In this document: one piece after another, positions 1 to 64,000 of the stretch
Layout of the letters: each line of letters begins with the position of its first letter
Position numbering within the stretch: the first letter of the stretch is position 1
Assembly (NCBI RefSeq): GCF_012516395.1
Contig: NZ_CP051206.1
Location: 1,656,501 to 1,720,500, forward strand
Direction of reading: 5' to 3'
Length of the DNA: 64,000 nt
Source: Dolichospermum flos-aquae CCAP 1403/13F
GTDB taxonomy: Bacteria > Cyanobacteriota > Cyanobacteriia > Cyanobacteriales > Nostocaceae
The notes under the pieces: generated by a model
Database searches by the model: none
What the model was told of the DNA's origin: nothing
What the model saw: only the letters and a program-made list of their open reading frames with translations
Translations under genes and position numbers: made by a program

Positions 1-1
1 A

Positions 2-229
2 GAGTCAGAAACGGCTGTGGTGGGTGATGCTACGTCGGTTGAAACTACGCTCCCAGAGTCTACAGAAACTACCACTGAGGACATAGAACCCAGCGAGTCT
101 GATCTGGAAACTCACAATATTTTTGGCACGCAAATTTATGGACAAGGTAGCATAAATAGGCTGCTGAGTACATTATTTCCCCATAGACAATCTTTGGGCA
201 ACGAAAACTCTAACAATTCTTCAGGTTAA
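2..229 (+). CDS. ccmN: CcmN, C-terminal end (partial, runs off left edge)
   Basis: Only the last 75 codons are inside the window, read in frame from base 2. CcmN is a beta-carboxysome assembly protein that links CcmM/Rubisco cargo to the shell. What remains is a Thr/Glu/Ser-rich linker followed by an amphipathic tail (IYGQGSINRLLSTLFPHRQ), which has the form of the CcmN encapsulation peptide that binds shell proteins. The gene immediately downstream is a two-BMC-domain shell protein, as expected in a ccm cluster. The identification rests on this tail and the neighbour; the hexapeptide-repeat N-terminal domain lies outside the window. Confidence 0.85.
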   Translation, partial: ESETAVVGDATSVETTLPESTETTTEDIEPSESDLETHNIFGTQIYGQGSINRLLSTLFPHRQSLGNENSNNSSG

Positions 230-329
230 GTGTTAAGTATGAAGTGTGAACTTAAGTCCATATTGAAATGCTAGTTTTCATTCTTCTATGATTGAAGACG
301 CTATATGAACCTTATCCTGGAAAATTTAA

Positions 330-1118
330 ATGGAAACATATAATCAAAACGCTTTGAGTACCATTCACGCAGCAAGTCGCCGTGATAGCCTCAAAGATAC
401 TGCTTTGGGTATGGTATCAACCCTCAGTTTCCCCGCTATAGTTGGCACGGCTGACATGATGTTAAAGTCGGCTGGAGTCCACTTGGTTGGTTATGAAAAA
501 ATTGGTAGTGGTCATTGTACAGCAATTGTCCGAGGTGGCATTGCTGATGTCCGCTTGGCTGTGGAAGCTGGTGTACAAACGGCTGAACAGTTTGGCCAGT
601 TGGTTTCTAGTTTGGTGATTGCGCGTCCTTATCCTAATTTAGATATAATTCTACCTATTAACCGTCTGACTCGATTTATGGGAGATGGTGGTGGATACAG
701 CCGTTTGAGTAATCAAGCCATTGGGTTGGTGGAAACTCGCGGATTTCCCGCTATGGTTGGCGCTTGTGATGCTATGCTTAAAGCTGCTGATGTGCAATTA
801 GCATCATACGAGAAGATTGGTGCTGGTTTGTGTACGGCAATCATTCGCGGTTCAGTGGCTAATGTGGCTGTAGCTGTGGAAGCGGGTATGTTTGAAGCGG
901 AACGCATTGGTGAGTTAAATGCAGTTATGGTGATTCCTCGGCCATTAGATGAGTTGGAGGAAACTTTGCCTGTGGCTAGTTGCTGGCTGGAAGAACGTCA
1001 ACCAGTTAATATACCCATTAATATTAAAGATAAAATAACGGATGTGGAAGCGATAGAGTTGCCTGATTTGGCAAAACTGCCTGTGAGAGTTAAGGAAGAA
1101 ATTTGGAATGATGAATAA
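330..1118 (+). CDS. ccmO: Carboxysome shell protein CcmO (two BMC domains)
   Basis: 262 residues with two tandem bacterial microcompartment domains at about 25-109 and 130-214. Each carries the BMC pattern (GMVSTLSFPAIVGTADMMLK; GLVETRGFPAMVGACDAMLK) and a YEKIG-G-CTAI-RG segment. CcmO is a pseudohexameric-trimer type shell protein needed to build the beta-carboxysome, where carbonic anhydrase and Rubisco concentrate and fix CO2. It starts 100 bases after ccmN on the same strand, so the two are probably co-transcribed. The tail after residue 215 is poorly conserved and acidic. The stop codon abuts a transposase remnant on the other strand, so the region just 3' has been rearranged. Confidence 0.92.
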   Translation: METYNQNALSTIHAASRRDSLKDTALGMVSTLSFPAIVGTADMMLKSAGVHLVGYEKIGSGHCTAIVRGGIADVRLAVEAGVQTAEQFGQLVSSLVIARPYPNLDIILPINRLTRFMGDGGGYSRLSNQAIGLVETRGFPAMVGACDAMLKAADVQLASYEKIGAGLCTAIIRGSVANVAVAVEAGMFEAERIGELNAVMVIPRPLDELEETLPVASCWLEERQPVNIPINIKDKITDVEAIELPDLAKLPVRVKEEIWNDE

Positions 1119-1270
1119 TGAGCAGCTATTTTTTCTAGATACCAATCATGTGACTTTAACCTAATTACCTCTGCTCGATCTTTGACTTTTTGTGGTAAAT
1201 CCCTTGTTCTTAGGTTCAACAGGGTTTTATCTTGCTCACGAGTTAAAAATACCCTTAAACGAGCGCCCAT
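1115..1270 (-). pseudogene. IS630-type transposase N-terminal remnant
   Basis: On the minus strand from ATG 1270 the frame reads as the N-terminal helix-turn-helix region of IS630-type transposases (MGARLRVFLTREQDKTL, then a basic PQKVKDRAEVIRL stretch and YLEKIAAHY). Similarity stops after about 52 codons, exactly where the frame enters the antisense of the 3' end of ccmO. No DDE catalytic domain and no second end were seen. It is a scrap left by deletion or partial insertion, not a working gene. The family assignment is from recall of the N-terminal pattern. Confidence 0.6.
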
Positions 1271-1353
1271 ATTTTAATTACCTCAGTAGATTGATTTTCC
1301 GTATTTACTCATAACTCATATTAGCAATTACCAATTACCAATCTCCAACTGCT

Positions 1354-2067
1354 ATGATAGCTACCCACAATCCCGCTGTTTTTGTTTTGGTGATTGAACC
1401 AGATGAAACCTTGGCTAATCAATTAGCTTTTGATTTGCAAGAAGCTGGCTATGATGCCATTGTGACCCATGATGCAGCCAATGGATTAAAATACTGTAGT
1501 GATGCTTCCAGGAATCAAAGTCATCGCCAACCTGCTTTAATTGTTGTAGACCGAATGCTTGTCGGTGAATCAGGACTGTCTTTGTGTAAAAATCTCAGAA
1601 ATATCGGCAATCGTTCTCCTATACTGGTTCTGATGGCCAGAGACACAGTAGATGATCGGATAGCTTGTTTAGACGCTGGTGCTGATGATTACATCCTCAA
1701 ACCTTACCGTTCGGAAGATTTGTTAAGGCTGATTCGTCTGTATCTCAAACCTGATATTGATACCGCAGAGCAATTACGCTTTGGGGATCTGATTTTAGAT
1801 ATAGAAACCCGTCGGGCTTTTTACAAGAGTAAGGCCATTGACTTAACCATGAAGGAATTTGAACTCTTAAAGTTCTTAATGGAACATCCCCGTGAAGTAT
1901 TAACTCGTGAACAGATTTTAGAAAATGTTTGGGGTTACGACTTTACGGGTGAGTCCAATGTCATTGAAGTATATATTCGTTACCTCCGGCTCAAAATTGA
2001 AGAAGAAGGTCAAAAACGCTTAATTCAAACTATACGCGGTGTAGGTTACGTACTCAGAGATTCGTAA
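1354..2067 (+). CDS. nblR: OmpR-type response regulator, probably NblR
   Basis: 237 residues: receiver domain (about 9-125) and OmpR/PhoB winged helix (about 138-235, with FELLKFLMEHPREVLTREQI and IQTIRGVGYVLR). The whole sequence fits the cyanobacterial NblR family, which controls phycobilisome breakdown and survival under nutrient or light stress. The phospho-acceptor Asp66 and Lys116 are present, but the usual acidic pair near the N-terminus reads Glu15-Pro16 and the conserved Thr/Ser after strand 4 is Met94. These losses match the atypical, phosphorylation-independent behaviour reported for NblR. No kinase lies next to it. RpaB-type regulators are the alternative, but they keep the full pocket. 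Confidence 0.75.
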   Translation: MIATHNPAVFVLVIEPDETLANQLAFDLQEAGYDAIVTHDAANGLKYCSDASRNQSHRQPALIVVDRMLVGESGLSLCKNLRNIGNRSPILVLMARDTVDDRIACLDAGADDYILKPYRSEDLLRLIRLYLKPDIDTAEQLRFGDLILDIETRRAFYKSKAIDLTMKEFELLKFLMEHPREVLTREQILENVWGYDFTGESNVIEVYIRYLRLKIEEEGQKRLIQTIRGVGYVLRDS

Positions 2068-2182
2068 AATCTATAAAACGAGAAATAATCACAAATAAAA
2101 TCTAAATTTGTAGGCAATTTTGCAAAAATTAAGTAAGATAGTCAGAATCTAAATTGCATAAATAATTTAATTAGTGATTTGG

Positions 2183-2389
2183 TCAGAGGGAACAGGGAAC
2201 GGGCAACAGGGAACAGAAAAACTCATGTTTAAAAACATGAGATTGAAATAATGACACTGTTTTTTTTGTGCTACGCATCTTGTAAAAACATCCTTTTTTG
2301 ACTGAGCTTTAAACTCTGAAACTTTAGTTTCTTATCTGTTCCCTGTTCCCTGTTCCCTGTTCCCTGTTCCCTATTCCCTTTTTTTGTAA
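2183..2389. repeat. Dispersed repeat family R1, copy 1
   Basis: This copy holds a perfect 9-bp inverted repeat (CTCATGTTT/AAACATGAG, 2222-2241), then GATTGAAATAATGACACTGT, a T-run, an ACATC-T-run segment and TTTCTTATCTGTTCCC. The same string of modules recurs at 28600-28778 and, without the hairpin, at 42680-42809. The 3' part is expanded here into TTCCCTG heptamers. No coding content was recognised. Confidence 0.75.
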
Positions 2390-2445
2390 GAGGTGATTAG
2401 TAAAATCATCACTTTTTCCCTATTCCCTGTTCCCTATTCCCTAGA
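2336..2445. repeat. Heptameric short tandem repeats (TTCCCTG/TTCCCTA)
   Basis: Two runs of the heptamer TTCCCTG with TTCCCTA variants (about 2336-2379 and 2411-2443) lie just before the DUF192 gene. This is the STRR class known from heterocystous cyanobacteria. No function is evident. Confidence 0.85.
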
Positions 2446-2451
2446 CAACTT

Positions 2452-2979
2452 ATGGTTTCTTGGCTTAGTTTATGTTCAATATTACTTAGTATATTACTGA
2501 TGGGCTGTTCATCACCTACCACGGCTCAATCTCCAGTCGTAACACCGGAATCATCAACCCAAACACCAGTAAATACTGGACAAAATCTGCCAATTTCTGC
2601 TGAAGCTATACTTCCTAAAAATATAAAAATTCAGTTAGAAGTAGCACGAACACAAGAACAGCAACAGATGGGTTTGATGTATAGACTAGCTTTACCAGAT
2701 AACCGAGGAATGCTATTTTCTTTTGCGAACCCACAACCAGTACAATTCTGGATGAAAAATGTACCTGTTGCCTTAGATATGGTATTTATACGAAAAGGTG
2801 TAGTTCAGTACATCCAGGCATCTGCTCCTCCTTGTGGCATAGAACCTTGTCCCACCTATGGTCCTAATGTACTGATAGATCAAGTAATTGAACTGAGGTC
2901 AGGACGAGCCGCAGAACTAGGTTTAGATAAAGGAGATCAGGTCAAAATTGATTTCCTAACTTCTGATATTTCTCAGTAA
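2452..2979 (+). CDS. DUF192 family lipoprotein
   Basis: 175 residues. The N-terminus is a lipoprotein signal: hydrophobic core then LLMGC, so Cys19 is the likely lipidated residue, followed by a Ser/Thr/Pro-rich spacer to about residue 50. The rest is a DUF192 domain: the QQQMGLMYR motif, then RGMLFSF, QFWMKNVPVALDMVFI and the GDQVKI ending. Members are small beta-fold envelope proteins of unknown biochemical role. The gene stands alone between a repeat-filled leader and a 600-base gap, so context gives no further clue. Confidence 0.85.
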   Translation: MVSWLSLCSILLSILLMGCSSPTTAQSPVVTPESSTQTPVNTGQNLPISAEAILPKNIKIQLEVARTQEQQQMGLMYRLALPDNRGMLFSFANPQPVQFWMKNVPVALDMVFIRKGVVQYIQASAPPCGIEPCPTYGPNVLIDQVIELRSGRAAELGLDKGDQVKIDFLTSDISQ

Positions 2980-3561
2980 ACAGGATCAATATTTTCTGAC
3001 AATGATCCCGGTTGGATATACCAGAAGTCTTTATTCTGAATTTTTATCGAATACAGAATTGTTTTGTCAAAAAAAATATTACCTAACCTGGCACAAATAG
3101 TAGTAAAGAGGTTAATATTTAGCAGTAACTTGAATAACATCGGATTTTAGTTTTTTCCAGTTAAAATCACAACTCAGGGTTGAGTAGCAAAAATCTCTCT
3201 TTTGACGCAAGTGTAAATAGTCGTCAATAGAGGAATATAAGCTATAAAATCTTTTTTACTTAAACCAGAACAAAAAAACTTGAATGATGTTAGTGTGACC
3301 ATTAACATCATGGTTAAAGTATTACCTAAATATTATCCTGATGGAACACATAAGTCACTGTATTAGGGATTTCCCCCGTGATTGTAAGTACCTTGGTTTA
3401 GTAGTACATTCATGTAGGTTAATACTTTACAAAAAAGGTTATTTAGAATTTTTTTATACGACCTTTAACTTTTATTTACTTACAGCAATGTGACAAATAA
3501 AATACTGGTTATACAATACCCACAAAATTAGATAAGCAATCTATGATCATCAATTCTACCC
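2980..3561. other. Long AT-rich intergenic region with one hairpin
   Basis: Nearly 600 bases without a supported gene. It holds a 9-bp inverted repeat (ATGATGTTA 3284-3292 / TAACATCAT 3303-3311) with a 10-base loop. No tRNA, known riboswitch or coding pattern was recognised. It could be the promoter and long leader of the DUF2949 gene that follows. Confidence 0.4.
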
Positions 3562-3569
3562 AAGGAGGT
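3562..3569 (+). promoter_or_regulatory. Strong Shine-Dalgarno site fixing the DUF2949 start
   Basis: AAGGAGGT lies 9 bases before ATG 3579. It argues against the in-frame ATG at 3543, which has no such site. Confidence 0.8.
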
Positions 3570-3578
3570 AAGATACAA

Positions 3579-3770
3579 ATGACACCATCAAGATATTCTC
3601 GGCTAATTAATTTTCTCCAAGAAGATTTGGCAATTTCCGCCGCTTCCCTAGCTGTAGCATTACGTAACCGTGATCAAGATCCTGGTTCTTTAACCATGAC
3701 TCTTTGGCAATATGGCTTAATTACTCTAGAACAGTTAGAACAAATTTATGATTGGTTAGAGACTGCGTAA
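3579..3770 (+). CDS. DUF2949 family small protein
   Basis: 63 residues from ATG 3579, chosen over the upstream in-frame ATG at 3543 because of a near-perfect ribosome binding site. The sequence (MTPSRYSRLINFLQEDLAIS, then a helical segment ending LEQLEQIYDWLE) matches the small cyanobacterial DUF2949 family. No catalytic or metal-binding residues stand out; it is predicted to be mostly helical and soluble. Function is unknown. The very strong Shine-Dalgarno site suggests high translation. It is monocistronic: repeats follow and the next gene is on the opposite strand. Confidence 0.8.
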   Translation: MTPSRYSRLINFLQEDLAISAASLAVALRNRDQDPGSLTMTLWQYGLITLEQLEQIYDWLETA

Positions 3771-3813
3771 CAGTTGACAATTGACAATTGACAATTATCA
3801 ATTATCAATTATC
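3771..3813. repeat. Heptameric STRR (TTGACAA / TTATCAA)
   Basis: Three TTGACAA-type units run into three TTATCAA-type units between two converging genes. It is an STRR tract like others in this window. Confidence 0.85.
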
Positions 3814-3823
3814 AACCTAATAA

Positions 3824-4975
3824 CTATGAGGCAAAAACTTTTGCTGCTGCTGCTATACCAGCACCGGGGGTGAAGTTTTCATGACCAACTTGTGGGAGGA
3901 CAACTTCTAGGGAAGCGATACAGCTAAGAATATCTCTATCGCACACAAAACCCAGATGACCTATGCGGAAAATTTTATTACTCAAATGGTCTTGTCCACC
4001 TGCTAAAGCAATATCAAACCGTTTTTTCATCAAAGAGCGAATTTTATCTGTTTCGATGCCTGGTGTGGCTACAGCGGTAATGGCAGGACTGGCACATTCA
4101 TCAGCAGCAAACAAAGATAAATTCAACGCCTTCATAGCCGCACGAGTAGCATTTTTTTGGCGTTCATGACGGGTAAAAATGGATTCTAATCCTTCCTTTT
4201 TCATCATTCCCAAGGTGGTATGTAGTGCCACCATTAAGTTGACGGGAGGAGTAAAGGGAGTGGTATTTTTAGCAGTGGCTTTCCGATATTTACCTAAATC
4301 TAAATAATACTTAGGCAATTTTGCGGTTTTATAAGCCTCCCAAGCTTTAGGACTGACAGAGACAAATCCTAAACCTGGGGGAATCATGTAACCTTTTTGT
4401 GAACCAGAAGCGACTACATCCAAACCCCAAGCGTCTACAGGGACATTGTAAGCCCCTAAACTGGTGACAGCATCCACAATAATTAAAGCCTCTCCATGTT
4501 CTTTAACGTGGCGGTTAATAGCTTCTAGGTCATTAATGACACCTGTTGAGGTTTCGCTGTGGGTGATAATGACAGCTTTGATTTCTTTGTTGGTATCAGC
4601 TTGGAGTTTAGTTGCAAATTGGGCTGGGTCTAAGGGTTGTCCCCATTCTGCGGTAACTGTTTCCACATTTAAGCCAAAAGCTTGACCAACTTCTACCCAA
4701 CGTTCCCCGAATTTACCATTAGAAGCGACTAAAATGCGATCGCCTGGAGAAAGAAAATTAATCATTCCTGCTTCTACAGCCCCAGTCCCACTGACGTTTA
4801 ACATCAATACATCACTGGCGGTTTGATGTAGCCATTTGAGGTTTTCCGTCACCTCTGCCATCATGCTACTAAATTCACCGCTGCGGTGACCAATGGGGTG
4901 TTTAGCTAATGCTAGTAAAGCAGGTTCTGGAACTGGGGTAGGACCAGGAATCATCAGCATCAATTTATCGTCCAT
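3824..4975 (-). CDS. Class V aminotransferase (alanine-glyoxylate / serine-pyruvate type)
   Basis: 383 residues from ATG 4975; the longer frame would need a TTG at 5005 and adds residues unlike the family. It is a PLP enzyme of the class V aminotransferase group: IPGPTPVPE near the N-terminus, NVSGTGAVEAG, the PLP-phosphate region, VDAVTSLGA with the ring-stacking Asp, and the Schiff-base lysine Lys194 in SGSQKGYM. In cyanobacteria it probably works in photorespiratory glyoxylate metabolism, converting glyoxylate to glycine with alanine or serine as donor. Homologues are sometimes misnamed soluble hydrogenase 42-kDa subunit. The exact donor cannot be read from sequence. Confidence 0.88.
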   Translation of the reverse strand: MDDKLMLMIPGPTPVPEPALLALAKHPIGHRSGEFSSMMAEVTENLKWLHQTASDVLMLNVSGTGAVEAGMINFLSPGDRILVASNGKFGERWVEVGQAFGLNVETVTAEWGQPLDPAQFATKLQADTNKEIKAVIITHSETSTGVINDLEAINRHVKEHGEALIIVDAVTSLGAYNVPVDAWGLDVVASGSQKGYMIPPGLGFVSVSPKAWEAYKTAKLPKYYLDLGKYRKATAKNTTPFTPPVNLMVALHTTLGMMKKEGLESIFTRHERQKNATRAAMKALNLSLFAADECASPAITAVATPGIETDKIRSLMKKRFDIALAGGQDHLSNKIFRIGHLGFVCDRDILSCIASLEVVLPQVGHENFTPGAGIAAAAKVFAS

Positions 4976-5145
4976 GTTTGTTTGTGTCCTAGTTGAAAAT
5001 TTCAATACAATCCAAATTAACCGCTACAGGGGATAAAAACACAAAAAAAACCTACTAAATTTTTCGTAGGAATGCCAGTTAAAAACTGTTAATTAACCCC
5101 GCTGTTGCAGGGCTGGGTTTTTGTTCAGGTGGAAATAGACATTCA

Positions 5146-5391
5146 TCAGGAGCAATCCACTTTATCACCAAAATGATTAATAGACCAACGGTGATCAATG
5201 CTCAGAGAAGAAGATTGAAAACTTTCTTCTAGTCGCTTTTGTTGGGATGCAGCTTTTCGCATGGTAATAATCAGTTGATTAACTTGATTGCGGAGGTCTT
5301 GGTTTTGACCCAGAGAAGTCATTGTTTGTCTTTCTAAAAGTTGAAGTATAAGTTCGTAATGGATAGGAGAAGGTAAAGGAATTGGCTTCAT
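5146..5391 (-). CDS. Conserved small cyanobacterial protein (DUF5340-like)
   Basis: 81 residues, predicted to be helical: MKPIPLPSPIHYELILQLLE, then a Gln/Leu-rich segment LRNQVNQLIITMRKAASQQK that could form a coiled coil. It resembles a short protein widespread in cyanobacteria that I associate with DUF5340; that label is from memory. No transmembrane segment or signal peptide is seen. It is on the same strand as trpC and lpdA upstream but 170 bases away, so it may have its own promoter. Function is unknown. Confidence 0.7.
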   Translation of the reverse strand: MKPIPLPSPIHYELILQLLERQTMTSLGQNQDLRNQVNQLIITMRKAASQQKRLEESFQSSSLSIDHRWSINHFGDKVDCS

Positions 5392-5564
5392 GTAATTTAT
5401 TATGAAGTTGAAACTTAGGGATGTTTAATTTTTAATTTAGTTAAACTTTAGTTAACTCCAAATTAATTGTTACACAAGAAATAAATAATTGCAGTTATTC
5501 AGTTACAGGCTAGAGGAAAAATGAGGATGTAAACCCTTGTTTTATATGGCATTTAAGGCTGTAA

Positions 5565-6446
5565 TTAAGCAAAGAGATTGGCTATTGCTAATTGAGGATC
5601 TGGTTGTTTTACCAAGGATTCACCAATCAGTACAGCGGATGCACCTGCTTTTTTAACTACACTTAAATCCTCTGGGTGATGCAATCCTGATTCGCTGACC
5701 ACAAGAATGTTTTTTGCTTGTAATTGTCCACCTCTATCTGTGAGTAATTGACAAGTTGTTTGTAAATCAACAGAAAAATCCTCCAAGTTGCGATTATTAA
5801 TCCCGACTAAAGAAACATCATCTAAGGCTAACACCCGATCTAATTCTGCTAAATTATGCACTTCTATTAAAGCTGCCATTTTCAAGTTATTAGCAATTTT
5901 GATAAAGTATTGCAAATCTTGATCATTAAGAATTGCTGCTATTAATAAAACTGCATCTGCTCCATGAATTCGCGCCCAATACATTTGGTAAGGATAGATA
6001 ATAAAATCCTTGCACAGTAAAGGTAAATCTACCGCTGAACGGACTAAGGATAGATTTTCAAAACTACCTTGGAAAAATTTAACATCTGTCAGCACAGAAA
6101 GACAACTAGCTCCACCTTTTTGATAAGATTGAGCGATCGCTACTGGGTCAAAATCCTCCCTAAATACCCCTTTACTGGGAGAAGCTTTTTTGACTTCAGC
6201 AATCAAAGCCGGATTAGTTTTACCTTGACGCAAGGCATTAACAAAATCACGAGTTGGTGGTGCTGATAGGGCTTGTGTTTGCAATTCCCGCAAAGGTAGC
6301 CTTTCTCGCATTTTCTCAACTTCTGTTTCTTTCTGCCAGACAATTTCTTCTAGAATATTATTTGGTGCAGCCCCTTCTATAGCGGATTGATACTGAAGTA
6401 TAGAAATATTAATAACTGGGCTAGGTGAACGACGACGGATTTGCAT
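5565..6446 (-). CDS. trpC: Indole-3-glycerol phosphate synthase
   Basis: 293 residues from ATG 6446. The upstream in-frame ATG at 6470 sits inside a heptamer repeat and is unlikely. It is a TIM-barrel enzyme that closes the indole ring (CdRP to indole-3-glycerol phosphate) in tryptophan synthesis. It shows [11 protein letters not shown] with the catalytic lysine, [18 protein letters not shown] with the second active-site lysine, [20 protein letters not shown] and VSESGL, then GESLVK at the phosphate site. It has the N-terminal extension of about 45 residues usual in cyanobacteria. It lies 130 bases after lpdA on the same strand, a common cyanobacterial pairing. Confidence 0.95.
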
Positions 6447-6456
6447 ATTTTTTAAG

Positions 6457-6496
6457 GAGTCAGGAGTCATGAGTCATGAGTCAGGAGTCAGGAGTT
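6457..6496. repeat. Heptameric STRR (GAGTCAG / GAGTCAT)
   Basis: About five units of GAGTCAG with GAGTCAT variants between lpdA and trpC, immediately 5' of the chosen trpC start. On the minus strand it creates spurious ATG codons in frame with trpC. Confidence 0.85.
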
Positions 6497-6579
6497 CGGA
6501 AAGAAGAATGAAGAAGAAAGAACATTTTTCTCTTCCCCATTACCTATTACCTATCACCTGTAACTCCTTAATTCTTCTA

Positions 6580-8010
6580 TTAACTTACTAATGCCCGTTT
6601 ATAAGCTTCATCTAAAACTTCTGAAAGCGTTGGATGAGCGTGAACCAGGTAAGCAAGAGTTTGGATAGATTGACGATTAGCAATAGCGGCTGCGGCTTCG
6701 TGAATTAAATCCGAGGCGTGGGGACCAAAGATATGTACACCTAAGACCTCGCCAGTATCTTTGCGATAAATTACCTTCGTCATTCCATCAGTATCATTTT
6801 CCGCCAAAGCCTTGGAATTACCTTTAAAGTAACTCTTACTGGTGGCGACTTCAAAACCTTGAGTTAATCCTAAAGCATGGGCGGCGGTTTCTGTTAAGCC
6901 CACATAACTAACTTCTGGATGGGTAAAAGCAGCCGCAGGAATGCTGCGATAGTCAACTGTTTTCTGACGACCCAAGATATTTTCTACAGCAATGATCCCT
7001 TGGGCAGATGCAGTATGAGCTAACATCATTTTGCCGGTAGCATCACCAATAGCCCAGAGATGGGGGATAACTTCCCCATTGGCCAATACCGCCATATTAT
7101 CATTGACAGGAATAAAATTGCGGCGGTCAAGTTCAACGCCAACGGATTCTAGACCAAGATTTTGAGTAGCGGGAACCCGACCGGTAGCGACTAAACAAGC
7201 GTCAACTTCGAGAACTTCTAAATCTTCTTTAGTTTCAAAGTCAGCCAACTCAATGACTACTGGTGAACCAGGAATGACTTTTTTGGCGTAAATACCGACT
7301 TTGGTTTCAATATCGCGGGGGTTAATTAAAACCCGTTCTGCCAGTTTAGCAATATCCCGATCAAATCCTGGCATTAACTCACTGAGGGCTTCAATTAAGG
7401 TAATTTCACAACCTAAAGCCGAGTAAACATCAGAAAATTCTAAGCCGATATAACCGCTACCAATAATCGCCACCCACTTGGGTAGAGTTTCTAATTTAAC
7501 GCCTTGGTCACTGGTAAATACAGTTTTGCCGTCTACTTCAATTCCAGGGGGAACAAAGGGGACAGAACCAGGGGAAAGGATGATATTTTGGGCGGTGATG
7601 GTTTTCTCACCTTTATCTGTGACGATGGTAACTTTTTGTGTCCCAGATACCTTGCCCCAACCTCGGATAATCTCAACTCCCAAGCGTTTGAGACTGTTGG
7701 TTAAGTCCCCTTGAATTTTGGATACGAGATTGTTAGCATGATCAGCGATCGCTTGCCGTTCAAACTCGACATTGCCAATCTGTATTCCCAAAGACTTGAG
7801 ATGATGGGCATTACGTAATTCCCTCACCTTTCCTGAAGCCGCGAGTAATGCCTTAGAAGGAATACAACCCCTGTTTACACAAGTTCCTCCCATATCTCCA
7901 GCTTCAATAATTGCTGTTTTCTGACCGCAACTGATAGCGTGTAAAGCAGCACCATGACCACCCACACCAGCGCCGATAATCACTAAATCGTAATCAAATC
8001 CAGGACTCAC
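6580..8010 (-). CDS. lpdA: Dihydrolipoyl dehydrogenase (E3)
   Basis: 476 residues if started at GTG 8010. The frame extends to a TTG at 8070, but that abuts a terminator-like hairpin and adds an unconserved lysine-rich stretch. FAD/NAD flavoprotein that reoxidises dihydrolipoamide in pyruvate dehydrogenase and glycine cleavage complexes. FAD Rossmann motif [16 protein letters not shown], redox disulfide [16 protein letters not shown] motif [14 protein letters not shown], second FAD motif LWAIGDATG, and the C-terminal His-Glu pair in [13 protein letters not shown] that acts in the partner active site. The long insertion after [11 protein letters not shown] is typical of the cyanobacterial/plastid form. 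Confidence 0.95.
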
Positions 8011-8070
8011 TTTTATTTCCCCGTTATCTTCGCCTATTATCAACTTAACTTTTTTATGTAACTTTCTCAA

Positions 8071-8124
8071 ATTAACAAAAAATAACGGAGAAGCTCTTGT
8101 GTCTCCCCGTTATTTTTTGTTAAT
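8071..8124 (-). terminator. Long hairpin between lpdA and the secreted repeat protein
   Basis: An 18-bp perfect stem (8071-8088 with 8107-8124; arms contain AATAACGG / CCGTTATT flanked by A- and T-rich ends) with an 18-base loop. It lies at the 5' edge of lpdA and 19 bases after the stop of the gene at 8143. The arm is too AT-rich at its base to be a textbook terminator, but the position fits transcription termination for the upstream minus-strand gene. Confidence 0.6.
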
Positions 8125-8142
8125 GTGTGATTGGGTTTGAGA

Positions 8143-9237
8143 TTAGTTGACCGCTGCTCTCAATTCTTTTAGCGCTTTACCAATTGCCACAAAATCTTGG
8201 CTTTGTGAAAGCGCTTGCAAAGTCACCGGACTACTTTGTTGAATAATCTGGTTGTAAGTATTAATACCATTATTCAACTGGTTAATATCTACATCCGCAT
8301 TTCCCTGATTGGGTACAATCCTACTGAGGATGACTCTCAAATTATTTCCTAAGTCTGCATTAACACCTGCATTACTTAGGAAATTTGTCAAGTTATCAGA
8401 TGCGGTCTGTCCAATTGATCCGCCTTGCAAGAGGGCTACTAAAACTCCAGAATTGTTGCTATTTAATAGGTTAAGAGCAGCCGCATTTAGTTCTCTCTGA
8501 GTGCTTTTTATTCTAATCCTCATTGTCCTTCCGGCTGGTGTGCGGATGATGCGAATAGAAGATGCTCTAGGTATAAGAGTTTCTCCAGAACCTGAAGGAT
8601 TCTGATCATTTCCTTCATTATTATTGCCACCATTGTCGGCATTGTTAGCTGTCTCGTTACCAGCGCCACTCTGACCACCAGCATTCCCGCCACTAGCACT
8701 GGTATTCTCGTCGGGATTACCATTGTTAGCTGTCTCTTCACCAGCGCCACTCTGACCACCAGCATTCCCGCCACTGGCACTGGTATTTTCTTCGGGATTA
8801 CCATTGTTGGCTGTCTCTTGATCAGCGCCACTCTGACCGCCAGCATTCCCGCCACTGGCACTGGTATTCTCATCGGGATTACCATTGTTGGCTGTCTCTT
8901 GATCAGCGCCACTCTGACCGCCAGCATTGCCGACACTGGGATTAGAATTAGTATTACCATTAGAGCCAGTAGTTCCACCGCCACTCTGACCACCAGCAGT
9001 TCCGACACTGGGATCGGGGTTGGAAATAGTATTACCACTGGTGCTAGTGTTGCCACCGCCACTCATGCCACCAGCAGTCCCCACACTAGGACTCGTATTA
9101 ACTGGTCCAGGAGCGCCACTCATACTCCCGGCTGTACCCAGACTGGGCGAAGTTTGGGCTGGGCTAGAGGTCTGCCAATTGAGCGCCAATAGGGGAGTGA
9201 GACTGAGGGCAAGAATAAAAGTTCTGATTTTTAACAT
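8143..9237 (-). CDS. Secreted Gly/Ser/Asn-rich tandem-repeat protein
   Basis: 364 residues from ATG 9237, which begins a clear signal peptide (MLKIRTFILALSLTPLLALN, cleavage near SSPAQT). The ATG at 9286-9288 would overlap the preceding gene. The middle is built from SxGTAGGMSGG-type units, then four near-identical 27-residue units (motif GGNAGGQSGA and ETANNGNP), a low-complexity extracellular stretch. The last 140 residues are ordinary and Asn/Leu/Ile-rich. I do not recognise a family. It is downstream of a barrel-like gene on the same strand with a 25-base gap, so the two probably form an operon; a surface or matrix role is a guess. Confidence 0.75.
   Translation of the reverse strand: MLKIRTFILALSLTPLLALNWQTSSPAQTSPSLGTAGSMSGAPGPVNTSPSVGTAGGMSGGGNTSTSGNTISNPDPSVGTAGGQSGGGTTGSNGNTNSNPSVGNAGGQSGADQETANNGNPDENTSASGGNAGGQSGADQETANNGNPEENTSASGGNAGGQSGAGEETANNGNPDENTSASGGNAGGQSGAGNETANNADNGGNNNEGNDQNPSGSGETLIPRASSIRIIRTPAGRTMRIRIKSTQRELNAAALNLLNSNNSGVLVALLQGGSIGQTASDNLTNFLSNAGVNADLGNNLRVILSRIVPNQGNADVDINQLNNGINTYNQIIQQSSPVTLQALSQSQDFVAIGKALKELRAAVN
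8640..8935. repeat. In-frame 81-bp tandem repeat, four units
   Basis: The module beginning at the GTTAGCTGTCTC/GTTGGCTGTCTC string recurs at 8644, 8725, 8806 and 8887, exactly 81 bases apart, so the copy number can change without breaking the frame. It encodes the 27-residue repeat of the secreted protein. Confidence 0.9.
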
Positions 9238-9262
9238 GGTGATTTTCTCAAAATTGAAGTGT

Positions 9263-10324
9263 TTATTTAGGTAAGAAATTGAATCCATAGCCTACACTTA
9301 GAACAAAGACTGTGCCGCCTTGGCTAGTATCAGTAAGATCCGCGCCGACGGCATTAATGGTCAAGGGAATAGTAGATATAGGTACGAAAGAAGCCCCAAC
9401 ATTTAAACCAACTCCACTCCAGCCCATACCCACACCTATTTGGGGATGAACTTGTACCCCAACTCCAGCAAATACACCTGTACTTGCATCACCTGTGCGG
9501 AAATCACCACCACCGGCTCCTACGGAAAAGGAGATGGGCATTTTATTAACAGTATCCTTAGGCTTTAATAGGGAGTAACTTGTGACCACACCATAGACAC
9601 CGGAAGGTCTCACTGTTTCTCCACCACCAACGTGCGATGCAAAAGTTCTCCAGCCAGCAGCCGCGGCTATTTGAGTGTTGTTTTTAGCATAGATAATGCG
9701 GTTGGCTTTGAGGTCAAAAGTTCCATTTGCACCAAAACTCTTGATACTGCCAATGTTATAGCCAAGTTCTAGACCGATTAGTTTCCGGGCATCTCCTAAC
9801 CCAAAACCCATACTAATACTCCCGTCTGGTTGAGTTCTAGCTTTACCAGCGGTTGCTGCGGATGCCCCTATGAAAACGTCACCCCAGGTAGCTCCAAAGG
9901 CGCTTGGCGTAGCAAAGGTAAGTGAAGGAGAGTAGGTTCGCTTGGCTGGAATTACTTTGACAAGGGGATCAACTAATAAATCTTGGCGTAATTTATCAGC
10001 ATCAATTTGACTGTTATTGACAGGGACTGGAGTCTCTGTTTGAGCAATGATCCCTACTTCTTTTTGCTCAAACAGAGATTTAACCTTCTGCCTTGATTCT
10101 ATTTTCGCTAACACCTCTTGCAGATCCGGTAAGTTAGTCTTTAAGGCGGCTTGATTAGTTATTAATTCCTTACTGCTATGGGTTTTAGACGCTATCTCAT
10201 CTGTTGCATAAGCAGGGGCAACTGAAAGAGTGGTGGTAGCCCATATATAGCCTAACAAAGTTGTACCTATGAAATTTAGCCAGTTTGGGCGTAATAACAT
10301 ACATAAAAGTTTTACTTTTCTCAA
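9263..10324 (-). CDS. Predicted secreted beta-barrel-like protein, unknown family
   Basis: 353 residues from TTG 10324, supported by GAGGAG six bases upstream; an ATG nine codons in is the alternative. The N-terminus has a signal peptide (hydrophobic about 15-40, ending APAYA). Residues 41-125 are polar and probably helical. From about 130 to the end the sequence alternates short Gly/aromatic-rich strands and ends in VFVLSVGYGFNFLPK, an outer-membrane-barrel style terminus. No catalytic motif was found. It is 25 bases upstream of the tandem-repeat protein, so the pair may be made and exported together. Confidence 0.7.
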   Translation of the reverse strand: MRKVKLLCMLLRPNWLNFIGTTLLGYIWATTTLSVAPAYATDEIASKTHSSKELITNQAALKTNLPDLQEVLAKIESRQKVKSLFEQKEVGIIAQTETPVPVNNSQIDADKLRQDLLVDPLVKVIPAKRTYSPSLTFATPSAFGATWGDVFIGASAATAGKARTQPDGSISMGFGLGDARKLIGLELGYNIGSIKSFGANGTFDLKANRIIYAKNNTQIAAAAGWRTFASHVGGGETVRPSGVYGVVTSYSLLKPKDTVNKMPISFSVGAGGGDFRTGDASTGVFAGVGVQVHPQIGVGMGWSGVGLNVGASFVPISTIPLTINAVGADLTDTSQGGTVFVLSVGYGFNFLPK

Positions 10325-10543
10325 AATTTACTCCTCACAACGGTTATATGCACCCGAATGTATATTAGAGTAATTCCCGAAAAAGAGTCATGTACAGGAT
10401 GAATTGTGCTATTTTTGTGAATTTGTTGTGAATTTATCAGGAGAATTATGAACTTATAAGGAGAATGCCAAAAACCCTTCCAGGTTAATTGAATTGACAA
10501 CTCCTTACAGCAGTTCTTTATTTAATTTATAATTGTTTAATTT

Positions 10544-11425
10544 TTAATTTGGATATTCATAAAACACCATTTGGGGAACTAATAAATCATTGGTTAATTT
10601 CCCAATTCCTAAAAAATTGGTTTGGGTTTCATAAACTCGCACAAAGTCGGGAATATCAAGATTGAGGGAAATTTTTTGACCTTGACACCATCTTTTGGCT
10701 GATTCTGTTGGTAAATTTAGGGATTTTAGGTGTTGTAATGGTGCGTCTGGGGATATGGGTTGAAATCTGCCGTTTTCGATTTCGGTGGCTAAATCTGTGA
10801 AGCTGAGACTGGTTTGAAGCTGAAAACTGCTGCTTTCTGTGCGGATTAGGGCAGATAGAGTGCCACCTGTGTTTAATATTGTACCTAAATCACGGGCGAT
10901 CGCACGAATATATGTTCCCGAACCACAGGATATGGCTAGATCTAATTCTGGAAAATCTCCATCTCGCCAATCTAACACCTGAATTTGGGAAATTTCGACT
11001 GTTCGCACGGGAACTTCAACTTTTTCCCCTTTCCGCGCTAAATCATATAAGCGTTGGCCATCAACTTGAATGGCGCTGTAGCTGGGGGGGATTTGCTCAA
11101 TTTTACCGATAAACTGGGAAAGGACGGTTTTGATATTCTCCAAATCCAATCCTGGACAGGGTACAGAGGTAATAATTTCCCCTTCTAAATCATCTGTAGT
11201 AGTTTGTATCCCCAGCCGAACAGTGGCTTGATAAGCCTTTTCTCCTGGTAAATATTGTAATAATCTGGTGGCTTTACCCAAGGCTATTGGTAATACTCCG
11301 GTAGCTTTAGGGTCTAAAGTTCCTGCGTGTCCGACTCGTTTCATGTTCAGTAGTTTGCGGACTTTGGCTACGCAGTCATGAGAAGTCCAGTCAAATGGTT
11401 TGTTTAAATTGAGAAAGCCTTGCAC
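10544..11425 (-). CDS. truB: tRNA pseudouridine(55) synthase
   Basis: 293 residues if started at GTG 11425 ([17 protein letters not shown], the usual family start); a TTG at 11467 would add 14 unconserved residues. It converts U55 to pseudouridine in the T-loop of tRNAs. The catalytic Asp is in [12 protein letters not shown], followed by KATRLLQYL, then the [10 protein letters not shown] and GTTTDD-like ([12 protein letters not shown]) motifs, [19 protein letters not shown] and [15 protein letters not shown]. All family motifs are present, with a short C-terminal PUA-like end. It is separated from the upstream hydrolase by a palindromic repeat. Confidence 0.95.
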
Positions 11426-11479
11426 AATTTTAGATTTTAGAGTTGAGATCTTTGTATTTTCACACAAATAGGAAATAGG

Positions 11480-11512
11480 AGATCCCAGACTTCCTGAAGA
11501 AGTCGGGGATTT
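11480..11512. repeat. Palindromic repeat P1 (degenerate copy) 3' of the hydrolase
   Basis: One arm reads GAAGTCGGGGAT and the other is degenerate (GATCCCAGACTTCCT). It begins at the stop codon of the minus-strand hydrolase. It belongs to the same family as copies at 20010, 20052, 28232 and 60325. Confidence 0.75.
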
Positions 11513-13271
11513 AAATCAAATGCAATAGGGAAATACCGATACCCAGCAGCCAAAATCCAAAATGGACGATGGTATGAGAAAGTCTTTTTTTAACGGGGTT
11601 GGTTTCTGGGAAATGCTCACCTAAAGTTGGTGCTATTTTGAGATGATCAAGAGACTGGACAAGATTTAAACCGAGAGACTGACTAGAAATACTTTCAGCA
11701 TAGGCGGCGTTAAGATAGGAAAGATATTCTAGTTTTTCGGCTATATAGGTTTGGAAGAAAGGTAAACTCAAAGCATTGATATAATCATGAGCTTGAGAAG
11801 CATCACCGATCATATCTGTTGGTAATGCCATTTGTGTACTGTCAGGATTGCTATTCCCAATGGTGGAAAAATGCGTACCACCAAGTAGCATGACTAAATA
11901 TTTCTGGGGATGAGTAATCCAAGAAAAAGGGACAATTTGCTCATATAAGGCTGGGGCAACGGTATCTTCACTACTACCAATGATCATGATTGGGGTGTGA
12001 ATTTGGCTTAAACCGGCTTGTCCAAAAATAGAACTGGTGATGGGATTAACAGCGATCGCTGCTCTGATTCTGGTATCTTGTAAGTTGTACTCTTGTCCTG
12101 ACTGGTTGGGCAATTCTAAAGCTTGACATTGCAACAGTAAAGACATATTCCAAGTATTTCGCAATTTGTCGTGATCACAGTCTGCCTTTAGTTGTTGAAA
12201 GTTAATTTTTGCCCCTGCTAAAGCTAAGGCAGTATAACCTCCTAATGACTGTCCAAATATGCCTACTTGTTGTAAGTTAAATCGGTGCTGAAATTGTGAA
12301 TCTGACTCTAATTGATCTAAAATATATTTGATATCTAAAGGTCTATCTTTAAATTCATTGGGGTGCGTGACTTGATTACTATTACCCTTAATTAAAGATT
12401 GTAATTGTTGAGTATTACTACCAGGATGATTGGGAATAATTACAGCAAAACCATTTGTAACTAAATGATTTGCTAAATAACGAAAATTACTACTATCCAA
12501 ACCTAAGCCATGGGAAATAACAATTACAGGGGCAGGATTTTGGGTATTAGGAATATATATATCTGTGGATAAATGTCTATTTCTTGAAGAGTCAAAAAAC
12601 TTGGTTGTTTGTTTTGTTGCTAAAAGATTGGGTTGATTTGGCAATTTTGGGAATGGTGACAAATTAGCTTGGGAGATTTTAGCAGCTTCTAATTTTGATG
12701 TTTGGATTAATGCGGAAATAGTTTTTTCAGTTTCGCTGATCATTTTCTCCAATTCATCAGCAATTTTCATGCTGGAAACCATATCAATTTTAATATTATT
12801 TTGAGGATATTTACGTAATAAATTTAATAAATTCAACCCTTCCGGTTCAGCCGCAGCGGCAATTAAGGCTGTGCGTAATGACTGAGATACAAATTTTGGA
12901 TAATGGGATTTAGTTTTAATTAATTCTGCTAATCTTTGTAAGATAAATTTCCCTTGTTGGGTGTCAAGAAATTGGGCAGCTACAGCCGGACTAATTTTCA
13001 GCGGCTGCATTAAAATCTTCCTTACTTCTGGCAGTTTGTTTTTGGGAATATATTGATAATATCCGGCTAAATCTGGATTAATTATTCCATATTTAGCATA
13101 GCTTTCTAAGGCACTAATGGGGATAGAAATTTCTAGTGCTGAATAAGAAGCATGAATTTGTTCTGCTGCCATAACAGAGTCACTTATCCCAAATGTTGGC
13201 AGCAATATGGATAAAATCAGTGATAGGAAATTCCTTTTCAGGGTGCTGCCCCAATTACCAAACATATTCAT
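11511..13271 (-). CDS. Alpha/beta hydrolase with N-terminal DUF1400 domain
   Basis: 586 residues. Signal peptide/anchor at about 12-36, a DUF1400 domain at about 38-170 (helical, secretory, cyanobacteria-specific), then an alpha/beta-hydrolase of the platelet-activating-factor acetylhydrolase/dienelactone-hydrolase type. Oxyanion loop SHGLGLDS near 253-260, nucleophile Ser342 in [10 protein letters not shown], likely acid in GSSEDTVAP and catalytic His in [12 protein letters not shown] final hydrophobic helix at about 566-586 could anchor the C-terminus. It probably cleaves an ester in the periplasm; the substrate is unknown. It is monocistronic. Confidence 0.85.
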
Positions 13272-14035
13272 CGCTTAACTTTTGTGGTGATGTTGTTGAG
13301 CGAGGCTCAAATTTTGGTAGTTATTTAAACACCCTGTTAACCAATTTAAAATAATGCCTATGACAAGCTACGCAAACAAATTCAAGACTGGTTTAAATGA
13401 GGTTGCTGCTAATTAATTACTAGGACTTTTTGTCAGATCATAATAAATACAGAAATTATCTACATCAGTATTTATTATGTGTTCTTTCTGATTAATAAAA
13501 TCTAAATAATGCTAATTAATTTTATTAATTAGATTTCTTGAATGCCATAGATGTCAAACTGATAACAATTTAAAATGTACTCATAATTAAATACCACTAA
13601 TCCGAACTTTGAAATATCATTGATAATGACTAAATTAGACAAATCATTTTGACATGATATTCAATTACCAGGAATACTTAATTACTTCTGGCTATTGGCT
13701 AGGAGTCCGGGTAATATTAATTTTAGATACCTCAGCAATTAAAAATCAAAACTTGAAAATGAATAAAGATATCTGTGGTAAGGCTTCTAGTAGTTTTGAT
13801 TATGCAAATTGTCTGCATGGCAATTTTAATTTACATAATTTCATGTAAATCTTCTGACTGTTGACTAACCGCAATATTAAAAACGCCAATTTGGGTTATC
13901 ATGTACCTAACTGATTACCCAAAAAGATAAATATAAAGTAGACTAGACACAAAAATGCTACTTAGTCCCAAAAGGTAAACTGAGTATCAAGGTGCATAAA
14001 TTTACAATCTGGGTCGAGGGTGACAAGGAGTAGCT
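13272..14035. other. Divergent intergenic region, no gene recognised
   Basis: 764 bases between divergently transcribed genes, so it must hold promoters for both. Two AT-rich inverted repeats are visible: 12 bp (CATAATAAATAC 13439-13450 / GTATTTATTATG 13468-13479) and CTAATTAA/TTAATTAG at about 13511-13531. CAAGGAG just before 14036 is a good ribosome site for the next gene. A 64-codon frame at 13654 has no recognisable features. Confidence 0.4.
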
Positions 14036-15586
14036 ATGTCAGAAACGAGTGACAAACTCATACCTATATCACAAAGGCAACCTGTACAGCGTCGCCGGCG
14101 TAAACGTCCAGTCTCCAAGACGGGACAGAAAAAAGTTATCAATCAGCCGGCAGTTTCTAGCCCAAGAGAAGCGGCAGCATTGGCTTGTATAAATAATCAT
14201 ATCAGTTCTGCGCCTATCCCGTCTGGGGGGCGAAGACCAGCATCACGGAAGATGATGCCCCCAGGTGTTAAACCCGTCCCTACGGTCAAGAAGAATACTC
14301 AAATTTCGCCACCGGGGAATGTGAGATTAAAGACGATACCCATGGAAAAGCCGAAAATAGCCAGAAAAGGATCACGCAAGACCAGGTTAAAACCCATGGC
14401 TAGAACCATGTTATATGCCTTGCGGTTGTTGATTGTCGGGGTGGGTGTCGGTGCGATTGTGGGTACGTTGTTGTCATTCCTAGACCCTGCTAATCGCATT
14501 AATTCAGTTATGTCGGTAGCTCAAACTACAACTTCTCAAAAATCATCTCAAAGTTCTAATACAAGCTTATATCTGGCTCAGGAAATTACTCCTTTAAAAA
14601 ATTCTTTGCAAACTCTCACCACCGCTAATTCTGATTTGATACCAGGGGTGTTTTTATTAGATTTAGATAATGGTGGTTATATAGATATTAATAGTAATAT
14701 AAGTTTTGCTGCGGCCAGCACGATTAAAATCCCGATTTTGATTGCTTTTTTCCAGGATGTGGATGGGGGTAAAATCCGCCTGGATGAAATGTTGACTTTG
14801 CAAAAGGAGATGATTGTCGGGGGTTCGGGAAATATGCAATATCAACCCACAGGCAGCAAATACACGGCTCTTGATGTAGCTACGAAGATGATTACAATTA
14901 GCGACAATACAGCCACGAATATGCTGGTCGCTAAATTGGGTGGACAAGAGGCGTTAAATGGGCGTTTTCGCAGTTGGGGACTGATAACGACGATGATTCG
15001 TAATCCTCTCCCGGATTTAGAAGGGACTAATACTACTAGTCCGCGAGAATTGGGGAATTTGATCTCGATGGTGAATCAAGGTAATATGGTGAGTATGCGA
15101 TCGCGTGATTTAATTCTTAATATCATGAGTCGCACTGAACGAGATAATCTTTTACCTGCTGGCTTAGGAAAAGGCGCAAATGCTTATCATAAAACAGGTG
15201 ACATTGGTACTATGTTGGCAGATGCGGGGTTGATTGATGTCCCGACAGGTAAGCGTTATATTGCCGCTATCATGGTAAAACGTCCCAATAATGATCCTCG
15301 CGCTGCAAAATTAATTAGTTCTATTTCTAGCGCTGCTTATCAACATTTTAGCCAAGCTACAGTCACACCCAGCAATCCGACAAATAATCAACCAGTTACT
15401 CAACCAATAACTCCACCTATTTCTAATTATCAACCACCTGTTCAACCCTTGATTCAGCAACCTATTCAACCACAGTTGATGAATCCAGCTATGCCTAATG
15501 GGATGGTTAATAATATGCCTGTAGGCAGTTATCCACCGCCTGTGATGACTCCACAATTGACTCCGCAATATTATCCACAACATTGA
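14036..15586 (+). CDS. Membrane-anchored serine hydrolase, class A beta-lactamase-like
   Basis: 516 residues. A basic cytoplasmic N-terminal tail (RRRRKRP at about 19-25), one transmembrane helix at about 127-148, then a periplasmic penicillin-recognising domain: Ser-X-X-Lys Ser228-Thr-Ile-Lys231, SDN 289-291 and KTG 386-388. The C-terminal 75 residues are Pro/Gln/Asn-rich. The class A glutamate in the omega loop is suggested by PDLEGTNTTSPRELG. Such proteins may be beta-lactamases or peptidoglycan-modifying enzymes; the membrane anchor and long tails point to the cell wall. Ribosome site CAAGGAG precedes the ATG. Confidence 0.85.
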   Translation: MSETSDKLIPISQRQPVQRRRRKRPVSKTGQKKVINQPAVSSPREAAALACINNHISSAPIPSGGRRPASRKMMPPGVKPVPTVKKNTQISPPGNVRLKTIPMEKPKIARKGSRKTRLKPMARTMLYALRLLIVGVGVGAIVGTLLSFLDPANRINSVMSVAQTTTSQKSSQSSNTSLYLAQEITPLKNSLQTLTTANSDLIPGVFLLDLDNGGYIDINSNISFAAASTIKIPILIAFFQDVDGGKIRLDEMLTLQKEMIVGGSGNMQYQPTGSKYTALDVATKMITISDNTATNMLVAKLGGQEALNGRFRSWGLITTMIRNPLPDLEGTNTTSPRELGNLISMVNQGNMVSMRSRDLILNIMSRTERDNLLPAGLGKGANAYHKTGDIGTMLADAGLIDVPTGKRYIAAIMVKRPNNDPRAAKLISSISSAAYQHFSQATVTPSNPTNNQPVTQPITPPISNYQPPVQPLIQQPIQPQLMNPAMPNGMVNNMPVGSYPPPVMTPQLTPQYYPQH

Positions 15587-15830
15587 CACTCCCCGGTCTA
15601 AAGACGCGGAGATTCTATAGAGAGTTTCAGTCTATATCCCTCAGTTATCCCAGTTTCAGGCAGGGTTCCTTAAATATTTGGGTTCTTGCCCTGATTTCGT
15701 TTGCCCTGGCGGGCGAAATCATATCTGACAAGCGTAACTTTCCGAGAGTCCCTCGGTAGCTTTTTATGTCTTTAGTGACAATTTAATTGTATCACGAATA
15801 TGGATTAAAATTTGAAATTATTTCAAATTT
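15587..15830 (-). mobile_element. IS200/IS605-type right-end remnant with omega-RNA-like structure, no tnpB
   Basis: Read on the minus strand, this stretch ends GAATCTCCGCG-TCTTTAGACC-GGGGAGTG then TCA, the terminal hairpin shape I associate with the 3' end of cyanobacterial tnpB elements, and the upstream 150 bases hold further GC-rich stems (for example TTTCGCCCGCCAGGGCAAACGAAA). No tnpA or tnpB reading frame is attached. The end abuts the stop codon of the beta-lactamase-like gene. It could be a deleted element or a non-autonomous derivative. The assignment is by resemblance only. Confidence 0.5.
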
Positions 15831-16045
15831 TCAAATTAACGTCAATGCAGGATAAAGGAAAGCCTCTAGCCTTCATCCCTTGTCTCAAGCCCAAATGTGG
15901 CTTCCTGAGTCAGCCACATTTTCAAGGGTTTTCGGCGTTCTTCCTTATAAATAATTCCAAAAATAATTCAAAATTCGGTGTTGCAGAAAATGTGGGTTTA
16001 TTGTTAGAACAGCGTTAAGGCTATCTATCAGATGGAGAATACATT
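15831..16045. other. Intergenic with hairpins, possible further mobile-element debris
   Basis: It contains a stem with arms AATGTGGCT / AGCCACATT (about 15893-15920), next to an AT-rich stem AAATTTGAA / TTCAAATTT at about 15810-15832. A 68-codon frame covers it but has no protein-like pattern. GATGGAG before 16046 is the ribosome site for the next gene. Confidence 0.35.
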
Positions 16046-16318
16046 ATGAATATTCAAATTAAACCTGAAACAGAGGAATTAATACAAGCTTATATTGACA
16101 CGGGGCGATTTGAAAATATAGAAGATGCAGTAAATGAGGCTTTTAGTTTGCTGCTGGACAGAGAAAGAAGACTGGAGGAACTACGGGGAAAAATAGCGGT
16201 AGGAACTGAACAGATTAAGAATGGACAAGTAACAGATGGTGAGGTAGTTTTTGCTAGACTACAAGCAAAAATTAAACTTGTTTGCGTAAATTTTATAACG
16301 TTCTCACCATTATTTTAA
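16046..16318 (+). CDS. ParD-like antitoxin, apparently orphan
   Basis: 90 residues. The N-terminal 75 (MNIQIKPETEELIQAYIDTG, NIEDAVNEAFSLLLDRE, ELRGKIAVGTEQIKNGQVTDGE) fit the ParD/CC2985 family of ribbon-helix-helix antitoxins, which repress their own operon and bind a RelE/ParE toxin. No toxin follows: the frame ends in a hydrophobic tail (LVCVNFITFSPLF) unlike the family, and the next gene is the dprA remnant on the other strand. The usual partner has probably been lost, together with the natural C-terminus. A GGAG ribosome site precedes the ATG. Confidence 0.7.
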   Translation: MNIQIKPETEELIQAYIDTGRFENIEDAVNEAFSLLLDRERRLEELRGKIAVGTEQIKNGQVTDGEVVFARLQAKIKLVCVNFITFSPLF

Positions 16319-17030
16319 CATTTTTGATATCGCATTCCTGGAAGTTGGGTAATTAAACCCATGAGTTCTAATTGTAATAAAGAACTAGAAACTAAAGCCG
16401 CATTCATACCTGTTTTTTGAATTATAAAATCAAAAGATAAAGCATCAATAGTTAAAGTATCTATGACTTGTTGTAATTCTGGTGGTAAGTTAGGAGGAGG
16501 GGATTTAATTATAGTAGTTTCTATATCTATTTGGGGAATCGCACCCAACAGGGTTAATAGTTCACTGAGTTCTTGATTAATTAAACCTGCACCTTGACTA
16601 ATTAATTTTAAACAACCTTGGGATGGTTGATCATCAATTCTTCCTGGTAATGCGTAAACATCTCGACAAAATTCATTCGCATAAGTAGCTGTGATTAAAG
16701 CACCAGATTTTATTCCTGCTTCTATGACTAATACCGCACGACTTAAACCAGCAATGATGCGATTTCGACGGGGAAAATGGGTGCGGTTTGGTGTGGTTTT
16801 CGCGGGATATTCACTAATTACTATTCCAGATGTCAAAATCTGTTTATATAAACTTTGATTTTTATAGGGATAAATAACATCTACTCCTGTTCCCACCACT
16901 GCTATTGTTCTTCCTCCGGCTTTCATTGCTGCTGCGTGACTTTCGGTGTCTATTCCTTCGGCCATTCCAGAAACAACGGTAAAACCATTTTTGGCTAATG
17001 CGGTACTAATTTGACGCGTCCATTTAATTC
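16315..17030 (-). pseudogene. dprA: dprA, 3' part (separated by IS insertion)
   Basis: The C-terminal two thirds of DprA, the protein that loads RecA on incoming single-stranded DNA in natural transformation. Reading restarts right after the IS at WTRQISTALAKNGF and continues VVSGMAEGIDTESHAA, the Rossmann motif GRTIAVVGTGVDVIYP, EYPAKTTPNRTHFPRRNRII and a C-terminal winged-helix segment. The first codons lie before the ATG at 16965, so the fragment cannot be expressed as native protein. Joined to 18842-19241 through one copy of the 10-base target repeat it gives an uninterrupted 371-residue protein. Confidence 0.9.
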
Positions 17031-18831
17031 CAATACCCGTGAATGAAATTAATAGCCTACAAATAATTACTAATATTAATTCTGCAAATATTAAGGCATA
17101 AAAATAACTTCAGTTTAGTCTAAACTCCAGGCAAAATGTATCTAAAATTATATGATCATGAGATTTTTCTTGAATTTATAAATCATCAATCTTGTCAATT
17201 ATTTGAAATCAAATTTAAAAAATCATAAATGTGTCATTTTTTTCGTCGAGAATTTTTATTCCTGCTCCAAAATGAGTAGCCTGATAGTATATATTGACAA
17301 AATATGAAAGAATATTTAAGCTTTATAAGAGTTTATTTCAAGTCATCCTTGACAGTTTTGTATGGGAATTCAAAAAGAACATCATCAGATGCTTACTCAG
17401 TTTACGACAGAATATGATCTGCAACCAATTGCAAAACATTTATCAACTATTATCAAAGAATCTTTGGCGAGTGTTTCATCAAGTAAATGTCGTCAAGGAA
17501 CGATTCTAGTACCAACGTTTGTCATTTGGTTTGTAATTCTCTCCACTATCCGTCGTGATTTAAGTTATTTAGGAATAATGGATTGGATGATATCAGGATT
17601 GAGGTGGTTATCCTGTTGTCTACCAAAACAACTTATTTCTGAAGGTGCTATGAGTCATGCCAGAGTTCGTATAGGATTAACAGTTTTTCAACTAATATTT
17701 AAAAAACTCACTTCTAGTTTGACAACATTGAAATATGACTTTCATAAATGGACTACAGTAATATTTGATGGTTCCACAGGTACGACACCTGATACTGAAA
17801 GTAATCGTGATAAATTTGGGAAGTCTAAATGTGGTCGAGGAGAAAGTGCTTTTCCCATGCTGAGAATAGTCACATTAATATCAGCATCAACACGCCTGAT
17901 CCTAGATTTTACCTATGGTTCGAGCCAAGGTAAAGGAACTGGTGAAAGGACTTTAATGACTAAATTACTGGCACAATTTAACCAGAAAAACTTATTATTT
18001 TTATTAGATGCTGGTTTATATTCCTTTGCAACTATTTTTAGTATTCGTACAAAAGAATGCGACTTTTTACTTAGGGTAGCTTCTAATGTTAAACTACCTG
18101 TTATCTCTGATTCTCGTTTGCCAGATGGATACATGGCTAGATATCCAGATGGAAGTTATTTATCAGAAATTAATGGCAAAATTCTCAATTTAGAAAAATC
18201 TACAGAATCGCATAAACAATGGAATCAGGAAAGTATCATTGTCCGAGTTATTGAATATCAAATTCCTGGTTTTCTCCCTCGTCGTTTAGTTACTAGTATT
18301 ATTGACCCTAATATTTCTGCCAAAGAATTAATTATTCACTATCATTGCAGATGGGAGGTGGAAATTAGTTTCTGTGAAATAAAAACACATCAATGTGCTA
18401 CGCTCAAAGGACAAATGCCCACTATTTTTCGGAGCAAAACATCTGAATTAGTCGAACAAGAACTTTATGCTATGTTAATTGCTTATAATCTACTCCGCGA
18501 TTTAATTTACCAATCTGCTAACGAATATAATAAAAATCCTTTACTCCTTAGTTTTCTTGAATCTTTGCAACTAGTTATAGATTTAGTACAACTCATCAGC
18601 CATTCATCCTTAAAATTACGAGAAATTCAACATCAATATTTATTATCATTAATTTCCCAGTCTGAAATTGATCGCCCCCGACGAAAACGTATTAATCCCC
18701 GTGTTGTCAAAATTAAAATGTCCAAATTCAAGCGCAAAAACTCTTCCCATAAATCTGAAATCAGAGATATAGAAAAAGACTTGAAAATCCTTCCCCCACA
18801 AGCAGTTTGACAATTTCATTCACGGGTATTG
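17031..18831 (+). mobile_element. Intact IS4-family insertion sequence in dprA
   Basis: 1801 bp bounded by perfect 20-bp inverted repeats (CAATACCCGTGAATGAAATT at 17031-17050 and its complement at 18812-18831). It is flanked by identical 10-bp target duplications CATTTAATTC (17021-17030 and 18832-18841). It carries one intact transposase frame whose stop lies one base before the right repeat. The identical ends, intact frame and perfect duplication indicate a recent insertion. Confidence 0.95.
17362..18810 (+). CDS. IS4-family DDE transposase
   Basis: 482 residues from ATG 17362 (a second ATG follows 10 codons later). RNase-H-like DDE transposase: first Asp in TVIFDGSTGTTPDTES, second Asp in LLFLLDAGLYSF, and the catalytic Glu inside the Y-(2)-R-(3)-E-(6)-K signature (HYHCRWEVEISFCEIKTH), which defines the IS4 family. 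The C-terminus is strongly basic (RPRRKR, KFKRKN), likely for DNA binding. It is complete and without frameshift, so probably active. It is read opposite to the disrupted dprA. Confidence 0.93.
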   Translation: MGIQKEHHQMLTQFTTEYDLQPIAKHLSTIIKESLASVSSSKCRQGTILVPTFVIWFVILSTIRRDLSYLGIMDWMISGLRWLSCCLPKQLISEGAMSHARVRIGLTVFQLIFKKLTSSLTTLKYDFHKWTTVIFDGSTGTTPDTESNRDKFGKSKCGRGESAFPMLRIVTLISASTRLILDFTYGSSQGKGTGERTLMTKLLAQFNQKNLLFLLDAGLYSFATIFSIRTKECDFLLRVASNVKLPVISDSRLPDGYMARYPDGSYLSEINGKILNLEKSTESHKQWNQESIIVRVIEYQIPGFLPRRLVTSIIDPNISAKELIIHYHCRWEVEISFCEIKTHQCATLKGQMPTIFRSKTSELVEQELYAMLIAYNLLRDLIYQSANEYNKNPLLLSFLESLQLVIDLVQLISHSSLKLREIQHQYLLSLISQSEIDRPRRKRINPRVVKIKMSKFKRKNSSHKSEIRDIEKDLKILPPQAV

Positions 18832-19241
18832 CATTTAATTCCATATTCTGTAGGTTGACGAGTTCCCACAATTCCCACTAAGGGTTTTTGTCCTGAATTT
18901 TCCTGTAAGTCAACTTCTCCCCGATAGTACAATAATGGGGGTGGACTGGGGATTTCTCGCAGTAATTGGGGATATTCTGAGTCTGCTGGTGTCCAGAAAT
19001 GGGGGTTTATTTGTTGGTGTTGAATGAGGAGTTGTTCTGGGTTTAAACGGGATTTTTGTTGAACAACTTTTTCTAATGTTTGAAATCCGAAACCTTCAAC
19101 TTTTCGTAATTCTCCAGGACTGGCTTTCCAAGCTGTTTCTAAATTACCAAAGTGCTGTTGTACTCTTTGTAGTAATATCGGACCAATTCCCGAAATTTGT
19201 GACCAGGCTAACCAATATTTACGTTCTTCTGGATTTGACAT
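18832..19241 (-). pseudogene. dprA: dprA, 5' part (truncated by IS insertion)
   Basis: About the first 133 codons of DprA, from ATG 19241: the N-terminal SAM-like region (YWLAWSQISGIGPILLQRVQ), then PPPLLYYRGEVDL and the start of the nucleotide-fold VGIVGTRQPTEYGIK. The native frame ends in the target duplication at 18832-18841; translation would run a few codons into the IS and stop. The DNA-binding and RecA-interacting parts are missing, so the product should be inactive. Confidence 0.9.
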
Positions 19242-19330
19242 ACGAAATTAAGATTTTTAGAATGATTTAACGCAGATAAACGCAGATGGACGCGGATGAA
19301 TACGGATGATTTTTATTCTGTGCAATTAGA

Positions 19331-19984
19331 TTAAACTTTTGCTAAATGTTGATTTTTTAAATAATCAAATACTGATTTATCGCCAATGTCGGGAGGAATG
19401 GGTTGGATAATTTTTCTCACAGCAAATATTAAGAAGAAAATTGCCCAAGTTGCTAATAAAATCGGTTCTGCTGGTGTTGATAAAATTCCGGTTAAATGTC
19501 CTAATAGTAGTAAGGGAACAAGGGGGGTTAAGATTTTGGTTTCTAAACGATGGAAACAAAAACCTTCTTTGAAAAAAATTCCTGTCAAAGCTGCAAAGGT
19601 AAAACCAATTCCTAATATGGTTAGGGGTTGATTATAAATAGTAATTGCAAATGCTTGACTATCACTATGTCCAAAAATAAAGGCACAAATGCTGCCAATT
19701 ATCCAAAAAACTTGGAGAATTCGGTGCAAAAATGCCATGTAAATATGAATAGTTAATAAACTAACTCCAAGTGCAATACTAAAACAGGTGTAGAGAGGGG
19801 TCAGGGCGGCAATTGCAGCGGGTTGGGGATAGAATAGGACTAAACCGCTACCAATGGCAAAACACAGGGCTGCTATCATTAATCCTGCCCGATAAATTAT
19901 CACACTTTGGCGATCGCTCTCGGTAATTGTAAATTCCCCAAATTGGCCTTGATATATTTCCGGTGATATTGTTTGTGTTGTCAT
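19331..19984 (-). CDS. DUF2301 family integral membrane protein
   Basis: 217 residues with about six hydrophobic helices (roughly 31-52, 57-78, 85-106, 112-133, 150-170, 172-190) after a short soluble N-terminus. It matches the cyanobacterial/plastid DUF2301 membrane family, whose function is unknown. The loops hold no obvious metal- or cofactor-binding motif. It is on the same strand as livF upstream, but two palindromic repeats lie between, so it is probably a separate transcript. A short block of the common repeat AACGCAGATAAACGCAGATG lies downstream at about 19270. Confidence 0.8.
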   Translation of the reverse strand: MTTQTISPEIYQGQFGEFTITESDRQSVIIYRAGLMIAALCFAIGSGLVLFYPQPAAIAALTPLYTCFSIALGVSLLTIHIYMAFLHRILQVFWIIGSICAFIFGHSDSQAFAITIYNQPLTILGIGFTFAALTGIFFKEGFCFHRLETKILTPLVPLLLLGHLTGILSTPAEPILLATWAIFFLIFAVRKIIQPIPPDIGDKSVFDYLKNQHLAKV

Positions 19985-20009
19985 AAATAGTATATTCCTA
20001 GGATGTTTT

Positions 20010-20084
20010 AGATCCCCGACTTCTTGAAGAAGTCGGGGATCTTGTTTTTTTAGATCCCCGATTTCTTGAAGAAGTCGGGGATCT
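20010..20084. repeat. Two tandem copies of palindromic repeat P1, 3' of livF
   Basis: Copies at 20010-20042 and 20052-20084, each a near-perfect palindrome with arms GATCCCCGACTTCTT / AAGAAGTCGGGGATC, separated by a T-run. They lie 12 bases after the livF stop (minus strand), where they could terminate transcription or protect the 3' end. Confidence 0.85.
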
Positions 20085-20095
20085 TGTTTTTGTTT

Positions 20096-20824
20096 TCAAT
20101 GTCTCTTTCCAGCACCTAAATATAACTCTCCCACTTTCGGATCATTTAATAATTCTCTACCTGGTCCTGACATAGCATCTTTCCCTGATTCTAACACATA
20201 ACCACGATCTGCCATCTCTAAGGCTTTTCTGGCATTTTGTTCGACTAAAACTATCGCAGTTCCTGATGCTTTAATTTGTTTAATTTGCTCAAATACTTGA
20301 GTTACCAAAATGGGAGATAATGCGGCGGAAGGTTCATCTAAAAGCAGTAAACTGGGTTCTAACATTAATGCTTTTCCCATTGCTAACATTTGCCTTTCTC
20401 CACCGGAAAGAGTTCCCGCGCGTTGACGACGGCGATCGCTCAATCGGGGAAACATGGTGTATATTTTATCTTTAAGCGGTTTTAATGGGATATTCCTAAC
20501 AAAAGCCCCCATTTCTAAGTTTTCATCTATGGTTAAAGATGGAAAAACATTAGCAATTTGCGGAACATAAGACATTCCTTTGGCGACAATTTGATTTGAT
20601 TTTAAACCAATTAAATTTTTCTCTTTAAAGGTAATAGTTCCAGTATGAGGTGTTAAAAGTCCAAAAATAGTTTTTACTAAGGTGGATTTACCTGCACCAT
20701 TGGGACCAATGACTGTGACTAATTCTCCTGGTGCAATGTGAAAGTTGATACCTTGCAAAATATCTACATCTTTAATATATCCAGCGTGGACATTTTCTAC
20801 CTTTAATAAATAGTTATTAGTCAT
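20096..20824 (-). CDS. livF: Branched-chain/neutral amino acid ABC transporter ATPase (LivF/NatE type)
   Basis: 242 residues, one ABC ATPase domain: Walker A GPNGAGKST, Q-loop in SYVPQIANVFPSLT, signature LSGGERQMLAMGKA, Walker B LLLLDEPSAAL and the His-loop equivalent in VLVEQNARKAL. The short length, the DEPSAALSP string and the VEQNAR ending are typical of LivF of the hydrophobic amino acid uptake family; in Nostocales the corresponding gene is natE of the N-I permease. The other subunits (LivG, LivH, LivM, binding protein) are not in the window, in line with the scattered arrangement in this group. The exact substrate is inferred. Confidence 0.85.
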   Translation of the reverse strand: MTNNYLLKVENVHAGYIKDVDILQGINFHIAPGELVTVIGPNGAGKSTLVKTIFGLLTPHTGTITFKEKNLIGLKSNQIVAKGMSYVPQIANVFPSLTIDENLEMGAFVRNIPLKPLKDKIYTMFPRLSDRRRQRAGTLSGGERQMLAMGKALMLEPSLLLLDEPSAALSPILVTQVFEQIKQIKASGTAIVLVEQNARKALEMADRGYVLESGKDAMSGPGRELLNDPKVGELYLGAGKRH

Positions 20825-20911
20825 TTGTGATTAGACATTTGTAGGGATTTGGTAATGCTTACTCCTGTCAACTGAAGCTTAAAATAGCTTATCTGTTAGC
20901 TGACCTACCCG

Positions 20912-21064
20912 CCCGGAAATAAATTTCCGGTCTTATAGCTAAAGTGCGTTAAAACGCACTCTAATTACCTAAAAATCAACCTTCATGTTTTCAATTGAAG
21001 AAATAAGGACACAATAGTCGGTTTTAACCGACTTTAGCTATAAGACAGGGAATAAATTCCCTGG
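20912..21064. repeat. Nested inverted-repeat element (MITE-like foldback)
   Basis: About 153 bases with 15-bp inverted repeats TCTTATAGCTAAAGT (20931-20945) and its complement (21031-21045). Each end carries a short palindrome (CCGGAAATAAATTTCCGG; CAGGGAATAAATTCCCTGG), and inside are GCGTTAAAACGC and GTCGGTTTTAACCGAC. It is non-coding. The layout suggests a REP/RAYT-type or MITE element. Confidence 0.75.
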
Positions 21065-21094
21065 ATTCTGGATTCTAGATTCTGTAACTTCTGA

Positions 21095-21322
21095 CTATGC
21101 TGTGATTTTTTGCAATTCTGGTCTTTCTTCTGGTAAAATCGCCTCTTCCACTGGGCAAACTTGCAGACAGATGCCACAATCTATACAGGTAGCGAAGTCA
21201 ATCCAGTACCAACCTGTACCTTTAACGTTTTTCCCTGGACCTTCATGAATACAAGCTACAGGACAAGCACTTACGCAGTCAGCAACACCTTCACAAACGT
21301 TTGTAACAATAGTATGTGGCAT
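21095..21322 (-). CDS. Small dicluster ferredoxin
   Basis: 75 residues, no signal peptide. The first motif is C10-x5-C16-x3-C20P-x3-C24, the second C46-x2-C49-x2-C52-x3-C56P. The second binds one [4Fe-4S] cluster with a shared cysteine from the first; the spacing of the first motif resembles FdI-type ferredoxins carrying a [3Fe-4S] or second [4Fe-4S] cluster. It is a soluble low-potential electron carrier; partners cannot be told from the sequence. It is monocistronic, bordered by a foldback element and repeats (TTTTGGATT units at about 21340-21378). Confidence 0.85.
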   Translation of the reverse strand: MPHTIVTNVCEGVADCVSACPVACIHEGPGKNVKGTGWYWIDFATCIDCGICLQVCPVEEAILPEERPELQKITA

Positions 21323-21409
21323 TTTTTCCGATTCCCTCTTTTTTGGATTTTAGATTTTAGATTTTGGATTTTGGATTGATTTTGGGAAAGTTTACCAAGA
21401 TTCCTATTT

Positions 21410-22615
21410 TTAACATCCTGCTTCAATGGTGTGTGAACCATCGGCTTTAATCCAGGCTATTTGGGCAATGTTGCGATCGCTTGCATATTGACGAATCGCC
21501 TCTGCGTCCCTATCTCCTAAGTCTAGTTCTACTCTAATTAAATCGGCAGAGTTACGTAATTTCTCAGCATAGGCAAAAGCCGCAGCTTCAGCGCCGGGGG
21601 TTTCTGGGACGACTAACCAATTACTAGCGGGGATATCCTGGGGTAATTGCTGATTTAATAGGAGAATTTGGTATAAATCATCAATATTCAGTTCAAAGCC
21701 GATACCGGGAATATTTTCTTTTTGGGGATGATATAAACCTAGTAATTGGTCATAACGACCACCACTTCCTAAAATCTGTGCTTGGGAATTTGTCTCACTA
21801 ACTACTTCAAAAACAATGCCTGTGTAGTAGTCAATAGTTTGAATTAGGCTCAAATCAAGGATTAAAGGAAATTTGCCGTCTAGTAATGCTACTAGGGATT
21901 TGAGGTTATTTATTGCCTCATGCTGGTCTGGTTCTAGATGTAAACTGCTGACTTTTTCTAAAACCTCTCGACTATCACCCCGCAAATCCAACATAATTTT
22001 AGCGCGTTGGCGGAGTTCTTCGCTCAAAGGTAAGGTATCAATAGCTATACTATCCAAGTTAGCGATCGCCCTGCGGACTTGATTTCTGATTTCCGGGGGA
22101 AAAGCATTGAGGAGGGAGCGTGTAATTCCCGCTTCCCCTAAAATTAACCGCCACCCTTGTAAACCCAATGCTGTTAAACAATCTGCGACTAATAGCAATA
22201 CTTCCGCATTGGCTAATAATCCCCCCGCACCCAGTAACTCCACCCCAGCTTGATAATACTCTTGCTGACGATTATGGCGGCCTTCCCAATTACGGCGAAA
22301 AACATTAGCGTTGTAATATAGTCGCTGGGGATAGGTCGCATCTGTCATGCGAGTCACCACTGTGCGGGCGATAGAAGCCGTCAATTCTGGACGCAATCCC
22401 AATTCTTCATTTTGACTATTTTGGAGTTGAATCACCATGTGACGCTGAATTGCTTCACCTGCCATGAGGGTATCCATTCGTTCCAGAGTTGAGGTGATAA
22501 TCCTGTGATATCCCCAACGTTGAAATACTTGTTCTAATCTATCTTCAATCCAGCGTTTTTGCGCCACATCTAAAGGTAGTAGATCTCTTGCTCCCGCTGC
22601 TGGTTGATACACCAT
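21410..22615 (-). CDS. hisZ: ATP phosphoribosyltransferase regulatory subunit
   Basis: 401 residues, histidyl-tRNA-synthetase-like catalytic core without tRNA-binding function. It begins with the AAGARDLLP motif, has GLRPELTASIARTV (class II motif 2 region), FRRNWEGRHNRQQEYYQAGVELLG and the HisRS-like IDYYTGIVFEV and LGSGGRYDQLL. HisZ pairs with the short form of HisG for the first step of histidine synthesis and its feedback control. Its ATG overlaps the stop of the upstream TPR frame by one base (TAATG), so translation may be coupled. The length is normal for cyanobacteria. Confidence 0.93.
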   Translation of the reverse strand: MVYQPAAGARDLLPLDVAQKRWIEDRLEQVFQRWGYHRIITSTLERMDTLMAGEAIQRHMVIQLQNSQNEELGLRPELTASIARTVVTRMTDATYPQRLYYNANVFRRNWEGRHNRQQEYYQAGVELLGAGGLLANAEVLLLVADCLTALGLQGWRLILGEAGITRSLLNAFPPEIRNQVRRAIANLDSIAIDTLPLSEELRQRAKIMLDLRGDSREVLEKVSSLHLEPDQHEAINNLKSLVALLDGKFPLILDLSLIQTIDYYTGIVFEVVSETNSQAQILGSGGRYDQLLGLYHPQKENIPGIGFELNIDDLYQILLLNQQLPQDIPASNWLVVPETPGAEAAAFAYAEKLRNSADLIRVELDLGDRDAEAIRQYASDRNIAQIAWIKADGSHTIEAGC

Positions 22616-22989
22616 TATTTTTTCTTCCCACCAAACAAACCACCAAACAAACCACTTTTTCCAGACTTATCTGGTTGCTTCTCTTCAGTTTTAGAAGCGG
22701 AACTCCCTTGAGAACCACTGTTTCTAATTCCTAAAGCTTGATCTACCTTGGGTTTCCATTCCAAAGCGATTTTTTCATTAGGATCTATTTTCAGGGCATT
22801 ATCAAAGTGAATTTTTGCCATTTTCAGTTGATTTTGCCGGAAATATACCATTGCGATTAAACTATGACAACGACTATTTTTCGGCTCTAACTTTAGGGCA
22901 TCCTGTAATTCTACTTTGGACTGGGACAATTGGTTTGTTTCTAGTAGTCTGTCAAATTTATTTTGACAGGTTTTTGGTAGTGCGGGCAA
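22615..22989 (-). pseudogene. C-terminal TPR remnant of a DnaJ-TPR protein, 5' end replaced by a MITE
   Basis: 124 codons. From about residue 17 the frame is TPR-like (ELQDALKLEPKNSRCHSLIA, then QNQLKMAKIHFDNALKIDP) and ends in GLFGGLFGGKKK. Both match the C-terminal part of a larger J-domain plus TPR protein that I recall upstream of hisZ in related cyanobacteria. The first 16 codons are encoded by a MITE (22941-23052), and no J domain is found beyond it. It may still be translated and may help translate hisZ through the TAATG overlap. The conclusion that it is truncated depends on that recalled longer homologue. Confidence 0.65.
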
Positions 22990-23052
22990 GATGCCCGCGT
23001 GAGCGAGACGCTCATACTACAGTCCATCATTTTTATCTTGACAAACTACTAG
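22941..23052. mobile_element. MITE with 15-bp terminal inverted repeats
   Basis: 112 bp with ends CTAGTAGTCTGTCAA (22941-22955) and the complement of CTAGTAGTTTGTCAA (23038-23052), 14 of 15 matching. The centre is a double hairpin (GCGGGCAAGATGCCCGC followed by GAGCGAGACGCTC) between GTAGT and ACTAC. A related copy lies at 40656-40717 and a diverged one at about 62885-62955. It interrupts the TPR gene. Confidence 0.8.
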
Positions 23053-23493
23053 TTTACAGGGAATGATGGCAAGTTTGAAAACCCTCCAGTTGTCGGCATA
23101 AAATCTAATCCTGACTAAGCATGATTTAAAATTAGATAATTTATTTAAGCTCTTATAATCATATATCCATTTATGTAAATGCCCATGAGGCTAATTTTCA
23201 GTCTCATAACCCAAAGTTTGTGAAAACGAAACAAAATACTTGTTCTGTTTGTTATTGGTTTCTGAGAATAATGAATAGAAGATAGCAGAAATTTTCTATT
23301 TGGTGACAGTAATTTAGCCGATTTGGCGTGTATTTTTCGGCAATATTTAGTTCTAAATCTGGTAATTAAGTTTGCAGAAACTGACAATGAATTAACTAAT
23401 CACTCCTCGATATTCTATTAACAAGCGAGGGGGAAAACGGCAACCGAGCAGTAAACAACCCCAAGCGTCATAAAAATCAAGGAGAATTCAGTC
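23053..23493. other. Upstream region of the peptide cluster
   Basis: About 440 bases with no recognisable gene. The only longer frame (minus 23145-23387) has no protein family features. The region just before 23494 holds CAAGGAG, a good ribosome site for the first precursor peptide, and must include its promoter, which could not be assigned to a known regulator. Confidence 0.35.
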
Positions 23494-23733
23494 ATGTCTA
23501 ATTTATTTACCGCAGTATCTGTTGAGCAACAAGAAATGGTAGCTGGTGGAGTAATTGCTAACATTATCGCTGGGAGTGAAAACCTGCTTTACAGTGCTCG
23601 TCAGTTCACCCTTCTCAATACTGCTAGCGTAGGTCCTGGTGGTGTAACCACAGCGACTGGTATCGCAGATACAAGTATCACAAGTAATGCAGTGCGAGCC
23701 TTAGCAATTACACCAGTTAGCTTCCCCCTTTAG
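23494..23733 (+). CDS. Double-glycine leader peptide precursor 1 (bacteriocin-type)
   Basis: 79 residues. The leader MSNLFTAVSVEQQEMVAGG has the pattern of double-glycine leaders: hydrophobic residues at spaced positions, acidic/Gln stretch (VEQQE), then GG at 18-19. Cleavage would release a neutral 60-residue core starting VIANIIAGSE, rich in Ala, Thr, Ser and Val and with a GPGG turn. No cysteines, so no lanthionine or disulfide chemistry is possible. The maturation/export gene pair follows on the same strand. It resembles cyanobacterial bacteriocin-type precursors; activity is unknown. Confidence 0.75.
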   Translation: MSNLFTAVSVEQQEMVAGGVIANIIAGSENLLYSARQFTLLNTASVGPGGVTTATGIADTSITSNAVRALAITPVSFPL

Positions 23734-23960
23734 CAAATAATTTTAGGGTTAATTCTGCACTCTGATTCTACACAAAGAAGAAACAGCAAAGCAAATTAAT
23801 ATCCTAGAATATCTCGCTAAATTTCGTCTAGATTACTATCGAAAGATTTGTGTGTTCATTCTATAAAAATGGCACACAAATTTATTCTTTAATACTTGGA
23901 TTTATTTCCTAACATTTTACCCCTGAAATTATTTTTGCAGGAAAGATAAGAGGTTTTACC

Positions 23961-24290
23961 ATGTCTGATCATATAAAAACAAAAAAATCAGATTTATTCA
24001 TAAACTTATCAGAAAAAGAACAGGAGTCTATATCTGGAGGCAGATCATCTTCACCCTTTGAGATGTTTGATATATTCTACCAAACTACGAATATATACTC
24101 TAGGGGAAGTAATGAAATAAATATTTCTCAAGGAAACTTGGGCATATCTTCAAGAAATGAAGCTGAATATAGATTTTCTCAGACAACCTTTATTTTATCT
24201 TCATTGTTTGGTGGAGGAGGAGGTGGAAGTCGTCGCAATAACCGCAGACGAGGTCGTAGCTTATTCGCAAAACTATTTAGTTTTTTTTAG
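23961..24290 (+). CDS. Double-glycine leader peptide precursor 2, cationic core
   Basis: 109 residues. The 27-residue leader ends LSEKEQESISGG (GG at 26-27), again matching the double-glycine pattern. The 82-residue core starts RSSSPFEMFD and ends with a six-glycine run, an arginine-rich stretch (SRRNNRRRGR) and the hydrophobic SLFAKLFSFF. A flexible Gly hinge followed by a cationic amphipathic tail is a common layout of membrane-active peptides. No cysteines. It is 228 bases after precursor 1 and upstream of the exporter. The leader motif differs in sequence from precursor 1 but not in pattern. Function is inferred. Confidence 0.72.
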   Translation: MSDHIKTKKSDLFINLSEKEQESISGGRSSSPFEMFDIFYQTTNIYSRGSNEINISQGNLGISSRNEAEYRFSQTTFILSSLFGGGGGGSRRNNRRRGRSLFAKLFSFF

Positions 24291-24606
24291 CAGAGAAACA
24301 AAATCACAATCACTTCATTTTATCTTCCACTATTTAGATCATACAGCACTCGTTCATACCCATATTTCCGACTTCTGACATAAATTTATAATTTATGGAC
24401 ACAATAAATAAAAGAAGTCGGGGATCTTATCGTCTCACCTGAATTCTTACCTTGATTGTTCAATTTATCTCCTTAAATATTGTACATAATTATTAGGCAA
24501 AGTGCTGTATTCGCCAAGGCTTTACACCAATTAAATAACTATAAAAAAATCAATTTAATAACAAATAAATTGGCTTATTTTTCCAACTTTATATGGTTAA
24601 TTGCTA
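24291..24606. other. Intergenic before exporter, with nested hairpins
   Basis: It holds a split copy of palindrome P1 (CCGACTTCT 24368-24376 / AGAAGTCGG 24413-24421) with a second stem CATAAATT/AATTTATG in its loop (24379-24397). Positioned 3' of precursor 2, it could end the peptide transcript so that peptides and exporter are made in different amounts. No third precursor was found here. Confidence 0.5.
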
Positions 24607-26757
24607 ATGAAATACCAATTTGTTAAACAGCATAGTGAAGAAGACTGTGGTGCAGCTTGTTTAGCGGCAATTGCCAAATATTACGGTCAAACATTTACCA
24701 TTAGTCATATTCGGGAAGCCGTCGGAACAGGACAATTTGGAACTACTTTATTAGGATTGAAAAGAGGAGCAGAAATTCTGGGTTTTAAAGCCAATCCCGT
24801 GAAAACTTCTCCAGAAATATTAGATAAAATTAATGAAGCCCCTTTACCCGCGATTATTCATTGGCAAGGCAATCATTGGGTGATTTTATATGGTAAAAAA
24901 GGTAAAAAATTTCTGATTGCAGATCCAGCAGTGGGAATGCGTTATCTTTCTAAAGAAGATATCAAAGCAGCTTGGACAGATTGGTTATTATTATTAGTAG
25001 AACCAGACCCCCTTCGATTTTTTGCTCAAAAGCAAGATAAAGAAGGTGGTTTTTGGCGTTTCTTCCGACGAGTTTGGATTTATCGTGGTATTTTATTCCA
25101 AGCTTTACCTCTCAATTTAGTCTTGGGTTTACTGTCTTTAACTTCTCCTTTTCTGCTGCAAATTCTCACCGATGATGTATTAGTTAGAGGTGACATAAAA
25201 TTATTAACTACAGTAGTCATTGCTGTAGTAGTTATGAATATTATTTCTACTAGCCTTTCCTTTGTCCAGTCTAACTTAATTGCTCATTTTGCTCAACGAA
25301 TGCAATTAGGTCTAGTTTTGGAATTTGGGCGGCAAATTCTGCGATTACCATTAACTTATTATGAAACTCGTCGCAGTGGTGAAGTTGTGAGTCGGCTGCG
25401 AGACATTGACCAAATTAATCAATTAATTGCTCAAGTTGTTATTGGTTTACCCAGTCAATTTTTTATTGCCATAATTTCCTTGGGTTTCATGTTTTTCTAT
25501 AGCTGGAAACTTACCTTGGTAGCTTTAGTAATTTCTGTGGTCATGACCACATCTACCTTTATTTTCCAGCCCACATTACAACAAAAAACTAATGAACTCT
25601 TAATTACAGAAGCGGAAACCCAAGGGGTTTTAGTGGAAACCTTTAAAGGTGCATTAACTCTCAAAACAACCGCATCAAGAAGACAATTTTGGGATGAATT
25701 ACAAAATCGTTTTAATCGTCTAGCTAGGCTAACATTTCAGACGATGCAAATTGGGATTATTAATAATACCTTTTCAGGTTTTGTTTCTGGTATTGGTGGC
25801 GTAGTTTTACTCTGGTTTGGCGGCTATTTGGTAATTAACCCGGCTGAAAATATCAGTGTTGGGCAATTACTAGCATTTAATTCAATGAATGGTAATTTTA
25901 TATCTTTAATTAGTACAGTTATTAATTTTGTTGATGAATTTACCCGGGCTAAAACCGCTACTCGAAGGCTGACAGAAGTTATTGATGCCACTCCAGAAGA
26001 AGAAGATAATAGTAAAAAGCCATTTGTAGAAATCTCTAGTAATGCTGATATTATTTGTACAAATTTAACTTTTCATTATCCTGGTCGAATTGATTTATTA
26101 GAAGATTTTTCTTTAACGATTCCTGGAGGTAAGAATATTGCTCTAATTGGTAAATCTGGCTGTGGTAAAAGCACCTTAGCTAAATTAATTTCTAGTTTAT
26201 ATCAACTGCAATCTGGTAATATCCAGATTGGGATTTATAATCTCCAAGACCTTTCTTTAGAATGTCTCCGTCAACAAATAGTTCTTGTTCCTCAAGATGC
26301 TCATTTTTGGAATCGTTCTATTGTTGATAATTTCCGATTAGGAGCGCCTTATATTAGCTTTGAGCAGATTGTTCAAGCTTGTAAAATTTCTGGTGCTGAT
26401 GAATTTATAAGTAAGTTACCTGAGACATATCAAACTATTTTAGGTGAATTTGGTGCTAATATTTCTGGTGGACAAAGACAAAGATTAGCCATAGCTAGAG
26501 CCATTGTTACAGATCCACCAATTCTCATTTTAGATGAATCTACTGGTGGACTAGATCCAGTGAGTGAAGCCCAAGTTTTAGACCAATTATTTCAACATCG
26601 TCAAGGAAAAACAACGATTTTAATTACTCATAGACCCAAGGTGATTAGTCGGGCTGATTGGATTGTTTTAATAGATCAAGGTAGGTTGAAATTAGTAGGT
26701 TCTTTGGAAGATTTACGTAGCAAAACAGGAGACCATTTAGATTTTGTAATTCCTTAG
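24607..26757 (+). CDS. Peptidase-containing ABC exporter (C39 type, bacteriocin maturation/export)
   Basis: 716 residues from ATG 24607 (the frame also allows TTG 24601). Three parts: a C39 peptidase domain (1-130) with the complete triad Cys14 (EDCGAACLA), His90 (GNHWVILYG) and Asp106 (IADPA); a six-helix exporter domain (about 150-430); and an ABC ATPase (about 475-716) with Walker A GKSGCGKST, signature NISGGQRQRLA, Walker B ILILDEST and His-loop LITHRPK. Such proteins cut double-glycine leaders and pump the core out in one step. The two upstream GG precursors are its likely substrates, and the HlyD partner follows after 28 bases. Confidence 0.93.
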   Translation: MKYQFVKQHSEEDCGAACLAAIAKYYGQTFTISHIREAVGTGQFGTTLLGLKRGAEILGFKANPVKTSPEILDKINEAPLPAIIHWQGNHWVILYGKKGKKFLIADPAVGMRYLSKEDIKAAWTDWLLLLVEPDPLRFFAQKQDKEGGFWRFFRRVWIYRGILFQALPLNLVLGLLSLTSPFLLQILTDDVLVRGDIKLLTTVVIAVVVMNIISTSLSFVQSNLIAHFAQRMQLGLVLEFGRQILRLPLTYYETRRSGEVVSRLRDIDQINQLIAQVVIGLPSQFFIAIISLGFMFFYSWKLTLVALVISVVMTTSTFIFQPTLQQKTNELLITEAETQGVLVETFKGALTLKTTASRRQFWDELQNRFNRLARLTFQTMQIGIINNTFSGFVSGIGGVVLLWFGGYLVINPAENISVGQLLAFNSMNGNFISLISTVINFVDEFTRAKTATRRLTEVIDATPEEEDNSKKPFVEISSNADIICTNLTFHYPGRIDLLEDFSLTIPGGKNIALIGKSGCGKSTLAKLISSLYQLQSGNIQIGIYNLQDLSLECLRQQIVLVPQDAHFWNRSIVDNFRLGAPYISFEQIVQACKISGADEFISKLPETYQTILGEFGANISGGQRQRLAIARAIVTDPPILILDESTGGLDPVSEAQVLDQLFQHRQGKTTILITHRPKVISRADWIVLIDQGRLKLVGSLEDLRSKTGDHLDFVIP

Positions 26758-26785
26758 TTATTATTATTTATTGCTTTTGATAATT

Positions 26786-28186
26786 ATGCTTTACACTCAT
26801 AATCAAGAATTCGATTCTCTCAGTGAAAATGATAATTCACTTCCACCTATAAATCGGTGGACATCCTTAGCAGGTGTATTTCTGATTGGGACTGTTATTG
26901 CTAGTATTACTTTATCCTCATGGGTAAAATATAATGTAACAATCAAAGCTGCTGCTCTTGTTCGTCCCATAGGTGAAACTCGTGTAGTCCAACCCAAGAT
27001 AGAAGGGACTATTAAAAGTATTTTAGTCAAAGAAAATCAAATTGTTAAGCAAGGGGAAATAATCGCCATCTTAGATACTGATCAATTGCTAATTAAGAAA
27101 AGCCAATTAGAAGAAGGTATCAAACAAAGTAAATTACAAATAATGCAAATTTATGCTCAAAATGGGATTTTAAATAATCAAATAATTGCTGAGAAAAGAG
27201 TCGTAGAAAGAATTATCGCTGCTGCTAGAGAGGATTTGTTAAGAAATCAAAGAGAATATCAAGAACGAAGAATTAATACTGAAAATGAATTAATGACAGC
27301 GGAGGTAAATATTGAAAAAGAATTAGTAGATTTAGAAAAGGCTGAAGTTGATTTAGACTTTGCCAAAGTAGATCGGGATCGTTATGAGAAATTATCAAAA
27401 ATTGGTGCAATTGGCAACCGAGAATTTGAGCAAAAACAGCTAGTTGTCAAACAAATAAGTTTAACATTAGAAGCGGCAAAAAAAGCTGTTGATATCGCTC
27501 AAATAAAAATTAAATCTAATAAAGCTGCCATTAACCCCACTACAGCCATGGTGAAAATGGCAGAACAACGTATTGCTCAAGAAATTGCCAAAGGTGAAGC
27601 CAATATAGCAGTTTTAAATAAAGAAAGAGAAATCTTAATTCAGCGATTATTAGAAATACAAACTCAAATTAAACAATCACAAAAAGAACTTCAACAACTC
27701 GAAAATCAACGCAAAAACAGTATTATTATTTCCACAAGTAATGGAATTATATTTAAACTAAATTTACGCAATTCTGGTCAATTTGTGCGGGCTGGTGAAT
27801 CTATTGCTGAAGTTGTCCCTAATAATGCTCCTTTAGTAATTAAAGCCATGATCCCCACAGCAGAAATTAACAAAATTGCGATTAATCAAAAAGTCCAACT
27901 TCGTGTTGATGCTTGTCCCTATCCTGATTATGGAACTGCGAAAGGGATTGTTAAAAACATCGCTCCAGATGCAATTACACCTCAAAGCAAAGATTCAAAT
28001 ACTACAAATTCTTCTGGTATTAGCTATTTTGAAGCCGCAATTCAACCCGAAAGCTACTCATTTGGAAATAATGGTCGTCAGTGTCTACTGCAATCAGGAA
28101 TGAACGCTACAGCCGAAATTATTTCTAAGGAAGAAACAGCATTACAATTTATGTTGAGAAAAGCTAGATTAATTACTGATTTATGA
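26786..28186 (+). CDS. HlyD-type membrane fusion protein of the exporter
   Basis: 466 residues from ATG 26786 (TTG 26771 is an alternative). A short cytoplasmic N-terminus, one transmembrane helix (about 27-47), a biotinyl-lipoyl-like half (VQPKIEGTIKSILVKENQIV, with QGEIIAILDTDQL), a long coiled coil (about 100-320, repeated Gln/Glu/Lys heptads), the second lipoyl half (STSNGIIFKLNLRNSGQFVR) and a beta-barrel end. It bridges the inner-membrane exporter to an outer-membrane channel such as TolC, which is not in the window. It starts 28 bases after the exporter, so they are one operon. Confidence 0.9.
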   Translation: MLYTHNQEFDSLSENDNSLPPINRWTSLAGVFLIGTVIASITLSSWVKYNVTIKAAALVRPIGETRVVQPKIEGTIKSILVKENQIVKQGEIIAILDTDQLLIKKSQLEEGIKQSKLQIMQIYAQNGILNNQIIAEKRVVERIIAAAREDLLRNQREYQERRINTENELMTAEVNIEKELVDLEKAEVDLDFAKVDRDRYEKLSKIGAIGNREFEQKQLVVKQISLTLEAAKKAVDIAQIKIKSNKAAINPTTAMVKMAEQRIAQEIAKGEANIAVLNKEREILIQRLLEIQTQIKQSQKELQQLENQRKNSIIISTSNGIIFKLNLRNSGQFVRAGESIAEVVPNNAPLVIKAMIPTAEINKIAINQKVQLRVDACPYPDYGTAKGIVKNIAPDAITPQSKDSNTTNSSGISYFEAAIQPESYSFGNNGRQCLLQSGMNATAEIISKEETALQFMLRKARLITDL

Positions 28187-28231
28187 GTAGAAATTAAGTG
28201 TAGCAATCCTATTTAAGTTGTGATAGCGTGC

Positions 28232-28264
28232 AGATCCCCAACTTCTTAGAGAAGTCGGGGATCT
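28232..28264. repeat. Palindromic repeat P1, 3' of the HlyD gene
   Basis: Arms AGATCCCCAACTTCTT and GAAGTCGGGGATCT, one mismatch, about 45 bases after the stop of the HlyD-type gene. Confidence 0.85.
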
Positions 28265-28599
28265 GGTTGTTCGTATTTTTTATTCCCATTTACCAGAATT
28301 AGAACATCTTTACAATAGCTTTAAGTTTTTAATGCCATGTAAATGCTCATCTTTTCACAAAAACCTTATGTCAATCTGGCACTTTTATTGGCAAGTATTT
28401 TCTATTACTTAATATCTCCTATAGTACCAGGCAATATATCTGTCACGACTCTTATTAAACCTAAATTATTGTTAAATAAACATATTTATTATGATTATAT
28501 ATCAACTTCATAATCTCAGTATTTTCTAATAAATTTCATGGAATTAGCGTGACACCCCCCATAGACAATAAGTTATAACTAAGAGAATCTAGGAAAAAT

Positions 28600-28778
28600 T
28601 CAGAGGCAACAGGGACCTGGCAACTTTCTAACAGGAAAAACTCATGTTTAGAAACATGAGATTGAAATAATGACACTGTTTTTTTGGTGCTTACACATCT
28701 TTTAAAAACATCTTTTTTTTTGACAGAAGCTCTAAACTGGTGCAAATGAGTGTTTCTTATCTGTTCCCTTTGTTTGTA
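28600..28778. repeat. Dispersed repeat family R1, copy 2
   Basis: Same modules as 2183-2389: hairpin CTCATGTTT/AAACATGAG (28641-28660), GATTGAAATAATGACACTGT, T-run, ACATC, then a GACAGAAGCTCTAAACTGG segment shared with the copy at 42680 and TTTCTTATCTGTTCCC. Confidence 0.8.
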
Positions 28779-28824
28779 ATTAATGGTATGAGATAGGAAT
28801 CAAGACTTATCAGGAGTATAGCTA

Positions 28825-29520
28825 TTGGGACAATTATTAGATATGCAACAAGTTTCATCGGAAAAAACAATTTTAAAATTCATCGTTATTGATGATCACG
28901 AATCAGTTTTAAATGGAACAGTGGAAATATTAAGGAAAAACTATCCTAGTGCTGAATTTAATTCGGCTACAAATGCTAGTTATGCTTTTGAGCAAGTTAT
29001 TAGTTACCAACCTGACTTAGTAGTTATGGATCTTTCCATACCAGAAAAACCGGAAATGATAGCGAGGGTTGATACAGGTATTCAACTTTTGAAGGTTTTA
29101 ATGGAAAATTATCCTCATTTAAATTTTGTTATTCAAAGCGCCCATGTGAGAACATTAGTCCGCATTCGTCCTTATCTTGATAATCATCAAGGAGGCTTGA
29201 CTATTGCTGATAAAAGTCTTTCTACTCCAGAAATGTTAACTAGAGTTGATTGGGCATTACAGGGATTAACCCATACAAAAGACATCAAAGGAATTCACTC
29301 AGGTTTAGAGGTGAAACCAGAATGGTTGAAAGTCCTGAACTTAGCCTTTGAAGCAGGATTACAAGATAAAGCAATTGCTGAAAAGATGTGCATTTCTGAA
29401 CGCATGGTACGTCATTATTGGAATAAATTACAGGACGCTTTAAATATTTATCCAGAAGCAGGCAAAAACATTCGCATTCAAACAGAAATTAAAGCTAGAT
29501 ATGAAGGATTAATTGATTAA
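28825..29520 (+). CDS. LuxR/NarL-type response regulator
   Basis: 231 residues from TTG 28825, supported by AGGAG eight bases upstream; ATG 28843 is the alternative. The receiver domain (about 16-150) has the acidic pair in FIVIDDHES, phospho-acceptor Asp69 (LVVMDLSIP) and Lys in IADKSLS. The C-terminal helix-turn-helix (GLQDKAIAEKMCISERMVRHYWNKLQ) is of the LuxR class. It is 237 bases upstream of a histidine kinase on the same strand, with a MITE between them; the two are probably partners. Targets are unknown. Nearness to the peptide exporter suggests, but does not show, control of that operon. Confidence 0.85.
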   Translation: MGQLLDMQQVSSEKTILKFIVIDDHESVLNGTVEILRKNYPSAEFNSATNASYAFEQVISYQPDLVVMDLSIPEKPEMIARVDTGIQLLKVLMENYPHLNFVIQSAHVRTLVRIRPYLDNHQGGLTIADKSLSTPEMLTRVDWALQGLTHTKDIKGIHSGLEVKPEWLKVLNLAFEAGLQDKAIAEKMCISERMVRHYWNKLQDALNIYPEAGKNIRIQTEIKARYEGLID

Positions 29521-29549
29521 TCAACTAACAAACAAATAAATAAAGTTAG

Positions 29550-29697
29550 AGGTTGTTTGAAAACTTTTTCGTGTGGGATCTGACACCCGCAGATCCCCCT
29601 AAATCCCCGTTGAAAAGGGGGACTTTGAGGAATTTAGCCCTCCTTTGTAAGGGGGTTGGGGGGATCTCGATTAATTCTGATACTTTTCAAACATCCT
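29550..29697. mobile_element. MITE family M2, copy 1 (between regulator and kinase)
   Basis: 148 bp with terminal inverted repeats AGGTTGTTTGAAAA and the complement of AGGATGTTTGAAAA, one mismatch. The interior is a large C/G-run hairpin (CCCCCTAAATCCCC ... AAGGGGGTTGGGGGGATC). Flanks GTTAG/CTTAG could be a decayed target duplication. The same ends occur at 32482-32642. Confidence 0.8.
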
Positions 29698-29757
29698 CTT
29701 AGTAAAATCAATAATTTGTTTTCCATAATTAAGGTTTTGAGAGTGAGATAAAAGCTT

Positions 29758-30651
29758 ATGCAAACTCAAATTTGGAAAAAACTACAACCAGAAAATTATT
29801 TTGGTTATGGAGAAAAGTTATCAGAAAATATCATGACTATTTTGAGTCTAGTCTTGATTAGTCATTTTTTGTTAACTAGGAATTCTTCAGTTGCCTTAAT
29901 ACCAGCAATTTTTTTGATGGTTATTAATTGCATCAGTATCATAGCTTTATATCAATATCACCAAACAATTAAAGCTGGGATTAAATCTCGCCAAAACATG
30001 ATTGAAACTAAATTTGAAACAATTCATAATGGACCATTACAAAGTCTGGCTAGAGTTTTAAAGCTAGTTAAAGGGCAAGAATTACCAATTAATAACTTGC
30101 TACCTTTAATAGAAAAAGAACTTGAAGAACTAAATCAAGAATTACGAGGAATATCTAATTTTTGGCAACAAGAAACTCTTAATCAAGATACTAGCCTTTA
30201 TCTAAGAAATAGTCTAGTCATAGATTTGCAAAACCCTTTACCTGAAATCCTCTATCAAGTCTATAGCCATACCTTAGAACGAGATTTTCCTGGCTTTAAA
30301 ACCCTGAAACTAAAAATTCACAATTTTGAAACTATTAATGAAAGCAATTTGAGTATTGAAAATAAGCGCAGACTTTGCAGATTCTTAGAAGAAGCCTTAT
30401 GTAATGTTGGTAAACACGCTACAGGAGTCACCTGTTTGAAAGTTACTTATTCGGCTTCTAAAGAATATGCTACTCTAAGCATTATGGATAATGGTTTAGG
30501 AATTAACTCATCAAAAGAAGGTTGGGGAACAAAACAATTTAAAAATTTAGCCCAACAAATTAAAGGTAAATTTAGGCGAGTTTCCCTTGATCCTCAAGGT
30601 ACTCTTTGTGAATTATCTTGGCCTTTAGCAAATTCTTTTTGGTGGCAATAA
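29758..30651 (+). CDS. Membrane histidine kinase (HisKA_3/HATPase type)
   Basis: 297 residues. Two hydrophobic helices (about 24-41 and 45-66) with only a few residues between them, so there is almost no extracellular sensor loop. The dimerisation helix carries His90 in ETIHNGPLQSLARVLK, which matches the HisKA_3 H-box. The ATPase domain has the N-box EEALCNVGKHA and G-box MDNGLGI, with a second glycine stretch EGWGTKQFKNL. The signal must be membrane-linked or cytoplasmic. It probably phosphorylates the LuxR-type regulator upstream. Confidence 0.85.
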   Translation: MQTQIWKKLQPENYFGYGEKLSENIMTILSLVLISHFLLTRNSSVALIPAIFLMVINCISIIALYQYHQTIKAGIKSRQNMIETKFETIHNGPLQSLARVLKLVKGQELPINNLLPLIEKELEELNQELRGISNFWQQETLNQDTSLYLRNSLVIDLQNPLPEILYQVYSHTLERDFPGFKTLKLKIHNFETINESNLSIENKRRLCRFLEEALCNVGKHATGVTCLKVTYSASKEYATLSIMDNGLGINSSKEGWGTKQFKNLAQQIKGKFRRVSLDPQGTLCELSWPLANSFWWQ

Positions 30652-30772
30652 AAACTAGGAAAATTAGAAAATCTTGATATTTTGCTTTTTCTTAAATAGC
30701 TGACTGTGCCAATACTGTGCCAAGATAGAGAATAAACAACTATATTGAGCAAAAGGACAGCTAAAAAACGCC

Positions 30773-31729
30773 GTGCAGATTACATTTTTAGGGACTAGTT
30801 CCGGTGTACCTACAAGATCACGCAACGTTTCCAGCGTGGCACTGAGGTTACCACAACGAGCAGAATTGTGGTTATTTGACTGTGGGGAAGGAACTCAGCA
30901 TCAAATTTTGCGGAGTGATTTAAAAGTTAGCCAACTATCCCGAATTTTTGTCACCCATATGCACGGTGATCATATTTTTGGCTTAATGGGATTGCTTGCC
31001 AGTTGCGGTTTAGCAGGTAATGTAGACAAAATTGATATTTATGGTCCATCGGGATTAAACGAATACCTACAAGCCGCTTCCCGTTACTCTCATACCCATT
31101 TTTCTTACCCCATTAAAGTGCATACTGTGCAGTCGGGGGTAGTTTATGAAGATGATGAATTTACAGTTAGCTGTGGTCTTTTACATCACCGCATTCCTGC
31201 CTTTGGCTATCGAGTAGCAGAAAAAGATAGAACCGGACGCTTTGATATAGACAAAGCCAAAGCCTTAGAAATTCCTTCAGGTCCAATTTATGGACAACTC
31301 AAGCGCGGTGAAACAGTCACCCTGGCAGACGGAAGAGTAATTAATGGCAGTGAATTATGTGGTTCCACAGAAATTGGTCGGAAAATTGCCTATTGTACAG
31401 ATACAGTTTATTGTGATGGTGCAGTACAATTAGCACAAGATGCAGATGTGTTAATTCATGAAGCCACTTTTGCTCATCAAGATTCAGAAATGGCTTTCCA
31501 GCGGTTACATTCTACAACCACAATGGCCGCGCAAACAGCATACATTGCCGGAGTTCGCAAACTAATTATGACACATTTTAGCCCCCGTTATGCTCCAGGT
31601 AATACCATTGAATTAAAAGACTTACTTAAAGAAGCAAAAGCAATTTTTCCGAAAACAATTATGGCTCATGATTTTATGGTTTATGATGTTCCTCGCAGAC
31701 GAGAAATTGAATCCAGTGTGAGTGCCTAA
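30773..31729 (+). CDS. rnz: Ribonuclease Z (tRNA 3' processing)
   Basis: 318 residues from GTG 30773. Metallo-beta-lactamase fold endonuclease that removes 3' trailers from tRNA precursors. LGTSSGVPTRSRNVS at the N-terminus, the zinc motif HMHGDH, the ELAC-type exosite region (GLLHHRIPAFGYRV and the Gly/Pro-rich arm), IAYCTDT, LIHEATF and the C-terminal zinc ligand in MTHFSPRY. Full length and without defects. A GGAC stretch precedes the GTG, a weak ribosome site. Confidence 0.95.
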   Translation: MQITFLGTSSGVPTRSRNVSSVALRLPQRAELWLFDCGEGTQHQILRSDLKVSQLSRIFVTHMHGDHIFGLMGLLASCGLAGNVDKIDIYGPSGLNEYLQAASRYSHTHFSYPIKVHTVQSGVVYEDDEFTVSCGLLHHRIPAFGYRVAEKDRTGRFDIDKAKALEIPSGPIYGQLKRGETVTLADGRVINGSELCGSTEIGRKIAYCTDTVYCDGAVQLAQDADVLIHEATFAHQDSEMAFQRLHSTTTMAAQTAYIAGVRKLIMTHFSPRYAPGNTIELKDLLKEAKAIFPKTIMAHDFMVYDVPRRREIESSVSA

Positions 31730-31775
31730 TTTCACTATAATTTTCATCTATTCCCAATTTATCACCCTTTAATAT

Positions 31776-32252
31776 ATGAGCAATATTCCCCAAATTGGCC
31801 AACCTGCACCAGATTTTTCGACCCCAGACCAAAACAATAATTTAGTTAATATTGCTGATCTAAATCAGTGGCTAGTTCTCTATTTTTACCCTAAAGATAA
31901 TACACCTGGCTGCACCACAGAAGCTCAAGACTTTACAGAATTATCCTCAGAATTTACCACAGTAGGCGCGAAAATTATCGGCGTTAGTCCCGACTCTGCC
32001 GCATCTCATTGTAAATTTATTGACAAACACAATTTATCAATTACCCTCTTAACTGATCCTGAACATCAATTAATAGAAGCTTATGGTGCATGGCGTTTAA
32101 AGAAGTTTATGGGTAAAGAATATATGGGGGTTGCCCGTTCCACCTTCCTGATTTCACCTAATAAAAGCATCGCCTACGCTTGGCCGAATGTCAAAACAAA
32201 AGGTCATGCTGAAGCTGTACTTAAAAAAATCAAGGAATTAGCAGCTATTTAA
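31776..32252 (+). CDS. bcp: Peroxiredoxin, BCP/PrxQ type
   Basis: 158 residues, thioredoxin fold. Peroxidatic Cys46 in YPKDNTPGCTTEAQDF, conserved Arg in GVARSTFLI. The resolving cysteine that typical PrxQ has five residues after the first is Gln51 here; the only other cysteine is Cys79 (SHCKF). It would therefore act as a 1-Cys enzyme or use Cys79. It reduces peroxides with a thiol donor. It lies 46 bases after rnz on the same strand and could share its transcript. Confidence 0.9.
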   Translation: MSNIPQIGQPAPDFSTPDQNNNLVNIADLNQWLVLYFYPKDNTPGCTTEAQDFTELSSEFTTVGAKIIGVSPDSAASHCKFIDKHNLSITLLTDPEHQLIEAYGAWRLKKFMGKEYMGVARSTFLISPNKSIAYAWPNVKTKGHAEAVLKKIKELAAI

Positions 32253-32261
32253 ACTTTTATC

Positions 32262-32303
32262 AAACAGGAGTCAGGAGTCAGGAGTTAGGAGTCAGGAGTT
32301 AGA
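32262..32303. repeat. Heptameric STRR (CAGGAGT / TAGGAGT)
   Basis: Six units of CAGGAGT/TAGGAGT just upstream of the four-helix-bundle gene. Each unit contains AGGAG, so the repeat itself supplies a ribosome binding site. Confidence 0.85.
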
Positions 32304-32307
32304 ATAA

Positions 32308-32839
32308 ATGCAACCTGCGAGAACATTTGAAGATTTAATAGTTTGGCAAAAAGCACATCAATTTGTGTTAGAAGTATATCAGATAACTGGGAATTTTCCT
32401 AAATCCGAAATATATGGACTCGCTTCTCAATTTAGACGCGCATCAATTTCTATTCCTGCAAATATCGCTGAGGGCTTTAAGAGGATGTTTTAAAAGTTTT
32501 TAATGTGGAAACAGACCCCTCTCCAAACCTCTCCCCTACCAGGGGAGAGGCTTTAAAAACCCCATTCCCTTGTAGGGAAGGGGGGAAGGGGGGTTAGGTT
32601 TTTGGAAATTATGGGTTTCATATAATACTTTTCAAACAACCTTTAAGAAAAAAGGAGATTTAGATAAAGTAAGATTTATGAATATTGCACAAGCTTCTCT
32701 GGAAGAATGTAGATACTATCTTATTCTCACAAAAGATTTAGGATATGCTAATACATCAGAATCAATGTTAAAACTACAAGAGGTTAGTAGATTATTAGAT
32801 AGTTATGCAAAAGCTATTCTCAACAATTCTACCTCCTAA
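32308..32839 (+). pseudogene. Four-helix-bundle protein (23S rRNA IVP type), split by a MITE
   Basis: The 5' part (32308-32481) reads QPARTFEDLIVWQKAHQF ... ASISIPANIAEGFK, the classic start of the four-helix-bundle/S23 family. After a MITE (32482-32642) the same frame continues KKGDLDKVRFMNIAQASLEE ... YLILTKDLGY ... SRLLDSYAKAIL to a stop at 32837-32839. Removing the insert plus one target copy restores an uninterrupted protein of about 120 residues. As it stands translation stops six bases into the insert region (RMF then stop). Family members are encoded in rRNA intervening sequences and elsewhere; their role is unclear. Confidence 0.88.
32482..32642. mobile_element. MITE family M2, copy 2 (in four-helix-bundle gene)
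   Basis: About 160 bp. Ends AGGATGTTTTAAAAG and the complement of AGGTTGTTTGAAAAG match copy 1 at 29550. Flanked by a perfect direct repeat TTAAG (extendable to TTTAAGA depending on where the end is set) at 32476-32482 and 32642-32648. The interior is C/G-run rich (CCTCTCCCC, GGGGAGAGG) and non-coding. Confidence 0.9.
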
Positions 32840-32880
32840 CTCCTAACTCCTGACTCCTGACTCCTGACTCCTGACATCCT
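32832..32880. repeat. Heptameric STRR (ACTCCTA / ACTCCTG)
   Basis: Six units of ACTCCTA/ACTCCTG right after the broken four-helix-bundle gene. It is the inverted counterpart of the tract at 32262-32303, so the gene is bracketed by inverted STRRs. Confidence 0.85.
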
Positions 32881-32892
32881 ATTATTTGTATT

Positions 32893-33519
32893 ATGGTTCA
32901 GTTCATCCCAGCACAAAATGTAGGCATTGCCTATTTAGAAGAAAGATTTAGTTTAGAACAAACCGACAGTGAAGCGTTCTTTCCTGAATGGTGGGAACAT
33001 TTGCCAGAAATTTCTGATTTAGAAAAGCAATATCTAGACAGAGTAAAATTTCATTTTCTCCGATTAGTTAAACATCCTCCTTTATCAGAAGAAACCGTAA
33101 AGTTAGTTGTTTTATCTCCCTTACTCAGTTTAGCTGGATTTTATGATGAACCTTTCTTGATTAGAAGTGAATCATCAATAGAAATTGCCGTCGAAGATGC
33201 AGAAGAACTTATCAGAGGCAGAATTGATGTTTTAGTGATTCAGCAACAATTATAGTTATTAGTAATAGAGTCGAAAAAACCTACTTTTTCCCTGTTAGAA
33301 GCCATACCTCAAGCACTTACTTATCTGCTGGCTAATCCTCATCCTATCAAACCCGTATTTGGATTGGTAATGAATGGCAGTGATTTTATTTTTATCAAAT
33401 TTTCGCAAATCAATCAACCCCAATATGCTTTATCTGATCAATTTACACTCTTGAAGCGAGAAAACGAACTTTATCAAGTTTTCCGAATCTTAAAAAAACT
33501 AAGTCAAATTTTGAATTAA
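32893..33519 (+). pseudogene. HsdR_N-like nuclease protein with in-frame stop
   Basis: The frame from ATG 32893 runs 120 codons to TAG at 33253-33255 and resumes in the same frame (LLVIESKKPTFSLLEAIPQA ... VFGLVMNGSDFIFIKF ... LFRILKKLSQIL) to a stop at 33517-33519. Together this looks like a 208-residue protein of the type I restriction N-terminal (PD-(D/E)xK) kind common in cyanobacteria, with GRIDVLV and IESKK as the nuclease signature. The stop sits between these two motifs; a Trp codon (TGG to TAG) is the simplest origin. Function is lost unless the stop is read through. Confidence 0.75.
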
Positions 33520-33532
33520 CTCTGAATTAATT

Positions 33533-34705
33533 ATGTCCAGTCGTCCTATCTATCTCGATTGTCATGCTACTACCCCCGTTGATGAAAGGGTAATGGCTGC
33601 TATGATTCCCTATTTTACCGAAAAGTTTGGTAATGCGGCGAGTATTAGCCATATTTACGGTTGGGAATCGGAAGCTGCTGTTAGACAAACACGGGAAATT
33701 TTAGCAAAAGCAATTAACGCTACCCCCGAAGAAATTGTTTTTACCAGTGGTGCAACGGAAGCAAATAATTTAGCTATTAAAGGTATTGCTGAAGCTTATT
33801 TCCAAAAAGGTCAGCATATTGTGACTATTGCCACGGAACATAAAGCAGTTTTAGATCCTTGCGAATATTTAAAAAGTCTTGGTTTTGATATTACAATTTT
33901 GCCAGTACAAAAAGATGGATTAATTGATTTAAATCAGTTAGAAAAAGCTTTGCGTCATGATACAACTTTAGTATCTGTAATGGCTGCAAATAATGAAATT
34001 GGGGTTTTACAACCAATAGCCGAAATTGGAGAAATGTGCCGGCAAAGGCAAATTATTTTGCACACAGACGCAGCCCAAGCTATTGGTAAAATCCCTTTAG
34101 ATGTAGAAGAGATGAATATTGATTTAATGTCTCTCACAGCCCATAAAGTCTATGGACCAAAGGGAATTGGGGCTTTATATGTCCGCAGACGTAACCCTAG
34201 AGTTAAACTTGCTTCCCAACAACATGGGGGAGGACATGAAAGAGGAATGCGTTCTGGGACTTTATACACACCGCAAATTGTCGGTTTTGGTAAAGCTGTA
34301 GAAATTGCTGATTCAGAACAAGAAACCGAAAATCAACGATTAACAGCATTAAGAGCAAGATTGTGGCAACAGTTATCTACTGTCGGGGGAATTCATGTAA
34401 ATGGACATCCTCAAAACCGATTAGCAGGAAACTTAAATATTAGTGTGGAAGGTGTAGATGGTGCAGCACTTTCTTTAGGGTTACAATCAATAGTAGCTGT
34501 ATCTTCGGGTTCTGCTTGTTCTTCTAATAATGTTGCCCCTTCCTATGTGTTGAAAGCATTGGGACATTCGGATAAATTAGCTTATGCTTCCATGCGATTT
34601 GGGATTGGGAGATTTAATACAGTTGAGGAAATTGATCAAGTTGCCAAACAAGTAATTTCTACCATTCAAGGTTTAAGAAGTGCTTCAGTAGTTAGTTGTC
34701 AGTAG
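33533..34705 (+). CDS. iscS: Cysteine desulfurase (IscS/NifS family)
   Basis: 390 residues, PLP enzyme that takes sulfur from cysteine for Fe-S clusters and thio-cofactors. YLDCHATTPVDERV at the start, SGATEANNLAIKG, TEHKAVLDPC, the HTDAAQAIGK Asp, Schiff-base Lys205 in LTAHKVYGPKGIGALYV, the HGGGHERGMRSGT loop, and the catalytic Cys329 on a long loop (SSGSACSSNN), which places it in group I (IscS/NifS type). It starts 14 bases after the broken nuclease gene. No IscU or nif genes are beside it, so a housekeeping role is likely. Confidence 0.93.
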   Translation: MSSRPIYLDCHATTPVDERVMAAMIPYFTEKFGNAASISHIYGWESEAAVRQTREILAKAINATPEEIVFTSGATEANNLAIKGIAEAYFQKGQHIVTIATEHKAVLDPCEYLKSLGFDITILPVQKDGLIDLNQLEKALRHDTTLVSVMAANNEIGVLQPIAEIGEMCRQRQIILHTDAAQAIGKIPLDVEEMNIDLMSLTAHKVYGPKGIGALYVRRRNPRVKLASQQHGGGHERGMRSGTLYTPQIVGFGKAVEIADSEQETENQRLTALRARLWQQLSTVGGIHVNGHPQNRLAGNLNISVEGVDGAALSLGLQSIVAVSSGSACSSNNVAPSYVLKALGHSDKLAYASMRFGIGRFNTVEEIDQVAKQVISTIQGLRSASVVSCQ

Positions 34706-34818
34706 CAATTATCAGTTAATTTGTCATAAATCCGCCAGAGTTGTTATATTCTGTAAACTTAGGTTTGAGTTTACTTTCAGATAAGTATCAATTAACATAT
34801 TTACTAAGTGGACTTTTT

Positions 34819-35119
34819 ATGTCCTTTTACCCACAGGTTAAAGAATTTTTTCTCGGTAAATCCTTACCAACCAGCGCCCATAGCGAAGAACGATTGACTA
34901 ACGCAGCAGCTTTGGCGTTCAGTAATTGAGACAATTGTAGATTTTATTGGTCAGTTCCAGGAAAGTCACCCAGGTGTTTTCACAACTATCATTATTCCCG
35001 TTTTTGTCCCTCGAAATTGGTGGGATAGTATTTTACATAACCAAACAACTTTGTTTTTGAAGACTGCTTTACGAGCAAAAAAGAGTCGTATTGTCACAAC
35101 TGTTAGATATTACTTGTGA
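34819..35119 (+). pseudogene. APC-family permease relic, core deleted
   Basis: From ATG 34819, about 34 codons match the start of cyanobacterial APC amino acid permeases (VKEFFLGKSLPTSAHSEERL, then TNAAALA). The sequence then jumps, with a +1 frame change near 34925, to the permease C-terminus: TIIIPVFVPRNWWDSILHNQ, TTLFLKTALRAKKSRIV, stop at 35117-35119. All transmembrane helices in between (several hundred residues) are missing. It cannot transport anything. Both family matches are from recall of the typical ends. Confidence 0.65.
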
Positions 35120-35147
35120 TTATTGGTAATGATCAATGATCAATTTT

Positions 35148-38100
35148 TTAAAACTTCCGTTCAAACTCAATTACAGCCCGGGTATCATCAGTTAAATTAG
35201 TGGAAGAACGAAGACGAAATTGATTATTTATCCGGTAATTAATCCCCCATTGCAAAGGATCATTTGCTGTTAAGATCTTAATAGTAGAAAGGGAAAATTT
35301 CGGAGAAATATCAATTCCGGCTTCTAAAGCTAATTCTAAAGATGAGTTATTTTTTCCCGCTGCTGGTCTTTCCGAAACAATAGTCGGAAATATCCGCAAT
35401 TCACTTAAACCAAAAGCATCACCAATTTCATTAAATGCACCTTGGAAATTACTGAAAACAGCCGAACTAGCAATATTAATTAAACCCAGATTACTGTCAC
35501 TACGTCCTTGATTGTCAATAAGTCCACCTCCTAACAAAGTGACAATTTGTGTTTCTGAACGAGAAGGATTACTTTTTAGTTGTAAGTTATCATTAATTTG
35601 ACTAGCTAAACCATTAATACTGGCTTCAACTCGAACTGTTTCCAACCCGGCTAAACCTGTAGAACCTTGTCTGCTAATATCACTATTTTGAGTTACATCT
35701 AGAATCTTCGCAAATAGCCGAATATCCAAATTAGGATCACGGGGTTGACGAGGGCTAAAAGTAGCAGTGTGTTCATGACCTTTTGCTAAATTTAATTGGG
35801 TAGTAAACAAATTTACTGCACCTTTATTTAACTTAATAGTTCCTTCTGGTATCGGTTCAACTAAAGAACCGTTAACAGTTAGATCTCCAGAAGCTTGGAA
35901 TTTAAAAACTGGTGATTTGACAATTTGGATATTTCTACCTAATTTTAATCCTAAATTATTTAACCTAGTAATTTTATTTTCTGGATCTGGTTTGTTTTGG
36001 TTGCCAATTTTATTAGCTGCTGAATTCTCATCTGGAGATTCTGTTAACAACACTTGACCATCAAATAATTCTATATTACCGCCAATTATTGGTTTCAGCA
36101 CAGAACCAGTAATTTCTAAATTACCATTAGCACCTCCTTGATATAACCCCTTGAGATTTAAAACTAATTGTTTTAAAGTCACAATTAGCGGCACATCTAT
36201 TTTGGTATCTCGACTATTAAAAATTGGCAATTCTCCAGCAGCTTGAATATTACCATCACTAAATTTACCTTCGAGACTTTTTATAAACACACGGGTTAAA
36301 TCAAAAATTGCTTTACCATTCACATTGGTTAACTTTCCTGGTAAGGTTGGGGATCTAAAAGTAGCATTATCGAGAGAAGCAGTTCCTTTAACGAAAGGTT
36401 GTTGTCGAGTTCCCCGAACTTTTAAATCTAATTCCCCTTGTCCTTTTTCAAAAGATATCTCATTAGTAAACAGATTGAGAATTGTTAAACCTTCATTTTT
36501 GACATTGATATCTAAGGTAATTTGATTACTGTTTGATTTTTCAGAAGCAAAGGGCAAAGTATAGGGAATACTACCATTAATATTTGCAGGTTCAGTCCCT
36601 ACTCCCACTCCCGTTACCTGACTACCAAAGTTTAAACGTCCGTCAGCATAACTGAAACTAGTATTAGCTGATTCCACTGATTTCTGATCAATTGTTCCTT
36701 CTGTAATGTTTAATTCTCCTCTAGCTTGAGGATTGATAATACTCCCAGCTATTGCTGCGGTAATATTCAGCTTACCGCCAATTCCCAGTGGCAGTTTCAC
36801 CAAATTATTTAGTCGCTGAATGGGAAAGTTTTCGATTTTCAATTGACCTGATTGCGCCTGACCACCAATGTTACCTGTAAAGGCAATTATTTTTTGCTGA
36901 GATTGAATTCGTAAACGTCGGAAACGCAAAATTCCCTCTTCAAAACTACCTTTAGCTATGACTTGTTCCGCACGATAAAAGCGGCTTGGTTCTGTTGATT
37001 TACCCCAGGTGAAGTTTTCTCCTTGGAGGTTAAATTTTATCCTGGGTTCGTCCGTTGTGGCAGTATTAATAAAAATATTCCCATTCAAAATCCCCTTTAA
37101 GTCTCTTAAATCTGGGATAGGTTTAGCCGTAGACCGTTGTTGTTGTTGGGTAGTTAGTAGGGCATCAACTTCTGATAACCGTTGGATTTGGGTCAATAGA
37201 GACTCTAAAGGTAATCCTTGGGAGTTGGTGGTTAAGTCCGCAGACTTGCCGTAAGTCGGTGCTTTTAAACCACGTTGGAAGTCTTCTACGTCAAAGATTT
37301 GAGCCGCATTCAAAAAGTCTTGAATTTTGCCTTTTTCAATGTTGATTTTTGCTCGCAGTTGCGGTTTTTTCGCCCACGGTTTGATATTGGCATCAAAGCT
37401 ATATCTGCTTTCACCTTTGCGAAGTTCGCTATCACTAAGGACGAATGTATTGTTATCATAGCGCAGTTGGGTCATAAAGCGATCGCCTTTAATTCGGCCA
37501 AGTTCGGGTTTTTCAATGGCTATATTTCCTGCTGTGGCTAATGTCTGCGAATTAATTTGCAAATTTGCTGTTAATAATCCTCTCACTCCTCCCGGACTTA
37601 AAGGAGTATTCGCTGGTACAGGTATATTTAAAGCTTTCAATGGGAAATTAGCCACATTCACACCCCAGTCAGATCCCGTTGCTGCACCTGATAGCAATGC
37701 TTGTTGCCACTGAACTAAAAACGATTTGGGGCGATTGTTACCATCTAAATTAATTGCTATCCGTTCCTTTACACCTGCAACATCTAAACTTAACCCCTGT
37801 CCTGATCCAGAATTCACATTACCAGTCAATAATGGTTCAAAAGCAAATTCCTGAACTTTGAAATTCCGTAACCCCAATTTACCTGTAATATTTGGTGCAG
37901 TAGGTTTTCCTGTCACTTGTCCGCTAAAATCTAAGTTGCCAGCAATATCCGCAGTATCAGGTAGTTGCACTGGCAACCGTTGCAAACTATAATTTTTCGC
38001 CTGAACATTAAAATTTAATTGCGTAATTTCTGGGATACCTGCTTTCTTAGCATTAGCTAATAAATAACCCTTAGCTTGAAAGTTAGCATTATTAAAACTA

Positions 38101-40583
38101 TCAACAGTTAGCTTTTCTCCATTCCACCCGATATCAGCTTGAATAGGTGAATCAAAACCTCGTAAACCTTGACTAAAGCGCACCTGACCAACAGCAGCCA
38201 CATCTGCTAATTTAGAAGCAGTCACATTTCCCGATATTTGCAACTTTCCTCCCAACTGTCCTTTTAACTGCTGATTGAAAGGGTTTAATTGTAAACCTGA
38301 AGTAGCCAACAATGCTTGATAATTACCATTACTAAGTTGAATAGAAGAGGCTGTAACTGTACCACTTGGTAATTTCAAGCTGCCTTTTCCCTCCCCTTGA
38401 ATAGTTTCTGGTTGGAACGACTCGACCGAACCAGTTACTTGCAACTGACCGGCTATATTTCCTTGGAATTGTGGTGGTACAGATGCTAACTTTGTCAGGG
38501 GGACATTTTCCGCTTGAATTTTCGCCTGATAGCGACCTTCTGCAACTTGAATATTAGCAGCTTTAATTCTCCCTCCACCAACAGAGAGGAATCCTTCACC
38601 TGTTCCAGCAAAGGTTTTGAGGTTAAAATTTTCCCTATTACCGACAATAGTGAAATTACCTGCGAGGAGATTATTTAAAATTGGGTTAGCCTGTTTTAAA
38701 ATTGTTCCTAAACGTAAATCTTTCCCAACTAATAAAGTTGTAAAATTTTGGTCTTGTAACTTAATTTGCGAAATATTAACTGTGCCACCAGCAATGTTGA
38801 TATTGGCATTTTTAGGAATAATCGTCTCTATTTGAAATGGTGAAGAATTTCCTGATAATTGCAAATTACCGTTAAATTCTACCCCAGCTAGAGAAATATT
38901 TTCCTGCTGTTTTTGGTCAACAAAAGATGTTAATTTAATCTTGCTAGATTGAGCCGAAGCCTGCCAACGCTTGCTATCATGACTATAAATACCACTACCA
39001 TTCACTACACCTCCACCAACAGTTGCAACTACATCACGAAAAGAAACTGTGCGGTCAGGATTAATAATACTTGTCCCTGTTACTGGATATTGGGCTTGAG
39101 GAGCTTGCCATTTAACGAAAGTGTGGGTATTATCAGCTACACCTTTTATTTCTGCGGTGGCTGTGATCATGCCAATGGGGAATCCTGTTTTGATATTATA
39201 TACTTGAGCGATCGCATCCCCTGGAATATTGTCCGCTCGGAGTTGAAAATTCAGTGCAGATACTTTACCAAGTTTAATAATTCCCCCGCCTTTAACCTCA
39301 CCCCCATAGGTAGTTTTGCCTTGAATATCCGTAATTCTCAGGAGAGATTTACTACTAATAAGCTCAAATTTACTACTAACTTTCCCAAAATCAACTTGAT
39401 CAATTCGGGCAGTTTTCAACGTCCTCACATTACCAGATAGCACTGGTTTAGTAGTTGCTCCCATTAGCTGCAAATCGGCTTGAGCTATACCACTCACAGG
39501 AAATGGTAACTTTACCTTTAAAGTTGCTTGAGCATTGGCCAAACTTACCGCATTCACACGTGCTTTTAAATTAAACCCTGCTTGTTGATCAATAGTCCCC
39601 GATGTTGTGAACGGGATTTGTCCGTAGTTTGTGACTATATGATCTAATTTAATTACCAGTCCATCAAAAATGAGATTTCCCTGACTATGATTGAATAATT
39701 CGGGGATTTTTGCGATTTGTAGTGTTACCCCTTCCATCATAGCATTGCCATAGAGTAAGGTTTTCTGCTTTGGTGTTATCTTAATTCGCAAATCACCATT
39801 TACTCTCCCACTTTGTAAAGTCAGTGGTAAAGTTACAAGCCGAGTAATATCTGCGGACAGGAGATTTTGCCCTCGCACTCGAAAATCCCCTGCTAAAACT
39901 TTCTGAGGAATTAAATCTCCGACAATGGAAATATCACCCCCACTTACTGCCTTAGCAGCCAAGTCTAATTTAATTAGTTTATTTTGATTTAAGAGTTGAG
40001 CAGTTCCATTAATCCCAGAAAATTTTACAGGAACTTGTAAAGAAAAATCTCCCCCCATTTCTCTCGGTACTAATACCAAATTTGCATCCCGAAACCGTAA
40101 CTTATCCAAATCAGTTTTAATCAATCCCTTACCAGTACCTGGGGTGATAGTAGTCGTTAACCAGCGGGCTTGGGGATCTTGTTGAACATAAACATCTGGA
40201 TTAATTAAAGTTACATCCAATCGGAGATTGCGGTTAATAACTAACTTCCAAATATCAAAACCTACATCTACTGCTTTGATATTTGCCCTATCTGGATCTG
40301 TAGCTGTAGCGGGAATCTCAGAAGCGGCAAACTGAACGCCAGTCAGGGAAAAGGACTCAATTGCTCCCAGTTTTACCGGACGGTTGAGAGTAGTAGTCAG
40401 ACTTTGGGTAGCTAATGGTACTAGTTCCTGGTAAACAAAATTCTGCAATCGCCAAATACTGAAAATAATTCCTATCAATAGCAAAGCACCTACACCTAAA
40501 CAACTACGGTTCAACATCATTAACCATAAAAGCCTAAGCCCAGAATCAGCGGGGTGAGAATTTTGACTAGGAGAGTTAGACAT
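35148..40583 (-). CDS. tamB: TamB/Tic236-type translocation and assembly protein (DUF490)
   Basis: 1811 residues. An N-terminal membrane anchor at about 32-50 (VGALLLIGIIFSIW), followed by an AsmA-like start (LNRPVKLGAIESFSLTGVQF) and a very long beta-rich region of repeating strand pairs (G-L-I-G pattern; many GxLxxSGxV segments), ending in the DUF490/TamB domain (about the last 430 residues; VRVEASINGLASQINDNLQL, TQIVTLLGGG) and a C-terminal EFERKF. TamB spans the periplasm and moves lipids or helps assemble outer-membrane proteins with an Omp85/TamA partner; the plant chloroplast counterpart is Tic236. No TamA gene is adjacent. Length is normal for cyanobacteria. Confidence 0.92.
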   Translation of the reverse strand: MSNSPSQNSHPADSGLRLLWLMMLNRSCLGVGALLLIGIIFSIWRLQNFVYQELVPLATQSLTTTLNRPVKLGAIESFSLTGVQFAASEIPATATDPDRANIKAVDVGFDIWKLVINRNLRLDVTLINPDVYVQQDPQARWLTTTITPGTGKGLIKTDLDKLRFRDANLVLVPREMGGDFSLQVPVKFSGINGTAQLLNQNKLIKLDLAAKAVSGGDISIVGDLIPQKVLAGDFRVRGQNLLSADITRLVTLPLTLQSGRVNGDLRIKITPKQKTLLYGNAMMEGVTLQIAKIPELFNHSQGNLIFDGLVIKLDHIVTNYGQIPFTTSGTIDQQAGFNLKARVNAVSLANAQATLKVKLPFPVSGIAQADLQLMGATTKPVLSGNVRTLKTARIDQVDFGKVSSKFELISSKSLLRITDIQGKTTYGGEVKGGGIIKLGKVSALNFQLRADNIPGDAIAQVYNIKTGFPIGMITATAEIKGVADNTHTFVKWQAPQAQYPVTGTSIINPDRTVSFRDVVATVGGGVVNGSGIYSHDSKRWQASAQSSKIKLTSFVDQKQQENISLAGVEFNGNLQLSGNSSPFQIETIIPKNANINIAGGTVNISQIKLQDQNFTTLLVGKDLRLGTILKQANPILNNLLAGNFTIVGNRENFNLKTFAGTGEGFLSVGGGRIKAANIQVAEGRYQAKIQAENVPLTKLASVPPQFQGNIAGQLQVTGSVESFQPETIQGEGKGSLKLPSGTVTASSIQLSNGNYQALLATSGLQLNPFNQQLKGQLGGKLQISGNVTASKLADVAAVGQVRFSQGLRGFDSPIQADIGWNGEKLTVDSFNNANFQAKGYLLANAKKAGIPEITQLNFNVQAKNYSLQRLPVQLPDTADIAGNLDFSGQVTGKPTAPNITGKLGLRNFKVQEFAFEPLLTGNVNSGSGQGLSLDVAGVKERIAINLDGNNRPKSFLVQWQQALLSGAATGSDWGVNVANFPLKALNIPVPANTPLSPGGVRGLLTANLQINSQTLATAGNIAIEKPELGRIKGDRFMTQLRYDNNTFVLSDSELRKGESRYSFDANIKPWAKKPQLRAKINIEKGKIQDFLNAAQIFDVEDFQRGLKAPTYGKSADLTTNSQGLPLESLLTQIQRLSEVDALLTTQQQQRSTAKPIPDLRDLKGILNGNIFINTATTDEPRIKFNLQGENFTWGKSTEPSRFYRAEQVIAKGSFEEGILRFRRLRIQSQQKIIAFTGNIGGQAQSGQLKIENFPIQRLNNLVKLPLGIGGKLNITAAIAGSIINPQARGELNITEGTIDQKSVESANTSFSYADGRLNFGSQVTGVGVGTEPANINGSIPYTLPFASEKSNSNQITLDINVKNEGLTILNLFTNEISFEKGQGELDLKVRGTRQQPFVKGTASLDNATFRSPTLPGKLTNVNGKAIFDLTRVFIKSLEGKFSDGNIQAAGELPIFNSRDTKIDVPLIVTLKQLVLNLKGLYQGGANGNLEITGSVLKPIIGGNIELFDGQVLLTESPDENSAANKIGNQNKPDPENKITRLNNLGLKLGRNIQIVKSPVFKFQASGDLTVNGSLVEPIPEGTIKLNKGAVNLFTTQLNLAKGHEHTATFSPRQPRDPNLDIRLFAKILDVTQNSDISRQGSTGLAGLETVRVEASINGLASQINDNLQLKSNPSRSETQIVTLLGGGLIDNQGRSDSNLGLINIASSAVFSNFQGAFNEIGDAFGLSELRIFPTIVSERPAAGKNNSSLELALEAGIDISPKFSLSTIKILTANDPLQWGINYRINNQFRLRSSTNLTDDTRAVIEFERKF

Positions 40584-40940
40584 AGGTTTTCACTCTTGGA
40601 TTACCAGATATCTGGAAGAATACAAAATACTAATTTTGACATAATTCTACGTTTAACTACTAGTAGTTTGTTGTAGTGTGAGCGTCTGGCTCACGCGGGC
40701 AAGATGCCCACACTACTGTAGTGTCTTGCTGACCCGTATTTAATTTTCACCAGATGTCTATTAGAGTATAGCCGGATGATGGCAAAAATTACAGCTAGGT
40801 TTTTGGCAAAATTAGAGAACTATATCTTTTGGTCTATGCCTGATTTCCCGCAATCACACAAAAATTATTAGAGATTTTCCCGAATGTACAACCTAGAACT
40901 TTAAGATAAATTAGAGAACTAATCAATCAAAGGATGGATA
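40584..40940. other. Divergent intergenic region with a MITE-related double hairpin
   Basis: It separates tamB and the DUF3110 gene and must carry both promoters. At 40656-40717 lies a relative of the 22941 MITE: CTAGTAGTTTG, then GTAGTGTGAGCG...CTCACGCGGGCAAGATGCCCACACTAC, which is the same double hairpin in the opposite orientation. AAAGGATGG precedes the next start. Confidence 0.65.
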
Positions 40941-41360
40941 ATGCGTGTTTTTGTACTGATTTTCAATGCTGGTACTGATAATGAAGGAATTCACAGCATT
41001 CGGATTAGCAATGCCCAAGGTTTAGAAGGTAATAAAATCCTCATGTTTGAATCAGAGGACGATGCCACCCGTTTTGCTTTAATGTTAGAAGCTCAAGACT
41101 TCGCTATCCCGACAGTGGAGATGATGAATGCTGATGATGTTCAGGAATTTTGCCAAAGCACTGGCTATACTTGGGAAATTGTGGCTGAAAACAGTGAATT
41201 AGTAATTCCACCCGAAACGAACGTGGAACAAACTGATTGGCAAGCCCAAGCGCAAATAGAGGATGCTGATAAAAACTTCTTCCCTACCAGTCTATCTGCC
41301 CCAGAAAGTGTTAATTCTGATTTAGATAGTATTCGTCGTCAACTGGAAGGTTTATTATAG
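40941..41360 (+). CDS. DUF3110 domain protein
   Basis: 139 residues, soluble, acidic. The N-terminal 80 residues (MRVFVLIFNAGTDNEGIHSI, FESEDDATRFALMLEAQDF, VEMMNADDVQEFC) fit DUF3110, a small alpha/beta domain conserved in cyanobacteria and plastid lineages. The remaining part is a Glu/Asp/Asn-rich tail ending LDSIRRQLEGLL, probably a short amphipathic helix. Function unknown. It is monocistronic, bounded by repeats on both sides. Confidence 0.85.
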   Translation: MRVFVLIFNAGTDNEGIHSIRISNAQGLEGNKILMFESEDDATRFALMLEAQDFAIPTVEMMNADDVQEFCQSTGYTWEIVAENSELVIPPETNVEQTDWQAQAQIEDADKNFFPTSLSAPESVNSDLDSIRRQLEGLL

Positions 41361-41702
41361 TTTGTTATTAGTTATTAGTTATTGGTGATTGGTGATTGGT
41401 GATTGGTAATTGGTGATTGGTGATTGGTGATTGGTGATTGGTGATTGGTGATTGGTGATTGGTCATTGGTGATTGGTGATTGGTGATTGGTGATTGGTGA
41501 TTGGTGATTGGTCATTGGTCATTGGTCATTGGTCATTGGTCATTGGTGATTGGTCGTAAATAACAACTGACAACTGACAACTAACAACTGACAACTGTAC
41601 GGGCGAAGCATTTGGAGAACTATTTTTGGCAATGACCGATAATTTATCTTCCAAATGCTTCGCCCCTACTAACAACTGACAACTGACAACTAACAACTAA
41701 CA
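41361..41702. repeat. Long STRR tract with an embedded hairpin
   Basis: About 200 bases of TTGGTGA heptamers with TTGGTCA variants (41383-41555), then AACTGAC heptamers on both sides of a 65-base hairpin (41601-41665; arms GGGCGAAGCATTTGGA and TCCAAATGCTTCGCCC, 16 of 16 matching). It is the longest STRR in the window and is non-coding. Confidence 0.92.
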
Positions 41703-41714
41703 CAGTATACACAA

Positions 41715-42662
41715 ATGACAAATTTCCAGGAACGCGGGCATCTGCTCACCGAACAAGTTAATCCCCATAGTCTCAATTTAGACCAACTCAACTCTTTAGA
41801 GTTGGTAGAATTATTTAATAGCGAAGACCAAAAGGCAGTAGCAGCAGTAGCAGCGGCTAAAGTTCAGTTAGCAGCAGCTATTGACCTCGCAGCAGAAAAA
41901 CTGCGTCAAGGTGGCCGTTTATTTTATGTGGGTGCAGGGACAAGTGGCAGATTAGGAGTATTAGATGCTGCCGAGTGTCCACCTACTTTCTGTACTTCCC
42001 CAGAATTGGTACAAGGGATTATTGCTGGTGGTGCGGGAGCATTAGTCCGCAGTTCCGAGGATTTGGAAGATCGAGCGGAAGATGGCGAAACGGCGATCGC
42101 GCAACGACAAATCACGCAACTGGATGTAGTCGTCGGCATCACGGCTGGGGGAACAACGCCTTTCGTTCACGGTGCCATTAATGCAGCGCGTCAACGGGGG
42201 GCTAAGACTATTTTTATAGCCTGTGTTCCCACAGAACAAGTCGGTATTGAAGTTGATATTGATATTCGTTTATTGACAGGACCAGAAATTTTAGCTGGTT
42301 CTACTCGCTTAAAAGCGGGGACGGTGACAAAATTAGTGTTAAATACCCTTTCGACTGGGGTAATGGTTAAACTAGGTAAAGTGTATGGGAATCGCATGGT
42401 TGATGTCGCTGTCACGAATCAAAAATTACATGATCGCGCTTTACGGATCTTACAAGACTTAACTAGTTTAAGTCGAGAAGCAGCCGGGTTTTTACTAGAA
42501 CATAGTGGTAAATCGGTTAAATTGGCATTATTAATGCACTGGACTGGTTTAGACCAAGAATTTGGGAAACAACTACTAGCCAGCCATCAAGGCAATCTTC
42601 GACTGGCTGTAACTAGCTGTCAACCAGACATAAAAGCCAAGAATAAGAAAAGTCAGGAATAA
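41715..42662 (+). CDS. murQ: N-acetylmuramic acid 6-phosphate etherase
   Basis: 315 residues, SIS-domain lyase that splits the lactyl ether of MurNAc-6-phosphate to GlcNAc-6-phosphate in cell-wall recycling. ERGHLLTEQVNP start, GGRLFYVGAGTSGRLGVLDAAECPPTF containing the catalytic glutamate, GGAGALVRSSEDLEDRAEDG, GITAGGTTPFVHGA and LTGPEILAGSTRLKAGT. It is complete. No phosphotransferase (MurP) or AnmK kinase is adjacent. Confidence 0.95.
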   Translation: MTNFQERGHLLTEQVNPHSLNLDQLNSLELVELFNSEDQKAVAAVAAAKVQLAAAIDLAAEKLRQGGRLFYVGAGTSGRLGVLDAAECPPTFCTSPELVQGIIAGGAGALVRSSEDLEDRAEDGETAIAQRQITQLDVVVGITAGGTTPFVHGAINAARQRGAKTIFIACVPTEQVGIEVDIDIRLLTGPEILAGSTRLKAGTVTKLVLNTLSTGVMVKLGKVYGNRMVDVAVTNQKLHDRALRILQDLTSLSREAAGFLLEHSGKSVKLALLMHWTGLDQEFGKQLLASHQGNLRLAVTSCQPDIKAKNKKSQE

Positions 42663-42679
42663 TTCATTCTAAATTCTGA

Positions 42680-42809
42680 TTCGGTGACGAACTGTTTTTT
42701 TCGGGCTACGCATCTTTTAAAAACATCTTTTTTTTGACAGAAGCTCTAAACTGGTGCAAATGAGTGTTTCTTATCTGTTCCCAGTTAAGAGTTTCCTTCT
42801 TTTGTAATT
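42680..42809. repeat. Dispersed repeat family R1, copy 3 (lacks hairpin)
   Basis: It shares GGCTACGCATCTTTTAAAAA, the T-run, GACAGAAGCTCTAAACTGG and TTTCTTATCTGTTCCC with copies at 2183 and 28600, but the 5' hairpin is missing. It lies between convergent murQ and rpiA. Confidence 0.8.
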
Positions 42810-42828
42810 TATGTGATTAGGTACTAAT

Positions 42829-43539
42829 TTAAAGTTGTCTGACTACAGGTTTACCGTCAATAACTTCACCAACAAGCACGATATCTGCACAATTGACGAA
42901 AATGCCATTTTCCAAAACACCAGGAATATTATTCAGGGTTTTTTCCAGGTTTACAGGGTCATCAATGCTATCGAATGTGACATCCAAAACCATGTTACCT
43001 TGATCAGTGATCACAGGTCCGGCTTTTCTCACACCCATCCGCAATTCTGGCTTACCACCAAGTGCTTTAATGGCATTAGTGACGGGGGTAAGTGCCATAG
43101 GAATAACTTCAACTGGTACAGCGAAACTAGAACCCAAGCGCTCTACTAACTTACCACCATCAACGACGACAATAAACTGTGTTGCTAGGTAATCTACAAC
43201 TTTTTCGCGGGTATGTGCCGCACCACCACCTTTAATCAAGTTTTTGTGGGGGTCTACCTCATCTGCCCCATCTATGGCAATATCAATATGGTCTACAGCG
43301 TCTAAAGTGGTGAGGGGAACGCCATACTCTTTTGCTAACACTTCTGATTGAAATGAGGTGGGGATACCGACAATATCTTTGAGTTCCCCTGATTTGAGGC
43401 GTTCTCCTAAATACTGAATGGTGTAAGCTGTGGTTGAACCTGTACCCAAACCAACTATTGAACCGGATTTTACTAAATTGGCGGCCGCTTTGCCAACTTC
43501 TTGCTTCATCAATTTAACTGGATCTGCTGGTATGGACAT
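42829..43539 (-). CDS. rpiA: Ribose-5-phosphate isomerase A
   Basis: 236 residues. Interconverts ribose-5-phosphate and ribulose-5-phosphate in the Calvin cycle and pentose phosphate pathway. [10 protein letters not shown] phosphate-binding loop, GIPTSFQSE, the DGADEVD active-site loop, the [11 protein letters not shown] motif with the catalytic Glu/Lys pair nearby, and [13 protein letters not shown]. It is complete and monocistronic. Confidence 0.96.
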
Positions 43540-43825
43540 TCTTTAACTCCTGAACAATTAAGGCTATAGAAAATACTATCACAGCCAACTGTATTATAAA
43601 ATTGGTAATGAGAATTTAGAATTTAGAATTTAGAATTGAGGATTGAGAACTAAAACTCCCTTGATTTTTGATTTTTGAGCGAAATTTTGGATTTTATTTA
43701 CAGACAATTTGTTATAAAGATAAAGGTTTATCAATTATATTTAAAAAATCTTTATTTTTAATTATCTAGAAAATCAGCAACTTCAATTATGCAATCACCG
43801 TCAATATCAATAATCTAGTTAGAAA

Positions 43826-44509
43826 ATGATAGCTAAAATGAAAAAATTACTCGGTGCATTGACTTTAATCACACTGCTCGAAAATTCCCCAATTATTGCC
43901 CAAGAACAATCACCAGATCCAATCCCTGTTACTAGTTCAGAGTATATCCAAAAGGTAGTTGATTCTAAGTTAATGGATAACTTTCCCGATGGTAAATTTT
44001 ATCAGGATAAGTTAATTAGTCGTGCAGAATTAGCGTCAATTTTAGTGAAGGCATTTTATTTAGATAAACGGGCTATTATTCCTGAAAAAAAATCTCTATT
44101 TATCCCTGATGTTCCTCCTTCTCATTGGGCATATAAAGATGTTCAGATAGTTTTGAAAACTGATATTATGAAAGGTTATCGAGGAAATCTATTTTTCCCC
44201 AATCAAAGGGTTACTAGAGCCGAAGGTTTAGCGATTTTCGCCCAAGCTTATGGGGTTTTCCAATTTTCTGAGCAAACCGTTAATAAAATTCTTTCATTAC
44301 ATCCAGATGCTATAAATATACCTGATTGGGCTAGGAAAGCTATCGCTACAGTCATTGCTGAAGAATTTGTGAATATGGATACACAAAGTAATATTTACCC
44401 ACAACACCCCATGACAAGAGGAGATTTAGCTTATGTGCTGAGTAAGTATTTACAACGTCAACAGCAGGAATCAGAAACACCTGTAATTCCCAGTATTTCT
44501 CCATTTTAA
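43826..44509 (+). CDS. SLH-domain envelope protein
   Basis: 227 residues. A signal peptide from Met5 (MKKLLGALTLITLLE, cleavage near IIAQ); ATG 43838 is an equally possible start. Three S-layer-homology-like segments: about 33-75 (KLMDNFPDGKFYQDKLISRA), 92-140 (IMKGYRGNLFFPNQRVTRAE) and 160-215 (ending YPQHPMTRGDLAYVLSKYL). SLH units bind peptidoglycan-linked polymers, so this is likely a periplasmic or outer-membrane-associated protein. No porin barrel follows, unlike the larger cyanobacterial SLH porins. Its stop interlocks with that of the convergent M20 gene. Confidence 0.85.
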   Translation: MIAKMKKLLGALTLITLLENSPIIAQEQSPDPIPVTSSEYIQKVVDSKLMDNFPDGKFYQDKLISRAELASILVKAFYLDKRAIIPEKKSLFIPDVPPSHWAYKDVQIVLKTDIMKGYRGNLFFPNQRVTRAEGLAIFAQAYGVFQFSEQTVNKILSLHPDAINIPDWARKAIATVIAEEFVNMDTQSNIYPQHPMTRGDLAYVLSKYLQRQQQESETPVIPSISPF

Positions 44510-45732
44510 GCCAAAAACTTGTTTACACAGCGAACAAACATTTCCACACCTATTGGTAAAGCCGTTTCATCAAAATCAAATCGGGGATGATGATGAGGAT
44601 AATCTAATTTTTTCTCTGGATTTGCAGAACCAAGAAAAAAGTAACAACCGGGAACTTCTTGCAAGAAAAATGACATATCTTCCCCACCCATTGTTTGACA
44701 CTCAGGAACGATACCAAGGGGGGTTTCTATCACTTCCTCTGCAACTGAACGAACTAATGCCGCGATTTCCGCATCATTGATAACTGGTGGATAAAGATGA
44801 ATATAATCTAAGTCATAATTTGCACCGTGACTTTGACAAATTCCCCCAACAATTTGTTGAATGCGGTCTTTAAAAAAACCTGCTAAATCAGGATTAAAAT
44901 ATCTCACTGTCCCACCCATTCTTGCGGTATCAGCAATCACATTAACTGCTGTGCCGGCGTGGAGTTCTCCCACTGTCACCACAGCCGCATCAATGGGGTT
45001 AATATTACGGGAAACAATAGTTTGTAAAGCATTGACTATTTGCGCCGCTACCACGATAGAATCTACTGTTTGCTGAGGAATTGCCCCATGTCCACCTTTA
45101 CCAAAAATGGTGCAACGAAACAATTCTACAGCGGCCATTAATGCCCCAGCGCGGACTCCCACAGTTGCCAATGGCAGATTATTCCATAAGTGTAAACCGA
45201 TAATGGCATCAACATCAGGGTTCTTCAATACACCTGCTGCGATCATCGGTTTTGCCCCACCAGGACCTTCTTCGGCGGGTTGGAAGATAATTTTTACTGT
45301 GCCACTAAAGTCTTGTCGGTGTTGATTGAGGTAATATGCCGTACCGAGAGCGATCGCTGTATGTCCATCATGTCCACAAGCGTGCATCACACCATCATGT
45401 TGAGAACAATAGGGAACTTCATTCTCTTCTTGAATAGGTAAAGCATCCATATCCGCCCGTATTGCTAATACTTTACCATGCCCAGATTTTTCACCTTTAA
45501 TAATCGCCACAATTCCCGTTTCTGCAATACCTGTTTGATGTGCAATTCCCCAACTTTGCAACTTTTCGGCAATAAACTCAGCGGTAATTTTTTCCTGAAA
45601 ACCTAATTCTGGTTTTTGGTGAATTTGTCTTCTCCACTCTACTAATTGCGGTTGCAAAGCCCGAATTGCTAACCGCACATTTTTAAGATTTACCGTTGAA
45701 GCCAAAGGAAATGTAGAAACCATATTTATCAA
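44506..45732 (-). CDS. M20-family amidohydrolase (hippurate/IAA-amino-acid hydrolase type)
   Basis: 408 residues. Binuclear metallo-hydrolase: GKVLAIRADMDALPIQEENE, HACGHDGHTAIALG with the metal ligands, FQPAEEGPGGAKPMI with the catalytic Glu, ETP-GIVPECQTMGGEDMSFFL and HHPRFDFDE with the last His ligand. A small dimerisation domain is inserted at about 200-310. Members cleave N-acyl amino acids such as hippurate or auxin conjugates; the natural substrate here is unknown. It overlaps the tail of the convergent SLH gene by four bases. Confidence 0.92.
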   Translation of the reverse strand: MINMVSTFPLASTVNLKNVRLAIRALQPQLVEWRRQIHQKPELGFQEKITAEFIAEKLQSWGIAHQTGIAETGIVAIIKGEKSGHGKVLAIRADMDALPIQEENEVPYCSQHDGVMHACGHDGHTAIALGTAYYLNQHRQDFSGTVKIIFQPAEEGPGGAKPMIAAGVLKNPDVDAIIGLHLWNNLPLATVGVRAGALMAAVELFRCTIFGKGGHGAIPQQTVDSIVVAAQIVNALQTIVSRNINPIDAAVVTVGELHAGTAVNVIADTARMGGTVRYFNPDLAGFFKDRIQQIVGGICQSHGANYDLDYIHLYPPVINDAEIAALVRSVAEEVIETPLGIVPECQTMGGEDMSFFLQEVPGCYFFLGSANPEKKLDYPHHHPRFDFDETALPIGVEMFVRCVNKFLA

Positions 45733-45744
45733 TTAAAAATTAAA

Positions 45745-45806
45745 AAAACTCTTCCCCATTACCAATTACCAATTACCAATCACCCATTACCAATTACCAA
45801 TCACCC
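45745..45806. repeat. Heptameric STRR (ATTACCA / ATCACCC)
   Basis: Eight or nine ATTACCA-type heptamers between bioD and the M20 gene; the tract lies in the 5' region of the M20 gene. Confidence 0.85.
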
Positions 45807-45807
45807 A

Positions 45808-46488
45808 TTAGCTACAATATATTTCCCAATCTAAAGCCGCAGCAACTTTTGCAAGTTGTTCCAAATCTCTGGGATTTTCCAGATAGGGAACATAACCTAA
45901 AATGGGAATATTTGTCAATGATTGAATTAACTCTGGTGGTGTTAAATCAGCAATTTCTTCCTTGGTGCGGGGTTGGGTGCAATTAAGAATAATTCCGCGC
46001 AGATTGATTTTATGTTGCCTAGCTAATGCTACATTAGCAACAGCCTGAGCGATCGCCCCCAATCTGACCGGCACCACCAAAAAAGTCTGTAATCGCCATT
46101 CACCCGCCAAATCAGCCACCGTCAACTCATCAGTAATCGGTGAACCCAAACCCCCCAAAGATTCCACCAACACAAAATCACGTTGTTTCTGCAAAGCCAA
46201 CAAAGTTCGCCAAACTATCGCTAAATCAATTTGACGATTTTCCTTCGCCGCAGCTATGGGAGGGGCTAAAGGGGCTTGAAAATACAAAGGTGTAATTTCT
46301 TCTGGTGACTGGTCCAAATTAAACAGAGTTTGGTACAGTTCCCTATCACCCAACCCCGATTGAATTGGCTTCATCATCCCCAAACTACGCTGGGGATAAT
46401 ATTTTTGCCAATAAGCGGCTATTGCTGCTGTGACAACAGTTTTACCAGCATCCGTATCAGTTCCCGCAATCAGTAAAGTATTCAACAA
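45808..46488 (-). CDS. bioD: Dethiobiotin synthetase
   Basis: 226 residues, P-loop enzyme that forms the ureido ring of biotin from DAPA, CO2 and [23 protein letters not shown]-loop, MKPIQSG with the CO2/DAPA-binding lysine, [12 protein letters not shown] (usually VEGAGG, here ESLGG) and [23 protein letters not shown]. The Gly-Ala-Gly to Ser-Leu-Gly change in the second loop is common among cyanobacterial forms as far as I recall. No other bio genes nearby. It lies 59 bases after the kinase gene on the same strand. Confidence 0.93.
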
Positions 46489-46547
46489 CGTTTTTTGCTA
46501 AAAATGACAACTTAATTTGCTTCTTTTCATAATTTAACGTTAAAACG

Positions 46548-48242
46548 TTAATTTGTCCCATTAAACCCTGAAGTTGACGTTTCTGTAGGAGTTGGCGTTT
46601 CTGTGGGAGTTGGCGTTTCTGTGGGAGTTGGCGTTTCTGTGGGAGTAGGGGAAGTCGTGGGAGTTGGCGTTTCTGTGGGAGTAGGGGAAGTCGTGGGGGT
46701 TGGCGTTTCCGTCGGAGTTGGCGTTTCTGTGGGAGTTGGCGTTTCCGTTGGTATTGGTGCTTCTAAAGCTACATTCAAACTATAATTAACCTCCGAAACA
46801 CCCCCAGACAAACCTAATCGAATAATATATCTCCCATCATTAGCTAATATTCCTTCATAAGAAGTAGATTGTTGATCTTGAGTATTAATGATTTCACCAT
46901 TAGCAGTTAAAATCGTCAGTACAATCCCACTGTTTTCATTTACAGACACAGTTAATTTTTCCCCAACCTTACCTTGTAAACTATATTCAACCAATTCATT
47001 TTCCCTCAGTGTTCCGTCAATTGTCGCCTTGTTAGATTTGTCTAATCTCAGCCGTTGACGGTTAATCACAGGTTCACTATTAGTTACTGTGGGTGTTGGA
47101 GTTGGTGTTAATAATGTCCCACTAGGAATAACTGGAGACGGAAATGATTGTGGGGTTGTGATTGTTTCTGTTGCTGGACGAGACTGATTTTTCAGTGAAT
47201 TCACCAAAGTCCAAGAACCGAACCCTGCTAAAATAATCACAACACCGCCAATTCCTGCCAACGCCCAAGCATTATCCAAAATAGAGCTACTTTGTCCAGA
47301 ATTAACTGAAGGTTGCGGCTTTTCAGATGTTTTTGATATCGGTTCAGGACGATGCCCGATAGCGATAGTTTGTAGATGAGATAAATTAGCAGCAGGTTGA
47401 CTACTATAGCCTGTGTTCAGCAGTGCCTGAGTAACATCAGCGGCACTTTGATACCGTTCCCCCGGCAGATAACTCAACATTCGCTGCAAAATTTGAGCGA
47501 ATTCCGGTTTTACTGTTGCCCACTGTTGCCAATTCCATATTAGTTCCTGCTCATCAAATAAGTCTGCGGGTTCTTTCCCCGTCAACAAAACTATCGTCGT
47601 CACAGCCAACGCATACAAATCACTACTAGGATATGCCCTACCCGTTTGCATTTGCTCACTAGGCGCATAACCCAATTTACCTACAGTAGTTACTGGTGTG
47701 GGGCTTGAGGATTGTAATTTTGTGGCTAACTCCTTGACTACTCCAAAGTCAATTAATACAGGCAGGGAATCACTTTCCCGTAAAATCATATTCTCTGGGG
47801 AGATATCCCGATGAATAATTCCCTGACCGTGAATATAACTAAGAACAGGCAACAAAGTGCGTAATAAATGCAATACCTCTGCTTCAGTAAAAGTTGTGCC
47901 AACATCTTGGCGTTCTCTGAGCAAATTCCGGTAAGTCTTACCACCCACAAAATCTTGCACCAAAAATAACTTTTCGTTTTGGGCAAATTTTTCCCGAAAT
48001 TTGGGGATTTGTGGATGCTCAATTTGATACAAGATAGCAGCCTCTCGTTCAAATAACTCTTGTGCCTTTTCTCCACCGGATGTTCCCGTGCCTGGGGCAA
48101 TTAACTCTTTAAGCACACAAAGTTCATTAAAGCGTCTTTGGTCTTCTGCTAGATAGGTTCTACCAAATCCCCCCTGTCCAATAATGTGAATTATGTGGTA
48201 ACGATTTTGTAGGATAGTACCAACTGTAATCGGTGATTGCAT
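46548..48242 (-). CDS. Ser/Thr protein kinase with membrane anchor and PT-repeat tail
   Basis: 564 residues. Kinase domain at about 14-275 (GQGGFGRTYLAED, VLKE, IIHRDISPENMIL, LIDFGVVKEL, GYAPSEQ), a transmembrane helix at about 324-347, an extracytoplasmic beta domain at about 390-490 (SLQGKVGEKLTVSVNENSGI) resembling a pre-peptidase-like fold, and a C-terminal run of about 60 residues of ETPTPT/TSPTPT repeats ending STSGFNGTN. In the kinase loop the usual HRDxKPxN is HRDISPEN. A cytoplasmic kinase with an external sensor is likely. The Pro-Thr tail may span the peptidoglycan. Confidence 0.92.
   Translation of the reverse strand: MQSPITVGTILQNRYHIIHIIGQGGFGRTYLAEDQRRFNELCVLKELIAPGTGTSGGEKAQELFEREAAILYQIEHPQIPKFREKFAQNEKLFLVQDFVGGKTYRNLLRERQDVGTTFTEAEVLHLLRTLLPVLSYIHGQGIIHRDISPENMILRESDSLPVLIDFGVVKELATKLQSSSPTPVTTVGKLGYAPSEQMQTGRAYPSSDLYALAVTTIVLLTGKEPADLFDEQELIWNWQQWATVKPEFAQILQRMLSYLPGERYQSAADVTQALLNTGYSSQPAANLSHLQTIAIGHRPEPISKTSEKPQPSVNSGQSSSILDNAWALAGIGGVVIILAGFGSWTLVNSLKNQSRPATETITTPQSFPSPVIPSGTLLTPTPTPTVTNSEPVINRQRLRLDKSNKATIDGTLRENELVEYSLQGKVGEKLTVSVNENSGIVLTILTANGEIINTQDQQSTSYEGILANDGRYIIRLGLSGGVSEVNYSLNVALEAPIPTETPTPTETPTPTETPTPTTSPTPTETPTPTTSPTPTETPTPTETPTPTETPTPTETSTSGFNGTN
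46563..46755. repeat. In-frame 18-bp Pro-Thr coding repeats
   Basis: Units around GGAGTTGGCGTTTCTGTG encode the PTETPT tail of the kinase on the minus strand. The period of 18 (with 36-base variants carrying GGAGTAGGGGAAGTCGTG) keeps the frame, so tail length can vary. Confidence 0.85.
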
Positions 48243-48787
48243 GGTCTATTGATTGAATATAATAATAACAACAGAGCTAGAACTTAACAAAACTATCGCC
48301 TGTCCACAACATGACTCAAAGTGTCTCAATTGTGGCTTCCGTAATTTTCCTCAGTCACCCCGCCCACAAGGAAGTGTATACTAGAGACAAGTCTGGCATT
48401 ATTCTATTCTGACATTCGGACTTTAGTCAGGACTTGTCCAATATAGTAGCAGGTATAATCCGGGATAAATAAATCAATTGGCATCCACAGCAATGTCAAA
48501 GTTGATCTTTAATGGTAGGCATTCAGCCATCAGCTTTCCGGGAAATATATAAATATGGAAGTTCGAGGTATAGATAATTTTGCTAGGTTCTTTTTGATTC
48601 ATAACATAAATATTTAATCTTCAATTCACGAGGTCGTTAATTGGTAATAAGTATCATAGAATAATTGTTTGCACTTTCGCTGCTATTTAATCGTCGGTTT
48701 TCTAACACCCCCAGGGTTAACTTGAAGATCAATATTATTTGTTTAATCCATTTTGGCTAAATTTGCTCAATCTCTGATGATATTTCT
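48243..48787. other. Divergent intergenic region, long prs leader
   Basis: 545 bases between the kinase and prs, which are transcribed away from each other. No gene, tRNA or recognised RNA element was found. It has no strong hairpin or repeat, which is unusual for this window. It must contain both promoters. Confidence 0.35.
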
Positions 48788-49804
48788 ATGAATGCACTTC
48801 GAGGATCTGCTGTGCTAAGTTCTGCAACAATACCCGTCCAGTCAATGGCAACGGGACTACCTGACAATAATCGCTTACGGCTGTTTTCCGGTTCTGCCAA
48901 TCTGGCACTGTCGCAAGAAGTCGCTCGTTATCTAGGTATGGACTTGGGTCCGATGATTCGCAAAAGATTTGCGGACGGAGAACTTTATGTTCAAATCCAA
49001 GAATCTATTCGGGGTTGTGATGTCTATTTAATCCAGCCCAGTTGTCAACCCGTCAATGATCATTTGATGGAATTACTAATTATGATTGATGCCTGTCGTC
49101 GGGCTTCTGCACGACAGATTACAGCAGTAATTCCTTACTATGGTTATGCTCGTGCTGACAGAAAAACAGCCGGTAGAGAGTCAATTACTGCGAAATTAGT
49201 TGCTAACTTGATTACCCAAGCAGGCGCTAACCGAGTTCTAGCAATGGATTTACACGCAGCTCAAATTCAGGGCTATTTCGATATCCCCTTTGATCATGTA
49301 TATGGTTCACCAGTTATCCTGGATTATCTCATTAGTAAAGGATTACAGGATATTGTGGTGGTTTCCCCTGACGTGGGTGGGGTCGCACGGGCTAGGGCAT
49401 TTGCGAAAAAATTGAATGATGCACCTCTAGCAATTATTGACAAACGCCGTCAGGCTCATAATGTTGCCGAAGTCTTAAATGTGATTGGTGATGTGAGAGG
49501 CAAAATTGCCATATTGGTGGATGACATGATTGATACTGGCGGTACGATTGCGGCGGGGGCTAATTTACTGCGTCAAGAAGGGGCGAGTCAGGTATATGCC
49601 TGTGCTACTCATGCTGTGTTTTCACCACCTGCTATTGAAAGGTTATCAAGTGGGGTCTTTGAGGAGGTTATAGTCACTAATACTATTCCCATCCCAGAGG
49701 CTAATCAGTTTCCGCAATTGGTGACGCTTTCAGTCGCTAATCTGCTGGGAGAAGCAATTTGGCGGATTCACGAAGATAGCTCACTCAGTAGTCTATTCCG
49801 TTAA
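48788..49804 (+). CDS. prs: Ribose-phosphate pyrophosphokinase
   Basis: 338 residues. Makes PRPP from ribose-5-phosphate and ATP for nucleotide, histidine and tryptophan synthesis. RLFSGSANLALSQEVARYLG at the start, RFADGELYVQI, the flexible loop YYGYARADRKTAGRE, DLHAAQIQGYFDIPFDH, VVSPDVGGVARA and the PRPP loop ILVDDMIDTGGTI. An N-terminal extension of about 25 residues precedes the core, as in other cyanobacteria. Complete. Confidence 0.96.
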   Translation: MNALRGSAVLSSATIPVQSMATGLPDNNRLRLFSGSANLALSQEVARYLGMDLGPMIRKRFADGELYVQIQESIRGCDVYLIQPSCQPVNDHLMELLIMIDACRRASARQITAVIPYYGYARADRKTAGRESITAKLVANLITQAGANRVLAMDLHAAQIQGYFDIPFDHVYGSPVILDYLISKGLQDIVVVSPDVGGVARARAFAKKLNDAPLAIIDKRRQAHNVAEVLNVIGDVRGKIAILVDDMIDTGGTIAAGANLLRQEGASQVYACATHAVFSPPAIERLSSGVFEEVIVTNTIPIPEANQFPQLVTLSVANLLGEAIWRIHEDSSLSSLFR

Positions 49805-49946
49805 TCAACAAATAACTATCTTCCCAAAGGAAGAAAAAAGGAGTCAGGAGTCAGGAAGAAGAAAGAAGGAGTAAAAGCATGATAACTTTGTACTTCCTGT
49901 AACCTGCAATATGCTGTAAATAATGAAGGATGAAAGTTTTCGTTCT

Positions 49947-50519
49947 TCATTTTTTGTATGCAGCTAAAATTTCTAATTCGGCAACTACCCTTTCTAATTC
50001 TGCCACTAAGGGCGTAATTTGATGTTTCTGGAAAGCATCTGCTAAAGAACGATAATACCAAAGTGTGCCTTCTTTGCCACCTTGAAACCGTTCCCAAACT
50101 GCATCACCGATAATCCGATAATCTTTAAGAATTGAACGGACATTATGGAGTTTGTCAGCAGCAGAAACTAGCAATACTGAAGCGGAAGCGGTGGCAATAT
50201 GGGCAATATAGGCTTCTTTCCGGGGTTTCCAAGGGGGTTTAGGTGTGGTGTCTGCGTCTGTGCAACCATCAACAATAGCAGTGACATGATCCCCAAACCG
50301 CCGGCGAATTTCTGCTCTGGTGGCTGCTCCACCTTGGTCTTCTATGGCATCATGTAGTAAGGCAGCGATCGCTTCATCTTCATTAGCACCATATTCTAAG
50401 GCTATGCTGGCTACTCCTAGTAAATGGGTAATATAGGGAATATCCCCAGCTTTGCGTTTTTGGGTGGCGTGGAGTTCGTGGGCGTAGGTAAGCGCTTGGG
50501 TAAATCTTTCTGATAGCAT
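49947..50519 (-). CDS. HD-domain hydrolase, (p)ppGpp-hydrolase-like
   Basis: 190 residues, single HD domain: YAHELHATQKRKAGDIPYIT-HLLGVAS, then EDEAIAALLHDAIEDQGG with the HD and ED metal/catalytic pairs and SAADKLHNVRSIL. This order is that of the hydrolase half of RelA/SpoT enzymes and of small stand-alone alarmone hydrolases (MESH/SAH type). There is no synthetase domain. It could remove (p)ppGpp or act on another nucleotide. It is monocistronic, next to a kinase on the same strand. Confidence 0.87.
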   Translation of the reverse strand: MLSERFTQALTYAHELHATQKRKAGDIPYITHLLGVASIALEYGANEDEAIAALLHDAIEDQGGAATRAEIRRRFGDHVTAIVDGCTDADTTPKPPWKPRKEAYIAHIATASASVLLVSAADKLHNVRSILKDYRIIGDAVWERFQGGKEGTLWYYRSLADAFQKHQITPLVAELERVVAELEILAAYKK

Positions 50520-50611
50520 TTTTAGATGATATTAATAGGAAATGAACCACGAAGGGACGAAGAACACGAAGGAAGAGGAAGAGAAGGAAGAGGTTAGTGT
50601 TTTTAACTAAA

Positions 50612-51904
50612 TTAGTATTTTGCAGTTTGATAAGCTTTGTCCATCATTTCTTTTGCTAATGGATGATAACCATTATTATTTAAAAATGCTAATATTGACT
50701 CTTTCACTTGATAACTAATTGCTTCTCCTGTTGTGACTAATCTAGCAAAGTGTTCACAGTTCCAACCCAATAAACCATAATCCCAAGTTTTGAATAATTC
50801 ATAAGCAATTAAACATCTATCAAGGACTTCTTTTTTCGGCAATAATGTCACTGATTCTACTATATGATACTTTCGCGGAATTCGGAATACAGCAAATCCA
50901 TTTCCACCAAAGTTAAAGGCGTGGGTATCAGAGATAGTTATATGATAATGCAATGCGAGGTCTGAGCTACTTTCTTTATGATGAATTAGCAATCCTGCTG
51001 TAGAACTTTTATAATCAACATGAGTTTTAAACTCATGAATAATCTTATCTTCAATAATTTGTGTGGCGGAAAGAATAGTATTATTGCTGGTTTTTTGGAT
51101 ATTCAAAAGAGATAACCACTCACTTATTGACTGAGGACGATTTTCCGGCTTTATTTCCATCCCTTTAATTATCGCCTGATTTACTTTATCACTAATACTA
51201 GAATTTATCTTTTTTGCTTCTTCTAATTCTGTACCAATTGCTCTCATTGGTGATATAGTTGGTAATTCTCCAGTTAACACAGAATACAAAGTTGCAGCTA
51301 AAGCATAAACATCTGTAAATGCTCCCCGTTTTGCTTTTTTATCATATTGTTCAATTGGTGCAAAACCATCAGCTAACATTTGCGTATGTGTTTGAGTTAA
51401 ATTCTGGGAAAACTCTCGCGCAATCCCAAAATCAATTAACACTGCTTCTGATTTACCAGAACGCAACATGATATTTTGTGGTTTAATATCTCGATGTAAT
51501 AAGCCATTATCATGAACTACAGTTAATGCTGATCCAATTTGCTGAATATAGCGTAATGCTTCAGTTTCAGATAAAATACCTTGATTTTCTACTATAGTTC
51601 CTAAATCTTCCCCATCAATATATTCCATCACCATACACCAAAGATCATTTTCATGAATGACTTCGTAAATTTGGACAATATGAGGATGACTACATTTAGC
51701 TAATTTAATGGCTTCGTTGAGAAAGTCTTGTTGAAATTTAGCAAAATCAGCACGTTTTTGGATTGCATCATTTAGAGTTTTGATAACAACGAAATTTCCC
51801 TGATTATCTCTAGCGCGATAAGTGATCCCAAAACCACCTTCACCTAATTCTTTTTCTATGGTATATTTACCATTTTGTAATTCCTGTCCTGATAACCAAG
51901 CCAT
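50612..51904 (-). CDS. Ser/Thr protein kinase fused to an LRAT-like domain
   Basis: 430 residues. Kinase domain at about 10-270 (GEGGFGITYRARD, VIKTL, LLHRDIKPQNIML, LIDFGIAREF, DGFAPIEQY). After a linker, residues about 295-400 form an LRAT/NlpC-P60-like domain: LHYHITISD with the candidate His and WNCEHFARLVTTG with the candidate nucleophile Cys. LRAT-type domains are thiol acyltransferases or phospholipases. No transmembrane helix. The fusion suggests that lipid-acyl chemistry is controlled by, or reports to, the kinase; this is inference. All kinase residues are intact. Confidence 0.85.
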   Translation of the reverse strand: MAWLSGQELQNGKYTIEKELGEGGFGITYRARDNQGNFVVIKTLNDAIQKRADFAKFQQDFLNEAIKLAKCSHPHIVQIYEVIHENDLWCMVMEYIDGEDLGTIVENQGILSETEALRYIQQIGSALTVVHDNGLLHRDIKPQNIMLRSGKSEAVLIDFGIAREFSQNLTQTHTQMLADGFAPIEQYDKKAKRGAFTDVYALAATLYSVLTGELPTISPMRAIGTELEEAKKINSSISDKVNQAIIKGMEIKPENRPQSISEWLSLLNIQKTSNNTILSATQIIEDKIIHEFKTHVDYKSSTAGLLIHHKESSSDLALHYHITISDTHAFNFGGNGFAVFRIPRKYHIVESVTLLPKKEVLDRCLIAYELFKTWDYGLLGWNCEHFARLVTTGEAISYQVKESILAFLNNNGYHPLAKEMMDKAYQTAKY

Positions 51905-52022
51905 AACCTGTAAATTTATAGATTTATAAGTTCATTTTGGCACAATTTTAGTTGTAAGTGCTAATTTCAGGTTATTATCTGCCTAAAATAGTAGAAGACA
52001 CCTGACTACAAACTAAAAACCT

Positions 52023-52286
52023 ATGCCACAAACAATTCTCAAGGAAATTCTCAATCAGCTTGATAGTTTAGAACAAGATGAACTACAGCAACTTAATCAA
52101 GCTATCCAAATATGTCTAACTGATAAAGCACAAGTTAATCAAATCACAAAATTTCATCAAGCACTGTTAAGTTCTGGTTTGGTGAAACAAATTAAACAAC
52201 CTGCTGACAGTAAACAACATGAAAGAAAACTTATTCAGGCACAAGGAAACCCCGTTTCTCGAACTATTATTGAGGAACGTCGCTAA
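52023..52286 (+). CDS. Putative antitoxin of a PIN-domain toxin pair
   Basis: 87 residues, predicted helical (MPQTILKEILNQLDSLEQDE), then a charged tail with HERKLIQAQGNPVSRTIIEERR. No classical DNA-binding fold is evident. Its TAA is followed at once by the ATG of the PIN-domain gene, the arrangement of antitoxin-toxin operons, so it probably neutralises that toxin and represses the operon. Family not recognised. Confidence 0.7.
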   Translation: MPQTILKEILNQLDSLEQDELQQLNQAIQICLTDKAQVNQITKFHQALLSSGLVKQIKQPADSKQHERKLIQAQGNPVSRTIIEERR

Positions 52287-52757
52287 ATGTCTGTTTATTT
52301 TTTAGATAGCAGCGCCTTAGTTAAACGCTACGTTGCGGAAATAGGTTCAGGTTGGGTTGTTAGCTTGTGCAATCCTACGTTAAAAAATGATGTATTTATT
52401 GCTGCTATTACTGCTGTAGAGATTACTGCGGCAATTAGTAGAAGAACGAGGGCTGGAAGTATTAATATTCAAGATGCTACAATGGTCTACCATCAGTTAA
52501 AAAATGATATCGAATCTGAATATCAAGTGATAGAAATTACAGACAATATCATTAATTCAGGAATGAGATTAGCTGAAAAATATTGTTTACGCGGCTATGA
52601 TGCAGTTCAATTAGCTGCTGCTGAGTCCATAAATACCCTTTGCATTGCAAATGGTTTACCTCAATTAACTTTTGTATCTGCTGATAAAGAATTGAATATA
52701 GCCGCTGTCAGTGCAGGTTTGCTTGTGAAAAATCCTCACAACTATTCTTCAACCTAA
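52287..52757 (+). CDS. PIN-domain ribonuclease toxin (VapC-like)
   Basis: 156 residues. PIN fold with the acidic residues that bind metal: Asp in FLDSSALVKRY, Glu in AAITAVEITAAISRR, Asp in RGYDAVQLAAA, Asp in FVSADKEL. VapC toxins cleave tRNA or rRNA when freed from antitoxin. It begins directly after the antitoxin stop codon with no gap, implying coupled translation. No frameshift is present, so the pair should be active. Confidence 0.85.
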   Translation: MSVYFLDSSALVKRYVAEIGSGWVVSLCNPTLKNDVFIAAITAVEITAAISRRTRAGSINIQDATMVYHQLKNDIESEYQVIEITDNIINSGMRLAEKYCLRGYDAVQLAAAESINTLCIANGLPQLTFVSADKELNIAAVSAGLLVKNPHNYSST

Positions 52758-52919
52758 ACCATGCTCTTGATATTTATTATCAAAATAACAATATTTGTGA
52801 CAATTACGCTAGAATTATTAAAGGTTCGTTACAGAATTGGCAAATCATCTCCACTTCTGTTAAAACGACCAAAAATAAGCTTCTTAATCTAAAAACCTTA
52901 AAGTTTACCCAAATCATCT

Positions 52920-54710
52920 ATGACGCTCCCAATTCGTAACGTCGCCATTATCGCCCACGTTGACCACGGTAAAACCACCCTGGTTGACGCTCTCCTCAAA
53001 CAGTCCGGCATTTTCCGCGAAGGCGAAGACGTTCCGGATTGTGTCATGGACTCCAATGATTTAGAGCGGGAACGAGGCATTACAATTCTTTCTAAAAATA
53101 CAGCGGTTCGCTACAAAGAAACCCTGATTAATATTGTTGATACTCCTGGACACGCTGACTTCGGCGGAGAAGTAGAACGGGTACTCGGCATGGTAGACGG
53201 TTGTATTCTGATTGTTGATGCCAATGAAGGACCAATGCCCCAAACCCGCTTTGTCTTGAAAAAGGCTTTGGAAAAAGGTCTCCGTCCTATTGTTGTTATT
53301 AACAAGATTGACCGTGGCCAAGCTGACCCCCACATTGCTGTTGATAAGGTCTTGGATCTGTTCTTAGAATTAGGTGCAGATGAAGACCAGTGTGACTTTA
53401 AATATTTGTTTGCTTCCGGTATGGCTGGTTTCGCTAAAGAAAGCTTAGAAGCAGAATCAGTAGATATGCAGCCGCTATTTAATGCCATTCTTCGCCACGT
53501 TCCTGCACCAGTGGGAGATCCTAACAAGCCTCTACAATTACAAGTTACCACCCTAGATTATTCAGAATATTTAGGCCGGATTGTCATTGGTAAAATCCAC
53601 AATGGAACTATCCGCGCTGGACAACAAGCTGCTTTGGTAGTAGAAGATGGCAGCATTGTCAAGGGCAAAGTTACCAAGCTGATGGGGTTTGAAGGTTTAA
53701 AACGGATAGAGATGCAAGAAGCTACCGCAGGTTATATTGTGGCTGTAGCTGGTTTTGCTGATGCTTATATTGGCGAAACTATTACAGATCCTAATGAACC
53801 TCTGGCTCTGCCATTAATTAAGGTGGATGAACCAACTTTGCAAATGACCTTCTGGGTGAATGATTCACCTTTTGCTGGTCAAGAAGGTAAATTGGTAACA
53901 TCTCGGCAAATCCGCGATCGCTTATACCGCGAATTAGAAACCAACGTAGCTTTGCGCGTTGAAGACACCGACTCTCCTGATAAATTCCTGGTTTCTGGTC
54001 GTGGTGAATTACACCTAGGCATCTTAATCGAAACCATGCGCCGTGAGGGTTTTGAGTTCCAAGTATCCCAACCTCAAGTAATTTACCGTACAGTTAACGG
54101 TCAAAATTGCGAACCTTTTGAACTTCTAGCATTAGATGTTCCCGCGGACGCAGTTGGTAGCTGTATTGAACGGTTAGGACAACGGAAAGCGGAAATGCAA
54201 GATATGCAGCCTGGTGGTGGCGATCGCACCCAACTAGAGTTTATCGTAGCAGCCCGTGGTTTAATCGGTTTCCGAGGTGAATTCATGCGAATGACTCGCG
54301 GTGAAGGCATCATGAACCACAGTTTCCTTGATTATCGTCCCCTTTGTGGTGATATTGAAGCCCGGAACAAAGGCGTTCTCATCTCCTTTGAAGAAGGTGT
54401 TTCTACTTCCTACGCGATGAAAAACTGTGAAGATAGAGGCGCGTTCTTTATCAGTGAAGGAACTAAGGTTTACAAAGGGATGATTATTGGTGAACATAAT
54501 CGTCCCCAAGATTTGGAATTGAACGTTTGTAAAACGAAGCAGTTAACCAACCACCGTTCATCTGGTGGTGAAGAACTTACTCAGTTACAAACACCCATAG
54601 ATATGAATTTAGAACGTGCTTTGGAATACATTGCTCAAGATGAGTTGGTGGAAGTTACACCTGAATCTATTCGTCTTCGCAAGATGTCCAAGAAATTGGT
54701 AAAACGCTAA
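52920..54710 (+). CDS. typA: Translational GTPase TypA/BipA
   Basis: 596 residues. GTPase domain with [15 protein letters not shown] (P-loop), [11 protein letters not shown] (switch I), [17 protein letters not shown] (switch II) and [11 protein letters not shown]; then beta-barrel, EF-G-like domains and the TypA-specific C-terminus ([24 protein letters not shown]). It binds ribosomes and aids assembly and stress adaptation. Complete, with a short hairpin terminator after it. Confidence 0.96.
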
Positions 54711-54719
54711 TATCTGTAG

Positions 54720-54737
54720 GGGTGGGTTTTCCCACCC
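54720..54737 (+). terminator. Short hairpin 3' of typA
   Basis: GGGTGGG TTTT CCCACCC, a 7-bp perfect GC-rich stem with a 4-base loop, 10 bases after the typA stop. No long T-run follows, so termination could be weak. Confidence 0.55.
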
Positions 54738-54787
54738 TGATTAAAATTATAAACTCATATAAATCAGGTAAATCACACAAATCATAG

Positions 54788-57397
54788 TTAAGAAATTGCA
54801 CTTCTGACTAAAATTACGGTACTATCAACACCAGATGCGATTGCTTCGGGAATATTACCTTGAATTGCTTGTTGTAATAATCCCTCACGAGAAGCACCCA
54901 AAACTACAACGTCGAAATCTTCAGTTTTGACTAATTCAATGACTCCAGCGGTAACAGATTCAGCTTGCAAAGATGCAGCGACAACATTACTTTGTAAATT
55001 GCGGTGACGCATTAATTGACGAGTAGATTCCTCTAAAACCGTCATATCTGGTGCAACTTCCCCAGGTTTAACTACCTGAGTTAAGCGGATTTCTATGTCG
55101 TTTTCCAAAGTTACTAAAGCAGGTAATAATTTAATGGCAATAGGTGCATTTGGTCCTCCAGCCATTGGTATTAACCAGCGTTTAAATTGCTGGTAGGAAT
55201 GGAAATTATTGCCTAATTTGACCAAGACAACATCACAGTTTGCTTGACGAATTATAGTATCTACTACGCTGCCAAAAATCCTGCCAGGGGTAGATGTATT
55301 TCCCTTCCAACCCATGAAAATTAAGTCTATATATCGTTCCTTGGTAGTTTCTAAAATAGCTTGGGCGATATCATGGGCGACACGAATTTGGGTATGAATG
55401 GGAATGTGCAGTTTTTTGGCTAAACCTTCGGCTTGTCGGAGTAAACGGCGACTTTTAGCGGTGTTAACTGGGGTTTCCGCTGGAGAAACATGACGGGATA
55501 CTAAGATGATTTGTAAACATTCTATTTCATAATGGCGATCGCGGGCGATAGCAGCAGCCATTTCTAATAAAGCCGGGGCGGTTTCCGGGTTAGCAATGGT
55601 AACTAATAATCTCCCTCTCCCAATACTAGGCGATCGAGTTTGATAAACTAAATAAGAAGGTTCTGCTTGGGGACCTGTCACCCCATTTTCGCCATTCAAA
55701 TGATCTGCCTCGGCGCGAATAATATCGGCACGGGTAATAATCCCAATTAATTTTTTTCCATCTACTACAGGTAAACGGCTAATTTGATATCTATCTAATA
55801 AATAGAGAACATGACTTAATCTATCTGCTGGTGTCACCGTCACCGGTTTAGGTGTCATAATCTCTTTTAAAAGAGTTTCATGGGGGAAGAGATGATCACG
55901 GATTTTCTGTAAATCTGTTTGGGAAACTAAGCCCACTAATTTATTATTTTCGACTACAGGAAAACCGCGATGATGGGAACGAGAAAAGGCTTTAATAACT
56001 TCATCTCCTGTCATTTTTGATTCTAAAGTTTCCACTATGCGCTGCATGACATCCTTAGCAGTTAATTGAGTTAATATCCCTTCCGTTGGACTATCTTTTT
56101 TAATAATGATGCCATTTAATTTTAAAAGTTTGTCATAGAGTGAACCGGGAACAACCTTCTCAGCCACTAGATAAGATGTCACACATACCACCATTAAAGG
56201 TAATACTAAATTGAAATCTGTCGTCATTTCAAAAACAATGACAATCGCCGTTATCGGAACTTTGGAAACCGCGCTAAAAAATCCCCCCATTCCGGCTAAG
56301 GCGTAGGTAGTCGGTGAACCAAATCCAAATACTTGCAATTCGCATACGCCAATAATATGTCCTAAACAAGAACCTAAAATTAAACTTGGTGCAAATAATC
56401 CTCCTGGTGCACCCGAACCAAAGGCAATTAAGGTTAAAATAAATTGGGCAATAAAGACAATTCCCGCTAAAGGAATATTCGGTTCACTGGCAATCATAAA
56501 CTCCCGCAAACCTGTATTATCTCGAAAAGTTTCTGGTAGTAAGGACATAATCAAACCAGAAGCCAAACCAGCTAAAGCCACTCGTAAAGGTAAACTAATA
56601 TGTAAACGGCGATAAGCTTGAATACTGAAAATTAATCCCCGATTAAATAAAGCTGCTAATAAACCCGCTAAAATTCCTAAAATTAATAAAGCCGGAATTT
56701 CTAATAAAGAAAAACTGCTAGAATAGTCAATTAGTTTTAAGTCTAATTGCAGACTCCCACCACCCAACCACCGGGAAATTACACCACCAATAAAAGCAGC
56801 AATAATTGCCGTTCCTAAAGTTAAACCTGATAGATCTTGTAATAACTCTTCAATAATAAATAATACCCCGGCTAGAGGTGCATTAAAAGCCGCTGCTAAA
56901 CCCGCCCCAGCCCCCGCTGCAATCATCTGTCGGCGATGATCTGGAGAGGTAGGAACTAAACGACTCATACCCGCTGCTAACCCCGCACCAACTTGAACTG
57001 TAGGTCCCTGTCTTCCCAAGGTTAACCCCGAACCCAAGGCGATTATCGAACTGATTAACTTGACAAAAGCTACTCTCCATGATAGTTTAATTGGCACATT
57101 CGCCAAAGCAGCTTTAACTTGGGGAATGCCACTACCAGCCGCTTCTGGAGCTAACCGCTGCACTAACCAACCAGAGAGAAAACCCAAACTTACACCAATA
57201 ATCGGTAGAGATATCCAAGCTGGAAAAATATGGGTAGTATGCACTCGCCATGTTCCTAACCACCCTGAACCTTGTTTGAGTAATACCGCAGATAAAGCGG
57301 CTACTATCCCAATTATAGATGCTTCTGCAATAGCTAAACCCTTTCTAGGTTGCCAAAAGTTCCGAAAATACTGGGTTAGCAATGGCAGGGAAATCAT
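54788..57397 (-). CDS. ClC chloride channel/transporter with CBS pair and two USP domains
   Basis: 869 residues. ClC membrane part (about 20-430) with AAGSGIPQVKAAL (88-92 GSGIP), LTLGRQGPTVQVG, FIIEELLQDL (Glu183-184) and APGGLFAPSLILG. Two CBS domains at about 450-570 and two universal-stress-protein domains at about 600-735 and 745-869. The gating glutamate of the usual GREGP motif is Gln130 here. In E. coli ClC the same change breaks proton coupling and holds the gate open. The CBS/USP tail probably binds adenine nucleotides. Transport of chloride or another anion across the plasma membrane is likely. Confidence 0.92.
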   Translation of the reverse strand: MISLPLLTQYFRNFWQPRKGLAIAEASIIGIVAALSAVLLKQGSGWLGTWRVHTTHIFPAWISLPIIGVSLGFLSGWLVQRLAPEAAGSGIPQVKAALANVPIKLSWRVAFVKLISSIIALGSGLTLGRQGPTVQVGAGLAAGMSRLVPTSPDHRRQMIAAGAGAGLAAAFNAPLAGVLFIIEELLQDLSGLTLGTAIIAAFIGGVISRWLGGGSLQLDLKLIDYSSSFSLLEIPALLILGILAGLLAALFNRGLIFSIQAYRRLHISLPLRVALAGLASGLIMSLLPETFRDNTGLREFMIASEPNIPLAGIVFIAQFILTLIAFGSGAPGGLFAPSLILGSCLGHIIGVCELQVFGFGSPTTYALAGMGGFFSAVSKVPITAIVIVFEMTTDFNLVLPLMVVCVTSYLVAEKVVPGSLYDKLLKLNGIIIKKDSPTEGILTQLTAKDVMQRIVETLESKMTGDEVIKAFSRSHHRGFPVVENNKLVGLVSQTDLQKIRDHLFPHETLLKEIMTPKPVTVTPADRLSHVLYLLDRYQISRLPVVDGKKLIGIITRADIIRAEADHLNGENGVTGPQAEPSYLVYQTRSPSIGRGRLLVTIANPETAPALLEMAAAIARDRHYEIECLQIILVSRHVSPAETPVNTAKSRRLLRQAEGLAKKLHIPIHTQIRVAHDIAQAILETTKERYIDLIFMGWKGNTSTPGRIFGSVVDTIIRQANCDVVLVKLGNNFHSYQQFKRWLIPMAGGPNAPIAIKLLPALVTLENDIEIRLTQVVKPGEVAPDMTVLEESTRQLMRHRNLQSNVVAASLQAESVTAGVIELVKTEDFDVVVLGASREGLLQQAIQGNIPEAIASGVDSTVILVRSAIS

Positions 57398-57703
57398 AAT
57401 TTTTAAGTTTTAATTTTTAATCTTTAAATTTTAATTTAAAACTAACTCTTTCTTGAGTTTTTTAGATAGATATCTTATTTTGCTTATTAAGTATTTTTAC
57501 TGATAAGCTTGAATAAGAAAAGACAGTAAAATTATTAAAAAATACTATTGACAAGTTTCCAAGTTTCAGTTATAGTTTAAATATAGTGGAAATCTGTGCG
57601 CCCATATATATAGGGGTTTGCTTTTCCAAAAGTATTTTTGTCAGAATCAGGATACTCAGGATTTTAGGATTTACAGGATGTGGGTTTCAAGTATAATGAT
57701 CAA
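57398..57703. other. AT-rich intergenic with one repeat unit
   Basis: About 300 bases between ClC and the orphan antitoxin gene. It holds a single, solitary unit of the TCAGGAT/CAGGATTT/ACAGGATG repeat at 57642-57680, the same motif that makes the array at 58101-58876. No gene is seen. Confidence 0.5.
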
Positions 57704-58057
57704 TTATGATTCATAAATAAAATCTGCTAAACAATTACCTAATTTTAAATTTTCTATACTTTTAAAATCACCATGTTGATCTATTTCATTAAATTGTTCA
57801 GTATTAAGTAAAAATTCAGTTTCATCTTCTTTTGTCCATGTTCCAGCAAGATAATCTAAATCGTGGTAAGGATAAGAATTAGAAAGATGTTTTTCTGCTG
57901 TTTCCAAGGTTTCTGGTGGTATATTTTGGGGTGAGAAAATCCCATTTTTTAGACTATTTATTTTATCTGTAAATTCTTTTATCCATTGATAAAGGTTATC
58001 TAGCTCTTGTTCTGGTATTCTGTCAATTTCTGCTTGAATAAGTTTTTTTACTGTCAT
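57704..58057 (-). CDS. Putative orphan antitoxin
   Basis: 117 residues from ATG 58057, which has AGGAG eight bases upstream. The N-terminus (MTVKKLIQAEIDRIPEQELD) and the HDLDYLAGTWTKEDETEFL segment resemble antitoxins paired with VapC-type toxins in cyanobacteria. Usually the toxin follows shortly after the segment at FNEID; here the frame instead runs 20 residues further and stops, with no toxin gene downstream. It is probably an orphan left by loss of the toxin, bounded by repeats on both sides. Confidence 0.6.
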   Translation of the reverse strand: MTVKKLIQAEIDRIPEQELDNLYQWIKEFTDKINSLKNGIFSPQNIPPETLETAEKHLSNSYPYHDLDYLAGTWTKEDETEFLLNTEQFNEIDQHGDFKSIENLKLGNCLADFIYES

Positions 58058-58100
58058 AAGTAATACTCCTGCTGGCAATTTATTATATTATATCTAAATG

Positions 58101-58415
58101 ATGTCCAGGATTTGAGGATTTACAGGATGTTATTGGATGATTTTTGGTGGGAGTTGGTGATTTTATTTGTCTGAATCAGGATGTCCAGGATTTGAGGATT
58201 TTCAGGATGTTGTTGGATGATTTTTGGTGGGAGTTGGTGATTTTATTTGTCTGAATCAGGATATCCAGGATTTGAGGATTTACAGGATGTTGTTGGATGA
58301 TTTTTTGTGGGGAGTTGGGGATTTTTTTTGTCTGAATCAGGATTTCCAGGATTTGAGGATTTACAGGATGTTGTTGGATGATTGTTTTTTGGAACTTGGG
58401 GATTTTTCAGGATGT
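58101..58415. repeat. 80-bp tandem repeat array A
   Basis: Four units starting at 58101, 58181, 58261 and about 58342 (last unit truncated). Each contains CCAGGATTTGAGGATT, CAGGATGTTGTTGGATGA and TTTGTCTGAATCAGGAT. Not a CRISPR: the spacers are not unique but part of the repeat. Confidence 0.9.
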
Positions 58416-58442
58416 TTTTGAATGATTGTTTTTGAATAATTT

Positions 58443-58876
58443 AAACCATCTATAAATTACCATCCTGTTAATCCTTTAATCCTGGACATCCTGATTCTGA
58501 CAAATGCAAATTTCATCACCAAACAAACCATCTATAAATTACCATCCTGTACATCCTTTAATCCCGGTTATCCTGATATGGCTAACGCCACGCTACGCTA
58601 TCAGACAAATGCAAATTTCATCACCAAACAAACCATCTATAAATTACCATCCTGTACATCCTTTAATCCCGGTTATCCTGATATGGCTAACGCCACGCTA
58701 CGCTATCAGACAAATACAACTTTCATCACCAAACAAACCATCTAAAAATTACCATCCTGTACATCCTTTAATCCTGGTTATCCTGATTCTGACAAATGCA
58801 AATTTCATCACCAAACAAACCATCTATAAATTACCATCCTGTTAATCCTTTAATCCTGGTTATCCTGATTCAGACT
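58443..58876. repeat. Tandem repeat array B, inverted relative to A
   Basis: Five units starting at 58443, 58525, 58630, 58735 and 58817 with periods of 82, 105, 105 and 82. Each contains ACCATCCTGTTAATCC or ACCATCCTGTACATCC, and CCTGATTCTGACAAATGC. Two units carry an extra 24-base insert with GGCTAACGCCACGCTACGC. The shared core is the reverse complement of array A, so the pair can form a long foldback. Confidence 0.9.
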
Positions 58877-58909
58877 TAATAATTTTCTGTAACCCTTAAA
58901 TGTTACAGA

Positions 58910-60274
58910 CTACAAGTCTCGACGCGAGAGAAGACCCACCCAGGGGTGGTGTCCCCCATCCCCCCTGGGGAACACCGGTGCTTCTAAGCGAAAGGTTGCA
59001 GAGGGGAGGTGGCCTTCTGGTGCTTTCTTGTCAAAAGTAATATCTTCGTAGTGCAACCAGTTTCCTCCTTTTCTCCATCCTACCTTGTCACAAATCTGTC
59101 TCCAAATTTCGCTGTTATAGTTATATTCTCTCGTTCCACCCAAACCTTGATAAATTCGTTTCTGCACAGAAAAACCAAACTTACCATCACTGTATTTTAC
59201 CCACAACTGGTCAATGGTGCGGAGGTCTTCACAGGGAAAATTATCAATATCTTTAATATTTAACCAACCTTCCTTTTCCCGTTTCGCAACTGCTAACATG
59301 ACCCGTCTTGTTTCCTCGTCTGCTTCTTTCCATTTCCCTTGTGCGAGGTAGTCACGCAGTTTCCTGTAGTCCATTCCACAGGATGATTCTAGTCCCCCCT
59401 CCTCGCTTGCGGGGAGGGGGTTAGGGGGTGGGGTTCTTACCAAACCCAAATTTTCCCGAAACTTCAAAACCGTCGGAGTCCGGTTTTCCGGTTCTATTTC
59501 CATCCCTGCTAAAATAGCATCATTCACCCTCTGACTAATGCGAGAATTATAATGTTTTGGCGCTGGTAAAGGTTCATTATCATATTTCCGGTTAGTTGCG
59601 GGTACTGGACTAACTTCCCCCTCTTTGTTGAGTCCATCAGCCGTCAGCAGATAATATAAAGTAGCAGCTAAAGCGTAAACATCGGTATGAGAACCAAAAC
59701 TCCCTTTCCGACGATATTGTTCAATAGGTGCATAACCTTCTGTGCCAGAATTTGTCATGCTTTTAGTAGCAATACTGCGAGTTAAACCAAAATCAATTAA
59801 AACTGCTTCTTGTTTATTTTGACGTAAAAGAATATTTTGAGGCTTAATGTCGCGGTGTAAACTGCCTTTGACGTGAATATATTCTAAAGCCTGACCAATT
59901 TGATCTATATATGATAGTGCTTCACTTTCAGCAAGTTGTCCCTTTTGCTGAAGATATTGAAATAAAGTTACTCCATCAATATATTCCATCACCACGCCAA
60001 AAAGCTCACCTGCTTGAATGACTTCATTGACTTTGAGAATATGCTTATGATCAAAACCTTTAATTGTCAAGGCTTCGTTAATAAACTTAACCTGTTGTTC
60101 TGCAAAATCCTCTCGCAATTGCATTTGCTGGTTGAGGGTTTTAATGGCGTATAATTTACCTGTTCTGGGTTCTAAGGCTTTGTAGGTAGTCCCAAAACCA
60201 CCACTACCCAAGGGTTTACCTTGAATAATAAATCTACCGTTGTTAATTTGTTGCCCTGGTTGCCAAATAATCAT
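58910..60274 (-). CDS. Ser/Thr protein kinase with GUN4 domain
   Basis: 454 residues. Kinase domain about 10-275 (GSGGFGTTYKALE, YAIKTLN, SLHRDIKPQNILL, LIDFGLTRSI, EGYAPIEQYRR). A linker (RTPPPNPLPASEEGGLES) is encoded by a G/C-run repeat. The GUN4 domain (about 305-450; DYRKLRDYLAQGKWKEADEE, IDQLWVKYSDGKFGFSVQK, WRKGGNWLHYEDITFD, ending LLSRRDL) binds porphyrins in the stand-alone GUN4 that stimulates Mg-chelatase. The fusion may link tetrapyrrole level to phosphorylation. No membrane helix is seen. Confidence 0.9.
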   Translation of the reverse strand: MIIWQPGQQINNGRFIIQGKPLGSGGFGTTYKALEPRTGKLYAIKTLNQQMQLREDFAEQQVKFINEALTIKGFDHKHILKVNEVIQAGELFGVVMEYIDGVTLFQYLQQKGQLAESEALSYIDQIGQALEYIHVKGSLHRDIKPQNILLRQNKQEAVLIDFGLTRSIATKSMTNSGTEGYAPIEQYRRKGSFGSHTDVYALAATLYYLLTADGLNKEGEVSPVPATNRKYDNEPLPAPKHYNSRISQRVNDAILAGMEIEPENRTPTVLKFRENLGLVRTPPPNPLPASEEGGLESSCGMDYRKLRDYLAQGKWKEADEETRRVMLAVAKREKEGWLNIKDIDNFPCEDLRTIDQLWVKYSDGKFGFSVQKRIYQGLGGTREYNYNSEIWRQICDKVGWRKGGNWLHYEDITFDKKAPEGHLPSATFRLEAPVFPRGDGGHHPWVGLLSRRDL

Positions 60275-60324
60275 ACCCTTGATAGTAGATACGGTGGAGA
60301 TGAATCTAATTATATCATTGCGTT

Positions 60325-60357
60325 AGATCCCCGACTGCTTCAAGAAGTCGGGGATCT
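60325..60357. repeat. Palindromic repeat P1, 3' of pmbA
   Basis: Arms AGATCCCCGACTGCTT and AAGAAGTCGGGGATCT with two internal mismatches; lies 14 bases after the pmbA stop codon. Confidence 0.85.
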
Positions 60358-60371
60358 GGGATGTTATAATA

Positions 60372-61685
60372 TTAACTATTTTTCCCAGTAATTGATAGTC
60401 CTTCTACTATCAGTGATGGTGTATAACAAGAACCATTCCAATCTGCATCTCCACCTAGTTGCACTACTTGTTTCAAGGCTGTGTAGACATTCCCTACTAC
60501 CATGGTATCTTTTACCCTGCCAATTATTTGACCGTTTTTGACCCGATAGCCCAAATCAACATTGATGGAAAAATCACCTGATAGTCCGCTACAACTACCT
60601 AACATTTGATCGATAATTAAGCCATCATCCATCTTGCTAATTAAGTCTAAGAGGGAAATATCACCGGGTTGAATTAGGAAGTTAAATAGCCCTGGTGTGG
60701 GATAACTACCTAAACCGGGACGAAAACCATTACCAGTGCTACCACTGTTTAATTGTCGTCCAGTGGTGCGATCGCTATAAAAATTCCGTAAAATCCCATT
60801 TTCGATAAATACTAATGACTGAGTAGGTTGACCTTCATCATCAAAGGGACAGCTATAAGGTCCTGCTGCTGGATTTTGGTACAGGGTAAGGGTGGGGGCA
60901 ATAACTGGTTTACCCAATCTATCAGCCCAGGGAGAAGCTTTTTCTAAAATGTGTTTACCATTCAAAGCTGATTGCACAGTTCCCCACAGCATATCTGCTG
61001 CTTTAGAAGTGAACAATACAGGACAGCGACCACTGGGACTAGGAATGTTTTCTTTAGCCCAATTTAATCGCTGTAAAATTTGACTGGCTACTTTCTCTGG
61101 ATTGAGTTGATCGCGTTGGGTTTGACCATCAGCAACACTGAGAAAATCATCACCTCTGACCCATTCTACTGACATATAGCAGCTAAGTGTGGTGTCAGTG
61201 TGGTGAGAATTTAAACCCTTGCTGTTAATGAGTTTGGTGTTTTCTATATCGCATTCCCAGTCACTATGACAAAGAATATCTGGATAGACATCACGAATTA
61301 GGGCGATCGCCTCTTTACCCCAATTAATCAACCTTTCAACAGATACAGATGTGCCTAAATCCGGGTAGGATTGCCCGCCATGACTCCCTAATTCTACTAC
61401 TTCTGGTGGATTTAAGTGACTCAGTGCCAAAGATTTCTCCACCATAGCTTGGGGATCAACATCGCCATAAGCTACCGCCAAACCGGGACAACCATCCCGC
61501 CATAGTCGTAGGGCTGTACCCTCAGATTGACTGGTTTCTAGTTGTTTGAGACGGTTAGCCTCAAAAAAAACTGGTCGAGAAAGCGATCGTGATTGATACA
61601 CTTCCGCAGCCTCAGCACCAGACTTGAGGGCAAGTTCTAGCAGTTGTTGAGCCAGTGTATCTTGTAACAAATTTTCAGAACCCAT
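60372..61685 (-). CDS. pmbA: TldE/PmbA family metalloprotease subunit
   Basis: 437 residues of the TldD/PmbA fold, with the C-terminal region (VQLGGDADWNGSCYTPSLIV, with the preceding VKDTMVVGNVYTALKQV) and GSYPTPGLFNFLI. It lacks the HExxxH zinc motif of TldD, as expected for the PmbA/TldE partner, which forms a protease with TldD and processes small peptides. A TldD gene is not in the window. Monocistronic, flanked 3' by a P1 palindrome. Confidence 0.9.
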   Translation of the reverse strand: MGSENLLQDTLAQQLLELALKSGAEAAEVYQSRSLSRPVFFEANRLKQLETSQSEGTALRLWRDGCPGLAVAYGDVDPQAMVEKSLALSHLNPPEVVELGSHGGQSYPDLGTSVSVERLINWGKEAIALIRDVYPDILCHSDWECDIENTKLINSKGLNSHHTDTTLSCYMSVEWVRGDDFLSVADGQTQRDQLNPEKVASQILQRLNWAKENIPSPSGRCPVLFTSKAADMLWGTVQSALNGKHILEKASPWADRLGKPVIAPTLTLYQNPAAGPYSCPFDDEGQPTQSLVFIENGILRNFYSDRTTGRQLNSGSTGNGFRPGLGSYPTPGLFNFLIQPGDISLLDLISKMDDGLIIDQMLGSCSGLSGDFSINVDLGYRVKNGQIIGRVKDTMVVGNVYTALKQVVQLGGDADWNGSCYTPSLIVEGLSITGKNS

Positions 61686-61817
61686 GTCCCTTTATGAATT
61701 ATGAATTTTGGATATAAATCGCTTAATCGTCGCAGTCTATTATCCCATTAGCGTGTCATCAACTTACCAAATTCCAAATAATGGACAACTGACCACTGAC
61801 AACGGACCACTGACAAA

Positions 61818-62693
61818 TTAGGGCAAATTGATTTCTTGTAATAGCCAAAATCCCGCAAAATCTTGAGATTGAGGATCAGACTGGACACCAATAAAATGTA
61901 CGCCATTGGCTTGTTCCTTAGCTACCGCAAAGCCCTGTGCTTCTGCCAAAAGTTCAGGAGTGCGGATATTAGCCACCACCCAACTTTCCGTAGCCCCCGT
62001 TTCCAAAATCAACCTGTTGCCTTGTTTGGTGTCAAAGTGCAAATAAGCCATTTCTAAACCAGACATCCAACCTGCTATGGGTAAAGCCCTGGGTGAGAAA
62101 ATCAAAATTCCCGGAATCCGAGTTTCTGGGCGTAATTCCGCCAACTCTAGGGGAAAAGCTTCACCAAAACCAATTTCCCAATCCGGCATTTGAGCCAAAT
62201 CACTAGCCTCTAATGTCACAAAAGCCCATTGTTTTCCTTCTAAAGCATCTGGTAAACGTTGAGGTAAGGGCTTATCCAAACGCACAGAAGGATTGGCTAC
62301 TCCCTGATATCCCGGTTCTTGGGGGTAGACTTCCTTCATGCGCTGCTGTATCCACTGATTAAGAACCAAAGTCCGCCGACTTGGTACAGCGGGTACTCCC
62401 ACATCTTCACAGGATTTTGTAATCATGTTATTCATTTGGCGGCGGAAAAAGCGGATTTTGGTGGGGGAAGCACCGGCTTCTTCTATCGCTTCCTGGATTG
62501 CTGTCCGTAGCCAACCCGAATTTACCTGGGTACTTGGGCAATATTTAGCATAGCGAAACAGAGAATCCGTTTGTGTACCAATATCTACAGGACTTTCACA
62601 CACTAACATTTCCCATACTTTTTTCTGATTTTCGTCCAAAATCGGACGGGAGTAAAAATCGAGTTCCCAATACATTTTTCTCTGGCTGCCCAT
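61818..62693 (-). CDS. Tab2/Atab2-like RNA-binding protein (DUF1092)
   Basis: 291 residues; the second Met (MYWELDFYSRPILDENQKKV) may be the real start. The sequence matches the Tab2 family: WELDFYSRP, AIEEAGASPTKIRFFRRQMN, VPSRRTLVLNQWI and the C-terminal DFAGFWLLQEINLP. In algae and plants Tab2/Atab2 binds mRNA of photosystem I reaction-centre subunits and supports their translation; the cyanobacterial role is less defined. Complete, no membrane helix. Confidence 0.9.
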   Translation of the reverse strand: MGSQRKMYWELDFYSRPILDENQKKVWEMLVCESPVDIGTQTDSLFRYAKYCPSTQVNSGWLRTAIQEAIEEAGASPTKIRFFRRQMNNMITKSCEDVGVPAVPSRRTLVLNQWIQQRMKEVYPQEPGYQGVANPSVRLDKPLPQRLPDALEGKQWAFVTLEASDLAQMPDWEIGFGEAFPLELAELRPETRIPGILIFSPRALPIAGWMSGLEMAYLHFDTKQGNRLILETGATESWVVANIRTPELLAEAQGFAVAKEQANGVHFIGVQSDPQSQDFAGFWLLQEINLP

Positions 62694-63008
62694 GTTTTAG
62701 TGGTAAAAATCTGATGACTTGATATTTTGTGATTTCCTAACTTTACCAACTTACAGGAGCATTGGTAATTGGTCATTGGTAATTGGTAATTGGTAATTGG
62801 GAAAATTATTCCCTGTTCCCTGTTCCCTAGTCATACAGCGGTTTCCGCTCTTATGAGGTACAAAGTTGAATCATGAAACTCTTGTAGTGCGGGCATACTA
62901 TGGCTAACGCCACGCTGCGCTATCGACAAGCTCAGTACAAGTCTTGCCCGCTAGATAACCTCATAACACCGGGAAGTGCTGTAACGACAATTTTTAACGC
63001 CAACCTAT
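62694..63008. repeat. Intergenic with STRR and a diverged MITE copy
   Basis: TTGGTAA heptamers (about 62764-62800), then TTCCCTG units (about 62810-62830), then a diverged copy of the 22941 MITE core at about 62885-62955 split by an ATGGCTAACGCCACGCTGCG insert, the same insert that occurs in array B. No gene was seen. Confidence 0.7.
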
Positions 63009-63695
63009 TTAATTTTGATCCTGATTTTTGAATTCATCAAACTTAGCCCGAACCACCTGTATATCTTGCCACATTAACCATTTAGGCTTTCCTTGTTCCC
63101 GTGAAGGGTTACGCAACAAGTAAGAGGGATGAAAAATAGGCATACATAAACGCCCTTCCCACTCTAACCATTGACCGCGAATTTTAGTAATCGGGCGTTT
63201 GTCACCAATCACACCTTTCACAGAAGTTGCACCTGTTAATAAGATAATTTTGGGGTCAACTAGGCGAATCTGCTCAAATAAATATGGTTTACAAGCAGCA
63301 GCTTCTTCATTAGTTGGTACACGGTTTTCCGGTGGTCTACACTTGCAAATATTGGCAATATATATATCTGTTTCTGTACTTAAATTTACCGAAGCTAAGA
63401 TACTTTCTAGTAATTGTCCTGATCTACCTACAAATGGTAAACCTGTTTCATCTTCATTTTTTCCCGGTGCTTCCCCAATAATCATAATTTCCGCTTGGAG
63501 ATTACCACGGCCGACCACAGCATGAGTCCGGTTTTCACTTAATGCACAACGCTGACAGCCATTGCAATGTTTTGTCAATTCCTCTACATTGTCATAAGTT
63601 CCCGGCGGAATGGGAATTTTATTACTGGTAGTAATTAGCTCTTTTTGGTTTAAGCTAGAGTTATCAAATAAACTAAGTTGAGTTTCATGCTGCAT
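63009..63695 (-). CDS. Type 4 uracil-DNA glycosylase (Fe-S)
   Basis: 228 residues from ATG 63695; an ATG at 63752 gives a 19-residue extension of no known use. Motif 1 GEAPGKNEDETGLPFVGRSG, motif 2 HPSYLLRNPSREQ, and cysteines CNGCQRC, CKCRPP and the later Cys for a [4Fe-4S] cluster. It removes uracil from DNA after cytosine deamination. Complete. It is on the same strand as the partial gene at the right edge, 70 bases after it. Confidence 0.92.
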   Translation of the reverse strand: MQHETQLSLFDNSSLNQKELITTSNKIPIPPGTYDNVEELTKHCNGCQRCALSENRTHAVVGRGNLQAEIMIIGEAPGKNEDETGLPFVGRSGQLLESILASVNLSTETDIYIANICKCRPPENRVPTNEEAAACKPYLFEQIRLVDPKIILLTGATSVKGVIGDKRPITKIRGQWLEWEGRLCMPIFHPSYLLRNPSREQGKPKWLMWQDIQVVRAKFDEFKNQDQN

Positions 63696-63820
63696 GGAAT
63701 TTAGAATGGTAACTGGAAACTCCAGAATATTAACGCAAATATTACCACCCATCCTATCAATTAATAGACAGAATTAGATTGGGGCTTTGTCTACCCTTTT
63801 TTCCAGACAGCACACTCTAA

Positions 63821-64000
63821 TTAATCAAGTTTTAAAGCATTAACTGGCACATCATCCCAAGATTTAACTATCCTTAATTTGGCAATCCAGCCCTCTGCCT
63901 TTTGAGAGTTTGTGAGATTAGTCTTAAACGATTCATGACAATCCTTAGCCTGAGATTCATCACAAGAGGCAATACAGGCGTGAATCAGCCCAGAAGGATC
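63821..64000 (-). CDS. Unidentified protein, C-terminal end (partial, runs off right edge)
   Basis: 60 codons in frame from base 64000 to a TAA at 63821-63823: DPSGLIHACIASCDESQAKD, then helical KTNLTNSQKAEGWIAKLRIV and the end WDDVPVNALKLD. I do not recognise the family. The absence of stops over 180 bases and the protein-like composition support a real gene, but it is short. Confidence 0.5.
   Translation of the reverse strand, partial: DPSGLIHACIASCDESQAKDCHESFKTNLTNSQKAEGWIAKLRIVKSWDDVPVNALKLD

Follow-up and report, generated by a model that had tools for sequence, protein, structure and literature searches.

Two small genes of unlike sequence lie upstream of a peptidase-containing ABC exporter in the cyanobacterium Dolichospermum flos-aquae CCAP 1403/13F. 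Do their products belong to one exported system, and what kind of system would that be? We addressed this question in a stretch of 64,000 nucleotides (here called the window; all coordinates are positions within it) and by comparison with related genomes. A preliminary description of this DNA had read the two genes as unrelated double-glycine precursors feeding a C39 exporter and its HlyD partner, and had proposed a two-peptide bacteriocin or a signal as the product. As a whole, that interpretation is partly supported.

Organization of the locus

The locus consists of four genes that run in the same direction on the plus strand between positions 23494 and 28186 and encode peptide 1, peptide 2, a C39 ABC exporter, and an HlyD adaptor. 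The precursors, of 79 residues (23494 to 23733) and 109 residues (23961 to 24290), are where they were first placed, with leaders ending in AGG and SGG. The exporter (24607 to 26757) is of the short type, with 716 amino acids from its ATG, and has Peptidase_C39, ABC_membrane, and ABC_tran domains (PF03412, PF00664, and PF00005), the C39 domain beginning at residue 2. C39 exporters have a catalytic Cys, His, and Asp and an oxyanion Gln. In this exporter we found Cys14, His90, and Asp106, the intact leader-peptidase triad recognized earlier, plus Gln8. The HlyD-type periplasmic adaptor (26789 to 28186; 465 amino acids; HlyD_3 and Biotin_lipoyl_2) follows after 31 bases, counted from the exporter stop codon to the HlyD ATG, and not after the 28 bases first given. 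An orthologous HlyD is present in all 16 genomes of the genus.

Clusters of similar content were described as group III cyanobacterial bacteriocin clusters by Wang, Fewer, and Sivonen in 2011 (PMC3140520). The passages of that paper on group III list a short C39 ABC exporter with HlyD and several small double-glycine precursors, with neither LanM nor a second, peptidase-less ABC transporter in the cluster, and the present locus has these features in common with them. Its exporter lacks an N-terminal CAP_ED domain, and an ABC ATPase encoded at 20096 to 20824 lies outside the cluster and consists of an ATPase domain alone. Judged by gene content and exporter type, as opposed to clade in a transporter tree, this is a group III cluster for the export of double-glycine peptides and thus of a known type. 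The same passages do not describe a constant partner peptide, a fixed upstream-leader block, or a 5' RNA element.

The flanking genes that we scanned encode a histidyl-tRNA-synthetase-like protein, a ferredoxin, the ABC ATPase mentioned above, a TPR protein, a metallo-beta-lactamase-fold protein (which we take to be RNase Z), an AhpC/TSA protein, a class V aminotransferase, and TamB. Among them we recognized no peptide-modifying enzyme, as the preliminary description had also found, and no candidate immunity gene. A 56-codon frame at 28343 to 28513 is split in two relatives. A promoter scan gave 20 predictions versus 24.3 in shuffles and a terminator scan gave 2 versus 3.1, both below the shuffled expectation.

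Leaders and cores of the two precursors

The leader of peptide 1 (23494 to 23550) ends in QEMVAGG and precedes a 60-residue core (23551 to 23730) with two Lys/Arg and two Asp/Glu residues. Peptide 2 has a leader (23961 to 24041) ending in QESISGG and an 82-residue core (24042 to 24287) with 11 Lys/Arg and five Asp/Glu residues, a glycine hinge, an arginine-rich stretch, and a hydrophobic tail. Neither core contains cysteine, in agreement with the earlier account. Against the NCBIfam model NF038167 (CTB family bacteriocin), peptide 1 scored 53.1 bits (E = 2.7e-14), above the curated cut-off of 32. Peptide 2 scored 27.6 bits, below the cut-off, and its match spans residues 1 to 45, i.e., the leader and the first core residues. 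Together with the HlyD orthologue in every genome of the genus, these matches indicate that the arrangement is more than chance. At the level of sequence, the leaders of the two precursors are related and the cores are not; the word “unrelated” in the preliminary description therefore holds for the cores and fails for the leaders.

Searched alone, the peptide-2 core matched no family in Pfam or NCBIfam. Two of 31 cores of the peptide-2 family matched NF038167 weakly (best E = 0.0036), in a set where eight of the 31 rows retain 1 to 17 leader residues. A search of the family against PDB sequences gave no related solved structure. Across 23 aligned peptide-2 sequences, Leu12, Phe13, Gln21, Glu22, Gly27, and Tyr70 are invariant, and most of the sequences have a Gly-/Arg-rich and then a hydrophobic stretch at the C-terminal end. 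We regard the peptide-2 core as a conserved family that belongs to no curated family and looks new.

AlphaFold2 predicted a long beta-hairpin for each peptide. In peptide 2 the hairpin comprises residues 34 to 57 and 60 to 81 (pLDDT of 77 to 83 over residues 41 to 80 and 57 over residues 31 to 40). In peptide 1 it comprises residues 31 to 47 and 50 to 66 (pLDDT of 59 to 77 over residues 31 to 60 and 53 over residues 61 to 70), with the turn at a recurrent Gly-Pro-x-Gly. Both models are weak overall, with mean pLDDT values of only 62.3 and 54.7. Foldseek returned nothing significant with either model (E-values of 0.13 or worse). A likeness of the hairpins to the stems of pore-forming proteins was not significant and was rejected, as the shape of a long hairpin is by itself enough to match such stems.

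Export with cleavage after Gly-Gly is established for C39 exporters. The preliminary description had let its export reading stand or fall with the conservation of such leaders next to C39 exporters elsewhere, and we found leaders of both kinds kept beside C39 exporters in other Nostocales. This sequence evidence lends good support to the view that double-glycine peptides are exported unmodified.

A fixed upstream-leader block and a variable core

For DNA comparison we used 13 of the 16 genomes of the genus, with one peptide-1 copy each. One genome was left out because its leader was missed by the search pattern (G011), and two were left out because the cluster is split or cut by contig ends (G004 and G007). 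Mean DNA identity was 87% over the upstream 150 bp, 91% over the leader, 27% over the core, and 34% over the 200 bases after the core; shuffled controls gave 20% for the cores and 22% for the downstream stretches. Conservation begins about 180 bases upstream and stops sharply at the Gly-Gly codons, which mark the cleavage site. In 25-base bins over the 13 genomes, the mean per-position majority was 0.90 to 0.96 from about −175 to the end of the leader and about 0.4 to 0.6 from −450 to −250. This upstream-leader block is single-copy in the genome, and its upstream half (23309 to 23399, plus strand) is probably the promoter region of peptide 1.

Protein identity was 88% for the peptide-1 leader and 14% for its core, versus 84 to 87% for the exporter and 77 to 81% for HlyD in 14 genomes. 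The peptide-2 core was 56% identical, with a median dN/dS of 0.56 (11 genomes). For core 1 we obtained a median dN/dS of 1.13 and set it aside: dS was saturated in 32 of 78 pairs, and the ratio is uninterpretable because the cores hardly align. One genome (G003) has an exporter 97% identical and an HlyD 80% identical to those of the window, and its peptide-2 tail is nearly that of the window. This mosaic of identities points to recombination within the cluster.

A putative structured RNA ahead of peptide 1

The 94 bases before the peptide-1 start codon (23400 to 23493, plus strand) seem to form a structured RNA in which the ribosome-binding site is paired. From a plain MAFFT alignment of the 13 leaders, RNAalifold predicted 22 pairs, with an outer helix that joins CUCCU.GAU to AUC.AGGAG and covers the Shine-Dalgarno sequence (AAGGAG). 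In this unfitted alignment (A3), three pairs were changed on both sides versus 0.8 in shuffles, a count that 14 of 500 shuffles reached. When the alignment was fitted to the structure (A5), 14 of the 22 pairs were changed on both sides versus 5.9 in shuffles and none of 500 shuffles reached this count, with the caveat that A5 is biased toward the structure; one slid version had 13 such pairs. RNAalifold found no pair when run on A5 and only six pairs on a wider unfitted MAFFT alignment (A6). The folding energy z-scores of the 5' leader were unremarkable (−0.63 to −1.94 over four stretches), and the case for an RNA element therefore rests on covariation and position.

A covariance model of the element gave 32 matches at E up to 0.01 across 52 sources (870 kb), 23 of which contain such matches. 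A precursor of the same type starts 0 to 26 bases downstream of 31 of these matches, one of the precursors having Gly-Ala in place of Gly-Gly, and the 32nd match is followed by a decayed precursor leader with an in-frame stop. Relaxing the threshold to E = 1 gave 34 matches, the weakest of which (L075, E = 0.89) is not before a precursor. In the whole genomes of the genus we found 21 matches in 15 of 16 genomes, all at such precursors, and more distant matches came from other genomes of the family, Nostoc sp. T09, Richelia sinica, and Sphaerospermopsis loci. Seven second-layout clusters (L114, L117, L119, L121, L126, L132, and L133) gave no match at E up to 1, and a search of Rfam with the 5' leader element gave none either. 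We consider it probable that this structured 5' leader gates the translation of peptide 1.

Co-occurrence of peptide 2 with CTB peptides

We searched 291 genomes of the order for both kinds of peptide; all genome counts are among the matches listed per genome. CTB peptides, called with NF038167 at E up to 1e-7, occur in 29 of the 291 genomes. The peptide-2 core profile matched 27 genomes, all within these 29, and the full-length peptide-2 profile matched 28. Of the two CTB genomes that the core profile missed, G273 and G058, the latter is matched by the full-length profile. In the set of 77 genomes that carry HlyD at E up to 1e-90, peptide 2 is present in 26 of 26 with CTB peptides and in 0 of 51 without them. 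Within the family of D. flos-aquae (29 genomes), 21 genomes have both peptides, 7 have neither, and 1 has CTB peptides only. The two are also close on the chromosome or contig: a typed CTB place lies no more than 5 kb from 33 of 41 core places and no more than 8 kb from 36. Of the remaining core places, four are on contigs without a typed CTB place and one is 407 kb away from one. Because of this co-occurrence over 291 genomes, the view that peptides 1 and 2 belong together is supported. Fisher p-values for the pairing overstate the case because the species are not independent. Three genomes (G126, G156, and G290) have double-glycine peptides of the same leader type with no CTB match at 1e-7 and no peptide 2, and the pairing thus depends on the CTB cut-off.

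At single loci the pairing is looser than at the genome level. We built a core-only peptide-2 profile from layout-1 seeds and applied it to 75 HlyD loci, comprising all HlyD matches down to E = 9.1e-100 and 10,166 reading-frame segments. The profile matched 21 segments, six of them the seeds themselves (the window, L083, L085, L088, and the Richelia contigs L137 and L147). Nineteen of the 21 lie within 320 bp of a same-strand C39 exporter; one other is 1.9 kb from an exporter and the last is on a contig where no exporter was found. CTB-type peptides are present in 24 of the 75 loci, and 19 of these 24 have peptide 2 (the other five are L079, L080, L081, L141, and L148). One of the 51 loci without CTB-type peptides has peptide 2.

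Peptide-2 relatives were read from 28 loci plus further genomes. The genes occur in two orders, CTB-peptide 2-exporter-HlyD, as here, and CTB-HlyD-exporter-peptide 2. In the loci read, peptide 2 is present in at most one copy per cluster, and peptide-1 genes form arrays with as many as nine members. Outside Dolichospermum, 12 of 19 loci have peptide 2 (Nostoc, Scytonema, Tolypothrix, Richelia, and HT-58-2), in one copy each. This copy lies just upstream of the exporter, except in L065, for which we found no exporter and where it lies upstream of HlyD. The seven loci without it are L060 to L063, L069, L076, and L077, and five of these have CTB peptides. Whole-genome searches for these seven located a peptide-2 core elsewhere in five, of which one is a weak match that contains a stop. 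None was located for L069, which has no CTB peptide, or for L077, where CTB peptides are present. Within the genus, peptide 2 adjoins the orthologous exporter in 11 of 16 genomes. Four others (G004, G005, G010, and G015) have other double-glycine peptides beside the exporter and keep peptide 2 only in a second cluster. The G007 assembly is too fragmented to judge in this respect.

The genome that carries the locus is 5.22 Mb in size, and the named relatives that share its adaptor place its genus in the Dolichospermum/Anabaena/Aphanizomenon group. It gave seven C39 matches. A second CTB locus in this genome has an exporter and an adaptor to itself and also encodes a peptide-2 relative and double-glycine peptides that contain cysteine.

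Two-component genes next to the cluster

Downstream of HlyD lie a response regulator gene (28825 to 29520, plus strand; Response_reg, 36.4 bits) and a gene for a small histidine kinase without a sizeable sensor domain (29758 to 30651, plus strand; HATPase_c, 22.4 bits, below the cut-off of 26.4). Both are conserved neighbors of the cluster. The regulator is within 1.4 kb of an orthologous HlyD (at least 52% identity) at 20 of 24 places. At the other four, a copy is cut by the contig end (G007), the contig ends there (G013), or no regulator is present (two G213 loci). This neighborhood weakly supports the signal proposed in the preliminary description, namely, a peptide sensed through the adjacent response regulator and kinase. 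Against it, the regulator family occurs in 77 of 291 genomes (among the matches listed), and 20 regulator loci picked away from the cluster contained no C39 exporter and one HlyD fragment, with a kinase near the regulator in 16; 14 of these loci have at least 7 kb upstream of the regulator, and six are cut by contig ends with less than 3 kb upstream. No such regulator was seen in loci with the second gene order, the kinase sequence has no sizeable extracellular domain, and core 1 appears too variable for a fixed receptor. Because the family also occurs away from exporters, we set aside the regulator and kinase as a receptor and treated them as conserved synteny with a putative functional link. 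A signal sensed by this pair seems very unlikely to us.

Possible roles of the two peptides

A related type of system has been studied in Synechococcus elongatus PCC 7942. According to the passages cited, EbfG1-4 are secreted through a C39 exporter (PteB) and are needed for biofilm formation (PMC4997328), EbfG1-3 form amyloid, and EbfG4 is found on the cell surface (PMC9981879). Table 1 of PMC3140520 gives PCC 7942 one group III cluster, which is not stated there to be the ebfG cluster. Shared with the present locus are small double-glycine proteins, a C39 peptidase transporter, and several peptides of unlike behavior. The likeness that we draw on is one of system type; mature EbfG1-4 are themselves reported to have no homology to proteins of other cyanobacteria (PMC4997328).

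The reading that we favor, with confidence and doubt in about equal measure, is that the locus coexports unmodified peptides, one constant and one variable, perhaps for an extracellular assembly like that of EbfG. In such a system the C39 domain would cut both precursors after Gly-Gly, as its family membership suggests. The ABC-HlyD pair, with an outer membrane channel encoded elsewhere, would then export the unmodified 60- and 82-residue cores. Peptide 2 would be the constant part, and its Arg-rich stretch and hydrophobic tail would anchor it at the cell surface or in the membrane. The CTB peptides would be the variable part of a beta-rich extracellular assembly with a role in matrix, adhesion, or self-recognition, by analogy with EbfG1-4 and PteB, and the structured 5' leader would gate the translation of peptide 1. 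We advance more tentatively, as a possibility that we would not call likely, that peptide 2 is a standing partner while CTB cores are swapped as cassettes behind a fixed promoter, a Shine-Dalgarno-masking RNA, and a leader, giving each lineage a surface or matrix identity for self-recognition or targeted antagonism.

The main rival to an extracellular assembly is antagonism between strains, in which CTB peptides would kill or inhibit close relatives and peptide 2 would be a constant helper, for example, a pore or receptor-binding partner. A hypervariable core 1 behind a constant leader is what an arms race would produce, NCBI names the peptide-1 family a bacteriocin, and both hairpin models weakly and nonsignificantly resemble the stems of pore-forming proteins, a resemblance that loses weight with the Foldseek values and the generic shape of long hairpins noted above. 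Class IIb two-peptide bacteriocins consist of two unmodified double-glycine peptides with one C39 exporter and an adjacent immunity gene, and the peptides act together in about equal amounts. Here, unlike in class IIb, the gene copy numbers are not 1:1, no immunity gene was recognized among the flanking genes, the envelope is Gram negative, and the cores are predicted to form long beta-hairpins. Peptide 2 is conserved, which also sits poorly with a bacteriocin, and the experimentally studied double-glycine/C39 system in the portion of the literature covered by our search makes biofilm matrix. The two-peptide bacteriocin of the preliminary description is therefore not supported in the class IIb sense, and we consider a bacteriocin system in the wider sense rather unlikely. 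The two peptides could also be independent cargoes that share one exporter and co-occur through common ancestry of the cluster. The genomes are related to one another, CTB peptides occur in some clusters that lack peptide 2, and an exporter may serve several unlike double-glycine peptides, such as the cysteine-containing ones of the second cluster. The distribution argues otherwise: in the family of D. flos-aquae the two kinds are nearly always both present or both missing, and peptide 2 is absent from every one of the 51 genomes that have HlyD without CTB peptides. Independent cargoes are thus, in our judgment, improbable. We return to coexport into a common assembly as the preferred reading.

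In heterocystous cyanobacteria, bloom-forming ones among them, CTB peptides carry the annotation of bacteriocins. In the literature that we searched, which was limited and included few subscription papers and no supplements, we found no report of a tested activity of CTB peptides and no description of the peptide-2 family, its link to CTB peptides, the fixed block, or the RNA element. Should CTB peptides work together with a constant partner, assays of one peptide at a time would overlook what they do. The fixed leader, the swapped cores, and the possibly masked ribosome-binding site would also offer a handle on strain differences in matrix, recognition, and inhibition. In Nodularia, phosphate limitation is reported to induce CTB genes (PMC9846622), and such genes are therefore expressed.

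The genome of the window carries a second CTB cluster (G000:C1:485183-492408, locus L114). Unlike the cluster in the window, it has the alternative gene order CTB-HlyD-exporter-peptide 2, with the peptide-2 relative placed after the exporter. Additional double-glycine peptides are also found there, part of them cysteine-rich. Elsewhere, Scytonema sp. NIES-4073 has an array of nine similar CTB genes (L072, 3555-6799). Four further loci (L080, L081, L082, and L204) encode CTB-leader peptides whose cores are rich in Asn and Ile and look amyloid-prone.

At locus L089, the exporter is 97% identical to that of the window but HlyD is only 80% identical. This difference makes between-species recombination inside the L089 cluster likely.

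Upstream of the window cluster, a TPR protein (22615-22989) is 124 aa long, compared to 310 aa in its L204 relative (511-1443), and the start of the window copy carries a GC-rich, repeat-like stretch. Between HlyD and the response regulator lies a putative 56-codon reading frame (28343-28513). A stretch resembling it is present in 12 of the 15 genus loci, but the counterparts in L086 and L087 each consist of two separate pieces.
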